Source: a virus. Taken from it: 41,915 bases of DNA. Location of the stretch: IMG/VR virus record IMGVR_UViG_3300035180_001210, positions 1-41,915 of that record, one strand, 5' to 3'. Positions 1-41,915 of this stretch are shown here, in pieces. Position 1 is the first letter of the stretch. Each line of letters begins with the position of its first letter. The notes beneath the pieces are model-generated. The model did no database searches. It saw only the letters and a program-made list of their open reading frames with translations, and had not been told where the DNA came from. Both the position numbers and the translations under genes were made by a program.

Positions 1-50
1 GTGACCGTTCTCGCGACCGTCGCCGATTCGGTCACATATTCTACTTTTTT
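1..50 (+). terminator. Probable intrinsic terminator of an upstream gene
   Basis: GTGACCG at 1-7 pairs with CGGTCAC at 29-35. Inside the loop a smaller hairpin (GCGA/TCGC) can form. It is followed within 15 bases by a run of six T (45-50). No gene is visible in 1-96, so this probably ends the gene lying before the window. Confidence 0.5.
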
Positions 51-96
51 CGAGACCAGTCGAGTCCGATCCATCGTCTGACCCAAAGAGGCTACT

Positions 97-2340
97 ATGT
101 CCATCGAAAGCGGCGCGACCCTGATCATCGACATCAACGGCGTCGTCATGGCTGTAGCCACCGGGTCGGCGATCCCCGCGGGCACCCAGGCTTTCCTCAT
201 GGCGGGGTCCGATGGGACCAACGCCCGAGCGATGGCCGTGGACACCTCGGGGCGTCCCGTCTTCGTTGGCGCAGGCGTCGCGGGCACACCCGCGGGTGGG
301 GTCATCTCCATCCAGGGCGTCGCGGGCGGTACAGCGATGCCGGTCACCGGCACGGTCACGGCGACCTTCGCCTCGGTCGGCCTGACCGGCGCGGCCCCTC
401 CCGCGTCCGCGGACTACATCGGCGGCAACGATGGGACGAACCTCGTCGGCCTGAAGATGAAGCCGGCTAGTACGGCAGCCCTCGCGACGGACCCCTCTCT
501 CGTCGTAGCCTTCTCACCGAACTCGCCCCTTCCGACTGGTTCAAACACCATCGGTACGGTTACGGCGGCTCAGGCAACGGCAGCCAACCTCAACGCCCTC
601 GTGGCGCAGGGTGCGGCGGGTACGGCTGCATCGGGGTGGTTCGTCAAGCTCACGGACGGCACGAACACCGCTCCGACCTTTGACGTGGCGGCCCGTGCAG
701 GCTTCCAGAAGATCACGGACGGCACCAACACGGCCGCCGTGAAAGCTGCCTCCACCGCCCCTATCGCGACCGACCCCGCGATGGTGGTCGTCCTCTCCCC
801 GAACCAGCAGTCGATCCCGGTCACGGTGTCGTCCGGTACGGACCGCACCGCGACGGGCACCATCACCAACACGCAGAGTGTCGCCATCAACACGATGGGC
901 TCCGGCACCTGCGGTATCCAAATCACAGGGACCTGGACGGGCACGGTCCTCTTCGAGGGTAGCGTCGACAACGGCACCACCTGGACAGCCATTAACGTCA
1001 CGGTCCCGACGACGGGCGCCGAGGTCACTAGCGCGACAGCGAACGGCACATGGCTCGCGGCAGTGGCAGGCTTCGCTCAGATCCGCGTCCGCGGCCTCAC
1101 GGTCGCCACTGGCACAGCGACGATCTTCCTCGACTCGGCGACCGGCACGATGGTCGTCACCCTCGGTGACCCCCTCCCCACCGGGTCGAATGTCATCGGC
1201 GGCGTGACCCAGGGTTCGGGCTCGGGTGCCGCAGCAACCTACTGGTACACGCGCGTCACGGACGGCACCAACACGATGCCTACGATGGACACGGTGGCCC
1301 GCAAGGGCTTCCAGTCCATCACGGACGGCACCAACGGTCCGGCGGCAGTCAAGGCTGCCTCTACGGCAGCAGTGGCCGGCGACCCCAGCCTCGTCGTCGC
1401 GATCTCCCCAAACACGGGGCTCCCGACCGGCGCCAACACGATCGGTATCGTGAACCAGGGGACGGCGGCCTCGATCGCCAACTCGTGGCGTGTCCAGGTC
1501 ACCGACCTCACGAACACGATGCCGACCGGCGATGCGGCGGCACGCGGCATCTACACGAGGAACACGGACGGTACCAACACTGCCGCCGTGAAGGCTGCCA
1601 GCACGGCGGCCATCGCAACGGATCCGGCACTCGTCGTCGCGATCTCCCCGAACAACTCGGTCGCGATCACCGCGGCGGCACTTCCCCTGCCGTCGGGCGC
1701 CGCGACATCGGCGAACCAGACGACGCTCGGCAGCCAGACGACGAAGATCAACGACGGCACCAACACCGCCGCTGTGAAGGCAGCCTCCACGGCTGCTATC
1801 GCCTCGGATCCCAGCCTCGTCGTAGCGCTCAGCCCGAACAGCCCGATCCCGACGGGTGCGAACGTCATCGGCGCCGTCACCCAGTCGGGTACATGGTCGG
1901 TCACGGCCACGCAGGCAACGGCAGCCAACCTCAATGCCACGGTGGTGCAGAGCACCGCCTCGAACCTGAACGCCACGGTCATCGGCTCGGGTTCGGCCGG
2001 CACGCCTTCGGCCGGTGTCATCTCCATCCAGGGCATCACGTCGATGACCCCGGTGATCACCGCCGAGAAGAAGGCGTCCACGGGGACCGTCACGAGCGTC
2101 GCCGGTTCGGCGACAAGCGTGAGCCTCCTTGCCTCGAACACCAGCCGCCTCGGGGCTGTCATCCACAACGACAGCACCTCCGTCCTCTACGTGAAGCTCG
2201 GGGCCACGGCCTCGACAGCCAGCTTCACGGCGCGTCTGACAACACAGAGCAACTACGAAGTCCCGTTCGGGTACACGGGCGCCATCGATGGGATTTGGAA
2301 CTCGGCCGCCGGAAACGCCAGGATCACCGAACTGACCTGA
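97..2340 (+). CDS. Repeat-rich virion surface or tail fibre protein
   Basis: 747 aa, very rich in Ala, Thr, Gly and Ser and almost free of Cys, as in beta-structured phage fibre or decoration proteins. It is built from repeats: a DGTN turn followed by a block of about 20 residues of the type KAASTAAIATDPALVVAISP, present five times. The first 80 residues resemble the start of the next gene (shared GSDGTNAR, DTSGR, GVAGTPAGGV and SIQGV). The C-terminal 80 residues (from about 665) are not repetitive and look like a small beta domain. The start is supported by AGAGG 8 bases upstream of the ATG. No enzymatic motif is seen. A role as fibre, spike or capsid decoration is inferred from composition and from the lectin-like genes downstream. 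Confidence 0.75.
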   Translation: MSIESGATLIIDINGVVMAVATGSAIPAGTQAFLMAGSDGTNARAMAVDTSGRPVFVGAGVAGTPAGGVISIQGVAGGTAMPVTGTVTATFASVGLTGAAPPASADYIGGNDGTNLVGLKMKPASTAALATDPSLVVAFSPNSPLPTGSNTIGTVTAAQATAANLNALVAQGAAGTAASGWFVKLTDGTNTAPTFDVAARAGFQKITDGTNTAAVKAASTAPIATDPAMVVVLSPNQQSIPVTVSSGTDRTATGTITNTQSVAINTMGSGTCGIQITGTWTGTVLFEGSVDNGTTWTAINVTVPTTGAEVTSATANGTWLAAVAGFAQIRVRGLTVATGTATIFLDSATGTMVVTLGDPLPTGSNVIGGVTQGSGSGAAATYWYTRVTDGTNTMPTMDTVARKGFQSITDGTNGPAAVKAASTAAVAGDPSLVVAISPNTGLPTGANTIGIVNQGTAASIANSWRVQVTDLTNTMPTGDAAARGIYTRNTDGTNTAAVKAASTAAIATDPALVVAISPNNSVAITAAALPLPSGAATSANQTTLGSQTTKINDGTNTAAVKAASTAAIASDPSLVVALSPNSPIPTGANVIGAVTQSGTWSVTATQATAANLNATVVQSTASNLNATVIGSGSAGTPSAGVISIQGITSMTPVITAEKKASTGTVTSVAGSATSVSLLASNTSRLGAVIHNDSTSVLYVKLGATASTASFTARLTTQSNYEVPFGYTGAIDGIWNSAAGNARITELT

Positions 2341-2392
2341 TCCGGTGTACGTACGGGGCCCGAGTCTGAACTAGACAGCACAAATCCCACCC

Positions 2393-5300
2393 ATGCCCCT
2401 ATCCAACTCTCTCATTACCGTCGTCGACTCCAGTGGCAACGCCATCGTTGTCCCGGTGGCGGCTGCCGTTTCCACGGGCGGCCTGATGGTCATGGGGTCG
2501 GACGGGACCAACGCCAGGTTCCTATCGACCGACACTTCGGGGCGTCTTGTCGTCATCGGCCAGGGTGTGGCAGGCACCCCGGCCGGTGGGGTCATGTCCA
2601 TCCAAGGTGTGGTCGGCGGTACGGCCATCCCCATCTCGGGCTCAATCACGGCGACAAACCCATCCGTGGGGACGACCGGATCGGCCATCCCGACGTCCTC
2701 GACCCTCATCGGCGGGTCAGACGGCACCAACCTCGTCGCCCTGAAGGTCAAGCCGGCCTCCACGGCTGCGGTGGCTGCGGATCCCAGCCTCGTCGTCGCC
2801 CTCTCCCCAAACACTCCTGCGAAGCTCTGGGATGGCACCAACACGGCAGCCGTGAAGGCCGCCTCGACCGCCCCCCTTGCGACGGATCCGGCCCTCGTCG
2901 TCACGATCTCTCCCAACAGCGGCTCGCTATCGAACCCGAGCGTCGGAACCACCGGATCGGCTGTCCCTGCCTCTGCGACGTTCATCGCGGCGTCGGACGG
3001 CACCAATCTACAGGGTCTTAGGGTCAAGCCCGCTTCCACGGCAGCCCTCGCGACGGATCCGGCACTCGTCGTCGCGATCTCCCCGAACAACCCCATCACC
3101 GTCTCGGGGACGGCGGACGTGACGGCCACGGGCGCCCTGGGCGCCCTCAATGCTGCGGTCCAGGTTGCCACCGCTGGTGAGATGACGGTGGGTCTCCAGC
3201 TCGCTGCTGGGACGCTGATCGGCACCCTCGTCCCGGAGATGTCGTTCGACGGCGGCACGACCTGGAACTCCACCTACTTCGATACCCCCTCGACCCAGAA
3301 GGTGGCCTCTGTCGCCTTCGCTTCCTCAAACACGGCCGTCGCGTCTTCGATCACGGCCGTCGCAGGTGGTGGTCTATACCGCGTAAGGGTGTCGGCCTAC
3401 ACGTCGGGCACTGCGAACGTGACCTTGCGTGCCACGACCAGCGGCAAGAACACTGAGATGTTCACTGGTCCGTCGGGCCAGTTGGTCCCCCTATCCACCG
3501 CCCTCATTGGCGGCTCGGATGGGACGAACCTCCTATCTGCCAGGATGAAGGCGGCTTCTACGGCTGCCGTCGCGGCCGACCCCGCCCTCGTTGTCGCCCT
3601 CTCCCCGAACAACCCCGCGAAGGTCTGGGACGGGACGAACACGGCGGCGGTGAAGGCAGCCTCGACCGCCGCCGTCGCAGCCGACCCGGCTCTCGTTGTC
3701 TCGGTCTCCCCGAACAGCAAGGTCAAGCTCTTCAACCAGGTCACGGACGGCACGGTTCTGGGTACCGACGTCTATCTCCCGGTTGCCGGTAAGAGCGACT
3801 CCGGGACGATGAGCGCGCTCACCTTGACGGCGGCATCGGCCCTGAAGGTATCCCTGGCGAGCTTCGGGCAGAGTCTTCAGGCCAACGTCACCCTCACGGC
3901 GGGCGGTACGAACGGCGTAGGCACCGCCGTTTACGGCAACAGCGTCACCCTGGAGATCGACGTCGCCGGCCCGGTGACAGGGGCGGGGGCGACCCTCAAT
4001 TTCTCGCTCAACGAAGTCGCCCTAGACAGCTCGACGGTCATTCAAACCACCTCGGTCGCGATCACCGCCGTCGGTGTCTACCGCCTAACGCTCAACAACC
4101 TCTACGCGTACGTTAGCTCGACGTGGACCGTCTCCGGCAGCACCCCATCTTTCGGCGGGGTCACCACCACCTACACCCAAACCCCAGGCGCAGTCATCAA
4201 CGGGTCCGGGACCATCGGACAGAAGGCGCCCACCGACGCCCTCATGATGGGCGCCTCGGACGGGACGAACCTCCTGGGGCTTCGGGTCAAGCCGGCCAGC
4301 ACGGCCGCCATCGCGACCGACCCTGCCCTGGTCGTCGCTATCTCCCCGAACAACAGCTTCTCTTCGGCCCTCCGGGACAGCAACAGCAAGAGCATCCGGG
4401 CGACCGTCAGCCAAGAGCTGAAGGTCGCAGAGCTGTATGTCCTCGCGGACCTCACGAACAAGTACGAGCTGGACGCCCGCCTCTGGGACACGCTCCTCGT
4501 GAGCGGTGGTACGGTCACACACCAGCCCACGATCAGCGGTCTCCGTACGGCGACAACGACCTCGGCAACGTCTTCGGCCACACTCAGGACGAACACCTAC
4601 TACAAGTACCAGGCGGGGTTCACGCAGCTCGCCACCCTCTCCATCATCCACTCGGACAGCGGGCAGGCCAACAACGTCCGTGAGTGGGGGTACTTCGAGA
4701 CCAACAACGGCCTCTTCTTCCGGCTATCCGGGACTACCCTGAGCATTGTCGAGCGGTCCGACACCTCCGGCTCCGTTGCCGACAACGTGATCCTCCAGAG
4801 CGCGTGGAACGTTGACAAGATGAATGGGACCGGAGGGTCCGGCGTCACGCTCGACCTCTCGAAGGGCAACCTCTTCGAGATTGAGATCCAGTGGTATGGC
4901 GTCGGCGTCGTCCGCTACTTCATCAACAACATCCTCGTCCACGAGCAGAACCACACGAACACCCTCGCCGTGCCCTACATGCGGACGGCGATGCTGCCCG
5001 TGCAGGTCAAGGTCACAAACACCGCGGGAGCCGTCGCCTCGTACGTGGACTTGATCTGCGCTCGTGTGGTCGCCCAGGGCCAGCAGCATGAGCCGTGTGA
5101 GTGGACGCAGAGCGCCTACAACACGACGGATTCCACCATCGGGGTCACGGAAGTCCCGCTCCTGTCGATCCGCCCGAAGGCTACCTACAACTCGATCACG
5201 AACCGTTCTTGGATCATCCCCCGTAGGCTCAACGTCAACACAGAGGGCAACCGCATGAGCTTCCGCATCATGTTCGGGGCCACCCTGACGGGTCCTTCGT

Positions 5301-5578
5301 GGACGTCGTCGAGCACTACATCCCTGGCAGAGTACGACCAGACGGCCACGGCTTTCTCGGGCGGGGAGATGCTCTTCCGAGGGTACATCGGGCAGGACAT
5401 CGGCGAGAAGGAGGTGGACCTCAGCTTCATCTTCGATGTCGCCAACCGCTTCCTTCGGAACTCGGGCTTCCTCGCCACGGGGACCAACGCGAACGACGTT
5501 CTCACGATCGTGGCTTTGAACGAGGCGGCCGGCAAGACCAAGGCTAGGGCTACCCTCACCTGGGCGGAAATCAGATGA
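2393..5578 (+). CDS. Large repeat-rich virion protein with lectin-like C-terminal part
   Basis: 1,061 aa. The N-terminal half has six copies of the same DGTN plus STAAxAxDPxLVVAxSPN block as the preceding gene, so the two are paralogues. Around residues 500-600 is a module ending in VSGSTPSFGGV that recurs at the N terminus of the next gene. Residues about 690-900 form a non-repetitive domain with WGYFETNNGLFFRLSG, TLDLSKGNLFEIEIQWYGVG and PYMRTAMLPVQ. From memory this is a beta-sandwich family found in many phage and algal-virus surface proteins. The ATG has a poor ribosome binding site. The stop overlaps the next start (ATGA), so translation is probably coupled. A likely host-recognition or decoration protein. 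Confidence 0.75.
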   Translation: MPLSNSLITVVDSSGNAIVVPVAAAVSTGGLMVMGSDGTNARFLSTDTSGRLVVIGQGVAGTPAGGVMSIQGVVGGTAIPISGSITATNPSVGTTGSAIPTSSTLIGGSDGTNLVALKVKPASTAAVAADPSLVVALSPNTPAKLWDGTNTAAVKAASTAPLATDPALVVTISPNSGSLSNPSVGTTGSAVPASATFIAASDGTNLQGLRVKPASTAALATDPALVVAISPNNPITVSGTADVTATGALGALNAAVQVATAGEMTVGLQLAAGTLIGTLVPEMSFDGGTTWNSTYFDTPSTQKVASVAFASSNTAVASSITAVAGGGLYRVRVSAYTSGTANVTLRATTSGKNTEMFTGPSGQLVPLSTALIGGSDGTNLLSARMKAASTAAVAADPALVVALSPNNPAKVWDGTNTAAVKAASTAAVAADPALVVSVSPNSKVKLFNQVTDGTVLGTDVYLPVAGKSDSGTMSALTLTAASALKVSLASFGQSLQANVTLTAGGTNGVGTAVYGNSVTLEIDVAGPVTGAGATLNFSLNEVALDSSTVIQTTSVAITAVGVYRLTLNNLYAYVSSTWTVSGSTPSFGGVTTTYTQTPGAVINGSGTIGQKAPTDALMMGASDGTNLLGLRVKPASTAAIATDPALVVAISPNNSFSSALRDSNSKSIRATVSQELKVAELYVLADLTNKYELDARLWDTLLVSGGTVTHQPTISGLRTATTTSATSSATLRTNTYYKYQAGFTQLATLSIIHSDSGQANNVREWGYFETNNGLFFRLSGTTLSIVERSDTSGSVADNVILQSAWNVDKMNGTGGSGVTLDLSKGNLFEIEIQWYGVGVVRYFINNILVHEQNHTNTLAVPYMRTAMLPVQVKVTNTAGAVASYVDLICARVVAQGQQHEPCEWTQSAYNTTDSTIGVTEVPLLSIRPKATYNSITNRSWIIPRRLNVNTEGNRMSFRIMFGATLTGPSWTSSSTTSLAEYDQTATAFSGGEMLFRGYIGQDIGEKEVDLSFIFDVANRFLRNSGFLATGTNANDVLTIVALNEAAGKTKARATLTWAEIR

Positions 5579-7404
5579 GCCTCGAACAAGTCCTCCTCAA
5601 CTCGACTGTCATTGCGGGTGGGTCGTACGTCTTCCGGGCCGGCGGCGCCCGCGAGGTGTCGGTCGTCGTCCACGTCACCGGCACGGTCACGGGCACGACG
5701 CCGACGCTCCAGTTCACGATCTCGGAGGTCGACCCGACCGACGAAACCACTGCTGTCGGGGGCAGCGCCTCCACGTCCCAGTTCACGGCCACAGCGTCGT
5801 CGGACGTCGCCACGTTGCCCCTGTCGAGGTCGACGACGGTCGTTGTCACCTGGGCGGTGTCCGGCACGAGTCCCTCCTTCGGAGGCACCTCGGTTGTCGT
5901 CTTCTCCCGCGACTCAGGCTCCACGGAGACGGACGAGTCCACCTCATACGCGCCGGACCCTAAGGATGGCCCCGGCGGTAGCCTCCCCCTGCAGACAGAC
6001 TCTGGCGGCAGCCTGAAGGTCCGCGGGCAGGTCCTCACCGATGAGGGGTCTTTCCGGGACAACTTCAACGACACCCTCACGACGGCCATCTCGGGCACCG
6101 TCACGTTCACGGCCGGGTCGACCCTGGTGCAGGGCGTCGGGACCTCGTTCCTCTCGCAGCTCGACAACCAGAACTACATCAAGCGCAACGCTGACGCCGA
6201 GACCAACTGGACGCTGATCTCCGAGGTCGTCTCCGACACGGAGCTGAACCTGGTCGCTCCGTACCCCGGCACGACTGGCACTACGGGGTCTTTCACCAAC
6301 TGGATCACCAACACAGGGTCCGGCGCCTCCATCACGGTGAGCACTAGTACGCTCATCCTCACGAATGGCCTGGGTAACGGCACCACGACCAACGTCAGGC
6401 GGCTTGTGGACTACGGTCCCTTGACCGTCACCAGCCGCCTGACGTGCTCGACCCGCGTGACGAACAACACGCCGTTCTTCGGCTTCCAGGACAACCCGGC
6501 GACCACGATCCAGCAGGCCATCGTCATCTTCGATCCGACGCTCAGTGCGTCGCAGGTCGTCTTCCGGACCGGGGCGGCAGCAGCCGACCTCCAGTCCACG
6601 ACGGTCACGCTCCCGGCGGGCGCCCTGACGACGGCGGCCAACACCTACCAGATCATGATCACGGGCGCGACGGCGACCCTGTTGATCAACAACGTCGTGG
6701 TCGCCCAGCACCAGAACGCGATCCCAGACTCGTACGCCAGCCTGTACATGGTTTACGGCTTCACCAATGCCGCAGCCGTGGGTTCGTCCGCCACCCTCAC
6801 CATCGACACGGTGTGGATCAACAACGTGAACCGCGTCGAGGTGGCGAACTCGTTTGCGGGGGAGCCCCTTTACGTACAGCTCGTCGGGAAGTCGGCGGCG
6901 GGCCTCCCGCAGCCCGCTGCCCTGAAGTACATCCCGCAGTACGGGACGGCCGCTCAGGCGTTGACGATCACCATGGCCAGCCTCGTGAACGCGGCGGCCC
7001 GAGCCAGCACGGCGGTCGACAACTCGGTCACCCTCTACGAAGACGTGCTCATCTTCGTGAAGTACACGACGGCGGCGGCCTCCACCTCGACGTCCGGGTA
7101 CATCAACCTCTGGGGCTACGGCACGGTCGACGGCGGCACGACCTACCCTGAAGCCATCACCGGCACGGACGCAGCGGTCACGCTCTCGTCCCCGCCGAAC
7201 CTCGCCCTCATTGCCCAGTGTACGGCGAACGCGAACGCGAAGACCTACCTCGCCGGCCCCTTCTCGTTCTGCCGCATGTATGGCCTCGATCGCCTGCCGG
7301 CCAAGTGGGGCATCGTCTTCGAGAACCGCACGGCTCAGACCCTCAACGCGACGGCCGGCAACTTCTCCATCACCTACCAGGGCGTGAACGGGCAGATCGG
7401 CTGA
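5575..7404 (+). CDS. Tail fibre or adhesin-like virion protein
   Basis: 609 aa, starting inside the stop codon of the preceding gene (ATGA). The N-terminal 110 residues, ending in VSGTSPSFGGTSVVVFSRD, repeat a module of the preceding protein. The middle part (about residues 160-420) reads like a jelly-roll or concanavalin-like domain, with a strand-rich FGFQDNPATTIQQAIVIFDP segment and repeated IMITG/LLINNVVVA strands. The C-terminal 170 residues include WGYGTVDGGTTYPEAITGTD and may be the binding head. No signal peptide or catalytic motif. Product assignment rests on composition, the shared module and position in a run of surface-protein genes. Confidence 0.7.
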   Translation: MSLEQVLLNSTVIAGGSYVFRAGGAREVSVVVHVTGTVTGTTPTLQFTISEVDPTDETTAVGGSASTSQFTATASSDVATLPLSRSTTVVVTWAVSGTSPSFGGTSVVVFSRDSGSTETDESTSYAPDPKDGPGGSLPLQTDSGGSLKVRGQVLTDEGSFRDNFNDTLTTAISGTVTFTAGSTLVQGVGTSFLSQLDNQNYIKRNADAETNWTLISEVVSDTELNLVAPYPGTTGTTGSFTNWITNTGSGASITVSTSTLILTNGLGNGTTTNVRRLVDYGPLTVTSRLTCSTRVTNNTPFFGFQDNPATTIQQAIVIFDPTLSASQVVFRTGAAAADLQSTTVTLPAGALTTAANTYQIMITGATATLLINNVVVAQHQNAIPDSYASLYMVYGFTNAAAVGSSATLTIDTVWINNVNRVEVANSFAGEPLYVQLVGKSAAGLPQPAALKYIPQYGTAAQALTITMASLVNAAARASTAVDNSVTLYEDVLIFVKYTTAAASTSTSGYINLWGYGTVDGGTTYPEAITGTDAAVTLSSPPNLALIAQCTANANAKTYLAGPFSFCRMYGLDRLPAKWGIVFENRTAQTLNATAGNFSITYQGVNGQIG

Positions 7405-8066
7405 TGGCTATCTTTGCCAGCGCCACCAACTCGATGCTGTCCGTGGCCTACACGGGGCCGTCGAGCGACGTTACCCTCATGGGGTGGGTCTTCCTCAATG
7501 GCACGGTGCTCACGTACCGCGGGATCTTCGGCATCGAGCCGAACATCATGGTCAGCACGACTACGGACGGTGTGACGCTGAGCGTCGGGTCGACCACTGT
7601 AGACCTCACCGGCGTCGGAGTCCTTCCGGTGAGCACCTGGGTCCACCTCGCCGTCGTCGTTCGGCAGATCACCACCGCAAGCCACATCTTCTTCGTCTAT
7701 GTCAACGGTGAACTGCAGGCGTCCGGCGCCAACACGACGATCACCTGGGTGACCTTCACGAAGATCGTGCTCCTGAACACCATCCGCCCCGGGACTTACA
7801 CCGGGCCCCTCAACGGGTTCCTCCAGGACGTCCGTATCTGGCGGCGGACGCTCAATCAGATGGAGGTTTGGAGGGAGATGCACACCCGGCCGCCGAACAG
7901 GATGGGCCTCCTCGCGTGGTATCCCATCTGGTGGGACACCCAGACCCCGGTCCAGGACAAGAGTGGCCTGGGGCGTACTCTTGCAGCGGGTGCCGGGGTT
8001 CTCAACCTAGGGGGTGGTCCAAGCCCGCCGCCATTTGAGCTACGCCCCTTGATTCTTCCCCGGTGA
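7404..8066 (+). CDS. LamG/concanavalin-like lectin domain virion protein
   Basis: 220 aa. The start overlaps the preceding stop (TGATG), typical of coupled translation. The protein is essentially one LamG-type jelly roll: VTLMGWVFLNGT near the N terminus, WVHLAVVVRQ and IFFVYVNGELQ in the middle, and GFLQDVRIWRRTLNQMEVW followed by LLAWYPIW near the end. These are the standard landmarks of the family (the W-HLA strand, the vDG/vNGe turn and the dVRIW--L strand). Such domains bind glycans or proteins, so a receptor-binding or capsid-surface role is likely. The C-terminal 30 residues are Pro/Gly-rich. Confidence 0.8.
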   Translation: MAIFASATNSMLSVAYTGPSSDVTLMGWVFLNGTVLTYRGIFGIEPNIMVSTTTDGVTLSVGSTTVDLTGVGVLPVSTWVHLAVVVRQITTASHIFFVYVNGELQASGANTTITWVTFTKIVLLNTIRPGTYTGPLNGFLQDVRIWRRTLNQMEVWREMHTRPPNRMGLLAWYPIWWDTQTPVQDKSGLGRTLAAGAGVLNLGGGPSPPPFELRPLILPR

Positions 8067-8069
8067 ACC

Positions 8070-9392
8070 ATGAACCAGATCGTCGTTCTCTCTTCCTCGA
8101 CTCAGGCCGACGGTAGCTTCACGGTCTCCGGCGTCTTCTGGCTCACGACGCCCGCGAACAAGGTCGTCCCGCACCCTACCTTCAAGAGCACGATCCCTCA
8201 GGTGAGTAGCGCAGATCTGCTCTCGCTCCAGCAAGGCACGATCACGGAGACGCCCTTCACGAGCGGGCTATTTCCACCGGACACGGCCATCGCGGATGTG
8301 CGTACCGTCCTTGAGACGATGCTTACGGACGCGCAGGTGGCCCTCGACGCAACGAACCCGCCTGTTGCGGGGCTCGTAGGGGCGACATTCAACGGCACGA
8401 CTTGGGGCAGTTCTGGGGCACTCGATCCCGCGTGGATCGCTGCTCAGAATCCGCCGAAGACGCCCGATGGTGCGCCTCTGATGTCGATCGCACAGCGGCA
8501 ATCCGACGGGATCCCTCAGATCGCCATTGCCCCTACGACCGGATCCGAGACAGTCATCGCGAGCCACAACCTATGTGACAAGTCGTCATGGTTCGGGGAC
8601 TCTGCCCGTGCCAGAGGCGAGACACTCATTGATTCCGGGAACGGGACGCTGTTCAACAGCGCGCACACATACTGGATCGACATGATCTCCGGACGTGTGC
8701 ACAACGACGACCACTGGGTGGACGACCAGAAGGCACGTAACCCAGGCGACCCCCATGGGTACGCGGTCATTGTCAAGGTCGGCGGGGTCACGCAGACGAT
8801 GCGGGAGCCTTTCGAGGCGTCCGGCGGGGACTACGAGGTCATCTGGGAAACGGGTCAGGTACAATTCTTCACCGCTCCCGCGTCGGCCCCCGTGGTCGAC
8901 TACTCCTACGCCACCACCTCGACGTTCTACGTGAGACCCACTCCCGGGAAATTGTTGCGGATCCTCAAGGCTGAAGTCGACGTGGCGACCGGCACGGTCA
9001 TGACCGACACGGTCATGTATGACGTGTACGGGCTCGTGGATGCAGTCGCGCCCCAGTTCATCCCGGCGGTGCCGTCCGGGACCATGATCCCGATCGGGCA
9101 GGTCGTGTACAAGCGCATGGGGCAGATCGCATCGGAGGCCCAGGGAGCCTACCCGCCCATCGAGTCCCTCGGCGCATCGGACGCGGATCTTCTCCTGCCC
9201 ATCGAGGAGTTCCGCCGTAAGTCGCGTGGTACCCGTAACAGGGTCCAGGGGCTCCCGTTCAACTACGAGACCACTCGTGACCTGTCTTCGGCGGCCCACA
9301 TGGAGGTTCGCGTCCACACGATGCACGACCGACCGTTCGAGGGCGACACCGTGACCGTGACGTTCTACTGCGTGTCGAAGGACGAGGTCTGA
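8070..9392 (+). CDS. Virion structural protein, family not recognised
   Basis: 440 aa, starting 3 bases after the preceding stop. N-terminal 140 residues include a predicted helical stretch (TAIADVRTVLETMLTDAQVA). The central part, around HTYWIDMISGRVHNDDHW and DYEVIWETGQVQFFTAP, looks like a beta-rich platform domain with a 'gain strip' of Gly/Asp turns. The C-terminal part contains RKSRGTRNRVQGLPFNYET. No enzymatic motif is recognised. The arrangement (conserved, non-repetitive, after the fibre genes) would fit a fibre-anchoring or baseplate-peripheral protein, but that is inference. Confidence 0.7.
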   Translation: MNQIVVLSSSTQADGSFTVSGVFWLTTPANKVVPHPTFKSTIPQVSSADLLSLQQGTITETPFTSGLFPPDTAIADVRTVLETMLTDAQVALDATNPPVAGLVGATFNGTTWGSSGALDPAWIAAQNPPKTPDGAPLMSIAQRQSDGIPQIAIAPTTGSETVIASHNLCDKSSWFGDSARARGETLIDSGNGTLFNSAHTYWIDMISGRVHNDDHWVDDQKARNPGDPHGYAVIVKVGGVTQTMREPFEASGGDYEVIWETGQVQFFTAPASAPVVDYSYATTSTFYVRPTPGKLLRILKAEVDVATGTVMTDTVMYDVYGLVDAVAPQFIPAVPSGTMIPIGQVVYKRMGQIASEAQGAYPPIESLGASDADLLLPIEEFRRKSRGTRNRVQGLPFNYETTRDLSSAAHMEVRVHTMHDRPFEGDTVTVTFYCVSKDEV

Positions 9393-9393
9393 T

Positions 9394-10245
9394 GTGCGCG
9401 CTCTCGTACTCTCCGGCGGCGGTAGCAAGGGCGCGTACCAGGTCGGAGCGCTAAAGAAGTGGCTCCTCGAAGACAACCGTGACTACGACATCCTCTGCGG
9501 TGTCTCTGTTGGCGCCCTGAATGCAGCCTTTCTGAGCCAGGCCAAGCTCGGGGACATCGCTGCGGCGTACCAGAAACTCGCCGACGTCTGGGGCAAACTG
9601 AATGACGACTTGGTGTACAAGCCACGTTGCTTCGGGCTGCTGGCAGCCCTGTGGAACCGTAGCGTGTACAACTCGAAACCCCTCCGGGACTTCATCACCG
9701 CCAACCTAGACCCCGCTGCGGTAGCGTCCTCGGGACGCATCGTCAGAGTAGGCAGCACATCCTGGACGACAGGGGAGTACCGACTGGGAGAGGGCACCGA
9801 CCCGGACTTCCTTCGATGGGTCATGGCCTCTGCCAGCTTCCCGATCTTCCTGGAACCCATCGCGATGGACGGCCAGCTCTGGGCCGACGGGGGCGTGCGC
9901 AATGTGACGCCCCTCGGGACAGCCATCAAGCTGGGGGCCACTGAGATCGACGTCATCATGTGCTCGAATCCGGACATAGCCACCCCCTGGGATCCTGAGG
10001 GGAAACAGGCCATACCGGGCTACCTGGAGAGGGTCGTGGACCTGATGACGGATCAGATCATCCGCTCCGACCTCCAGGTCTGCGGGCTGAAGAACGACAT
10101 CGCCGAACGTGACACGAAGTACCAGAAGATCGTCCTCCGGGTACTACAGCCCTCTGTGGTGCTCACCCCCAACACCCTGGATTTCACCCCCGCACTCATC
10201 ACCTCGATGATGGCTACGGGCTATGCCGACGCCTGCAAACTGTAG
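9394..10245 (+). CDS. Patatin-like phospholipase (lipid acyl hydrolase)
   Basis: 283 aa with all landmarks of the patatin/RssA family: the oxyanion-hole motif SGGGSKGAYQVG (residues 7-18), the nucleophile elbow GVSVG with Ser38, and the DGG motif with Asp165, giving a Ser/Asp dyad. Patatins hydrolyse ester bonds of membrane phospholipids. There is no signal peptide or membrane segment. The GTG start overlaps the previous stop by frame shift of two bases; an ATG at 9392 is in another frame. Its position between virion genes suggests late expression, so it could be virion-associated or help host lysis or membrane remodelling. Which of these applies cannot be seen from the sequence. Confidence 0.9.
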   Translation: MRALVLSGGGSKGAYQVGALKKWLLEDNRDYDILCGVSVGALNAAFLSQAKLGDIAAAYQKLADVWGKLNDDLVYKPRCFGLLAALWNRSVYNSKPLRDFITANLDPAAVASSGRIVRVGSTSWTTGEYRLGEGTDPDFLRWVMASASFPIFLEPIAMDGQLWADGGVRNVTPLGTAIKLGATEIDVIMCSNPDIATPWDPEGKQAIPGYLERVVDLMTDQIIRSDLQVCGLKNDIAERDTKYQKIVLRVLQPSVVLTPNTLDFTPALITSMMATGYADACKL

Positions 10246-10269
10246 CCTTCGGGCGCAGATGAGGACCAA

Positions 10270-10764
10270 ATGAAGACCAAACCCAGCAAGAAGATCACGG
10301 CCCCTGTCAAGAAGGCCGCCAAGACCCCGACGCTCCCGAAGAGCATCGTGGTGCCGCAGCCGACGATCATCGAGAAGAAGACCAAGAGGGTCACGGCGGC
10401 GGATCTCGTCGAGGTCGCCGACACCAATCTGCTGGTCTCGATCGATCTACGCAGGATGCCCGACAAGGACGTGTTTGGCATGGAAATCGAGGAGGGGCAG
10501 CGTCTCTTCCCCTACACGGTTCTCCCCCGCTTCCTCATCGGATGGCAGTCCCTCGGGCTTATCTCCTCCTTCGAGCTGAAGCTCACCTCCGACTACCCCC
10601 TCCCGCAGATCATCGTGCGCTTCGCCGAGAAGCTCCTGCCGGAAGATGTGGCGAAGCTCGACCCCGGGGTTCGGGCGCAGTACGACGCGAACATCGCGCT
10701 CCTCCGCGGCTACCCGTTCGTGACCATCGAGTCGCCCCTGCTGACGGCACCTTCCGCGGGCTGA
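10270..10764 (+). CDS. Small protein with Lys-rich N terminus, function unknown
   Basis: 164 aa, ribosome binding site GAGG six bases before the ATG. The first 45 residues are Lys/Pro/Thr-rich and probably disordered. The rest is a compact alpha/beta domain with LVEVADTNLLVSIDLRRMP, then FELKLTSDYPLPQIIVRFAE. No family recognised. It is followed directly by a strong terminator-like hairpin, so it is the last gene of the first transcription unit. Confidence 0.65.
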   Translation: MKTKPSKKITAPVKKAAKTPTLPKSIVVPQPTIIEKKTKRVTAADLVEVADTNLLVSIDLRRMPDKDVFGMEIEEGQRLFPYTVLPRFLIGWQSLGLISSFELKLTSDYPLPQIIVRFAEKLLPEDVAKLDPGVRAQYDANIALLRGYPFVTIESPLLTAPSAG

Positions 10765-10782
10765 CCCCACAGCAAGCACCCC

Positions 10783-10836
10783 CACAGAGGCCCGTGCGAC
10801 ACCCCCGATGGGATGGGGGTCGCACGGGCCTCTGTG
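10783..10836 (+). terminator. Long perfect hairpin, probable terminator
   Basis: CACAGAGGCCCGTGCGAC pairs with its complement at the right edge and continues through CCCC/GGGG, giving a stem of about 22 bp with a two-base bulge and a short loop. It begins 18 bases after the stop of the preceding gene. The following sequence is only moderately T-rich (GTTTGTG). It separates the fibre module from the next genes. Confidence 0.75.
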
Positions 10837-10989
10837 CGTTTGTGCGCTTATGCACGGGCTCTACTGACTACTCTAACGTACGCCAGGGGCCCTATGACCA
10901 TCGCGCTTCTTCTTATGCGCAGCGATCGGTCGTAGGGAAACATCTGGCTCGGTCCGCCGAGACTACCTCCTACGAGGTTCGAGGAGCCC
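10837..10989 (+). promoter_or_regulatory. Leader region of the 10990 gene; probable promoter location
   Basis: Non-coding stretch of about 150 bases between a strong terminator-like hairpin and the next gene, so transcription must presumably restart here. It holds TTCTTCTTATGCGC at 10907-10920, which resembles sequences upstream of the genes at 22381 (TTTCTTCTTGTGCGC), 15925 (CCTCTTGTGCGG) and 29364 (TTTCTCTTGTGTGC). No sigma-70 type -35/-10 pair stands out. The ribosome binding site GAGGAG lies at 10981-10986. Confidence 0.35.
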
Positions 10990-11595
10990 ATGCTGCGTCT
11001 GATCCACAACCAACTCGCCGCCACGCCTGGCCCGCTCCTCGTCGATGACCTCGATGACGGGCTGCCGAACAAGGAAGTCCATCGCCTCGGCAGCACTGCC
11101 GACCCCAAGGCGTACAACCGCGATGGGTATGCGAACTACCCGAAGCAGAAGTGCTACATCCCGCGCGTCAAGCCGACGGATGCGACCCTTCCGGGCTACA
11201 TCGACCTCGACCAGACGCCGCGTGTGACCTTCTCGGCAGGGAAGGGCAAGATCAGCAAGCTCAAGGCGGCGACCTGGATCACCGTCGTGTCGTTCCTCCC
11301 CGTGGACGTGGCGGCCCCGACGCTCGCGACGGCAGCGAAGAACGTCCCCGGCGCGGGTGACCTCACCCTGACCGGCACGACGTTCCTCTCGGTCAACCCG
11401 GAGATCACGTCCGTGATCATCACGGGCACCGGCGCCGTCACGCTGACGTCGGCGCAGATCCTCGCCGGTGGCGGGACGATCGGGGCGACCTCGATCTTCA
11501 TCCCGGCAGCTCTTGTCCCCGGCATCGCCGCCGTGACCTCGACGGTGAAGGTCCGGGCGAACGCCCAGACGACCGCTGGCGTCGCAGTGAGCTGA
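10990..11595 (+). CDS. Virion structural protein with a C-terminal beta domain
   Basis: 201 aa, strong ribosome binding site GAGGAG. The N terminus (residues 1-70) is polar with several Tyr and a LLVDDLDDG segment. From about residue 110 the sequence NVPGAGDLTLTGTTFLSVNP begins an IPT/Ig-like beta domain. A similar domain ends the protein at 12007 (HASPNAGDITIAGTGLGN), so the two are related. This pattern is seen in phage tail or head-surface proteins. No catalytic residues recognised. Confidence 0.65.
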   Translation: MLRLIHNQLAATPGPLLVDDLDDGLPNKEVHRLGSTADPKAYNRDGYANYPKQKCYIPRVKPTDATLPGYIDLDQTPRVTFSAGKGKISKLKAATWITVVSFLPVDVAAPTLATAAKNVPGAGDLTLTGTTFLSVNPEITSVIITGTGAVTLTSAQILAGGGTIGATSIFIPAALVPGIAAVTSTVKVRANAQTTAGVAVS

Positions 11596-11602
11596 TGTCC
11601 CT

Positions 11603-11980
11603 GTGTTGTACCGTCTCCTCCCGCAACTCCTCAGACAGGAGGGCGACCACTTCCGGCGGATTGATAACCGCTGGCGGCCGGTCGACCTCCTGTTCCTACA
11701 GCAGTCCAGAACACTGCTGCGGGACGTGGAGGCCCGGTACACGCACCTTGAAGCTGCGATCGACGAACTTCAGACACTCATCCGAGCGGACCTCTACATC
11801 AAGCTGCTCACGAGAATGCGCCTCGACATGCGACGGGCTCGTTACGTCTGGAAGTCGGATCACCTCTCGTTCATCCAAGCGGTTTCCGCTTTCTACACGG
11901 ACTATGGCGTAGTTCTCCGACTGCTCACCATCGAGCAGGCCCGTGGGACCTTCGTCGAACAGCAGCAAGTAGCCTCGTAA
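11603..11980 (+). CDS. Small helical protein, probable virion assembly component
   Basis: 125 aa, almost fully helical and rich in Leu and Arg (LYRLLPQLLRQ, LQQSRTLLRDVEARYTHLEA, LYIKLLTRMRLDMRRARYVW). The start is GTG at 11603. A competing frame from ATG 11595 gives a Ser/Arg-rich product with no protein-like pattern and is rejected. The gene sits between two related beta-domain virion proteins, eight bases after the first and 26 bases before the second. Function unknown. Confidence 0.6.
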   Translation: MLYRLLPQLLRQEGDHFRRIDNRWRPVDLLFLQQSRTLLRDVEARYTHLEAAIDELQTLIRADLYIKLLTRMRLDMRRARYVWKSDHLSFIQAVSAFYTDYGVVLRLLTIEQARGTFVEQQQVAS

Positions 11981-12006
11981 GAGTCACTGGAAGGAGCCTG
12001 ATCAAC

Positions 12007-13113
12007 ATGCGCGTCGGAATCATTCGAGGGGACCTCCCGGGGCCTCTGTTCTTGGCGGACCTGGAGCCCACCAGCCAAACGAACTTCCCGACGGAGCCCG
12101 CCGGTCAGACCCGCTACGTGGGTCGCCCCGACGTGTCGAAGGTCGGTGCTGCTCTCGCTTCGGCATCTGCGGCCATCCTGGGGACCGGGGCGGTCGTGTT
12201 CCCGCTCACCATCGACGGGACCAACGACACCCTTCTCTTGAAGGACCACACGGCCGTGGCCTTCACGACCGTCACCCTCGCTCACGCGGTCTACGCGAGC
12301 CTGACGACCCTCCGCGTGGCAGTGAACGCCGCCCTCGTGGCAGCGGGCCTGTCCGTGACGGCACCGTCGGGTCTCTCGACCTCGCGGCTGATCCTCGTCA
12401 GCACGACGGGGCCGGGCGCATACATCGCCCTCGACACCGTGGCCCACGGCTCGACGGGTAACACGGACCTCGGACTCCCCAACGGCGCCACGTGGACCGT
12501 CCCCTCGGCAGCAGCGGCCATCACGGCGCTCCTCCCGGTGGGTGGCCCACTCGATGTCAGCTCGGGCACCATGGCCTCCGTGGTGAGCCCGCTCATCACG
12601 GCCGCACAGGTGAAGGCGATCGCCGACACCATCGCACCGCAGTTCGTCGATACGGACGTGGCGGTCAAGAGCTTCCTCGTCGGCAACCTCTCGAAGTGGC
12701 TCTCGGCCTCCTTCGTGCCGGATGCCAACAGGCTGCCCGCGATGACCCCGGGCGCGGCCATCACGGTCGTGCAGGACGACGGCGTGTCGGTCTTCGCGGC
12801 AACCAGCCCGACGATCAGCGGCGCCGTGCACGCGTCGCCGAACGCAGGCGACATCACCATCGCAGGCACGGGCCTCGGCAACGTCGAGTGGGACGCGGTC
12901 AAGGTCAAGGTCTGGAACGCGACCACGGGCGTGACCGTCACCCTCGACCAGAAGGTGATCGAGACGACCGTCACGGGCGGCACGACGGGCCTGGTCTCTG
13001 CGACCTCGATCATCCTCCCGGCCTCGCTGCTCAAGGGCCTCGGCCTCGCGGCTGGCAGCCTGGTGCAGGTCCAGTTCACGAGCCTCGCCTCGAACCGCTT
13101 CACGACCACCTGA
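12007..13113 (+). CDS. Virion structural protein with C-terminal IPT/Ig-like domain
   Basis: 368 aa, ribosome binding site AAGGAG 12 bases upstream. It starts with MRVGIIRGDLPGPLFLADLE, then has Ala/Thr/Val-rich beta repeats with a KDHTAVAFTTVTLAHAVYAS helix. A second segment around residues 195-245 (ITAAQVKAIADTIAPQFVDT) is helical. The last 100 residues (SPNAGDITIAGTGLGNVEWD to VQVQFTSLAS) match the C-terminal domain of the 10990 gene. A hairpin terminator follows. Probably a multi-domain surface or tail protein. Confidence 0.65.
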   Translation: MRVGIIRGDLPGPLFLADLEPTSQTNFPTEPAGQTRYVGRPDVSKVGAALASASAAILGTGAVVFPLTIDGTNDTLLLKDHTAVAFTTVTLAHAVYASLTTLRVAVNAALVAAGLSVTAPSGLSTSRLILVSTTGPGAYIALDTVAHGSTGNTDLGLPNGATWTVPSAAAAITALLPVGGPLDVSSGTMASVVSPLITAAQVKAIADTIAPQFVDTDVAVKSFLVGNLSKWLSASFVPDANRLPAMTPGAAITVVQDDGVSVFAATSPTISGAVHASPNAGDITIAGTGLGNVEWDAVKVKVWNATTGVTVTLDQKVIETTVTGGTTGLVSATSIILPASLLKGLGLAAGSLVQVQFTSLASNRFTTT

Positions 13114-13131
13114 GCGTGACGTGACAGCCAG

Positions 13132-13157
13132 GGGGGTCCACGGCGTCGTGGACCCCC
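13132..13157 (+). terminator. Hairpin terminator after the 12007 gene
   Basis: GGGGGTCCACG (13132-13142), loop GCGT, then the exact complement CGTGGACCCCC (13147-13157): an 11-bp perfect stem, 18 bases after the stop codon. No T-run follows, so it may act as transcript-end stabiliser as well. Confidence 0.65.
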
Positions 13158-13213
13158 AAGATGTAAATCCGAATCCACACCACGGTTTCAGAAGTTGTCG
13201 ACCACCTGCCCAC

Positions 13214-13229
13214 CCCCACTCACGTGGGG
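13214..13229 (+). other. Short hairpin in the leader of the 13254 gene
   Basis: CCCCAC, loop TCAC, GTGGGG: a 6-bp stem about 25 bases before the start codon at 13254. The 140-base gap 13114-13253 otherwise holds only the terminator at 13132-13157 and no clear promoter. Confidence 0.4.
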
Positions 13230-13253
13230 CCGGCAGAGATGAGGATGAAGCAT

Positions 13254-13523
13254 ATGTCGAGGATGGGGAACGGCAAAGGGCCGATCAGCAAGCCCGGGGA
13301 GTTCAGCACCCCCGATCTGTACTTCGCGGCGTACCTCCAGACGGCCGGAGTCGAGCTGGTCAAGCACGAACGGTACGAAGGTCGTATCTACTTCTTCTTC
13401 GACACCTCGATCAGCAACATCGAGGAGCTGAAGACCGCATGGTTCAACAACTCGGGCAAGGTCGCGGCGCAGCCTTATGCCCACAACGTAAAATCGCTCA
13501 AAAGTATCTGCCACATGCAATGA
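13254..13523 (+). CDS. DUF5659-like small phage protein with recoded 3' end
   Basis: 89 aa. FSTPDLYFAAYLQTAGVELV, then YEGRIYFFFDTS, ELKTAWFNNSGKV and a final LKSLKSI helix match the layout of the small DUF5659 family often found in phage genomes; function unknown. The start at 13254 is chosen for GAGG nine bases upstream; in-frame ATGs at 13239 and 13245 are alternatives. From about 13475 the codons change to CCT, TAT, GTA, AAA, TCG, AAA, AGT, unlike the C/G-ending codons before. An HNH endonuclease gene follows 41 bases later, so this tail may have been introduced together with it. Confidence 0.65.
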   Translation: MSRMGNGKGPISKPGEFSTPDLYFAAYLQTAGVELVKHERYEGRIYFFFDTSISNIEELKTAWFNNSGKVAAQPYAHNVKSLKSICHMQ

Positions 13524-13530
13524 CATACAC

Positions 13531-13552
13531 CTACACCATACAGGTGGTGTAG
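13531..13552 (+). other. Hairpin between the DUF5659-like gene and the HNH endonuclease
   Basis: CTACACCA (13531-13538), loop TACAGG, TGGTGTAG (13545-13552): a perfect 8-bp stem just after the stop at 13523 and 12 bases before the endonuclease ATG. No T-run, so a plain intrinsic terminator is unlikely; it may shape translation of the endonuclease or mark the insertion edge. Confidence 0.55.
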
Positions 13553-13557
13553 CGGCG

Positions 13558-13579
13558 CGCGCGCATGAAAACGTGCGCG
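13558..13579 (+). promoter_or_regulatory. Start-codon hairpin of the HNH endonuclease
   Basis: CGCGCGC (13558-13564) pairs with GTGCGCG (13573-13579, one G-U pair), leaving an 8-base loop ATGAAAAC that begins with the start codon. No ribosome binding site is visible upstream. Such a fold would limit translation initiation, as known for homing endonuclease genes of T4-like phages. Confidence 0.45.
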
Positions 13580-14098
13580 AAGTGTGGCAAACCGAAAAGT
13601 ATCGAGCAGGACTTCCACAAGGACTCACGTACGGGGAAGCCCCGGTCCTGGTGCAAACTCTGCACGAATACCGACAACCTAGCTCGGGCGGCAGCAAACC
13701 CCGAGAAGAGCAACGCCCGATCGAAGGCTTGGCGAGATGCCCATCCCGGTCGGGCGTCTGCTATTTCGCGTGCATGGCAACTTCGGAACCCTGACCAGTT
13801 TCGAGCGATGCAGCGAAATGGTCGGTTCAACATCGACTTCGGGGCGCTCTGGGGTGCCCAGCAAGGGCTTTGTCTATCTTGTGGCGGTGTGATGCAGCGT
13901 TCAGGTAAACAGCCTGACTCTGTCGTGGTGGATCATGACCGGAGCTGCTGCCCTGATCGGAAGTCCTGTGGCAAGTGCGTGCGGGGTTTGATCCACTGGA
14001 GCTGCAACGTGATGCTGGGCAACGCGAAGGACGACCCCAACGTCCTTCGTGCGGCGGCGGACTACCTCGATCGATGGCGTACCAAGAAGGGTGTGTGA
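13565..14098 (+). CDS. HNH/endonuclease VII-type endonuclease, probable homing enzyme
   Basis: 177 aa. The N terminus carries a zinc-binding motif (CAKC at 4-7, CKLC at about 30-33). The C-terminal half matches the recombination endonuclease VII family: LCLSCGG, the VVVDHDRSC segment with the His-Asp metal site, a second Cys pair (SCGKC), and GLIHWSCNVMLGNAKDDP with the conserved Asn, followed by the LRAAADYL helix. These enzymes cut DNA with a beta-beta-alpha metal fold. The gene has A/T-rich codons (AAA, AGT, TCG, GGT) compared with its neighbours, lacks a ribosome binding site and sits alone between structural genes, all typical of a free-standing homing endonuclease. Confidence 0.85.
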   Translation: MKTCAKCGKPKSIEQDFHKDSRTGKPRSWCKLCTNTDNLARAAANPEKSNARSKAWRDAHPGRASAISRAWQLRNPDQFRAMQRNGRFNIDFGALWGAQQGLCLSCGGVMQRSGKQPDSVVVDHDRSCCPDRKSCGKCVRGLIHWSCNVMLGNAKDDPNVLRAAADYLDRWRTKKGV

Positions 14099-14159
14099 CC
14101 GATCGTACGTTTTCATTTGTAACCGGATCAGGGCAACCACCCAAAGGGAGTCCTGACCA

Positions 14160-14567
14160 ATGGCGAACGCGAAGGCCGACTATCTCCGTACTGCACTGAT
14201 CGACGCGGTCCTCCGCAACACGTCGTACACGTCCCCGGCGACCGTCTACACGGCGCTCTACACGGTGGCGCCGACGAACAGCACTGCCGGCACCGAAGTC
14301 GCCGGTGGTCCGGGCCTGAACGGCTACTCGCGTCAGGCGACTGCCTTCAAGGCGCAGGTCACGCCGGGTGCGACCTCGAACAACGGCGCCGTCACCTTCG
14401 GCCCGAACACCACGGTGGACTGGGGCTCGGTCGTCGCGACCGCCGTGCTCGACCTCTCGGCTGGCGGCCACATGCTCTACTACGGCACCCTCGCTGCCCC
14501 GAAGTCCGTGACTGTCGGCGACTCCGTCTCCTTCGCGGACGGCGCCCTCACGATCACCGAGACCTGA
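14160..14567 (+). CDS. Gp80-like phage virion (tail fibre) protein
   Basis: 135 aa, ribosome binding site AAGGGAG nine bases upstream. Pattern of the family first seen as mycobacteriophage Gp80: an N-terminal helix (KADYLRTALIDAVLRN), PATVYTALYTVAPT, GTEVAGGPGLNGYSRQA, WGSVVATAVLD, GGHMLYYGTLAAPKSVTVGD and the closing FADGALTI strand. The gene at 15925 is a paralogue. These proteins are small beta domains found among tail or fibre genes; the exact role is unknown. It restarts normal phage codon use directly after the HNH gene. Confidence 0.8.
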   Translation: MANAKADYLRTALIDAVLRNTSYTSPATVYTALYTVAPTNSTAGTEVAGGPGLNGYSRQATAFKAQVTPGATSNNGAVTFGPNTTVDWGSVVATAVLDLSAGGHMLYYGTLAAPKSVTVGDSVSFADGALTITET

Positions 14568-14609
14568 TCCAAGCCCTCTACGACGTCTGGTCGATGCCGT
14601 GGGCGGACC

Positions 14610-14642
14610 AAGAGGGCGCTGGCCATTGGCCGGTGCCCTCTT
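14610..14642 (+). terminator. Hairpin terminator after the first Gp80-like gene
   Basis: AAGAGGGC (14610-14617) pairs with GCCCTCTT (14635-14642); between them GGCC/GGCC with loop ATT continues the stem through three weak pairs, for about 15 bp in total. It lies 43 bases after the stop codon, ends in CTCTT and is followed by a new gene with its own ribosome binding site. Confidence 0.65.
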
Positions 14643-14679
14643 CTGCGTATGGGGTCTCTGATCCGAAGGTGAGGTTGCG

Positions 14680-15282
14680 ATGGCTGTACTCGATGTTGCT
14701 GCGGATCTGACGCCGGACTCCAACGTGGGTGCTCCGCTGGGTAGTTTCCTTTCTTTCGGCGCCGCCTTGTCGGCGGACGCCAGTGTCAGTGCCCCATTGG
14801 ACAGCCTGCTGTCTTTCGGCGCAGCACTGTCGGCGGACGCCCTCGTTGGTGCCCCCCTGGACAGCCATCTGTCTGCGGGTGCTGGCATGTCGGCAGGTGC
14901 CGCCTCCAGTGCTGCGATGGACAGCCTCCTGGCATTCGGGCTCAACCTGTCCGCCAGTGCCGCCCTGAGTGGCCTCGCCGTGGCTCTCCACGAGATGTCG
15001 GCCGCACTCACCCCCTCGGCGGGTGGGACAGCGACGGCGACGGATCGGGACAGCGCGCTGGCGGCCCTGTCAAGTAGTGCCGCCGTGACGGCTGCGCTCA
15101 TGAAGTACCGCCTGGTCTCGGCCTCGCTCGAAAGTGGCGCGACGATCTACGCGAACCTGTCGCAGTTCAAGCCCGCACGCGCGACCCCCTACGTCAAGCC
15201 GATCGTGCTTCCGCGCGTGGTCCAGATCGAAGCCAAGGTCCACCACAACACGATCTCCGCCCCCAAGAGGCCCCAGGGATGA
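14680..15282 (+). CDS. Protein with tandem 20-residue repeats, probable virion component
   Basis: 200 aa, Ala/Ser/Leu-rich. Residues about 18-100 consist of four tandem 20-residue units of the type PLDSLLSFGAALSADASVSA, encoded by a 60-bp repeat (clear at 14731-14970). Further degenerate units (SALAALSSSAAVTAAL) follow. The last 40 residues are basic (YVKPIVLPRVVQIEAKVHHN). Repeats of this type suggest an extended beta-solenoid or fibrous shaft. The start has AAGGTGAGG upstream; the stop overlaps the next start (ATGA). Confidence 0.65.
   Translation: MAVLDVAADLTPDSNVGAPLGSFLSFGAALSADASVSAPLDSLLSFGAALSADALVGAPLDSHLSAGAGMSAGAASSAAMDSLLAFGLNLSASAALSGLAVALHEMSAALTPSAGGTATATDRDSALAALSSSAAVTAALMKYRLVSASLESGATIYANLSQFKPARATPYVKPIVLPRVVQIEAKVHHNTISAPKRPQG
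14731..14970 (+). repeat. 60-bp tandem repeat, about four copies, inside the 14680 gene
   Basis: Units share TCTTTCGGCGC.GC and CTGTCGGCGGACGCC at exactly 60-base spacing (for example ending at 14760 and 14820); later copies are more diverged. The frame is preserved, so unit number can vary without disrupting the gene. Confidence 0.75.
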
Positions 15283-15482
15283 ACCACGACATCGAAGCGA
15301 ATCTCTCGGCGCATGCCGGGTGTGGGGGACTGGCGGGCAAGATGATGAGCATCGGAGCCACCATCGTCTCGCAACACGGGGGGCGTCCCTTGGCGCCTCC
15401 GCCCGTTCCGGCGCCCGTCACGGAGACGTCGCCGGGCACGATCAATCTGGGGAACGTGACCCTACGTCCCTGGGGACGCTGA
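15279..15482 (+). CDS. Small Pro/Gly-rich protein, function unknown
   Basis: 67 aa, starting within the stop codon of the preceding gene (ATGA). N-terminal half NHDIEANLSAHAGCGGLAGK, C-terminal half with a proline run (PLAPPPVPAP) and INLGNVTLRPWGR. No family recognised. Coupled translation with the repeat protein suggests a shared structural role, but nothing more can be said. Confidence 0.55.
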   Translation: MNHDIEANLSAHAGCGGLAGKMMSIGATIVSQHGGRPLAPPPVPAPVTETSPGTINLGNVTLRPWGR

Positions 15483-15488
15483 GGAGCC

Positions 15489-15893
15489 ATGCAGACGACA
15501 CGCGGCAGGCAGGTATACGCGAACCAGCTCGTGCTGGAGCAGGCGGACTTCTTTCAGTCCGACGGCTTCACACGTGTCACGGGTCTGACTGCATCTCAGG
15601 TGCAGCAGACGTTGACGTTCAACAACGTTGCCCAGCCGTGGCCCCTGGTTGATGGTGGTTCGATCCCCGATGCCCAGACGGTGTCCGGTCGTATCTACTA
15701 CTCCGAGATCCCGGGTCTGCCTGGCGTGTACAGCGTCCGGTTTCGGCCGAACGCCGTGGGCTACTGGCGCATGACCATCACGTACGTGCCCGGGCAGCAG
15801 ATCGTCGCCCAGGACTACGACGTGCTGGCGCAGCTCCCCGCCACTGACCAGGGCCTCAAGCCGTCGTTCACCAAGCCGGGGACGGGCTGCTAA
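15489..15893 (+). CDS. Small Ig-like domain virion protein
   Basis: 134 aa, ribosome binding site GAGGAG. Its layout (ISGRIYYSEI-like strand, GVYSVRFRPNAVGYWRMTIT, then a YDV strand) matches one Ig-like beta domain that also forms the C-terminal third of the 16369 gene and the N-terminal third of the 19208 gene. In all three a G-x-Y-x-[IV]-x-[FW] strand is followed by a Gln- or Pro-rich turn. Probably a head- or tail-surface domain. No other function visible. Confidence 0.65.
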   Translation: MQTTRGRQVYANQLVLEQADFFQSDGFTRVTGLTASQVQQTLTFNNVAQPWPLVDGGSIPDAQTVSGRIYYSEIPGLPGVYSVRFRPNAVGYWRMTITYVPGQQIVAQDYDVLAQLPATDQGLKPSFTKPGTGC

Positions 15894-15924
15894 CGATCCT
15901 CTTGTGCGGGTTGATCGTAGAGCC

Positions 15925-16308
15925 ATGCCCAAGAGCACCTACCTCGACAACACCGTCCTGAACACCTTCCTGCGCGGTATGCCGGTGGTGGCGCCCCCGA
16001 CTGTCTACCTCGCCCTGTACACGACGTCGCCGACGGCGGGTGGGGGTGGTGTGGAGGTCACGGGAGGCGGGTACATCCGTCAGATCGCGGTCTTCGGTGC
16101 ACCCGCCGCCCAGACGGTGCTGAACACCGTCGACGTGACTTTCCCAATCGCCACGGCCCCCTACGGCACCATCGTGGGGTACGCCCTGTTCGATGCGGTC
16201 AGTGGCGGCAACATGCTCTACTTCGCGGATCTCTCGGCTCCGCGAGCAATTCAAGTCAACGACCAGGTGCGCTTCCCGGTGGGGCAGCTCATCGCCACGG
16301 AGACCTGA
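15925..16308 (+). CDS. Gp80-like phage virion protein, second copy
   Basis: 127 aa, paralogue of the 14160 gene: helix STYLDNTVLNTFL, then PPTVYLALYTTSPT, GGGVEVTGGGYIRQ, YGTIVGYALFDA, GGNMLYFADLSAPRAIQVND and FPVGQLIATET. The two proteins share the whole architecture but only part of the residues, so the duplication is old. The start is ATG 15925 with GTAGAG upstream. CCTCTTGTGCGG lies 16 bases before the start codon (see finding on recurring leader motif). Confidence 0.8.
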   Translation: MPKSTYLDNTVLNTFLRGMPVVAPPTVYLALYTTSPTAGGGGVEVTGGGYIRQIAVFGAPAAQTVLNTVDVTFPIATAPYGTIVGYALFDAVSGGNMLYFADLSAPRAIQVNDQVRFPVGQLIATET

Positions 16309-16368
16309 TCGCGACGACTCCCCTCGCGTATTCCCACGGCAGGTAGACGTAACAGCAAAGACTCGACC

Positions 16369-17244
16369 ATGTTGTCATTGGACGCCGACCTTGGAGCCAC
16401 GTCGGATCTGTCCGCTGACATGATCCATACGGTAGTCGTCGGCGGGCTCGCCGATGGGAGTGGGAGTACCTGGGCACGGGCCACGGTCTCATACGCCATC
16501 GAGGCTGCGCTCGAAGGTGACTCCGACATCGTTCTACCCCTAGTGTGCAAGGTGCCGCTCCAAGGCGCCCTGGCGGGCTCCGGTGACTTGACCCCCGCAA
16601 GTCCGACCAAGACCCTCCTCGTGGGCGGACATGCACGTGGGAGGGGGGACCTCCTCGATCCCTACACGATTGATCGTGGGGGCGTGGTCACTGGTTCAGG
16701 CGATCTCACGGCGACCTACGTTGTCCGCAAGGACTTTCACGAGTCGCTCCTCGGCGTGGGCAGGGTGGTGCTGTCCCTACCGGACCCTCTTCGTGGTAGC
16801 GGCCGTACCGCCGCCTACGTGGAGGTGGCTCGGAATCTCATTGCCCGTCCGTGTTCGCGCACGAAGCATGGCAGCATCGAGGTCCGCTGGGGGCAGATGC
16901 TCACACGGGGGGACCTCCCGTTGTACTTGGACGAGGGTCCGATGCGCCCCTTCGCCCCCTACCTTCTGAGCTACACCCTGTACCTCATCCGTGAGGGTGG
17001 GTACGCGCAGCAGGTGGGGGCGTCGGGTAGGACCCCCGTGATGGCCCGTGTAGGCGAGTTCTACGCCACTGGGGAGGCCGGCGTCGGTGGGCAGCCTGGC
17101 CTTTGGCGCATCACCTGGAAGTGGCAGCGTAGTGCCGGCATGCCCTTCGAGACCTATTCCTACAACTTCCGGGTCACGGACGCTGCGACCTTGAACGATC
17201 CCAACGATACGACACCCCGATGCCGAAAGTACGGATGGCTGTGA
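16369..17244 (+). CDS. Virion protein with N-terminal repeats and C-terminal Ig-like domain
   Basis: 291 aa. Residues 1-140 carry degenerate Gly/Ser/Asp repeats (GALAGSGDLTPAS, GVVTGSGDLTATY, GHARGRGDLLDPY). Residues about 155-280 form the Ig-like domain shared with the 15489 and 19208 genes: RWGQMLTRGDLPLYLDEG, ISYTLYLIREGG-like strand, GEFYATGEAG and WRITWKWQRS. The gene overlaps the next by TGATG. No catalytic motif. Probably a head- or tail-surface component. Confidence 0.65.
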   Translation: MLSLDADLGATSDLSADMIHTVVVGGLADGSGSTWARATVSYAIEAALEGDSDIVLPLVCKVPLQGALAGSGDLTPASPTKTLLVGGHARGRGDLLDPYTIDRGGVVTGSGDLTATYVVRKDFHESLLGVGRVVLSLPDPLRGSGRTAAYVEVARNLIARPCSRTKHGSIEVRWGQMLTRGDLPLYLDEGPMRPFAPYLLSYTLYLIREGGYAQQVGASGRTPVMARVGEFYATGEAGVGGQPGLWRITWKWQRSAGMPFETYSYNFRVTDAATLNDPNDTTPRCRKYGWL

Positions 17245-17831
17245 TGCTACGAACGGCCGACATCGTTGCCTTCCGCTTCAAGCAGGCGGCCGAGCCCGTG
17301 CTCGTCCGCCATCTCGGGTCGGGGAAGGTCCTCCAGATCGCCCGGGGCACCCTACGGGCCTCCCCGCACGCCTACGAGACCATCCACAATTCGTTCGTGG
17401 AGCCCACAGCGATGGAGCTGGAAGTCGCCCGGCGGCTCGCGCCCAAGACGACCTGGCGCAAGCCTGACCTTGTCGAGGAGCACGAGGAGATCGAACGGGC
17501 CGCCGAGATCCTTCAGGTCCCGGTCGAGCGCATCGTCGGCGCCGCCCGCCGGGCTCGGATGGTGTCCCTTTCCGACGCCTTGTGGGCCGAGATGGCGAAC
17601 ACAGACTCCTGGGAAACGGACACCATCGAGAAGGCCGTGGAGCTGGCCCGGATGTACGACAAGGACGTGCGGGACGTCCTTCTCGGGATGGGGGGCAGCA
17701 TGGCCGCCCCGGTGGTCGTACTTACCTCGACCGGCCCCATGCTCGTGGGCGGGAATACCAGGCTCATGTCCTTCCACGGCCTGGGCGTCCGCCCCATGGT
17801 CCTACTGGTCGACATCCTCGACCACTCGTAG
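17244..17831 (+). CDS. ParB-like (ParB/Srx fold) protein
   Basis: 195 aa from the overlapping ATG 17244; in-frame ATGs at 17220 and 17235 are alternatives. The C-terminal 50 residues read PVVVLTSTGPMLVGGNTRLM and then LGVRPMVLLVDIL, closely following the ParB/sulfiredoxin-fold signature (a GNxRL box followed by a Pro-x-Val-x-Val strand). The N-terminal part, with ELEVARRLAPKTTW and two helices (EEIERAAEILQVPVERIVGA; SDALWAEMA), is unlike classical ParB. Such domains can bind nucleotides or act as nucleases. Its place before the tagged Lys-rich proteins hints at a DNA-related job in the head, which is inference. Confidence 0.6.
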   Translation: MLRTADIVAFRFKQAAEPVLVRHLGSGKVLQIARGTLRASPHAYETIHNSFVEPTAMELEVARRLAPKTTWRKPDLVEEHEEIERAAEILQVPVERIVGAARRARMVSLSDALWAEMANTDSWETDTIEKAVELARMYDKDVRDVLLGMGGSMAAPVVVLTSTGPMLVGGNTRLMSFHGLGVRPMVLLVDILDHS

Positions 17832-17888
17832 ATCCCCTTATCAGACGCAGTTCGCAGGACTGCCTTCCCAAGGACTCCAGAGAACCCC

Positions 17889-18464
17889 ATGTCGAAGACC
17901 GCTTCCGCCTTCCGCCACGCCCTCACGGTACGTAACGTCATTGTCCGCTATGTGGGTGTGTCGGATCGTGTCGCGACCGAGTTCTCTTCGCCCGAGGCGT
18001 TGAAGAAGTACCTGCACGACCACCCTGATGCGGACAAGTCCAACCACACGGTGAAGAAGCCGAAGGGCGACAAGCCGTCGAGTGACAACACTCAGCATCA
18101 CGCGGAAGCCGCCAAGGCTGACACGCGGAAGCACGAGACGCAGAAGCAGTTCGACGACATGAAGTCCTTGAAGTCGAAGGTCGACAACGCCGATCCCACG
18201 GCGAAGAAGAAGTTCGACCGGGCATACGACAAGATCTACGAGCAGGGTGAGACGGCAGCCAAGGCTGCACAGAAGCTCCTCCCCAAGCTCGATGAGGACA
18301 GCCAGCAGGCCCTTTCCAGTACCCTCTCGGAGTGGGATCGCAACAAGCGAGACCATGCGAAGGGAAAGGGCGATGCCGCACACGGCAAGTTGCAACAGGC
18401 CGAGCAGACGTGGGGTTATGCCACGCAGATCGACCAGATGATCGCCGATCTCACAAAGAGCTGA
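17889..18464 (+). CDS. Lys-rich protein with N-terminal tag, possible internal head protein
   Basis: 191 aa with many Lys, Asp and Gln. It begins with the tag SAFRHALTVRNVIVRYV, shared with the two following genes. Next comes FSSPEALKKYLHDHPDADKS and HTVKKPKG, a short module also in the 18670 protein and one I recall from other large phages. The rest is a predicted long helix (QKQFDDMKSLKSKVDNADP to AAKAAQKLLPKLDEDS). No signal peptide or enzyme motif. The tag plus high charge would fit a protein packaged into the head and possibly processed there; this is inference. Confidence 0.6.
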   Translation: MSKTASAFRHALTVRNVIVRYVGVSDRVATEFSSPEALKKYLHDHPDADKSNHTVKKPKGDKPSSDNTQHHAEAAKADTRKHETQKQFDDMKSLKSKVDNADPTAKKKFDRAYDKIYEQGETAAKAAQKLLPKLDEDSQQALSSTLSEWDRNKRDHAKGKGDAAHGKLQQAEQTWGYATQIDQMIADLTKS

Positions 18465-18476
18465 GGAGCCTCTTCC

Positions 18477-18665
18477 ATGTCTGACCCCCGCAAAGCCTTC
18501 CAGCACGCTGTCACCACCCGCAACGTCGCCGCCCGCTTCGTCGCCGCCAAAGGTGCCATCCCGCCCCAGTTCCTAGAACACATGAAGAAGAAGGAAGACA
18601 AGGGCGAGGACAAGAAGGACGACAAGAAGGACGACAAGAAGCCCGACTTCCTCAAGGACAAGTGA
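18477..18665 (+). CDS. Small Lys/Asp-rich protein with N-terminal tag
   Basis: 62 aa, ribosome binding site GAGGAG. The tag KAFQHAVTTRNVAARFVAAK makes up its first third; the rest is almost only charged residues (KKKEDKGEDKKDDKKDDKKP). 28 bases of the tag coding region (18486-18513) are identical to those of the next gene, which points to a recent duplication. It may be a minimal version of the neighbouring proteins, carrying a disordered polyelectrolyte tail. Confidence 0.65.
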   Translation: MSDPRKAFQHAVTTRNVAARFVAAKGAIPPQFLEHMKKKEDKGEDKKDDKKDDKKPDFLKDK

Positions 18666-18704
18666 CCTGATGTCTACCCGCAAAGCCTTCCAGCACGCTG
18701 TCAC
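18486..18704 (+). repeat. 28-bp exact direct repeat in two tagged genes
   Basis: CCCGCAAAGCCTTCCAGCAC and the next eight bases occur identically at 18486-18513 and 18677-18704, at equivalent codon positions of neighbouring genes. Confidence 0.85.
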
Positions 18705-19206
18705 GGTCCGTAACGTCGTCGCCCGCACAGTCGAGGCGATGGACGAGACCGCCATGGATTTCTCCACGCCCGAAGCGCTGGAGAAGTACCTCAAGGCGCA
18801 CCCAAAGGCTGACAAGGGCCGGCACACGGTCATGGGCCCCGAGCGCAGGACCGAGAAGTCCACGCAGAAGAGGGACGAGAAGGCGAAAGCGAAGCAGGAG
18901 CACCGCGACCAGGAGACGCAGAAGCACCATCAGAACCTGGACCAGGGCTTCGAGGACCTGGCGCGCAAGAACGGGCTGACTCGGGACGAGCTGGCGTACC
19001 AGTTCGCGAAGAACATGGGCCTGAACCCTCGGCAGCACATGGACCCGAAGGTCGTGGACGAGATCGAGGCGACGCACGCCAAGCGCAAGAGCGACCCGAT
19101 GTTCGACCTCCAGAAGAAGATCGACTCGCAGGCGATGCAAACAGGCAAGACACGCGAGCAGGTCATCGAGGATGCCGTCAATCGGGGCATGGGCTTGAAG
19201 GGCTGA
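18670..19206 (+). CDS. Lys-rich protein with N-terminal tag and KYL module
   Basis: 178 aa, starting four bases after the preceding stop. Tag KAFQHAVTVRNVVARTVEAM, then FSTPEALEKYLKAHPKADKG and HTVMG, the same order as in the 17889 gene. Residues 60-90 are extremely basic and acidic (RRTEKSTQKRDEKAKAKQEH). The C-terminal 80 residues form helices (RKNGLTRDELAYQFAKNMGL; TGKTREQVIEDAVNRGMG). Probably paralogous to 17889 over its first half. A DNA-contacting or internal head role is possible; no direct evidence. Confidence 0.6.
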   Translation: MSTRKAFQHAVTVRNVVARTVEAMDETAMDFSTPEALEKYLKAHPKADKGRHTVMGPERRTEKSTQKRDEKAKAKQEHRDQETQKHHQNLDQGFEDLARKNGLTRDELAYQFAKNMGLNPRQHMDPKVVDEIEATHAKRKSDPMFDLQKKIDSQAMQTGKTREQVIEDAVNRGMGLKG

Positions 19207-19207
19207 C

Positions 19208-20107
19208 ATGAGCGTCTCGTTCTACCGCGGGCAACAGATCGGCCGGGAAGACCTCAACCTCTTCCTGGAGAATACGTCACGTGTCCCGGTGAACGCGGCG
19301 GAGATCAGCTACGCCCTGTACGACTTCACGACGAAGCAGGAGGTGCTCCTCGGGGTGCCCCGCCGCATCCCTGCGAACCCCTCGATCGGCGAATACTACG
19401 CGAGCATCATCGTCCCGCTCGACGCCAACCTGGGGGACTACCGAGTCCGCTGGACCTTTCGCGAGACCCTCAACGCGCCCATCCAGCAGGTCGTGCAGGA
19501 GTTCACCGTCGTAGACAAGGTGACGTCGTCAGGCGTCGTCCTCACGGGGTTCACGAACGTTCAGGCGTCCCTCATCCGAAGCCTCCGGATCCTGCTCAGG
19601 GACAACAATCCCGACCGGAACTACCACTTCCGGCCCCCGACCCACGAAGACACCGTGCGGCAGTTCAACCGCGTCTTCGGGTACATCTGGGAAGACGACG
19701 AGCTGTCCGAGTACATCGACCGTGGCCTCGACATGGTCATCGCCTACCCCCCGCGCACGCCTTTCCCGAGCGTCGACGCGATGGTGCAGATGAGGCCCGA
19801 GTGGAAGACCCTGGTGCTCACGGCGGCGCAGATCCACGCCCTACAGGCGCTCCAGATCAACTGGGTGGCGGACGAGTTCGACTACTCGATCGGCGGCATC
19901 TCGCTAAACCTGGACAAGGCCGGCAAGTACGAGTCGGCTAAGCAGTCGGCGTCGGAGCAATTCGACAAGCAGATCGAGAAGGCCAAGGCCACGATCAACA
20001 TCATCCGCGCCGTACAGCAGCCGAAGTTTGGTACGGGTATCAGATCGAGTTTCGGTCCTTACAGTGGGGCTGGAATCCTGACTCCCCGGAAATTTGTGGG
20101 CTTTTAG
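19208..20107 (+). CDS. Connector- or neck-like virion protein with recoded C terminus
   Basis: 299 aa, start two bases after the preceding stop. Residues 1-100 are the Ig-like domain shared with 15489 and 16369 (YRGQQIGREDLNLFLENT, GEYYASIIVP, YRVRWTFRET). Residues 115-265 are helical, with SLIRSLRILLRDNNPDRNYH, FGYIWEDDELSEYIDRGLDM and ALQALQINWVADEFDYSIGG; from memory this resembles proteins near the neck genes of other large phages. The last 27 codons use AGT, GGT, CCT, GGA, AAA and TTT, unlike the rest. Its terminal peptide GPYSGAGILTP is repeated out of frame after the stop. A homing endonuclease gene follows 79 bases on. Confidence 0.7.
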   Translation: MSVSFYRGQQIGREDLNLFLENTSRVPVNAAEISYALYDFTTKQEVLLGVPRRIPANPSIGEYYASIIVPLDANLGDYRVRWTFRETLNAPIQQVVQEFTVVDKVTSSGVVLTGFTNVQASLIRSLRILLRDNNPDRNYHFRPPTHEDTVRQFNRVFGYIWEDDELSEYIDRGLDMVIAYPPRTPFPSVDAMVQMRPEWKTLVLTAAQIHALQALQINWVADEFDYSIGGISLNLDKAGKYESAKQSASEQFDKQIEKAKATINIIRAVQQPKFGTGIRSSFGPYSGAGILTPRKFVGF

Positions 20108-20142
20108 GACCGTATACGGGTGCAGGGGTACTGACACCATAA
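20054..20142 (+). repeat. Duplicated gene end (two copies of the GPY-GAG-LTP peptide code)
   Basis: Codons 20054-20086 encode GPYSGAGILTP in frame with the 19208 gene. Bases 20107-20142, beginning in the stop codon and in the -1 frame, encode GPYTGAGVLTP and a TAA stop. The eleven codon pairs match at the peptide level in nine places, while the bases differ mainly at third positions. So the second copy is a diverged remnant or donor of the same gene end. Confidence 0.8.
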
Positions 20143-20186
20143 AGCAGGTCTTGATCAAGTTGTCGTGGTGTGCCAGTATACAGGGC

Positions 20187-21455
20187 ATGCCCACGACTTG
20201 TCCCGTATGTGGCCAGCACTTCCCAAACTCCGATACGATCAATTCCCGCCACAAGGCCAAGTGCTCTGGCGAAGTGGTGACGAAGCCGCGGCCTTGCTTG
20301 TGTGGGCATGAAGCAACGTCTCTGACGCAGATGAAGCGTCACCGGAGCACCTGTACGAAGTGGGCGGAACGCGATCGCGGTGAGGTGCAGATGAAACGCC
20401 TCGCAGCGACGCTCCAGAAGAATCATGGAGAAGGCGTCCGGAACCCTCGCGATGTCGTTTCCGCGGAGGCACAGCGACGCGAGACGCTAAAAGCGAAGTA
20501 CGGGGCGGAGAACGTGTTCTCCCGAGAGTCCTCCCTGTACGAACAAGTGCGGGCAGCGTCAGACGCGAATCGACCCGTACTCCGAGGAGAGGCCAACCCG
20601 TTCGCGTGGCCAGAGACACAAGCCAAGATCAAAGCCACGAATGTCGAACGGTACGGTGCGGAGAACCCCCAACAATCGGACGAGATTCGCGCACGCACCC
20701 GTGAAACTGTTCTCGATAAATACGGGGTGGAGCACGTACTGTCAGCACCGGAGGTTCGAGGGAAGATCGTGGCAACGAATGTCGAGCGGTATGGCGGACC
20801 TACCCCTGCAAACTCACCAGAGGTTGTGGAGAAAGCTCGTCAGACCAACCTCGAACGTTGGGGAGTTGAGTGGACCGGGCAGAGCTTTGTTCTTCGGGAG
20901 CAACAGTTGGCCACGATGGTCGAGCACTACGGATCGCATTTCCTGGCCTCAGAAGAGGGTAAGGCACGGATACGTGAAATCATGCTTCGTGAGTACGGTG
21001 TGCCCCACCCGATGATGAACCGGGAGATAGCGCACAGGGCGCTAGTCAACGCTGGAGGCCATCGACAGCCGAACCTGCCTGAACGAATGCTCCACGCACT
21101 CGTCCCGCAGCTTCTCTACACGGGCGACGGCACGTTCTGGCGGTGGCTCCCCCTCTTGAAGCACCACAAGAACCCTGACTTCATCCTACCTGGCCCCGAT
21201 GCCGACAACTCGAAGCGTGGGGTCACGAAGGTAGTCGAACTCTTCGGGGACTTCTGGCACTCCCGCATGTTCACGGGGAAGGCGAACTTCGATCACGAGC
21301 AAGAACTGATCAACGCGTTCGCGGAGATCGGCATCGAGTGCCTCGTCGTGTGGGAGAGCGACGTGAAGAAGAAGCGCGAAGAGGTCCGCAGCCGTGTGGA
21401 GGAGTTTCTGGCCGGACACGGATCCTCTAGTAAGAAGACCCCGGATGGAGCCTGA
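20187..21455 (+). CDS. Homing endonuclease, Vsr/EDxHD-like, with zinc fingers and repeats
   Basis: 422 aa from ATG 20187. N terminus: two zinc fingers, CPVCGQ...HKAKC and CLCGHEATSLTQMKRHRSTC. Residues about 90-290 hold five to six repeats of the type 'KYGAENVFS...REQV' (KYGAENVFSRESSLYEQ; RYGAENPQQSDEI; KYGVEHVLSAPEVRGK; EYGVPHPMM), the DNA-reading repeats common in phage homing endonucleases. The C-terminal domain has NPDFILPGP, KVVELFGDFWHS and ECLVVWESDVK, the pattern of Vsr-like enzymes such as I-Bth0305I (metal-binding Asp, then Glu and His). Codon use is far more A/T-rich than its neighbours. TATACA at 20178-20183 may be a -10 element; the ribosome binding site is poor. Confidence 0.85.
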   Translation: MPTTCPVCGQHFPNSDTINSRHKAKCSGEVVTKPRPCLCGHEATSLTQMKRHRSTCTKWAERDRGEVQMKRLAATLQKNHGEGVRNPRDVVSAEAQRRETLKAKYGAENVFSRESSLYEQVRAASDANRPVLRGEANPFAWPETQAKIKATNVERYGAENPQQSDEIRARTRETVLDKYGVEHVLSAPEVRGKIVATNVERYGGPTPANSPEVVEKARQTNLERWGVEWTGQSFVLREQQLATMVEHYGSHFLASEEGKARIREIMLREYGVPHPMMNREIAHRALVNAGGHRQPNLPERMLHALVPQLLYTGDGTFWRWLPLLKHHKNPDFILPGPDADNSKRGVTKVVELFGDFWHSRMFTGKANFDHEQELINAFAEIGIECLVVWESDVKKKREEVRSRVEEFLAGHGSSSKKTPDGA

Positions 21456-21462
21456 CCTCACG

Positions 21463-21849
21463 ATGGACCCCACAGCTCGCCGTGTCTCCGAACGTTTCGC
21501 CTCTGGTTTCTCGATGGCCGGCGTGCTGTCCGAGGATCGGATCACGTTCCGGTGGGACTTGCAGTCGATGTCCGGTGTGGGTGACGTGCGCTACGGCACG
21601 TTCAAGTCCGACCTGGAGGGTGCCGTGCAGCGTGTTGAGCGTGAGTGCGACGAGGTTGCGGCCATGCTGGAGAAGCTGCACCTCGGGGGTGCTCTCTGGC
21701 AGACGACCTGCGGCACCGACAGCACGGGGCACTTCCACGTCTCTGCCTCCGTAGGCTTGCGCAATGCGGGCCCCTTGGCAGACAAGAGCTTGCGTGACAG
21801 GGCCGTGTGGCTGTCCGAGACGTTGCGTCGGCGAATCATTCCGGCGTGA
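21463..21849 (+). CDS. Small protein of unknown function after the homing endonuclease
   Basis: 128 aa from ATG 21463 (an in-frame ATG at 21445 overlaps the endonuclease end). Predicted as mixed alpha/beta: ITFRWDLQSMSGVGDVRYGT, a helix VQRVERECDEVAAMLEKLHL, then FHVSASVGLRN and a C-terminal Arg-rich helix ending RRRIIPA. No family recognised. Codon use is intermediate between the phage and the endonuclease, so it may or may not belong to the inserted module. Confidence 0.55.
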   Translation: MDPTARRVSERFASGFSMAGVLSEDRITFRWDLQSMSGVGDVRYGTFKSDLEGAVQRVERECDEVAAMLEKLHLGGALWQTTCGTDSTGHFHVSASVGLRNAGPLADKSLRDRAVWLSETLRRRIIPA

Positions 21850-21931
21850 TCGCTCTGCTGCGGGCGTGAGAAAGCTCTTTTCTCCGTTCCTGATCGAGAC
21901 CCCACTACCAAGGGGGTTCCCGGATCAGATC

Positions 21932-22300
21932 ATGGCACCCAGAGTACACCCGTGCGTTTGCGGGTTCAAGAGCATCACATACCCGCAGATGAAGAAGCAC
22001 CGGCGCAAGTGCGCCGTGTGGCGGGCCCGACCAAACCCCACCGCCCTGACCATCCTACGCCTGCGGCAGACGCGGCAGGAGCAGTCGGCGAATGAGCGGG
22101 CCTTCGAGCCGTGCCTCATCTGCGGCAAGCGGCCCGACCATCACATGGTGTCCTGTCCCAACTCGCAGGCTGAAGTCGTACGTCGTCAAGCCTTGGAGCG
22201 CCATGGGATCGACCTGGAACAGTTCGACCGCTTCCTTCGGGTGCTAGCGAAGCGCTACGAGTCTCGGGGCTCGGCTACGGAACCCCGTCCTGCGGGCTGA
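21932..22300 (+). CDS. Small zinc-finger protein related to the homing endonuclease N terminus
   Basis: 122 aa. HPCVCGFKSITYPQMKKHRR and the following KCAVW repeat the second finger of the 20187 endonuclease (PCLCGHEATSLTQMKRHRST, CTKW). A second Cys/His cluster, CLICGKRPDHHMVSCP, and a helix (LERHGIDLEQFDRFLRVLA) follow. There is no nuclease domain. It could be a free-standing DNA-binding protein derived from an endonuclease, or the source of that finger. The start ATG has AAGGGGG 15 bases upstream; GTG further upstream is possible. Confidence 0.6.
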   Translation: MAPRVHPCVCGFKSITYPQMKKHRRKCAVWRARPNPTALTILRLRQTRQEQSANERAFEPCLICGKRPDHHMVSCPNSQAEVVRRQALERHGIDLEQFDRFLRVLAKRYESRGSATEPRPAG

Positions 22301-22338
22301 CCTCTCCACGTTTCTTCTTGTGCGCCGCGCCTTTGGTG

Positions 22339-22361
22339 CGGGGTCCCCTTGCCGGGCCCCG
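22339..22361 (+). other. GC-rich hairpin before the 22381 gene
   Basis: CGGGG-T-CCC pairs with GGGCCCCG around loop CTTGCC (8 pairs, one bulged T), 20 bases before the start codon. It follows the motif TTTCTTCTTGTGCGC (22311-22325). It may be a weak terminator for the zinc-finger gene or a leader structure. Confidence 0.45.
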
Positions 22362-22380
22362 ACTATCAGAGGAGATGCAA

Positions 22381-22701
22381 ATGAGCGACACGACCAACCC
22401 GGCGCACAAGACCATCGACGACCCGATCGACGCGGAGACGCTCGCGAAGTTCGACGACCTGGAACAGGCGGAGATGCGTCTCGGCAAGCAACTGATCACG
22501 CTCCGTTCCGAGGAGCTGCGCATCATGGTCGCGGCCCGCCGGATCGAGGACGAACGCCAGAGGCTGTTCGAGAAGGTGCTCGTCGATCGTGGGCTGCACC
22601 CGTCCACCGCGATCAACATCGACTCGGGCAACGGACGCATCAGCCTCGTCGGCCAGGCGCCGCCGGCCGACGTCGCCGTGGATGCCCCTCCGGCGTCGTG
22701 A
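22381..22701 (+). CDS. Small coiled-coil protein, probably a virion or assembly factor
   Basis: 106 aa, ribosome binding site AGAGGAG six bases before ATG 22381. Residues 15-70 are a continuous charged helix (LAKFDDLEQAEMRLGKQLIT to RIEDERQRLFEKVLV). A short NIDSGNGRISLVG strand and a Pro/Ala tail follow. No family recognised. It starts a compact set of connector-like genes. Confidence 0.6.
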   Translation: MSDTTNPAHKTIDDPIDAETLAKFDDLEQAEMRLGKQLITLRSEELRIMVAARRIEDERQRLFEKVLVDRGLHPSTAINIDSGNGRISLVGQAPPADVAVDAPPAS

Positions 22702-22745
22702 TCTTGTGGTTCCTCTTGTCGCGGATCTCCGTCTAGGAGGCCCGC

Positions 22746-24101
22746 GTGCCGTACGCCACTCAACGAGATAGGACGCCGAACCCGCTGGAGGTTACGCGCA
22801 CGCCCTGGCCCGTCCCGCCGCTCAATCTCATGATGACGAGCGGCTTCGAGCCAGGGTTGATCGACCTTTGCTGGTCGAATCCAGCGGAGCTGCCTGAAAA
22901 CGGTCGTTTTCGGCTGCATGGGGTGAACGTCTACCGATCGTTCGACTCCGAGTTCGGCCCGTTCGAGCGCATCACCGAGCTGCCGGTCGGCGCGACCTTC
23001 TGGCGCGACCAGACGAACAACGAGGTGATCGTCGACGAGGACGTCAGCGATCGGTTCATCCTACGTGGCCCCTCGTCTTCGGGGCAGGATGCCGATCGCT
23101 ACGTCTTCCAGACGGTCTTCCGCCCCATTGTCAAGGAAGGTTCACAGGGGATCTTCGCGAACTACCCGGGGGATGTCCGGGTGTTCGTGGATGGGGTCGA
23201 GGCACGGGTCTCACGGGTCTACGGCCAGACAGGCGAGATCGAGATCAATCCGACCAGCTACCCCGACGTGGGCACGCAGAAGCTGATCCCCGCCGTGGTG
23301 CCGGGTCCGAACAGTGTCGTGACCTGCACCTACCGCCGTCAGAAGTCCCTGCTCCGCACGGACCTGATGCAGCGCATCTTCTACCGGGTGACCACCGTGG
23401 GCGTACCCACGGAACAGGATCCGGCGAACTGTGGCGTGGACGACCTCATGGAGACGCCGCTGGAAAGCGCCGCCGCCACACATTCGTTCGAGGTCGAGAA
23501 GCTCGACTACATCTGGAAGGAAGCGATCCGGCGCAACCGCTGGATCCTGGAGGAGGGTGGCGAGCGTGTCCGGGTGCTCCTCAAGAAGCACGTCGGCATC
23601 CCCTGCCCCTGCATCCCGGACTTCCACCACAAGCAGCCTCAGAACGACTGCCTGATCTGCTACGGCACGGGGTTCGTGGACGGCTACGATGGCCCGTTCG
23701 AGCTGATCATCGCCCCGGATGACGCCGAGCGCCGTATCAGCCAGAAGGACATCGGCAGGACCGTCGAGCACACCTACGAGGTGTGGACGGGGCCGACCCC
23801 AGTGCTGTCCCACCGGGACGTCATCGTGAAGTACAACGGGGATCGCTACTCGATCGGGGCCATCCGCAACCCATCGGCACGGGGCACCTACCTCCAGCAG
23901 CACTTCTCGATCGGCCACTTCGATGACGCCGACATTCGGTACAAGGTCCCGATGGGGACCCGCATCCGGTACGGTGCAGCGCAGTTCGCCCCCTCCAGCC
24001 CCGAGCAAGAGGGCGAGTACGGGGTCACTAACGATCCCGATGTGCCCGCCGAGCGTCAGTTCCGCGGCAGAACTCCTGTCTGGGAGAACATCGAGGACTG
24101 A
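22746..24101 (+). CDS. Large connector- or head-tail-type structural protein with Cys cluster
   Basis: 451 aa, GTG start with AGGAGG nine bases upstream. The N-terminal 90 residues resemble a fibronectin-III-like domain (GLIDLCWSNPAE, GVNVYRSFDSEFGPFERI). The middle has VRVFVDGVEARVSRVYGQTG. Residues about 275-320 carry CPC and, after a spacer, CLICYGTGFVDGYDGP, a likely metal site. I recall similar proteins next to neck genes in other large phages, but without a proven role. The stop overlaps the next start. Probably part of the head-tail joining region. Confidence 0.65.
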   Translation: MPYATQRDRTPNPLEVTRTPWPVPPLNLMMTSGFEPGLIDLCWSNPAELPENGRFRLHGVNVYRSFDSEFGPFERITELPVGATFWRDQTNNEVIVDEDVSDRFILRGPSSSGQDADRYVFQTVFRPIVKEGSQGIFANYPGDVRVFVDGVEARVSRVYGQTGEIEINPTSYPDVGTQKLIPAVVPGPNSVVTCTYRRQKSLLRTDLMQRIFYRVTTVGVPTEQDPANCGVDDLMETPLESAAATHSFEVEKLDYIWKEAIRRNRWILEEGGERVRVLLKKHVGIPCPCIPDFHHKQPQNDCLICYGTGFVDGYDGPFELIIAPDDAERRISQKDIGRTVEHTYEVWTGPTPVLSHRDVIVKYNGDRYSIGAIRNPSARGTYLQQHFSIGHFDDADIRYKVPMGTRIRYGAAQFAPSSPEQEGEYGVTNDPDVPAERQFRGRTPVWENIED

Positions 24102-24619
24102 TGGCGAAGTCATACTTCAAGGTCACTCAGATCAAGCTCGCGCCGCTTCTGCCGGCTGCGGCGTTGCAGCAGTTCGACCCGGACAAGGTCCTCAGGCGCC
24201 TCCGCAACGAGGTCCTGAAGAAGGTCCGCGATAGCATCACCCAAACGACCTTCTCTTCACGGGCGAAGATCGCCCTGGCGAAGGCGATCAAGATGACCAT
24301 CGGGCCGCGCAGCCTGACCATCAGCTCCACCCACCCGGCCTTTCGCATCTTCATTGAGGGGCGCCGGAAGCGTCAGATGAAGTGGCTCGTGAAGGCCCGG
24401 GCCCCAATTCCGATCATCACCGAGTCCGGTGTGATGATCTTCCGTTCCGCGACCCCGAAGTCGATGCAGGACGGCAAGTGGGTGCACCCGGGGTCCAAGT
24501 CGTCGGACTTCTTCGACAAGGCCCGAGGTACGGCGCGAAAGACGATCAAAGCCCGGCTCATGAAGGAGTTCCAGGCCCAACTCAAGGCCGGCATAAATAA
24601 GGGAGCGAAGTCTCGATGA
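24101..24619 (+). CDS. Small basic structural protein, possibly HK97 gp10/neck-like
   Basis: 172 aa and strongly basic, starting in the stop codon of the preceding gene. VLRRLRNEVLKKVRDSITQT is followed by SSTHPAFRIFIEGRRKRQMK and IPIITESGVMIFRSATPKSM, then KARGTARKTIKARLMKEF. Length, order (helix, beta core, basic C-terminal helix) and place resemble tail-completion or gp10-like proteins of other phages. The assignment is tentative. It overlaps the next gene by four bases (ATGA). Confidence 0.55.
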   Translation: MAKSYFKVTQIKLAPLLPAAALQQFDPDKVLRRLRNEVLKKVRDSITQTTFSSRAKIALAKAIKMTIGPRSLTISSTHPAFRIFIEGRRKRQMKWLVKARAPIPIITESGVMIFRSATPKSMQDGKWVHPGSKSSDFFDKARGTARKTIKARLMKEFQAQLKAGINKGAKSR

Positions 24620-25218
24620 GTGACATCCGCGTCGTCGCAGTCAAGACGGGGATCGTCTTCATCGAGGACATCGGTGTCGATGTCCCCTACGGCAATGTCG
24701 TATCCATTCCCGCCGAGCAGGCGCTGCGCTCGAAGGACCTGTATCGGTACCTGAGTCAGCGGGTGCTCTTCCAGCTCCACGCCGGTGCTGTGCACGGGCC
24801 CAGCCCGATGCCACTGACGGACCTACCGAAGCCCGAGCCGGCACCCCCTGCACCACCCCCGGGCAGCCAACGGGACGTGGCTCTGGACCAGCAGGTGTCC
24901 ATGCTGCGGGCCGCCCTGGAGCAACGGGAGGCAGTCTTCGTGGCCGTGCTCTCGGCACAGCAGGCGCAGTTCGCAGAGGTGCTCGAAGCCCTTCGGCGGC
25001 AGCCACAGACGATCGTCGTCCAAGCTACCCCCCACGGTGCTACCCACCCCGCTTTGTCGTCGATGCCCTCCACCGATGCCCCGATGTTCATCCCGAGCGA
25101 GATCAAGCCGAAGGATGTCGATGCTCGGGTGAACATCGAGTCCACGTCGCAGGAATCCGGGGTCGCCGATGCCTCCGCTGCCCTCCGCCGTCTGCGTGGC
25201 GGGCGGCAGAGTCAATAA
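24616..25218 (+). CDS. Protein with Pro-rich linker and coiled coil, function unknown
   Basis: 200 aa. Residues 1-55 form a compact domain (VVAVKTGIVFIEDIGVDVPY, RSKDLYRYLSQRV), followed by a Pro-rich linker (PLTDLPKPEPAPPAPPPG). Next is a long helix (LDQQVSMLRAALEQREAVFV; FAEVLEALRRQP), then a polar tail ending in LRRLRGGRQSQ. Overlap with the preceding gene implies coupled translation. No enzymatic motif; perhaps a scaffold or linker of the neck or baseplate. Confidence 0.6.
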   Translation: MSDIRVVAVKTGIVFIEDIGVDVPYGNVVSIPAEQALRSKDLYRYLSQRVLFQLHAGAVHGPSPMPLTDLPKPEPAPPAPPPGSQRDVALDQQVSMLRAALEQREAVFVAVLSAQQAQFAEVLEALRRQPQTIVVQATPHGATHPALSSMPSTDAPMFIPSEIKPKDVDARVNIESTSQESGVADASAALRRLRGGRQSQ

Positions 25219-25254
25219 ACCTCTTACGTGCCGCGTCCCCATAGGAGAAGCCCC

Positions 25255-25722
25255 ATGCACCCGAAGCAGTCATCCCTCCTTCAGCGCGCCCAGACGGTCG
25301 TCGCTTCGATCAGCCGCGAAGCCGCGGTGGTCCTGTGGAAGTACGTCGATCCGGACAACGCGAAGGAGTTCTACCTCAAGACCCGTCGCAAGACGGTCAA
25401 GTCGCCCTGGTCGGCCAAGAGCTTCCAGGCGACCGCAGAGCGGTTCTCCATCGGCGACGTCGGCAAGGAGCTGAAGGCCGACAACGCGAAGGTCAAGAAC
25501 GCCCTCTGGAAGTACACGGATGACGCGGGCAACGAGTTCTACCTCCCGACCCGCCTCACCACGACGCTCAAGTCGCCGTTCACCGGCAAGGCGTTCACGC
25601 CCAAGCCCGAGAAGGACGCCCTGACGGACGTGTCGAGCGAGATCCGCGACGAGCAGAAGGACAAGGCGAAGCCGAAGTCCAAGACCAAGAAGGCCAGCGA
25701 CGATCCGTCCTGGCGAGCCTGA
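25255..25722 (+). CDS. Basic protein with an internal duplication (LWKY repeat)
   Basis: 155 aa, ribosome binding site AGGAGA. Two related units of about 30 residues, ALWKYTDDAGNEFYLPTRLT and, earlier, VLWKYVDPDNAKEFYLKTRR, each followed by KSPWSAKSF or KSPFTGKAF. The unit looks like a small beta domain. The C-terminal 30 residues are Lys/Asp-rich (DKAKPKSKTKKASDD). Its N terminus (SLLQRAQTVVASISREAA) is an amphipathic helix. Role unknown; the next gene follows after two bases. Confidence 0.65.
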   Translation: MHPKQSSLLQRAQTVVASISREAAVVLWKYVDPDNAKEFYLKTRRKTVKSPWSAKSFQATAERFSIGDVGKELKADNAKVKNALWKYTDDAGNEFYLPTRLTTTLKSPFTGKAFTPKPEKDALTDVSSEIRDEQKDKAKPKSKTKKASDDPSWRA

Positions 25723-25724
25723 TC

Positions 25725-26444
25725 ATGGACAAGAAGGCAGCTACCACGCCCAGTCCAGAGAAGATCGCAGAGTCGACCCATGCCCTGTGGCATGACCCGA
25801 CCACCTACGACCCGTTCCGGCACGGGCCCCCCTACCTACCGAACACGGGGCGAACGATGTCAACAGTGAAGGCAGCGAGTACGAAGCGTGCGGACCATGT
25901 CGATCTCCACGCTCTCTGCGCCAGCTTGTGCGCGGAGTATGGGGAGGATGCCGCGAGCGAGCTGTCTGTGCTGTTGGCCTTCCTTCGGGCGGCGGCCTTC
26001 GTCCACCAGACACACCACTGGCAGACGCGCGGGCAGACCTACTACGGCGACCACCTTCTCTTCGAGCGCCTCTACGGGGAGTCCGTCGCGCTGATCGACG
26101 ACATCGCCGAACGCGCCGTGGGCTCGGTCCCGAACATGGGGCATCTTCTCGTGCAGCCCCTTCTCCAGGCGGGGCACCTAGCCCGTCTCGTGTGGATGTT
26201 CCACCCGCAGGAGGAGCACGAGACCCAGATGGGTCCGGACAGCTACGCCGCCACGAGCCTCGCGGTGGAGCGCCACCTGCTCGACGTCATCCCCATCCTG
26301 CGTGGCCGCATGGAGGCCGCGGGCCGACTGTCGCTGGGCACGGACAACCTGCTCCAGGGCGTCTCGGACAAGCACGAGAGCTTCATCTACCTGCTGCAAC
26401 AGCGCACCAAGGTGGGCAGCACGTACAAGTACGATCGCCGTTGA
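25725..26444 (+). CDS. Dps/ferritin-like protein with full ferroxidase site
   Basis: 239 aa. The Dps signature is clear: HW at 98-99, then H110, E114, D125 and E129 (segment ALIDDIAERAVG), at the same spacing as H51, H63, D67, D78 and E82 of E. coli Dps; only D67 is replaced by Glu. Dps proteins oxidise Fe(II) at this site, store the iron in a 12-mer and often bind DNA. The protein is about 70 residues longer than typical, with a 50-residue N-terminal extension (SPEKIAESTHALWHDPTTYD). An in-frame ATG at 25857 would give a shorter form without it. The gene lies between connector-like genes and 20 bases before the actin-like gene, so it is probably expressed with virion genes. Confidence 0.85.
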   Translation: MDKKAATTPSPEKIAESTHALWHDPTTYDPFRHGPPYLPNTGRTMSTVKAASTKRADHVDLHALCASLCAEYGEDAASELSVLLAFLRAAAFVHQTHHWQTRGQTYYGDHLLFERLYGESVALIDDIAERAVGSVPNMGHLLVQPLLQAGHLARLVWMFHPQEEHETQMGPDSYAATSLAVERHLLDVIPILRGRMEAAGRLSLGTDNLLQGVSDKHESFIYLLQQRTKVGSTYKYDRR

Positions 26445-26464
26445 GTCGGCGCAGAAGGGATGGA

Positions 26465-27481
26465 ATGAACATGGCTGCGGACAAGGAACTGAAGACGGGC
26501 GTGGGGCTCGACATCGGGACGATGAACATCGTCTCGGCACGTACGAGCGGCAGCAAGACGGTCACGAAGCGCGTCCGGGACGCCTTCCTCGATCTCGACG
26601 TCGACGCGAAGAAGTCGCTCAAGATGTCGAAGGTCAACTACGTAGAGAAGGACGGCCAGCTCGTCGTCATCGGCGACTCCGCCCTCACGATGGCGAACCT
26701 GTTCAAGCGTGAGGTCAGACGCCCCCTTGCCCGGGGCGTCATCTCCGCCGCCGAGCTGGACGCACAGGAGATGCTGAGCCTCCTGATCTACCACGTGCTG
26801 GAAGCCCCCATCACGAAGGACGAGCACTGCTACTACAGCGTGCCCTCCGCGCCGATCGACGACCCGGGGCAGGACGTGCACTACCACACGGAGATCTTCC
26901 GCAAGATTCTCGCGGAGCACGGGTACACGCCCCACCCGATGAACGAGGCGATGGCGATCATCTACAGCCAGTGCGCCGAGACGGGCTTCTCGGGACTGTC
27001 CGTGAGCTTCGGGTCGGGTATGTGCAACGTCGCCCTCGCGTTCCAGACCGTCAGCGGCCTGGAGTTCGCGGTTGCTCGTGGCGGCGACTGGATCGACTCT
27101 CACGCGGCAAAGGCCCTCGGCTCCACCTCGGCACGTATGTGCGCGATCAAGGAGAAGGGCGTCAACCTCATGAAGCCGGTCGGCCGTGAGCAGGAGGCGA
27201 TCGCCCTCTACATCGGGGCCCTCATCACCTACTGCCTGGAGAACATCGCGAACCAGTTCAAGGCGTCGCGTGGCTCGATCGATCTCCCCGAGGCCATCCC
27301 GTTCATCGTATCTGGCGGGACGAGCAAGGCGGAGGGTTTCATGGACCTCTTCCGGATCAAGTTCGACGAGGTCAAGAAAAAGGGCTTCCCCATCGAGATC
27401 AGCGAGGTTCGTCAGGCGACGGATCCCCTGACGGCCGTTGCCGAGGGTCTCCTCGTCCTCGCGGCTGAAGAAGACGTCTGA
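26465..27481 (+). CDS. Actin-like ATPase (ParM/MreB/MamK superfamily)
   Basis: 338 aa, start ATG 26465 with GGGATGG upstream. It has the actin-fold ATPase landmarks: phosphate-1 loop GVGLDIGTMNIVSA near the N terminus, phosphate-2 loop LSVSFGSGMCNVALAF around residues 180-195, and the adenosine motif FIVSGGTSKAEGF around 280-292. In the phosphate-2 loop the usual Asp (as in actin's DSGDG) is Ser, so catalysis may differ or use another residue. Such proteins form filaments that segregate DNA or position organelles. A phage copy may move phage DNA or a replication centre, or be host-derived; the virion-gene neighbourhood gives no answer. Confidence 0.85.
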   Translation: MNMAADKELKTGVGLDIGTMNIVSARTSGSKTVTKRVRDAFLDLDVDAKKSLKMSKVNYVEKDGQLVVIGDSALTMANLFKREVRRPLARGVISAAELDAQEMLSLLIYHVLEAPITKDEHCYYSVPSAPIDDPGQDVHYHTEIFRKILAEHGYTPHPMNEAMAIIYSQCAETGFSGLSVSFGSGMCNVALAFQTVSGLEFAVARGGDWIDSHAAKALGSTSARMCAIKEKGVNLMKPVGREQEAIALYIGALITYCLENIANQFKASRGSIDLPEAIPFIVSGGTSKAEGFMDLFRIKFDEVKKKGFPIEISEVRQATDPLTAVAEGLLVLAAEEDV

Positions 27482-27517
27482 TCGTCCTCCCCTGTCACAG
27501 ACCAGGAGGGTGATTCG

Positions 27518-28696
27518 ATGTTCTACAATCTCGTCAACTCGTTGAAGCGGCGCATCATCCTGGAGCTACAGGACAGCTTTTCGCGTCACCCGATCTACGC
27601 CAAGGTCGCGCCGAACATACAGAACAAGTTCTCTTTCGAGCAGCGGCCCCAGTTCGGAATCGTGGTCAAGGGATCGAGTGCCAACAAGGTCCAGCTCTCG
27701 GCGGACAACTTCAAGGGCACCGTGCAGAGCCACGTGATGCTCGCCTACGTGGGCGAGCCCACGTACCCGCTCGAATGGGTGCGTGAGGACCTGAAGACGA
27801 TCGAGGCCAACGGCGGCTACATGCCGACCATGCCCGGCGTCTACTACATGGAGATCCTCACGGCCCCCACAACCCCCAATGAGCCGGGGACGTATGCCCT
27901 GGACCCGCTCGTGACGGTGCCCGACGAGGCCCTGTTGCATTTCGTGTCCGGCATCGAACAGGAGGCACAGCTACAGAACCTGCCCGTCAAGAAGACGCTG
28001 CGGCTGTGGCTCAACCGCCGCGTCCTACTTGCCGAGGGGCGGGACTACTCCGTCAACTACGCGTCGGGGGCCATTCGGTTTCTGGCCAGGTTCGATCCGG
28101 GGTCGATGGTCACGGCCAGCTACCGCTACGCCGTGCCCTCCATCGGGCCGATCGACTGGTACTGGAACACGGCCGACTTCACGACCCTGCCCGGCGTCAC
28201 ACTGGCCTTCGGGAAGCGTGCGAAGGCCGGGGACAAGGTCGCCGTGGTCGTGCACTCGGAACGTCGGGACGTGGCCAATGCGTACGGCGGACGGTTCGAC
28301 GTATCCCTCGACCTCGACGTGATCTCGACCGACCCGAACCAGTTGGAGGAGATCGCGGACCTCTCCGTCATGTACCTCTGGGGCGAGAAGCGCTCGGGCC
28401 TGTCGTTCGACGGCATCGAGGTCGTGGACGTCTCCATGGGGGGCGAGGCCGAGGACACCTACGACGAGCAGGCTGAGCTGATGTACTACACGGGCTCACT
28501 GTCCGTGCAGTTGCAGGCCGAGTGGGAGATCCATATCCCACTGCCCCTCACCATCACACGTGTGATGCCTGCCGGAGCCGAAGACGGACTCGCGGGCGCC
28601 AACGCACCCCCACTTCAGGTCGCGACCAGTGACCTGCTGTTCCAGACGGTGCCGGTCAACGTGGGCCGGAATAACTCGTTTGAACGAATCACCTGA
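27518..28696 (+). CDS. Neck- or tail-terminator-like virion structural protein
   Basis: 392 aa with ribosome binding site AGGAGGG. N-terminal helix (YNLVNSLKRRIILELQDSFS), then a beta-rich middle (PLEWVREDLKTIEANGGYMP; RDYSVNYASGAIRFLARFDP). The C-terminal half has DVSLDLDVISTDPNQLEEIA, DLSVMYLWGEKRSGLSF, GIEVVDVSMGGEAEDTYDE and LSVQLQAEWEIHIPLP, which I recall from phage proteins near neck or tail-end genes. The last eight codons (AAT AAC TCG TTT GAA CGA ATC ACC) differ from the gene's usual codons. Probably involved in head-tail joining or tail termination. Confidence 0.65.
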   Translation: MFYNLVNSLKRRIILELQDSFSRHPIYAKVAPNIQNKFSFEQRPQFGIVVKGSSANKVQLSADNFKGTVQSHVMLAYVGEPTYPLEWVREDLKTIEANGGYMPTMPGVYYMEILTAPTTPNEPGTYALDPLVTVPDEALLHFVSGIEQEAQLQNLPVKKTLRLWLNRRVLLAEGRDYSVNYASGAIRFLARFDPGSMVTASYRYAVPSIGPIDWYWNTADFTTLPGVTLAFGKRAKAGDKVAVVVHSERRDVANAYGGRFDVSLDLDVISTDPNQLEEIADLSVMYLWGEKRSGLSFDGIEVVDVSMGGEAEDTYDEQAELMYYTGSLSVQLQAEWEIHIPLPLTITRVMPAGAEDGLAGANAPPLQVATSDLLFQTVPVNVGRNNSFERIT

Positions 28697-28723
28697 AAAT
28701 AGATATCGGATCGGAGACACGCC

Positions 28724-29149
28724 ATGCCCAAGTACGTGTTCGAGTGTGCCGGCTGCACCCTGTGCTTCGAGCGGTCGTTCAAGATGGGGGATCACGTGGA
28801 TCACCCGTGCCCCTCGTGTGGCAATCCCGCACCACGGGTCATCGAGGGGTTCGCCTTCCAGTTCACCGGGACGGGGGGTGCCCCCGGGAACACAGGCGTC
28901 CACGACCTGGACTACCCGACGGCCGACAAGATCGTGGGCAGGGACGCGGACCTTCGGAAGGAAGTCCTCTCGGCCCGGGACGAGGCGAAGAACGGCCTCC
29001 GGAAGCAGGCGGGGATCAACGGCCTCCAGCGGATCAACGGGGAGGACGGGTCCATCGAGTACCACGCGATGAACAAGCCCACGATCGAGGCCAGGCGGAA
29101 ATTGGCAGATCAGGCGATTCAGGCAGCTCGGGCAAGAAAGAACGCCTGA
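28724..29149 (+). CDS. FmdB-like zinc-ribbon protein
   Basis: 141 aa. The N terminus PKYVFECAGCTLCFERSFKM followed by CPSCGNPAPRVIEGFAFQF is the classical FmdB-type zinc ribbon (two Cys pairs, CAGC and CPSC). A Thr/Gly-rich linker and a charged helix follow (RKLADQAIQAARARKN). FmdB-like ribbons occur in regulators and in phage genes of unknown role. It precedes the tail sheath gene by a 214-base regulatory gap. Confidence 0.75.
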   Translation: MPKYVFECAGCTLCFERSFKMGDHVDHPCPSCGNPAPRVIEGFAFQFTGTGGAPGNTGVHDLDYPTADKIVGRDADLRKEVLSARDEAKNGLRKQAGINGLQRINGEDGSIEYHAMNKPTIEARRKLADQAIQAARARKNA

Positions 29150-29363
29150 CTTGGGGGGCGTAGTTTTTTCTCTTGTGTGCGTTCCCCCGTAGAGAGCGCC
29201 GCAGTTTCGGAGCCGGTGTCAGGGCCGGGCGAAAGCACACGACCCTCATAATCAGATGCACATCCGGATCGAATGCAGAGGGAAGCCGCACACCCGTCCT
29301 TGAGGGATCGGGATCAAATCGGATTCACCGCCCTCTATAGGCCCCCACTCACTGGAGACTCGG
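29150..29363 (+). promoter_or_regulatory. Leader region of the tail sheath gene
   Basis: A gap of 214 bases, long for this window. TTTTTTCTCTTGTGTGC (29164-29180) lies between GGGGG (29153-29157) and CCCCC (29185-29189), which could pair as a weak hairpin. It belongs to the TTCTTrTG-like set of leader motifs. CATAAT at 29247-29252 is a possible -10 element without a good -35. A highly expressed sheath gene would be expected to have its own promoter here. Confidence 0.35.
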
Positions 29364-32300
29364 ATGGCTATCGGCCCGTTCATCAGCTACGCCCCGCCTG
29401 GCACCTACACGCGCACGCTCGCCGAGAACAACGCCTCGAACGTTGTCCCCGGGCTGCGTATCCCGGTGATCATCGGAGTCGGCCAGGAGGAGCTGGAGAC
29501 TCTGGACCTCGAACTCGTTCGCGGCTCCAGCTCGTACGTCGACACGGCGGTCACCGCCGAGGACGTCAGCGAGGAATGGGTGGTCGATGCGACCAACCCC
29601 CAGAACCTGATCCTCGGGGTACAGGACGGCACCCGGACGCAGTTCCGAGTACGTAACTTCCCGATCGTCAAGGGCGACGGCCTTGGCCAGGTCACGAACG
29701 ACGTCCGCAACGTCATCGTGACGGTCAACGGCACCTCGGTCGCCATCGGCGCGGTGCAGGGCTCCAAGGGCCTCGTGACCCTCCAGGTCGCCACCCAGCC
29801 GGATGACATCGTTCGGTGCAGCTACCAGTTCCACCGTGGTGACACCTCGTTCACCGACACCGTGTCGGACCAGGTGACGACGGCCAGCGCAGCGCTCATC
29901 ACGCCGGGCTTCGAGCCGTACAACATCACGGCCGGCACGAGCGACACCTTCGTCCTCACCGTCAACGGCGCACAGGCGACCCTCGCCCTGCTCCCGAACT
30001 CGGCCTCGACGGCAGCCTCGCTCAAGTCCCAGATCGATGCCGCGGGTGTTCCCGGGTTGTCGACGTCGATCTTCGTCGACAACCAGGGGCTCAACCACCT
30101 TCAGTTCACGGCCAGCGTCTCGCTCGTCGTGGGTGCGGGCAACGCGAACGGACCCTTTGGGTTCACGTCGAACACGAGCACGGCCCGCAACGCGACCTTC
30201 AAGGTCTTCCAGCGCCCCATCGTGGACGGCACCGGCGGCGGCATCACGACCACCGACCCGAGCAAGGTCGTCGTCAAGGTGAACGGCATCCAGGTGCTGG
30301 CCACCGCGGTCGACGGCACGAACGGTCTCGTGACGCTCGGCGCGCCTCCGGCTCCCGGCAGCAGCGTGACCATCCAGTACGCGGCGAACACGTGGCAGGA
30401 CACCTACGACCAGCTCCCGAACACGCTCGTCACGACGGTCATCCGTTGCGGCATCGCGGCGGGCCGGTCGGACTACATCCAGGGCCAGGACTTCGTCATC
30501 GCGAACCCGAGCCTGGACACGTCGATCATCAACTGGGGCACCAGCTACACGGTGTCGAACACCAAGGCCACCCCGGGTGCGACCGCGTTCGGCTCCACGC
30601 AGGTCGTCCCCACCCTGGTCGATCAGCAGATGTTCCTTGCCCAGTGCACCGCGGTGACCGACACCTCGGTCGTACCGGCGGTGGTCTCGACGACGGACTT
30701 CCTCCTCCCCGAGATCCCCACGGTCGGCAACGGCCGCAACACGACGCTCGGCGCATCGACGTTCGCCTCGGTCACGAACGGGCGCATCGACCTGCCCTCG
30801 AACCGTCCCGACCTCGTGAAGGTCTGGGCTGGCCGCAACCTCCGTGACGCCCTCAACCGTGGGCAGCTCACGGTCACCGCCGTCGACGGCCCGAACCGCA
30901 AGATCACCCTCAAGGATGCGATCGCGCCGGACGAGACGGTCTTCGCGACCTTCTACTACAACAACGTCTCCGACGACACGTTCCTCCTGACCTGCCTCAC
31001 GCCCGGCCCCGTCGGCCAGGGGCAGTTTTCTCTCTTCTCGGCTCTGCGGAACAAGAACCTCAACCAGGTGCGCCTCGGCACCAAGTCGGGCTTCTCGCAG
31101 ACCATCCAGTGGCCGCGTGGGGTCGAGACGATCCCGGACGCGTTCCACACGGGTGCCGGTACCCCCGTCAGCGAGACCGTGACGGTCACGTTCGGCACGG
31201 CGGCGGCAGAGAACGCGGTCTACACGACGAAGGGCGCGAGCCCCTGGTCGTTCTACGCGGGCACCTCGTCCACGTGGGTCACGAAGGTCAACGGGTCGAA
31301 CGTCACGACGAACCTCGCCGTCGCACATCGCGGCTACCTCGTGAGCGGCCACGTTCCCGTCAGCGGTGGTGGCACGATCACCATCCCCGCCTCGCCGAAC
31401 AACGTCCTGAACCTCTCGATCGACGGTACGAACGTCGCAGTCGCCGTCACGGCAGGCGCACGTACCCCGGCCCAGATCGTCTCGGACCTCAACGCCGCGA
31501 TCGACCTCGTGGTGCCGTTCGCCCCCGGCCCCAACAACCTGGCGAGCTTCGTCCAGGTCGGCGGTCCGACCGGCGACGTCATGTTCGTCATCAAGAGCTT
31601 CTCGACCCCGGGCGCCCTGCCCGGCGGGTTCGACGCCGCGAGCTACGTCCGCATCATGCAGGGGACGGTCGAGGGCACCCTCGGCTTCGCCACCTACGCA
31701 CGTGCAGACGGCACCTCGGGCGCCATCAACAAGCCGGCGACGCTCCTCGGGACGCTCGCAGGTCCGTTCAACATCACCGCGGGTCTGAACGACACGCTCA
31801 AGGTGCGGGTGAACGGCGTCGACTACGCGATCACCCTGCCCTCGGGCGCGGCGGTCGCAACGTCGGCGGTGGTGCTCGCCATCAACGCGGTGCCGGGCCT
31901 CACGTCGCTCGCCAACGCAGGGACGCTCGCGAACCTCGATCAGCTCCGCCTGACGAGTTCGACGAACAACCCCCAGAGCAGCCTCGTCATCCTCGACGGC
32001 AACGCGAACGTGGTCCTCGGCTTCACCCAGGGCGATCAGGCGAGCCAGACGCTCGTCAGCGTCCAGGAAGTCGCCGACGCCCTCATGGCAACGGGCAGCT
32101 TCGCCTCGGGTGCCGTGGCGTACGCGGACACGATCAGCGGGAACACCTTCCTGACGATCGAGTCGCTCACGACGGGTGCCGCGACATCGAGCATCGGCTT
32201 CGTCTCCTCGACGAACTCGGCGTTCAACCAGCTCTCGGGTACGAAGATCGTCCCGGGCACCGATGGTGACAACGGCGAAGACGCACGTGACAACTTCACG

Positions 32301-33635
32301 GTCACGTCGAGCAACGCGAGCGGGTCGGCTGGCACGGGCTTCCCGGGCCAGACCTACACGGACGCGGTCACCGGGCTGCGCTTCACGGTGCTCCCCTCGG
32401 CCACCGGAAGCTACACGGCGAGCGGCTACTTCACCCTTGTGGTGTCGCAGACGTTCGATGTCTCCCCGTCGATCCCGACCTACTCGGTCCCCGGCCTGGA
32501 GATGACCGTCTCCAACACCGTGGGCGTGGGGGTCAACGACGTCGCGGCAGTCCAGACGTTCAACCCGGGCGGCCTCGAACCGAAGGTGGGCGACTTCTAC
32601 TACGTCTCCTACCGCTACATGAAGCAGGACTTCTCGACCCGGATCTTCCAGCAGCTCAAGACGATCGAAGCGAACTTCGGTCCGACGAGCGCCGAGAACC
32701 GGGCGACCCTGGGTGCCTACCTCTCAATCCTCAACGGGTCGATCCTGGTCGGCATCTCGCAGGTCAAGAAGGCTGCGAACACGAACCAGGCGACCGCCCA
32801 GGTCTTCAACCAGGCGATCGCGGACCTCACGAAGCCCCTGCCCGGCAACGTCCTGCCGGACATCGTCGTCCCGCTCTCGACCGACACGTCGGTCTACGCG
32901 TTCCTGACGAACCACTGTGAAATCCAGTCGAGCATCCGCAACCAGGCGGAGCGCATGGGCTTCATCGGCTTCGCGAGCGGCACGACGCCGACGTCGGCGC
33001 AGTCCATCGCCAAGTCGCTCGGCTCGAACCGCATCGTGGCCTTCTACCCGGACACGGCCGTCATCACCCTGACGGACGAGCTGGGCCAGTCCTTCGAGCA
33101 GGCCGTCGACGGGACCTTCTTCGCAGCGGCGGCAGCCGGTGCGGTGGTCTCGCCTGCGGTGGACGTCGCGACCCCCTACACGCGACGCCGCCTCGTCGGG
33201 TTCACGCGCATCCCGCGTGTCCTCGATCCGGTGGAGTCGAACCAGACCGCGGTGGCCGGCGTCTCGATCCTCGACGACCTCGGCGGCGGCACGATCCGCA
33301 TCCGTCACGGCCTCACGACGCAGATGGACAACGTCCTGACGCGCCTGCCGACCGTGACCCAGATCAGCGACTTCGTGCAGCAGCAGTCGCGCGCAACCCT
33401 CGACTCGTTCGTGGGTACGAAGTTCCTGGCGAGCCGCACGAACGAGGTTGAGGTCTCGATGACCGGCCTCCTCAAGTCGCTCATCCAGGCGGAGATCATC
33501 GGCGCCTTCACGGGCGTGGTCGCCTCGGTGGATCCGAACGACCCGACGATCCTCAACTTCAACGCCTATTATCAGCCTATTTTCCCGCTCTTGTACATTG
33601 TTTTGACCTTTAACCTCCGGGCAAGTCTCAGGTAG
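29364..33635 (+). CDS. Contractile tail sheath protein, very large
   Basis: 1,423 aa. The N terminus (GPFISYAPPGTYTRTLAENN, VPGLRIPVIIGVGQEELETL) and the C-terminal 250 residues (TRRRLVGFTRIPRVLDPVES, GVSILDDLGGGTIRIRHGLT, EVSMTGLLKSLIQAEIIGAF, YYQPIFPLLYIVLTF) match contractile sheath proteins. The sheath forms the outer tube that shortens to drive injection. Common sheaths have about 400-700 residues; the extra is in the middle, with repeated beta domains (YNITAGTSDTFVLTVNG at about 185, FNITAGLNDTLKVRVNG at about 800), probably exposed on the tail surface. The last 24 codons (TAT, TAT, CCT, ATT, TTG, GTT) break with the strictly C/G-ending usage of the gene and are followed by a homing-type endonuclease. 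Confidence 0.9.
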   Translation: MAIGPFISYAPPGTYTRTLAENNASNVVPGLRIPVIIGVGQEELETLDLELVRGSSSYVDTAVTAEDVSEEWVVDATNPQNLILGVQDGTRTQFRVRNFPIVKGDGLGQVTNDVRNVIVTVNGTSVAIGAVQGSKGLVTLQVATQPDDIVRCSYQFHRGDTSFTDTVSDQVTTASAALITPGFEPYNITAGTSDTFVLTVNGAQATLALLPNSASTAASLKSQIDAAGVPGLSTSIFVDNQGLNHLQFTASVSLVVGAGNANGPFGFTSNTSTARNATFKVFQRPIVDGTGGGITTTDPSKVVVKVNGIQVLATAVDGTNGLVTLGAPPAPGSSVTIQYAANTWQDTYDQLPNTLVTTVIRCGIAAGRSDYIQGQDFVIANPSLDTSIINWGTSYTVSNTKATPGATAFGSTQVVPTLVDQQMFLAQCTAVTDTSVVPAVVSTTDFLLPEIPTVGNGRNTTLGASTFASVTNGRIDLPSNRPDLVKVWAGRNLRDALNRGQLTVTAVDGPNRKITLKDAIAPDETVFATFYYNNVSDDTFLLTCLTPGPVGQGQFSLFSALRNKNLNQVRLGTKSGFSQTIQWPRGVETIPDAFHTGAGTPVSETVTVTFGTAAAENAVYTTKGASPWSFYAGTSSTWVTKVNGSNVTTNLAVAHRGYLVSGHVPVSGGGTITIPASPNNVLNLSIDGTNVAVAVTAGARTPAQIVSDLNAAIDLVVPFAPGPNNLASFVQVGGPTGDVMFVIKSFSTPGALPGGFDAASYVRIMQGTVEGTLGFATYARADGTSGAINKPATLLGTLAGPFNITAGLNDTLKVRVNGVDYAITLPSGAAVATSAVVLAINAVPGLTSLANAGTLANLDQLRLTSSTNNPQSSLVILDGNANVVLGFTQGDQASQTLVSVQEVADALMATGSFASGAVAYADTISGNTFLTIESLTTGAATSSIGFVSSTNSAFNQLSGTKIVPGTDGDNGEDARDNFTVTSSNASGSAGTGFPGQTYTDAVTGLRFTVLPSATGSYTASGYFTLVVSQTFDVSPSIPTYSVPGLEMTVSNTVGVGVNDVAAVQTFNPGGLEPKVGDFYYVSYRYMKQDFSTRIFQQLKTIEANFGPTSAENRATLGAYLSILNGSILVGISQVKKAANTNQATAQVFNQAIADLTKPLPGNVLPDIVVPLSTDTSVYAFLTNHCEIQSSIRNQAERMGFIGFASGTTPTSAQSIAKSLGSNRIVAFYPDTAVITLTDELGQSFEQAVDGTFFAAAAAGAVVSPAVDVATPYTRRRLVGFTRIPRVLDPVESNQTAVAGVSILDDLGGGTIRIRHGLTTQMDNVLTRLPTVTQISDFVQQQSRATLDSFVGTKFLASRTNEVEVSMTGLLKSLIQAEIIGAFTGVVASVDPNDPTILNFNAYYQPIFPLLYIVLTFNLRASLR

Positions 33636-33639
33636 GCGC

Positions 33640-33666
33640 TTATTTCGGGCACTTAGCCCGAAGTAG
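33640..33666 (+). terminator. Hairpin directly after the sheath gene
   Basis: TTATTTCGGGC (33640-33650), loop ACTTA, GCCCGAAGTAG (33656-33666): 11 pairs, two of them G-U, four bases after the stop. No T-run follows. It could end the sheath transcript and so reduce read-through into the endonuclease gene. Confidence 0.5.
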
Positions 33667-33689
33667 CAGGGTCAGCGGCTAGTAGACTT

Positions 33690-33731
33690 GACGGCATCGG
33701 TAGGTGAGCTTAGGCTCCCTCCGATGCCGTC
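33690..33731 (+). promoter_or_regulatory. Long hairpin covering the start codon of the third endonuclease
   Basis: GACGGCATCGG (33690-33700) pairs perfectly with CCGATGCCGTC (33721-33731). Inside, AGG/CCT and GAGC/GCTC continue the stem to about 18 pairs with two bulged T and loop TTAG. The ATG at 33724 lies in the right arm and the only ribosome-binding-like AGGTGAG lies in the left arm, so both would be hidden in the fold. Confidence 0.6.
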
Positions 33732-34989
33732 AGACATTTGGGCCGGGAAAAGCGAGCCACGAGACTTCGTGACGTGCCTGGTGTGTGGCCACAGGGCCGT
33801 CACCCTCGCCACGCATCTTCCCCGGAAGCACGGGATCCTGGCGGACGCCTACCGAGAGCAGTTCCCTGGCGGACGCCTTCGTTGCGAAGTGCTGATTGAG
33901 AAGCGTCAGGCGGCGTCTTCACGAGCCCATGCTGCGAGTCCCCGCAAGGGACTCAAGAAAACGATCGACTGTCCATCGTGCGGGCAAACGCATGACGTGG
34001 GGTTGACGTTTGCGTCCACCAACCGGCTCTGCCCAGAGTGTCGGGACGAAGCGCAGTGGGCGGGCAAGACCGAACCCCAGGACTACGTGACGTGCGCGGT
34101 CTGTGGGCATCGAGCGGAGAGCCTCGTCAGCCACATCCGAAACACCCACCCTGAGTTGGAGGGGCACTACAAGAGGGCCTTCCCCGGATTCGAGGTGATT
34201 TCGTCAGGGTCTGCGCTTCGAGATCGATCCCACCTCAAGGGTAAGTCCCTCTCGACTGATACCCGTGCGCTCATGGCGGCAAACGCTGGTCGATGGAATG
34301 TAGGCTTGACAAAAGCCACTGACCCCCGGGTGGCGCAAGCCGCCGCCAACATGATAGGCCGTAGGACTTGGAGCAAAGGGCTCACTAAAGAGACCGACCC
34401 TCGGTTGCAAACGACAGCAGAGGAGGTGTCGCGAACTCGTTCTGTACAGCACTGGACGTCCGGCAACGACATCACGCTCACTCGCGAGCAACTCCTTCCG
34501 TTCTCCATCAAGAACGGGAAGATCTCCGTCGGTCGAGCCATCGCCGCCTTGGGGCACGCTTTTGTGACGATCCGGCGCGAGTGCGAGAAGCACGGGCTTC
34601 TGATCTCCCACGCGGCCCTCAAAGAAGCGATCTGCCTGGAGACCCTCGCGCAGCTTCTCGGCGGGATGTCGTATGAGACGGAATGGAACGATGGCACCTT
34701 CCTCAACCCAAAAACGGGTGGGCGCTTTCGATTCGATGGCTTCTTCCGTGAACGACGTCTCTTGGTCGAGTTCCACGGGAGTCAGCACTACAACCCCACC
34801 TCCAAGTGGTTTTTCGATGGTGGGGGTACATACGCGGAGCTTGTTGAGCGGGATCAGGAGAAGGCCCGTCAGGTCCAGGCGGACGGACGGTTCAGGCTCT
34901 TTGCTGTACGCGAAGACGAGCCCTACGCTGATCCCACCTATCTCCGTGGGCGGCTCATGGACGAGGGCCTTTTCGATCCAGGGGCATGA
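33724..34989 (+). CDS. Homing-type endonuclease with zinc fingers and PD-(D/E)XK-like domain
   Basis: 421 aa from ATG 33724; TTG 33688 in frame is an alternative. N terminus: fingers CLVCGHRAVTLATHLPRKHG, CPSCGQTH...CPEC and CAVCGHRAESLVSHIRNTH, of the MucR/Ros-like type. The middle has two copies of the motif found in phage homing enzymes (WNVGLTKATDPRV; WSKGLTKETDPRL). The C-terminal domain RFDGFFRERRLLVEFHGSQH, with a later ERDQEKARQ helix, matches a PD-(D/E)XK or Vsr-like nuclease core (Asp, then Val-Glu-Phe). Codons are A/T-richer than in the sheath. The gene lies alone between the sheath gene and the next structural gene. Confidence 0.8.
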   Translation: MPSDIWAGKSEPRDFVTCLVCGHRAVTLATHLPRKHGILADAYREQFPGGRLRCEVLIEKRQAASSRAHAASPRKGLKKTIDCPSCGQTHDVGLTFASTNRLCPECRDEAQWAGKTEPQDYVTCAVCGHRAESLVSHIRNTHPELEGHYKRAFPGFEVISSGSALRDRSHLKGKSLSTDTRALMAANAGRWNVGLTKATDPRVAQAAANMIGRRTWSKGLTKETDPRLQTTAEEVSRTRSVQHWTSGNDITLTREQLLPFSIKNGKISVGRAIAALGHAFVTIRRECEKHGLLISHAALKEAICLETLAQLLGGMSYETEWNDGTFLNPKTGGRFRFDGFFRERRLLVEFHGSQHYNPTSKWFFDGGGTYAELVERDQEKARQVQADGRFRLFAVREDEPYADPTYLRGRLMDEGLFDPGA

Positions 34990-35037
34990 CATTTACACGC
35001 CAGGCTGTTGCATTTCTACCTCTTGCCGCTCTTGGAT

Positions 35038-35517
35038 GTGACCTACAACCCGTCCCTCGGCTACCCGATCGCGCATGCCCCGAATGATCCCATCTACGGC
35101 ATGTACGACTTCGAGATGCCCGTGGGGAACACCGGCATCGTCTTCGTCGCCTCTCTGAACGGCATCCTAGGGCCGAAGGGGGCGGGGGCCATCTTCTCCC
35201 AGCGGCTGATGGACGCCGCGTTCAGACGGGCCGCTACGACCCTCGTGCACATGGGGGTCATGGCGGCCGAGCCCTTCTCGTTCATTCGTCAGGCCGTGCC
35301 CCTGACACTGGCGGAGGCCGCCGCTCTCCTCGACACGACGGCACAGACGATCTCCGATTACGAGACCGGAGTGCTGCCCCTCACGCGGGATGCCTGGATC
35401 ACCATCGCCGAAGCTGCGACCCAGAAGGACGATAGGGCGATGACGCCCTATCTCGCGCTCACCCCCGTCGACCTTCGGCCACGTCGGATCCGGATCGTGA
35501 TCGACTACACGTCGTAG
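35038..35517 (+). CDS. Structural-region protein with internal helix-turn-helix, 5' end uncertain
   Basis: 159 aa from GTG 35038; the frame is open to TTG 35008. TYNPSLGYPIAHAPNDPIYG and GNTGIVFVASLNGILGPKGA form the first half. LTLAEAAALLDTTAQTISDY followed by ETGVLPLTRDAWI is a typical helix-turn-helix of the XRE type. GTG 35038 is preferred because codon use becomes phage-like exactly there; upstream to 34991 it is A/T-rich, as in the inserted endonuclease. No good ribosome binding site is seen, so the insertion may have altered the start. Function unknown. The stop adjoins the convergent minus-strand gene. Confidence 0.6.
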   Translation: MTYNPSLGYPIAHAPNDPIYGMYDFEMPVGNTGIVFVASLNGILGPKGAGAIFSQRLMDAAFRRAATTLVHMGVMAAEPFSFIRQAVPLTLAEAAALLDTTAQTISDYETGVLPLTRDAWITIAEAATQKDDRAMTPYLALTPVDLRPRRIRIVIDYTS

Positions 35518-35994
35518 TCAGAAGCCGCGTTTGACCCAGCGCGCGGCTTCGAGCAGGGCGTTCTTGGCGCTCTGCTCCCGCAGGCCGCCGAATGCATGCG
35601 CCTCCGCGTAGGCATGCGCCCGGGCGATGACCATGCGTTCCATTCCGGTGGGGGCCTGGACGGGCAACTCCGAGACTGCGGGGGCTGCAACAGCGGGCTT
35701 CGGGCCTTTGCCCTTCTGCTTCAGCCACTCGCGGTACAGGTCGAACCCGGCCCCCGGCGTGTACACGTAGACCTCGGAGCCGCTGCGGATCTCGCCGCTC
35801 GGGCGGATGCACCCGGCATGCGCCAACTCGTTGAATCGCGGGGATGCCGTCTGGTGCTTGTACCGGAAGTCGGCCTCGATCTCAGCACAGGTACATCCGA
35901 CGAGTCCGGCCTTGAGGATGGCCTCGAAGATGCTCAGGGCGATGCTGGGGCGCTTGGGCTCGATCTTCTGCGCGGCGGCAGCGGAGGTGTTCAT
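35518..35994 (-). CDS. Winged-helix DNA-binding protein, only minus-strand gene
   Basis: 158 aa from the ATG at 35994-35992 (minus strand), with a strong GGGAGG ribosome binding site. SIFEAILKAGLVGCTCAEIE, then ADFRYKHQTASPRFNELAHA and GCIRPSGEIR...VYVYTPG form a winged helix of the type seen in many phage regulators (helix, DxxE helix, recognition helix HQTASxRxNEL, wing with S/T/G). The rest is a Lys/Pro linker and a C-terminal helix (AYAEAHAFGGLREQSAKNAL). Its reverse orientation, next to a divergent large gene, suggests a repressor or activator of late genes. Confidence 0.8.
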   Translation of the reverse strand: MNTSAAAAQKIEPKRPSIALSIFEAILKAGLVGCTCAEIEADFRYKHQTASPRFNELAHAGCIRPSGEIRSGSEVYVYTPGAGFDLYREWLKQKGKGPKPAVAAPAVSELPVQAPTGMERMVIARAHAYAEAHAFGGLREQSAKNALLEAARWVKRGF

Positions 35995-36077
35995 GCCTCC
36001 CCCGGTACACCGGACCACCGAAAAAACGACGTGTAGGGCACCCGGAACCGCAATGGTTCTTATCGGATGCGTACTGC
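35995..36077. promoter_or_regulatory. Divergent promoter region with inverted repeat
   Basis: Gap between the minus-strand regulator and the + strand 36078 gene. CCGGT-AC-ACCGG (36002-36013) is an inverted repeat just upstream of the regulator start and could be its own operator. On the + strand TTCTTATCGGATGCG (36057-36071) resembles the leader motif upstream of other genes. Confidence 0.4.
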
Positions 36078-39000
36078 GTGGATCGTTCGGCAACCAAGGA
36101 CCACTTCGAGCGTGAGGAAGATGAGGCGGAGCGCCTCGTCAAGCCCGCTCCGAAGCTCAAGCCCCCGCGACGTGACCTTCGTCGTGAGACGGTGGACGAA
36201 CGCGATCCGGACGTAGAGGGCGACAAGGACCTCAAGGGCGACAAGGACCTCTCCCTCAACTACAAGTCCATCGGGGGCTCCACAAGCCGTCGTGTGCTCG
36301 CGCGCTTCCTGGAGGCCAAGTCGGCCCCATTGCCGAAGCTACATGCCCCCCAGAAGCCCGGTGAAGCCCCGAAGCTCGTCAAGCCCGCCCGTCCCTCGAC
36401 ACCGGCCAAGAGGGTCAAGGTTGTCAACAAGGAGACAGGCGATCGCACTGAGGTCACTCAGGAGACGATCAAGAAGTTTCCCGCGAAGTACGAGGTCGTC
36501 AAGGACGACGGCTCGTCCAAGGCGCCCGAGGACGAGAAGCCGGAAACGACAGAGTCCCCAGCAGAGGACGAGAACGACCTCGGGGGCGAGGACCTCACGG
36601 AAGACTGGGCCAAGAGTGCTCCGGCCGGCCTCCGCTACGACCTGGACCAGTGGAAGAAGGTCAACAACGACGTATTCACGGTAGCGCTGGGGAAGCCGCG
36701 CTTCACCGGGGACATCGTGCGTCCGACCTGGTCGAAAGCCCGGGAGGTTCTCTACGACAAGCTGCCCAAGGAATGGGGGGACCCGACGATCGGGGACCTC
36801 ATTCAGAAGCGCCGCAAGCTCGACTTGCAGCGGCTCAAGTACAACGACCCCAACGCCAATCACGAGCACAACAAGCCGCGCATCATCCAGCGTGTCCTAG
36901 ACACCGCGGACAAGGTGCCCCTCGACGCGGACGAAAAGGCTCTCGTCAAGGAACTTGGCATCGAGGTGCCATCGAAGGCCCCCGAAGACAAGAAGGCCCC
37001 CGAAGACAAGAAGGCCCCCGAAGACAAGAGGGCCCCCGAAGACAAGAAGGCCCCCGAAGACAAGAAGGCCCCCGAAGACAAGAAGGCCCCCGAAGACAAG
37101 AAGGCTCCCGAGGACAAGAAGGCTCCCGAAGACAAGCCCGACCCGCTGGCACAAGGTGGGAAGGATCTGCGGGATCGCGCCAAGAGCGACCCGGAGCTGG
37201 CGCGCATCCTCAAGGAGGTCACGGACGGCAAGTCCTCGACTTCCTACTTTGCTGAGAAGGAGCCCAGTTTTCCGGCGAAACAGTTCTTCCGCGGGAAGGA
37301 CCTCCCGGAGGGTCTCAAGACCCTGGGTGATGTCCTCCAAGCGCTCAAGGCCGCACCTTCGGAGCCGAAGGTCAAGAAGCCGAAGCCGGCGCCCAAGGAT
37401 GGGCAGCCCGCTGCCGCGGCAGCCCCGGAAGAGGCGCACAAGGCTGAAGCACCCGCACCGGCAGCCCCTGAGACGCCCAAGGCGCCCAAGGACCTCCCCG
37501 AGAACCACCCGGTCAAGCAGATCGCGGATGCCATCGAGAAGAAGTCCCCGGCCTTCCAGGAGTTCGTCGAGCAGGACGCCACGACTAAGACTGACAAGGA
37601 CGGGCAGCCCCTCTTCCCCAACCCGAAGGCAAAGGGTCGGGATGACCGTTTCCTACCCTTCGACAAGCTCGACCCGATGTCCCAGTCGGCCATCGGCGAA
37701 CGCTTCACCAAGTATCACGACGACTTCGCTGCCGCGGACACGGCTGCACAGAGGATCTCCGAGAAGTTGGGTGACAAGGGCCTCAGCCTTGTGCAGCAGC
37801 TCGCCGACCCTACGAGCGAGCTGTCCAAGAAGATCCGCCCTCTCGTCGAGAGGCATGGTGACGGGGTCACGATCGAACGGGCCATCCCCGAGTTGAAGGG
37901 CCTCGACCTAGAGGGCCTCGATACGGTCGGAGACCTCCAGCGCGCCGTCCGTAATGCGCCCAAGTCCTTCACGCCGAAGAAGCCCGCCAAGGACAAGGAC
38001 GAGGCGACGCGATGGCTCGACGACAACGGGCACGAAAGCGACGAGTTCAAGGACTACGCCCGACGTGTGTCCGAGTCCGAAGACGCACCCCAGGACGATC
38101 CTGAGCCGGGCGCCGAGAAGCCCGAGCCGAAGGCGAAGTCCCTGGAGGTGCAGGACGGCAAGATCCTGTACGTCGATCCGGAGTCGGGCGAGAAGACCCC
38201 CTTCTCCGATCTCAAGGACGCCACGAAGAAGAAGGTGTTCAAGCAGTTCCAGGCCGAGAAGGGTGAGCTGGCACTGCGTGAGATGCAGGATAAGGACCCC
38301 GCCCTCCAGGGGGTTCTTTCAGACCTCTCCAATCCCCAGAGTGCCCTGGCTCGTCGTCTATCCGGAGTGGACCCCGTGAAGGGGAAGAAAGGCACGCCGA
38401 TCGCGCCGACAACGCCGATCGAAGAAGCCCTCCCGGAACTCAAGGGTGTGAAGCTCCCGGACTCGTACAAGACCGTAGGAGATCTCACGAAGTCGGCCAA
38501 GAAGATCCAGCCCCCGCTGCCCCCGCCCCCACGTCGGGAGTTCACCGAGGATGAGCATCTGAACGCCGTAGAGAGGCTCATGAAGCGCCTCCCGAAGGGT
38601 GCCAGCCCCGAAGTGGAGGACGCCTTCACTCGACTGTGTGCTGGGCACCCTGACGACATCGACACGGCCATCCACACCTTCGATGCTGTCCGGAAGAGCA
38701 ACTCCGGCGGTCTTGGGGGTGCGTTGGCGGCTGCCACAAAGATCCGTGCGGGTGATCCCCTTGCTGTGCGCCCCCCGACCAAGGGCGTGGTGGTCGAGAC
38801 GGACAGCAAGGGTGAGCCGAAGACCGTAGAAAAGCCCTGGTCCAAGCTCACCCCGTCGCAGAAGGCCGACAATCTGGCACGGCATCAGGCCGAGGTGGTT
38901 GCGACCAGTCTCGCATTGCAGTCCCGTATCACGGGCCACCTGGAGAAGTCTGGCGCGCCCCGTGACCTATCCCAGGCCCTGACGAAGCACCTCCTCGACG

Positions 39001-40943
39001 ACACTGCCGATCAGGAGGCCCTCAAGTCACAACTCGATCAGGCGAAGGGTGATCCCAAGCGTTCGGCCGAGATCAAGAAGAAGGCGGAGCACGAGGCCGA
39101 GGTCAAGGCCAGTGAGGGTGCCCGGGCACTGTTCGACTCGTCCATCGCCACCGGACGGCAGCAACGGGTCTCGGACTCCGATGCGGAGAAGCTGCTCGGG
39201 TCCCTGTCGGACAACCCGACGGCAAAGCGTGTCGCCGTCGGGTACTTCCAGGCGCACGACTACATGGACGCCGTGGACCAGTTCTTCAGCGGGCAGAAGC
39301 GCCCGATCACGGAGAACAGCCCCCCGCGGGACATCGCCCACGCCCTCGTCAGAGCCAGCAAGGCCCTGGGGAAGCGCAACAAGATCTACGGGTCGGATGG
39401 TCTCGCACTCGATCCCGGCATGACCTTCCGGGAACGTGTGCTGGGCAAGCTCGGGGTCCTCTCGCCGGAGAAGATCGAGCCCCTACGCGAGGCCCTGACC
39501 GACTTCGAGCACGGCGAGTATGCGACACGGAAGAAGGACTACGAGCGGGCGCTGTCCGAGTATCAGAAGAACTCTGAAAAGCACCCGAACGAAGCCTACC
39601 GCAGCCTCCCACCCCCGGAGCCGCCGCCGATGCCCACCGTCTACCAGAAGGCCCCCGACGGGCGTGCTGGAAAGGGCCTGTTGAACGGGCTCCTGTCCCG
39701 CATGGGATTCCCCAAGACCGCCGAACGGGTGGTCGGTCGATGGAGGCTCGCGTTTTCTTCTTATCCGAACGGGTGGTCGATGGCGTCGAGTACACACACG
39801 TCCAAGACTGCCCTGTATCACGGGGTGGATCCGTACGAGTACGGCGTAGAACCCTACGCCGACTGGACGCAGGCCCACCAGCGGGATCTCGGGGAGAACG
39901 ACTACACGGCGATCCTCAAGGCCGCACGTGAGTGGTTGCGTCAGCCCGTCCTGTCCAAGAACGTCGAGGGTGTCGAGAAGGACACCCAGCTCCGTGCAGC
40001 CCTCGACCTCGCCGTACGTACGCTGGAAGACGGCCGCTACGACAACGCCCTCCACCCGGCGGTCTACAACACCCTGCTCGCGAAGCTCGCGGGTGAGCCG
40101 ACGGACGAGACCCTGCTCACCATCCGTGCCTCTGCACGGACGGCGGGCGTCAGCTTCGCGGTCGATCAGGCATCGTTCCTGTTCGTCCCGGGGCGTAGGT
40201 CGGTGGACTTCGGCCAGGACATCATCGCCGCGATCAATCGTACGTTCGTCAACTTCGTAGACGACGACGGTGAGATGCACGCGGTCGATGACAACGGCGG
40301 TGCTGCGATCCACGTCACCCACGTGGCCACTGCGCGCGGCCCCTCGACGATTCAAGACGAGAAGCAGGGTCTGCGTCGCGAGACCCGCGTCGACGTGTCG
40401 TTCCCCGAGGGAAGCGCCGCCGATGTGAAGGCCGCTCTCACGACCCTCGGCAGGAAGCATGGCTTCCTCGTCGAGAGCATCACGCACTCGTATCAGCCCG
40501 GCGTCCGGAAGGTCGCCTCGACAGGAGACACGTCAACCATGACCATGCCGAAGATCGCTTCCCAGGACGCCAACCAGATGCTCGGCCGCCTGGACCGCAT
40601 CGCGTCGACCATCCAGGACAACTACGAGTCCTGGGGCATGCCGTTCGATACGGCCCGCGCGCTCGTGAACGCCCTCGACAAGACCGCCGACGAGATCGAG
40701 GCAGCCACCTTCGGTGGTGAATCGCTCGCCGTCCGTCAGGACGAGATCGTGACGGCCTCGATGCGCGGCAAGCGCGCCGAGGTGCTCCAGCACGATGCCG
40801 ACGAGAAGTACATGAACGACTTCGCCAATCCGATGGCGCCGAAGCAGACCGAGTCGGACGAGCCGTACATGAAGGCGTACGGCGACGACCAGTCGAGCGC
40901 CGTCCGCAAGGGCAAGTCGACCACGGGCCACCCCCTCACCTGA
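36078..40943 (+). CDS. Giant Lys/Pro/Glu-rich protein, possible internal head or multi-part protein
   Basis: 1,621 aa, GTG start. Residues 55-75 hold STSRRVLARFLEAKSAP, resembling the N-terminal tag of the 18477-18670 genes. At residues 300-353 nine APEDKK hexapeptides follow. A module with a [TL]-[VIL]-GD[LV] core recurs at about 236, 416, 616 and 800 (for example DTVGDLQRAV and KTVGDLTKSA). The last 400 residues contain two blocks I recall as separate in other large phages: ALYHGVDPYEYGVEPYADWT and KIASQDANQMLGRLDRIAST. ATG 39780 and ATG 40539 (AGGAG 11 bases upstream) may be internal starts. No enzymatic motif. Strong charge suggests a disordered or DNA-contacting polypeptide; it may be processed. 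One continuous frame, so no frameshift is needed. Confidence 0.65.
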   Translation: MDRSATKDHFEREEDEAERLVKPAPKLKPPRRDLRRETVDERDPDVEGDKDLKGDKDLSLNYKSIGGSTSRRVLARFLEAKSAPLPKLHAPQKPGEAPKLVKPARPSTPAKRVKVVNKETGDRTEVTQETIKKFPAKYEVVKDDGSSKAPEDEKPETTESPAEDENDLGGEDLTEDWAKSAPAGLRYDLDQWKKVNNDVFTVALGKPRFTGDIVRPTWSKAREVLYDKLPKEWGDPTIGDLIQKRRKLDLQRLKYNDPNANHEHNKPRIIQRVLDTADKVPLDADEKALVKELGIEVPSKAPEDKKAPEDKKAPEDKRAPEDKKAPEDKKAPEDKKAPEDKKAPEDKKAPEDKPDPLAQGGKDLRDRAKSDPELARILKEVTDGKSSTSYFAEKEPSFPAKQFFRGKDLPEGLKTLGDVLQALKAAPSEPKVKKPKPAPKDGQPAAAAAPEEAHKAEAPAPAAPETPKAPKDLPENHPVKQIADAIEKKSPAFQEFVEQDATTKTDKDGQPLFPNPKAKGRDDRFLPFDKLDPMSQSAIGERFTKYHDDFAAADTAAQRISEKLGDKGLSLVQQLADPTSELSKKIRPLVERHGDGVTIERAIPELKGLDLEGLDTVGDLQRAVRNAPKSFTPKKPAKDKDEATRWLDDNGHESDEFKDYARRVSESEDAPQDDPEPGAEKPEPKAKSLEVQDGKILYVDPESGEKTPFSDLKDATKKKVFKQFQAEKGELALREMQDKDPALQGVLSDLSNPQSALARRLSGVDPVKGKKGTPIAPTTPIEEALPELKGVKLPDSYKTVGDLTKSAKKIQPPLPPPPRREFTEDEHLNAVERLMKRLPKGASPEVEDAFTRLCAGHPDDIDTAIHTFDAVRKSNSGGLGGALAAATKIRAGDPLAVRPPTKGVVVETDSKGEPKTVEKPWSKLTPSQKADNLARHQAEVVATSLALQSRITGHLEKSGAPRDLSQALTKHLLDDTADQEALKSQLDQAKGDPKRSAEIKKKAEHEAEVKASEGARALFDSSIATGRQQRVSDSDAEKLLGSLSDNPTAKRVAVGYFQAHDYMDAVDQFFSGQKRPITENSPPRDIAHALVRASKALGKRNKIYGSDGLALDPGMTFRERVLGKLGVLSPEKIEPLREALTDFEHGEYATRKKDYERALSEYQKNSEKHPNEAYRSLPPPEPPPMPTVYQKAPDGRAGKGLLNGLLSRMGFPKTAERVVGRWRLAFSSYPNGWSMASSTHTSKTALYHGVDPYEYGVEPYADWTQAHQRDLGENDYTAILKAAREWLRQPVLSKNVEGVEKDTQLRAALDLAVRTLEDGRYDNALHPAVYNTLLAKLAGEPTDETLLTIRASARTAGVSFAVDQASFLFVPGRRSVDFGQDIIAAINRTFVNFVDDDGEMHAVDDNGGAAIHVTHVATARGPSTIQDEKQGLRRETRVDVSFPEGSAADVKAALTTLGRKHGFLVESITHSYQPGVRKVASTGDTSTMTMPKIASQDANQMLGRLDRIASTIQDNYESWGMPFDTARALVNALDKTADEIEAATFGGESLAVRQDEIVTASMRGKRAEVLQHDADEKYMNDFANPMAPKQTESDEPYMKAYGDDQSSAVRKGKSTTGHPLT
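36975..37136 (+). repeat. 18-bp tandem repeat, nine copies
   Basis: AAGGCCCCCGAAGACAAG repeated nine times with few changes (one AGG for AAG; CTCCC and GAGGAC variants near the end), coding for KAPEDK. The near-identity suggests recent expansion by slippage. Confidence 0.9.
39721..39783 (+). repeat. 15-bp direct repeat spaced by 44 bp in the giant gene
   Basis: CCGAACGGGTGGTCG occurs at 39721-39735 and again at 39765-39779, each followed shortly by a GATGG. The period, 44 bp, is not a multiple of three, so a duplication here would have changed the frame of one side. Confidence 0.8.
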
Positions 40944-40982
40944 TCACCCTCGGGTGACCAGGACCGCCGGGCAAAGTGTGAC

Positions 40983-41022
40983 GTCGCACCCGTTCCCGAC
41001 TTGTTCGGGGGCGGGCTGCGAC
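40983..41022 (+). terminator. Hairpin terminator after the giant gene
   Basis: GTCGCA-CCCG-TTCCCGA pairs with TCGGGGGCGGGCTGCGAC around loop CTTGT, about 17 pairs including two G-U and one bulge, 40 bases after the stop. A smaller TCACC/GGTGA hairpin precedes it (40944-40957). No T-run follows. Confidence 0.6.
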
Positions 41023-41079
41023 GAAGCACCAAGTACAAGGACTACGTCACGTGCAGACGTGATGAGCGAGTGAGGCCCC

Positions 41080-41802
41080 GTGGCGATCGACTATTGGAAG
41101 CTGACTAGGGACTTCAAGGAGGGCATGGCCGTCCAGAAGTTCTTCCCCGGATACGACGCGATCTCGCCCTTCACCGGGTGTGTGACCGCCGTGCATCGTG
41201 GGCTTGGCGTCGTGGACGTTCAGTGGCCCCACGGCAACGAGCGCTGCTTCCCTGACGAACTCGTCATCTGCAATCCGGCCATCGTCCGCTACCTGCCGCC
41301 GACGCTGGATCAGTCGATGCTCACGTACGACGTCCAGAAGGCGCGCAAGACGGCGAACGCCGGACCCAAGCTCTGGCGCACCTACGAGGTTACCCCCGGG
41401 TTCCATCGTGACCTGGCGACCCTCTGGATCCGTGGCGCGAGTGAAGTCCAGGCGTACGACGAGATGTGGCACCGCCACGCGTCGATGACGTCGGACGATG
41501 TCCTCCGCGAGGAGGTCACGCAGTTCTACACGGTCGCGAAGAACCTCGCCGACCTGCGCCTCTCGCAGCATGCGATGAAGACCGCAGCCTACTGGGGGGC
41601 CCAGAACCGCCAGTACCGTGTGTCTCAGCAGGAGGTCACCTCCCGCGTTCCGACGTGCCCCAAGTGCGGCACGGGGATGAAGAAGACCACCTACAAGATG
41701 CAGAAGGGGTCGCGCGTCCGTCTGTTCGCCTGCCCCAAGGACCTCTTCCTCCTCCGTCAGAACGACCTACTCGGCCCGGACGGCACCCCCGTCACGTGGT
41801 GA
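41080..41802 (+). CDS. Zinc-ribbon protein of unknown function
   Basis: 240 aa, GTG start, GTGAGG upstream. Residues 1-70 include a beta segment (DAISPFTGCVTAVHRGLGVV, QWPHGNERCFPDELV). A helical middle has RDLATLWIRGASEVQAYDEM. The C-terminal 45 residues contain CPKCGTGMKKTTYKMQKGSR and end near FACPKDL, a zinc ribbon with one clear Cys pair and a further Cys. I recall related proteins near late genes of other large phages, without a role. It follows a terminator and begins a new unit with the next, incomplete gene. Confidence 0.65.
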   Translation: MAIDYWKLTRDFKEGMAVQKFFPGYDAISPFTGCVTAVHRGLGVVDVQWPHGNERCFPDELVICNPAIVRYLPPTLDQSMLTYDVQKARKTANAGPKLWRTYEVTPGFHRDLATLWIRGASEVQAYDEMWHRHASMTSDDVLREEVTQFYTVAKNLADLRLSQHAMKTAAYWGAQNRQYRVSQQEVTSRVPTCPKCGTGMKKTTYKMQKGSRVRLFACPKDLFLLRQNDLLGPDGTPVTW

Positions 41803-41820
41803 GGAGCTGAAGGAACGCAC

Positions 41821-41915
41821 ATGGCTTTTTTCAAGAGCGGCAACGCCATCGCAATCAGACCGTCGACCACCGTGTCCCTGCTCGACAGCGGGGATCGCGT
41901 CAAGGTCGCCGATCG
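41821..41915 (+). CDS. 5' end of an unidentified gene, cut by the window end
   Basis: ATG 41821 with GAGGAG and AAGGAA upstream opens a frame running to the end of the window: MAFFKSGNAIAIRPSTTVSL, then LDSGDRVKVAD. 31 residues are visible; it looks like the start of a beta-rich protein. No product can be named. Confidence 0.6.
   Translation, partial: MAFFKSGNAIAIRPSTTVSLLDSGDRVKVAD

Follow-up and report, generated by a model that had tools for sequence, protein, structure and literature searches.

In the window, the whole stretch of 41,915 nucleotides analysed here (IMG/VR record IMGVR_UViG_3300035180_001210), the virion gene gA is followed by a partial second copy of its own 3' end (20107..20142, + strand), lying outside the gA frame and ahead of a free-standing homing endonuclease gene. 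This copy is probably the fossil of an older gA 3' end, displaced by the complete end of a related phage's gene that was placed in front of it.

Two copies of the gA end

The gene gA (19208..20107, + strand) encodes a protein of 299 residues with a complete conserved C terminus, KFGTGIRSSFGPYSGAGILTPRKFVGF. It matches PHROG 17327 at E 1e-4, and the annotation of its relatives, including the Tunturi_5 homologue, is head-tail connector; a fold search with the gA model (pLDDT 67) gave no convincing match. The in-frame unit GPYSGAGILTP occupies positions 20054..20086 (+ strand; DNA GGTCCTTACAGTGGGGCTGGAATCCTGACTCCC). The first base of the second copy (DNA GGACCGTATACGGGTGCAGGGGTACTGACACCA-TAA) is the G of the gA stop codon TAG, and the stretch from that base, GGACCGTATACGGGTGCAGGGGTACTGACACCATAA, reads GPYTGAGVLTP-stop in the -1 frame. 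A degenerate-pattern scan of the whole record matched these two units only. Between the TAA of the second copy and the endonuclease ATG (20187) are 44 bases (20143..20186, + strand), within which may lie a decayed RKFVGF part that has lost one base (p only about 0.05) as well as TTGATC as a possible -35 box; a strict promoter scan of this tract found no match on the + strand.

The two units differ at 12 of 33 bases, and ten of the twelve differences are at third codon positions (hypergeometric P = 7e-6). When random changes were simulated (12 per trial), 9 of 11 residues were kept in none of 20,000 trials. Both results indicate that each copy was still coding while the two diverged; they evidently did so in separate lineages, translated in each, and were later joined by recombination. 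The third-position GC content of gA falls from approximately 0.9 in the body of the gene to 0.5 over the last 25 codons; the corresponding values for the two copies are 5/11 and 4/11.

A search of public phage proteins with gA returned two relatives, and many more were found in IMG/VR (loci designated by L numbers below), mostly in jumbo phages on contigs of up to 200-500 kb. Nearly all of 114 distinct ends of the protein read ...FGPYxGxGVLxPRKFVGF or ...PRNFL. Judged by the family end ...GPYxGxGVLxPRKFVGF-stop, the in-frame end of gA is the complete, working end, and the second copy an extra piece without RKFVGF. Relatives with two in-frame GPY units, which the original prediction had named as the finding that would make the second copy an ordinary broken repeat, were looked for among about 110 gA relatives and none was found. 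That prediction, made from the letters alone, was right in the position and frame of both units, in reading the kept peptide with altered third bases as selection on the protein, and in calling the codons of both copies unusual. It needs correction in one point: the in-frame end does not stop at LTP but continues through RKFVGF, which belongs to the conserved end.

The gA body in the window (the 80 codons preceding the present end) is nearest to that of L082, with 78% identity overall and 66% at third positions. The second copy has 6 of 11 third positions in common with L082 and the present end has 0 of 11, a comparison over a short basis of 11 codons only, which suggests that the second copy is the older gA end and that the in-frame one probably arrived later. 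The present, newer end (FGTGIRSSFGPYSGAGILTPRKFVGF-stop; 20030..20107, + strand, with an approximate left border) has a third-position GC content of 0.5, and its 26 codons are nearest to those of L008 (76%, versus 64% for the gA body), which also has the endonuclease nearest to that of the window. A drop in third-position GC was rejected as a general mark of gA ends beside the endonuclease gene, since loci with and without that gene do not differ clearly (mean fall 0.14 versus 0.11).

Two further features of gA were seen in relatives. In L054, L060, L061, L070, L183 and L203, gA continues beyond PRNF into the endonuclease leader with VLP... or VIP... extensions that overlap the endonuclease start, and the virion protein may gain 20-25 residues, mostly hydrophobic. 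Many relatives (e.g. L007, L009, L013, L017, L019) encode, immediately before gA, a second copy of its N-terminal domain (25-35% identity).

The endonuclease gene and the scars beside it

The free-standing homing endonuclease (20187..21455, + strand; 422 aa) consists of an N-terminal Cys-rich module, DUF7487 repeats and a C-terminal EDxHD/Vsr-like nuclease domain. It matches PHROG homing-endonuclease families and DUF7487, and its orthologues at the same position are 50-65% conserved. The first PDB match of its AlphaFold model is 3r3p, the catalytic domain of I-Bth0305I (prob 0.99, TM 0.62 over the target, E only 0.11), and on the basis of the model the enzyme is predicted to carry a Vsr-like catalytic domain of the I-Bth0305I (EDxHD) type; a profile search of PDB sequences with the endonuclease gave no match. 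The motifs NPDF, VVE-FG, WH and HE/WE are conserved at the sequence level and are candidates for the catalytic residues E-D-x-H-D. In relatives free of the endonuclease gene, a homologue of the gene at 22381..22701 (+ strand) directly follows gA (L010, L024, L031, L036, L038); therefore, 2.3 kb of DNA is inserted between the two genes in the window, with 22381..22701 marking its right end. In L013 (5889-6100) and L092 (2935-3444), the C-terminal part of the endonuclease alone is left behind gA, a stage of endonuclease loss. A small Cys-rich ORF at 21932-22300 of the window contains PCVCGFKSITYPQMKKHRRKCAVW, a match to the endonuclease's own PCLCGHEATSLTQMKRHRSTCTKW module (BLASTP E 3e-7); this ORF is apparently either a stand-alone DNA-binding module or an endonuclease remnant.

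Extra copies of the gA end were sought in relatives with two profiles. A protein profile of the gA family C termini was scanned over 120 bases past each stop, with 2,280 resampled downstream stretches as the null (best 22.2 bits), and four loci scored above all controls, namely the window at 37.8 bits, L191 and L195 at 30.8 bits, and L008 at 25.8 bits. The extra copy reads PYVGRGVLR-stop in L191 and L195, and VGCGVLTPR-stop in L008. For 111 gA genes, the approximately 6 kb that follow were scanned with a DNA profile. Its seven best matches (the window, L008, L188, two each in L191 and L195) all lay less than 100 bases from a gA stop, with an endonuclease gene downstream of them; one shuffled control match, at 11.9 bits, was about as good as the weaker real ones, so that the weight lies in their common position. 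Among loci carrying the endonuclease gene, 6 of 45 had a strong extra copy; among those lacking it, 0 of 64 did (Fisher P = 0.004, which is optimistic since the six loci represent about four independent cassettes). The six include L198, which has a weak score of its own but was counted for the 94% identity between its tract and the L188 tract; weaker possible fossils were left uncounted (L003, L065, L194, L201, L204, L207, L220, L281, L283, L286).

Clear extra copies always lie before the endonuclease gene and never after it; the profile scans found no gA-end-like sequence past the endonuclease gene, nor any behind the gA stop of endonuclease-free relatives, and an interpretation of the copy as a conserved downstream feature of gA was rejected because those relatives lack it. 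The frame of the extra copy varies, being -1 in the window and L008, +1 in L191 and L195, and others elsewhere. L191 and L195 each contain two stacked fossils, of which the deeper is more decayed, in the order fresh complete end, FEPYVGRGVL, decayed KQRKYGVGI...FEPYVGCGV, endonuclease gene. In L188 and L198 the sequence KQRKYGVGV...FGLNVGCGV lies behind a tract resembling other endonuclease leaders. The fossils stop near GV, GVL or GVLTP(R), and when they were searched for an RKFVGF part, only the window gave a match, a weak one (p 0.049). An exact-pattern scan of IMG/VR found no further truncated copies. Two phages have an identical 60-base leader before the endonuclease gene (L286:1438-1500 and L291:1438-1500), in which a gA-tail-like stretch, AAGCAAGCAAAGTTTGGTG, was recognized by eye between TTGACA and TATAGT.

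The scar and the endonuclease gene differ in history from the gA end that adjoins them. L191 and L195 share 65% identity over the last 240 bases of gA, 88% over the scar tract and 91% over the endonuclease gene; for L188 and L198, the corresponding values are 75%, 94% and 94%. Identities of 88-94% for scar and enzyme gene versus 65-75% for the gA end indicate that scar and endonuclease move together, with a border that appears to lie at or near the gA end.

Proposed origin of the second copy

The copies, their association with the endonuclease gene, their order, their joint movement with it and the foreign character of the present end are observations; we infer a cut, a copying event and a join. 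The likeliest origin of the copy is repeated, imprecise gene-end replacement driven by the endonuclease, for which a route of repair is proposed. An endonuclease of this EDxHD type would break the conserved 3' end of gA. On the gA side, where homology is strong, repair would copy the gA end of another phage through its stop codon, a step supported by how foreign the present end looks. The old end, on the far side of the break, would offer little homology at approximately 64% identity, and the join would be imprecise, possibly at a short match TTTnG between TTTTAG in the new end and TTYGG in the old (aligned by eye). T4 offers a precedent, in which homing with one-sided homology yields junctions at microhomology (PMC2988022). 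The outcome, in one step, would be a new end, its stop, the old end from GPY on, and then the endonuclease gene already present. The fossil, no longer translated with gA, would decay; in relatives it travels with the endonuclease gene when the latter moves, and repeated rounds would stack fossils as in L191 and L195. Since the copy is upstream of the endonuclease gene in every case, the newer end would have been placed before an older end that already preceded that gene. All 11 residues of the copy in the window are intact, which implies that the event was recent or that something has kept the copy. The scar's restriction in relatives to the side of an endonuclease gene supports the original suggestion that an old gene end was displaced at an invaded locus. 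The position of the copy before the endonuclease gene, raised there as a puzzle, would in part be explained by this order of events; the route does not account for the ending of the copies near GVL(TP). Fossils that end there without a recognizable RKFVGF are at odds with an old end simply left whole; a whole old end reaching RKFVGF-stop was considered and set aside, its support being weak in the window (p 0.049) and absent at the other loci.

The movement of scar and endonuclease together between gA backgrounds, with a border at the gA stop, would also be expected if the endonuclease cassette had brought a piece of another phage's gA tail on its left side and had been joined behind the stop of a resident, unreplaced gA. 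In T4, according to the part of PMC2988022 that concerns one-sided homology, homing leads to illegitimate junctions at microhomology, which is how such a cassette might be joined. However, it is the copy, rather than the present end, that resembles L082 at third positions, and it is the present end that looks foreign, so that a hitch-hiking tail is considered unlikely. The constant position of the copies between gA and the endonuclease start would fit a regulatory site, either a degenerate endonuclease target before the promoter, kept for self-repression, or promoter DNA. I-TevI, as outlined in PMC2988022, represses itself via a homing-site-like operator upstream of its own gene, and the gA-tail-like stretch of L286 and L291 overlaps, by eye, a TTGACA/TATAGT pair. 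Against such a site, most loci with the endonuclease gene have no recognizable copy, the scar tract of L191 and L195 has changed a little faster than the endonuclease gene (88 versus 91%), and the strict scan found no + strand promoter in the window; retention for regulation is given only a small chance. A comparably slim prospect is that displaced ends become control DNA of the endonuclease (operator or promoter), layer on layer, in which case a selfish element would build its own switch from its victim's coding sequence.

The remaining two readings dispense with displacement. The original prediction had allowed that the copy might be a second C-terminal repeat reached by a -1 frameshift, which would occur at GGC-TTT-TAG within GGCTTTTAG. 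The gA stop codon does not interrupt the -1 frame (KFVGF-LGPYTGAGVLTP-stop) and the L008 copy has the same frame and position, but this arrangement occurs in only 2 of about 110 relatives, other copies being in other frames; two in-frame units occur in no relative, and endonuclease-free relatives have no copy. TTT-TAG is also a poor -1 slip site, at which TTT moved back onto CTT mispairs, and no stable RNA structure lies behind it (z = -0.5). The suggestion of a frameshift was therefore dropped as very improbable; the conserved slippery site, stimulator and extension of a programmed product were not found in relatives. The adjacency of the units could reflect local tandem duplication followed by drift, an explanation rendered scarcely credible by the concentration of 10 of 12 differences at third positions and by a pattern that drift produced in 0 of 20,000 trials.

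Comparison with known systems

Replacement of C termini by gene ends that endonuclease genes carry is known from fungal mitochondria, in atp6 of Allomyces macrogynus and in atp6, atp9, cox2 and nad3 of Glomus (Beaudet et al. 2013, PMC3630166). There the old end persists behind the endonuclease gene, and most differences between the two ends are synonymous. Displaced-end formation at gA would extend this logic to jumbo phages. As in Allomyces and Glomus (PMC3630166), a free-standing endonuclease gene lies directly behind an essential gene, here directly behind the replaced end of gA, and the in-frame C terminus is foreign with mostly synonymous differences (10 of 12 at third positions, with changes in composition and nearest relative), while the old end lies nearby, untranslated. 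Unlike the fungal endonucleases, which are of LAGLIDADG or GIY-YIG type, the phage enzyme is EDxHD/Vsr-like; the old end is downstream of the endonuclease gene there (the Allomyces atp6 type) and upstream of it here; and stacked old ends, present in the phages, are not described in PMC3630166. What would be new is an old end that is upstream of the enzyme gene and can be stacked. The free-standing seg/mob endonucleases of T4-like phages are similar in that, by the account in PMC2988022, the enzyme gene adjoins an essential gene and flanking sequence is exchanged, but a leftover partial end of the target gene between that gene and the endonuclease gene is not described in the portion of PMC2988022 drawn upon here. 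A literature search for phage precedents of displaced gene ends found nothing fitting.

The other relevant comparison is with the EDxHD homing endonucleases, to which I-Bth0305I belongs, and with fractured genes (Dassa 2009; Taylor 2011). The fractured genes of Dassa et al. are reportedly gene halves with split inteins and an endonuclease gene between them. The gA system resembles these in nuclease fold (by model comparison) and in that gA relatives are split at two internal sites; it differs in that the 3' end of gA has no intron or intein, a complete end is carried, and old ends accumulate. No splicing element is needed at this site because a complete end is supplied. Inteins, contiguous or split, interrupt gA relatives at residues ~133 and ~225, in some cases with an endonuclease gene separating the halves, and gA is thus invaded at three places.

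If displacement is the correct interpretation, the scars record in readable form how a single essential gene was invaded again and again, and provide natural pairs of target sequences from before and after invasion for EDxHD endonucleases. Synonymous change at a gene end can come from end swaps, and short peptides that appear in frame behind a stop codon can, for annotators, be scars.

Apparent split inteins were found at residue ~225 in L188, L201, L050, L073 and L220 and at residue ~133 in L191, L003, L082 and L207, the endonuclease between split halves being Vsr-like or other, and contiguous mini-inteins at residue 225 in L046, L195 and L177, that of L046 matching the intein C-terminal domain TIGR01443 above the cut-off. 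Elsewhere in the window, an ORF at 33688-34989 has a zinc finger of ROS/MucR type (Pfam PF05443, E 4e-9) and, in its C-terminal part, a weak resemblance to an HNH endonuclease (PHROG 559), and is perhaps another mobile nuclease gene.
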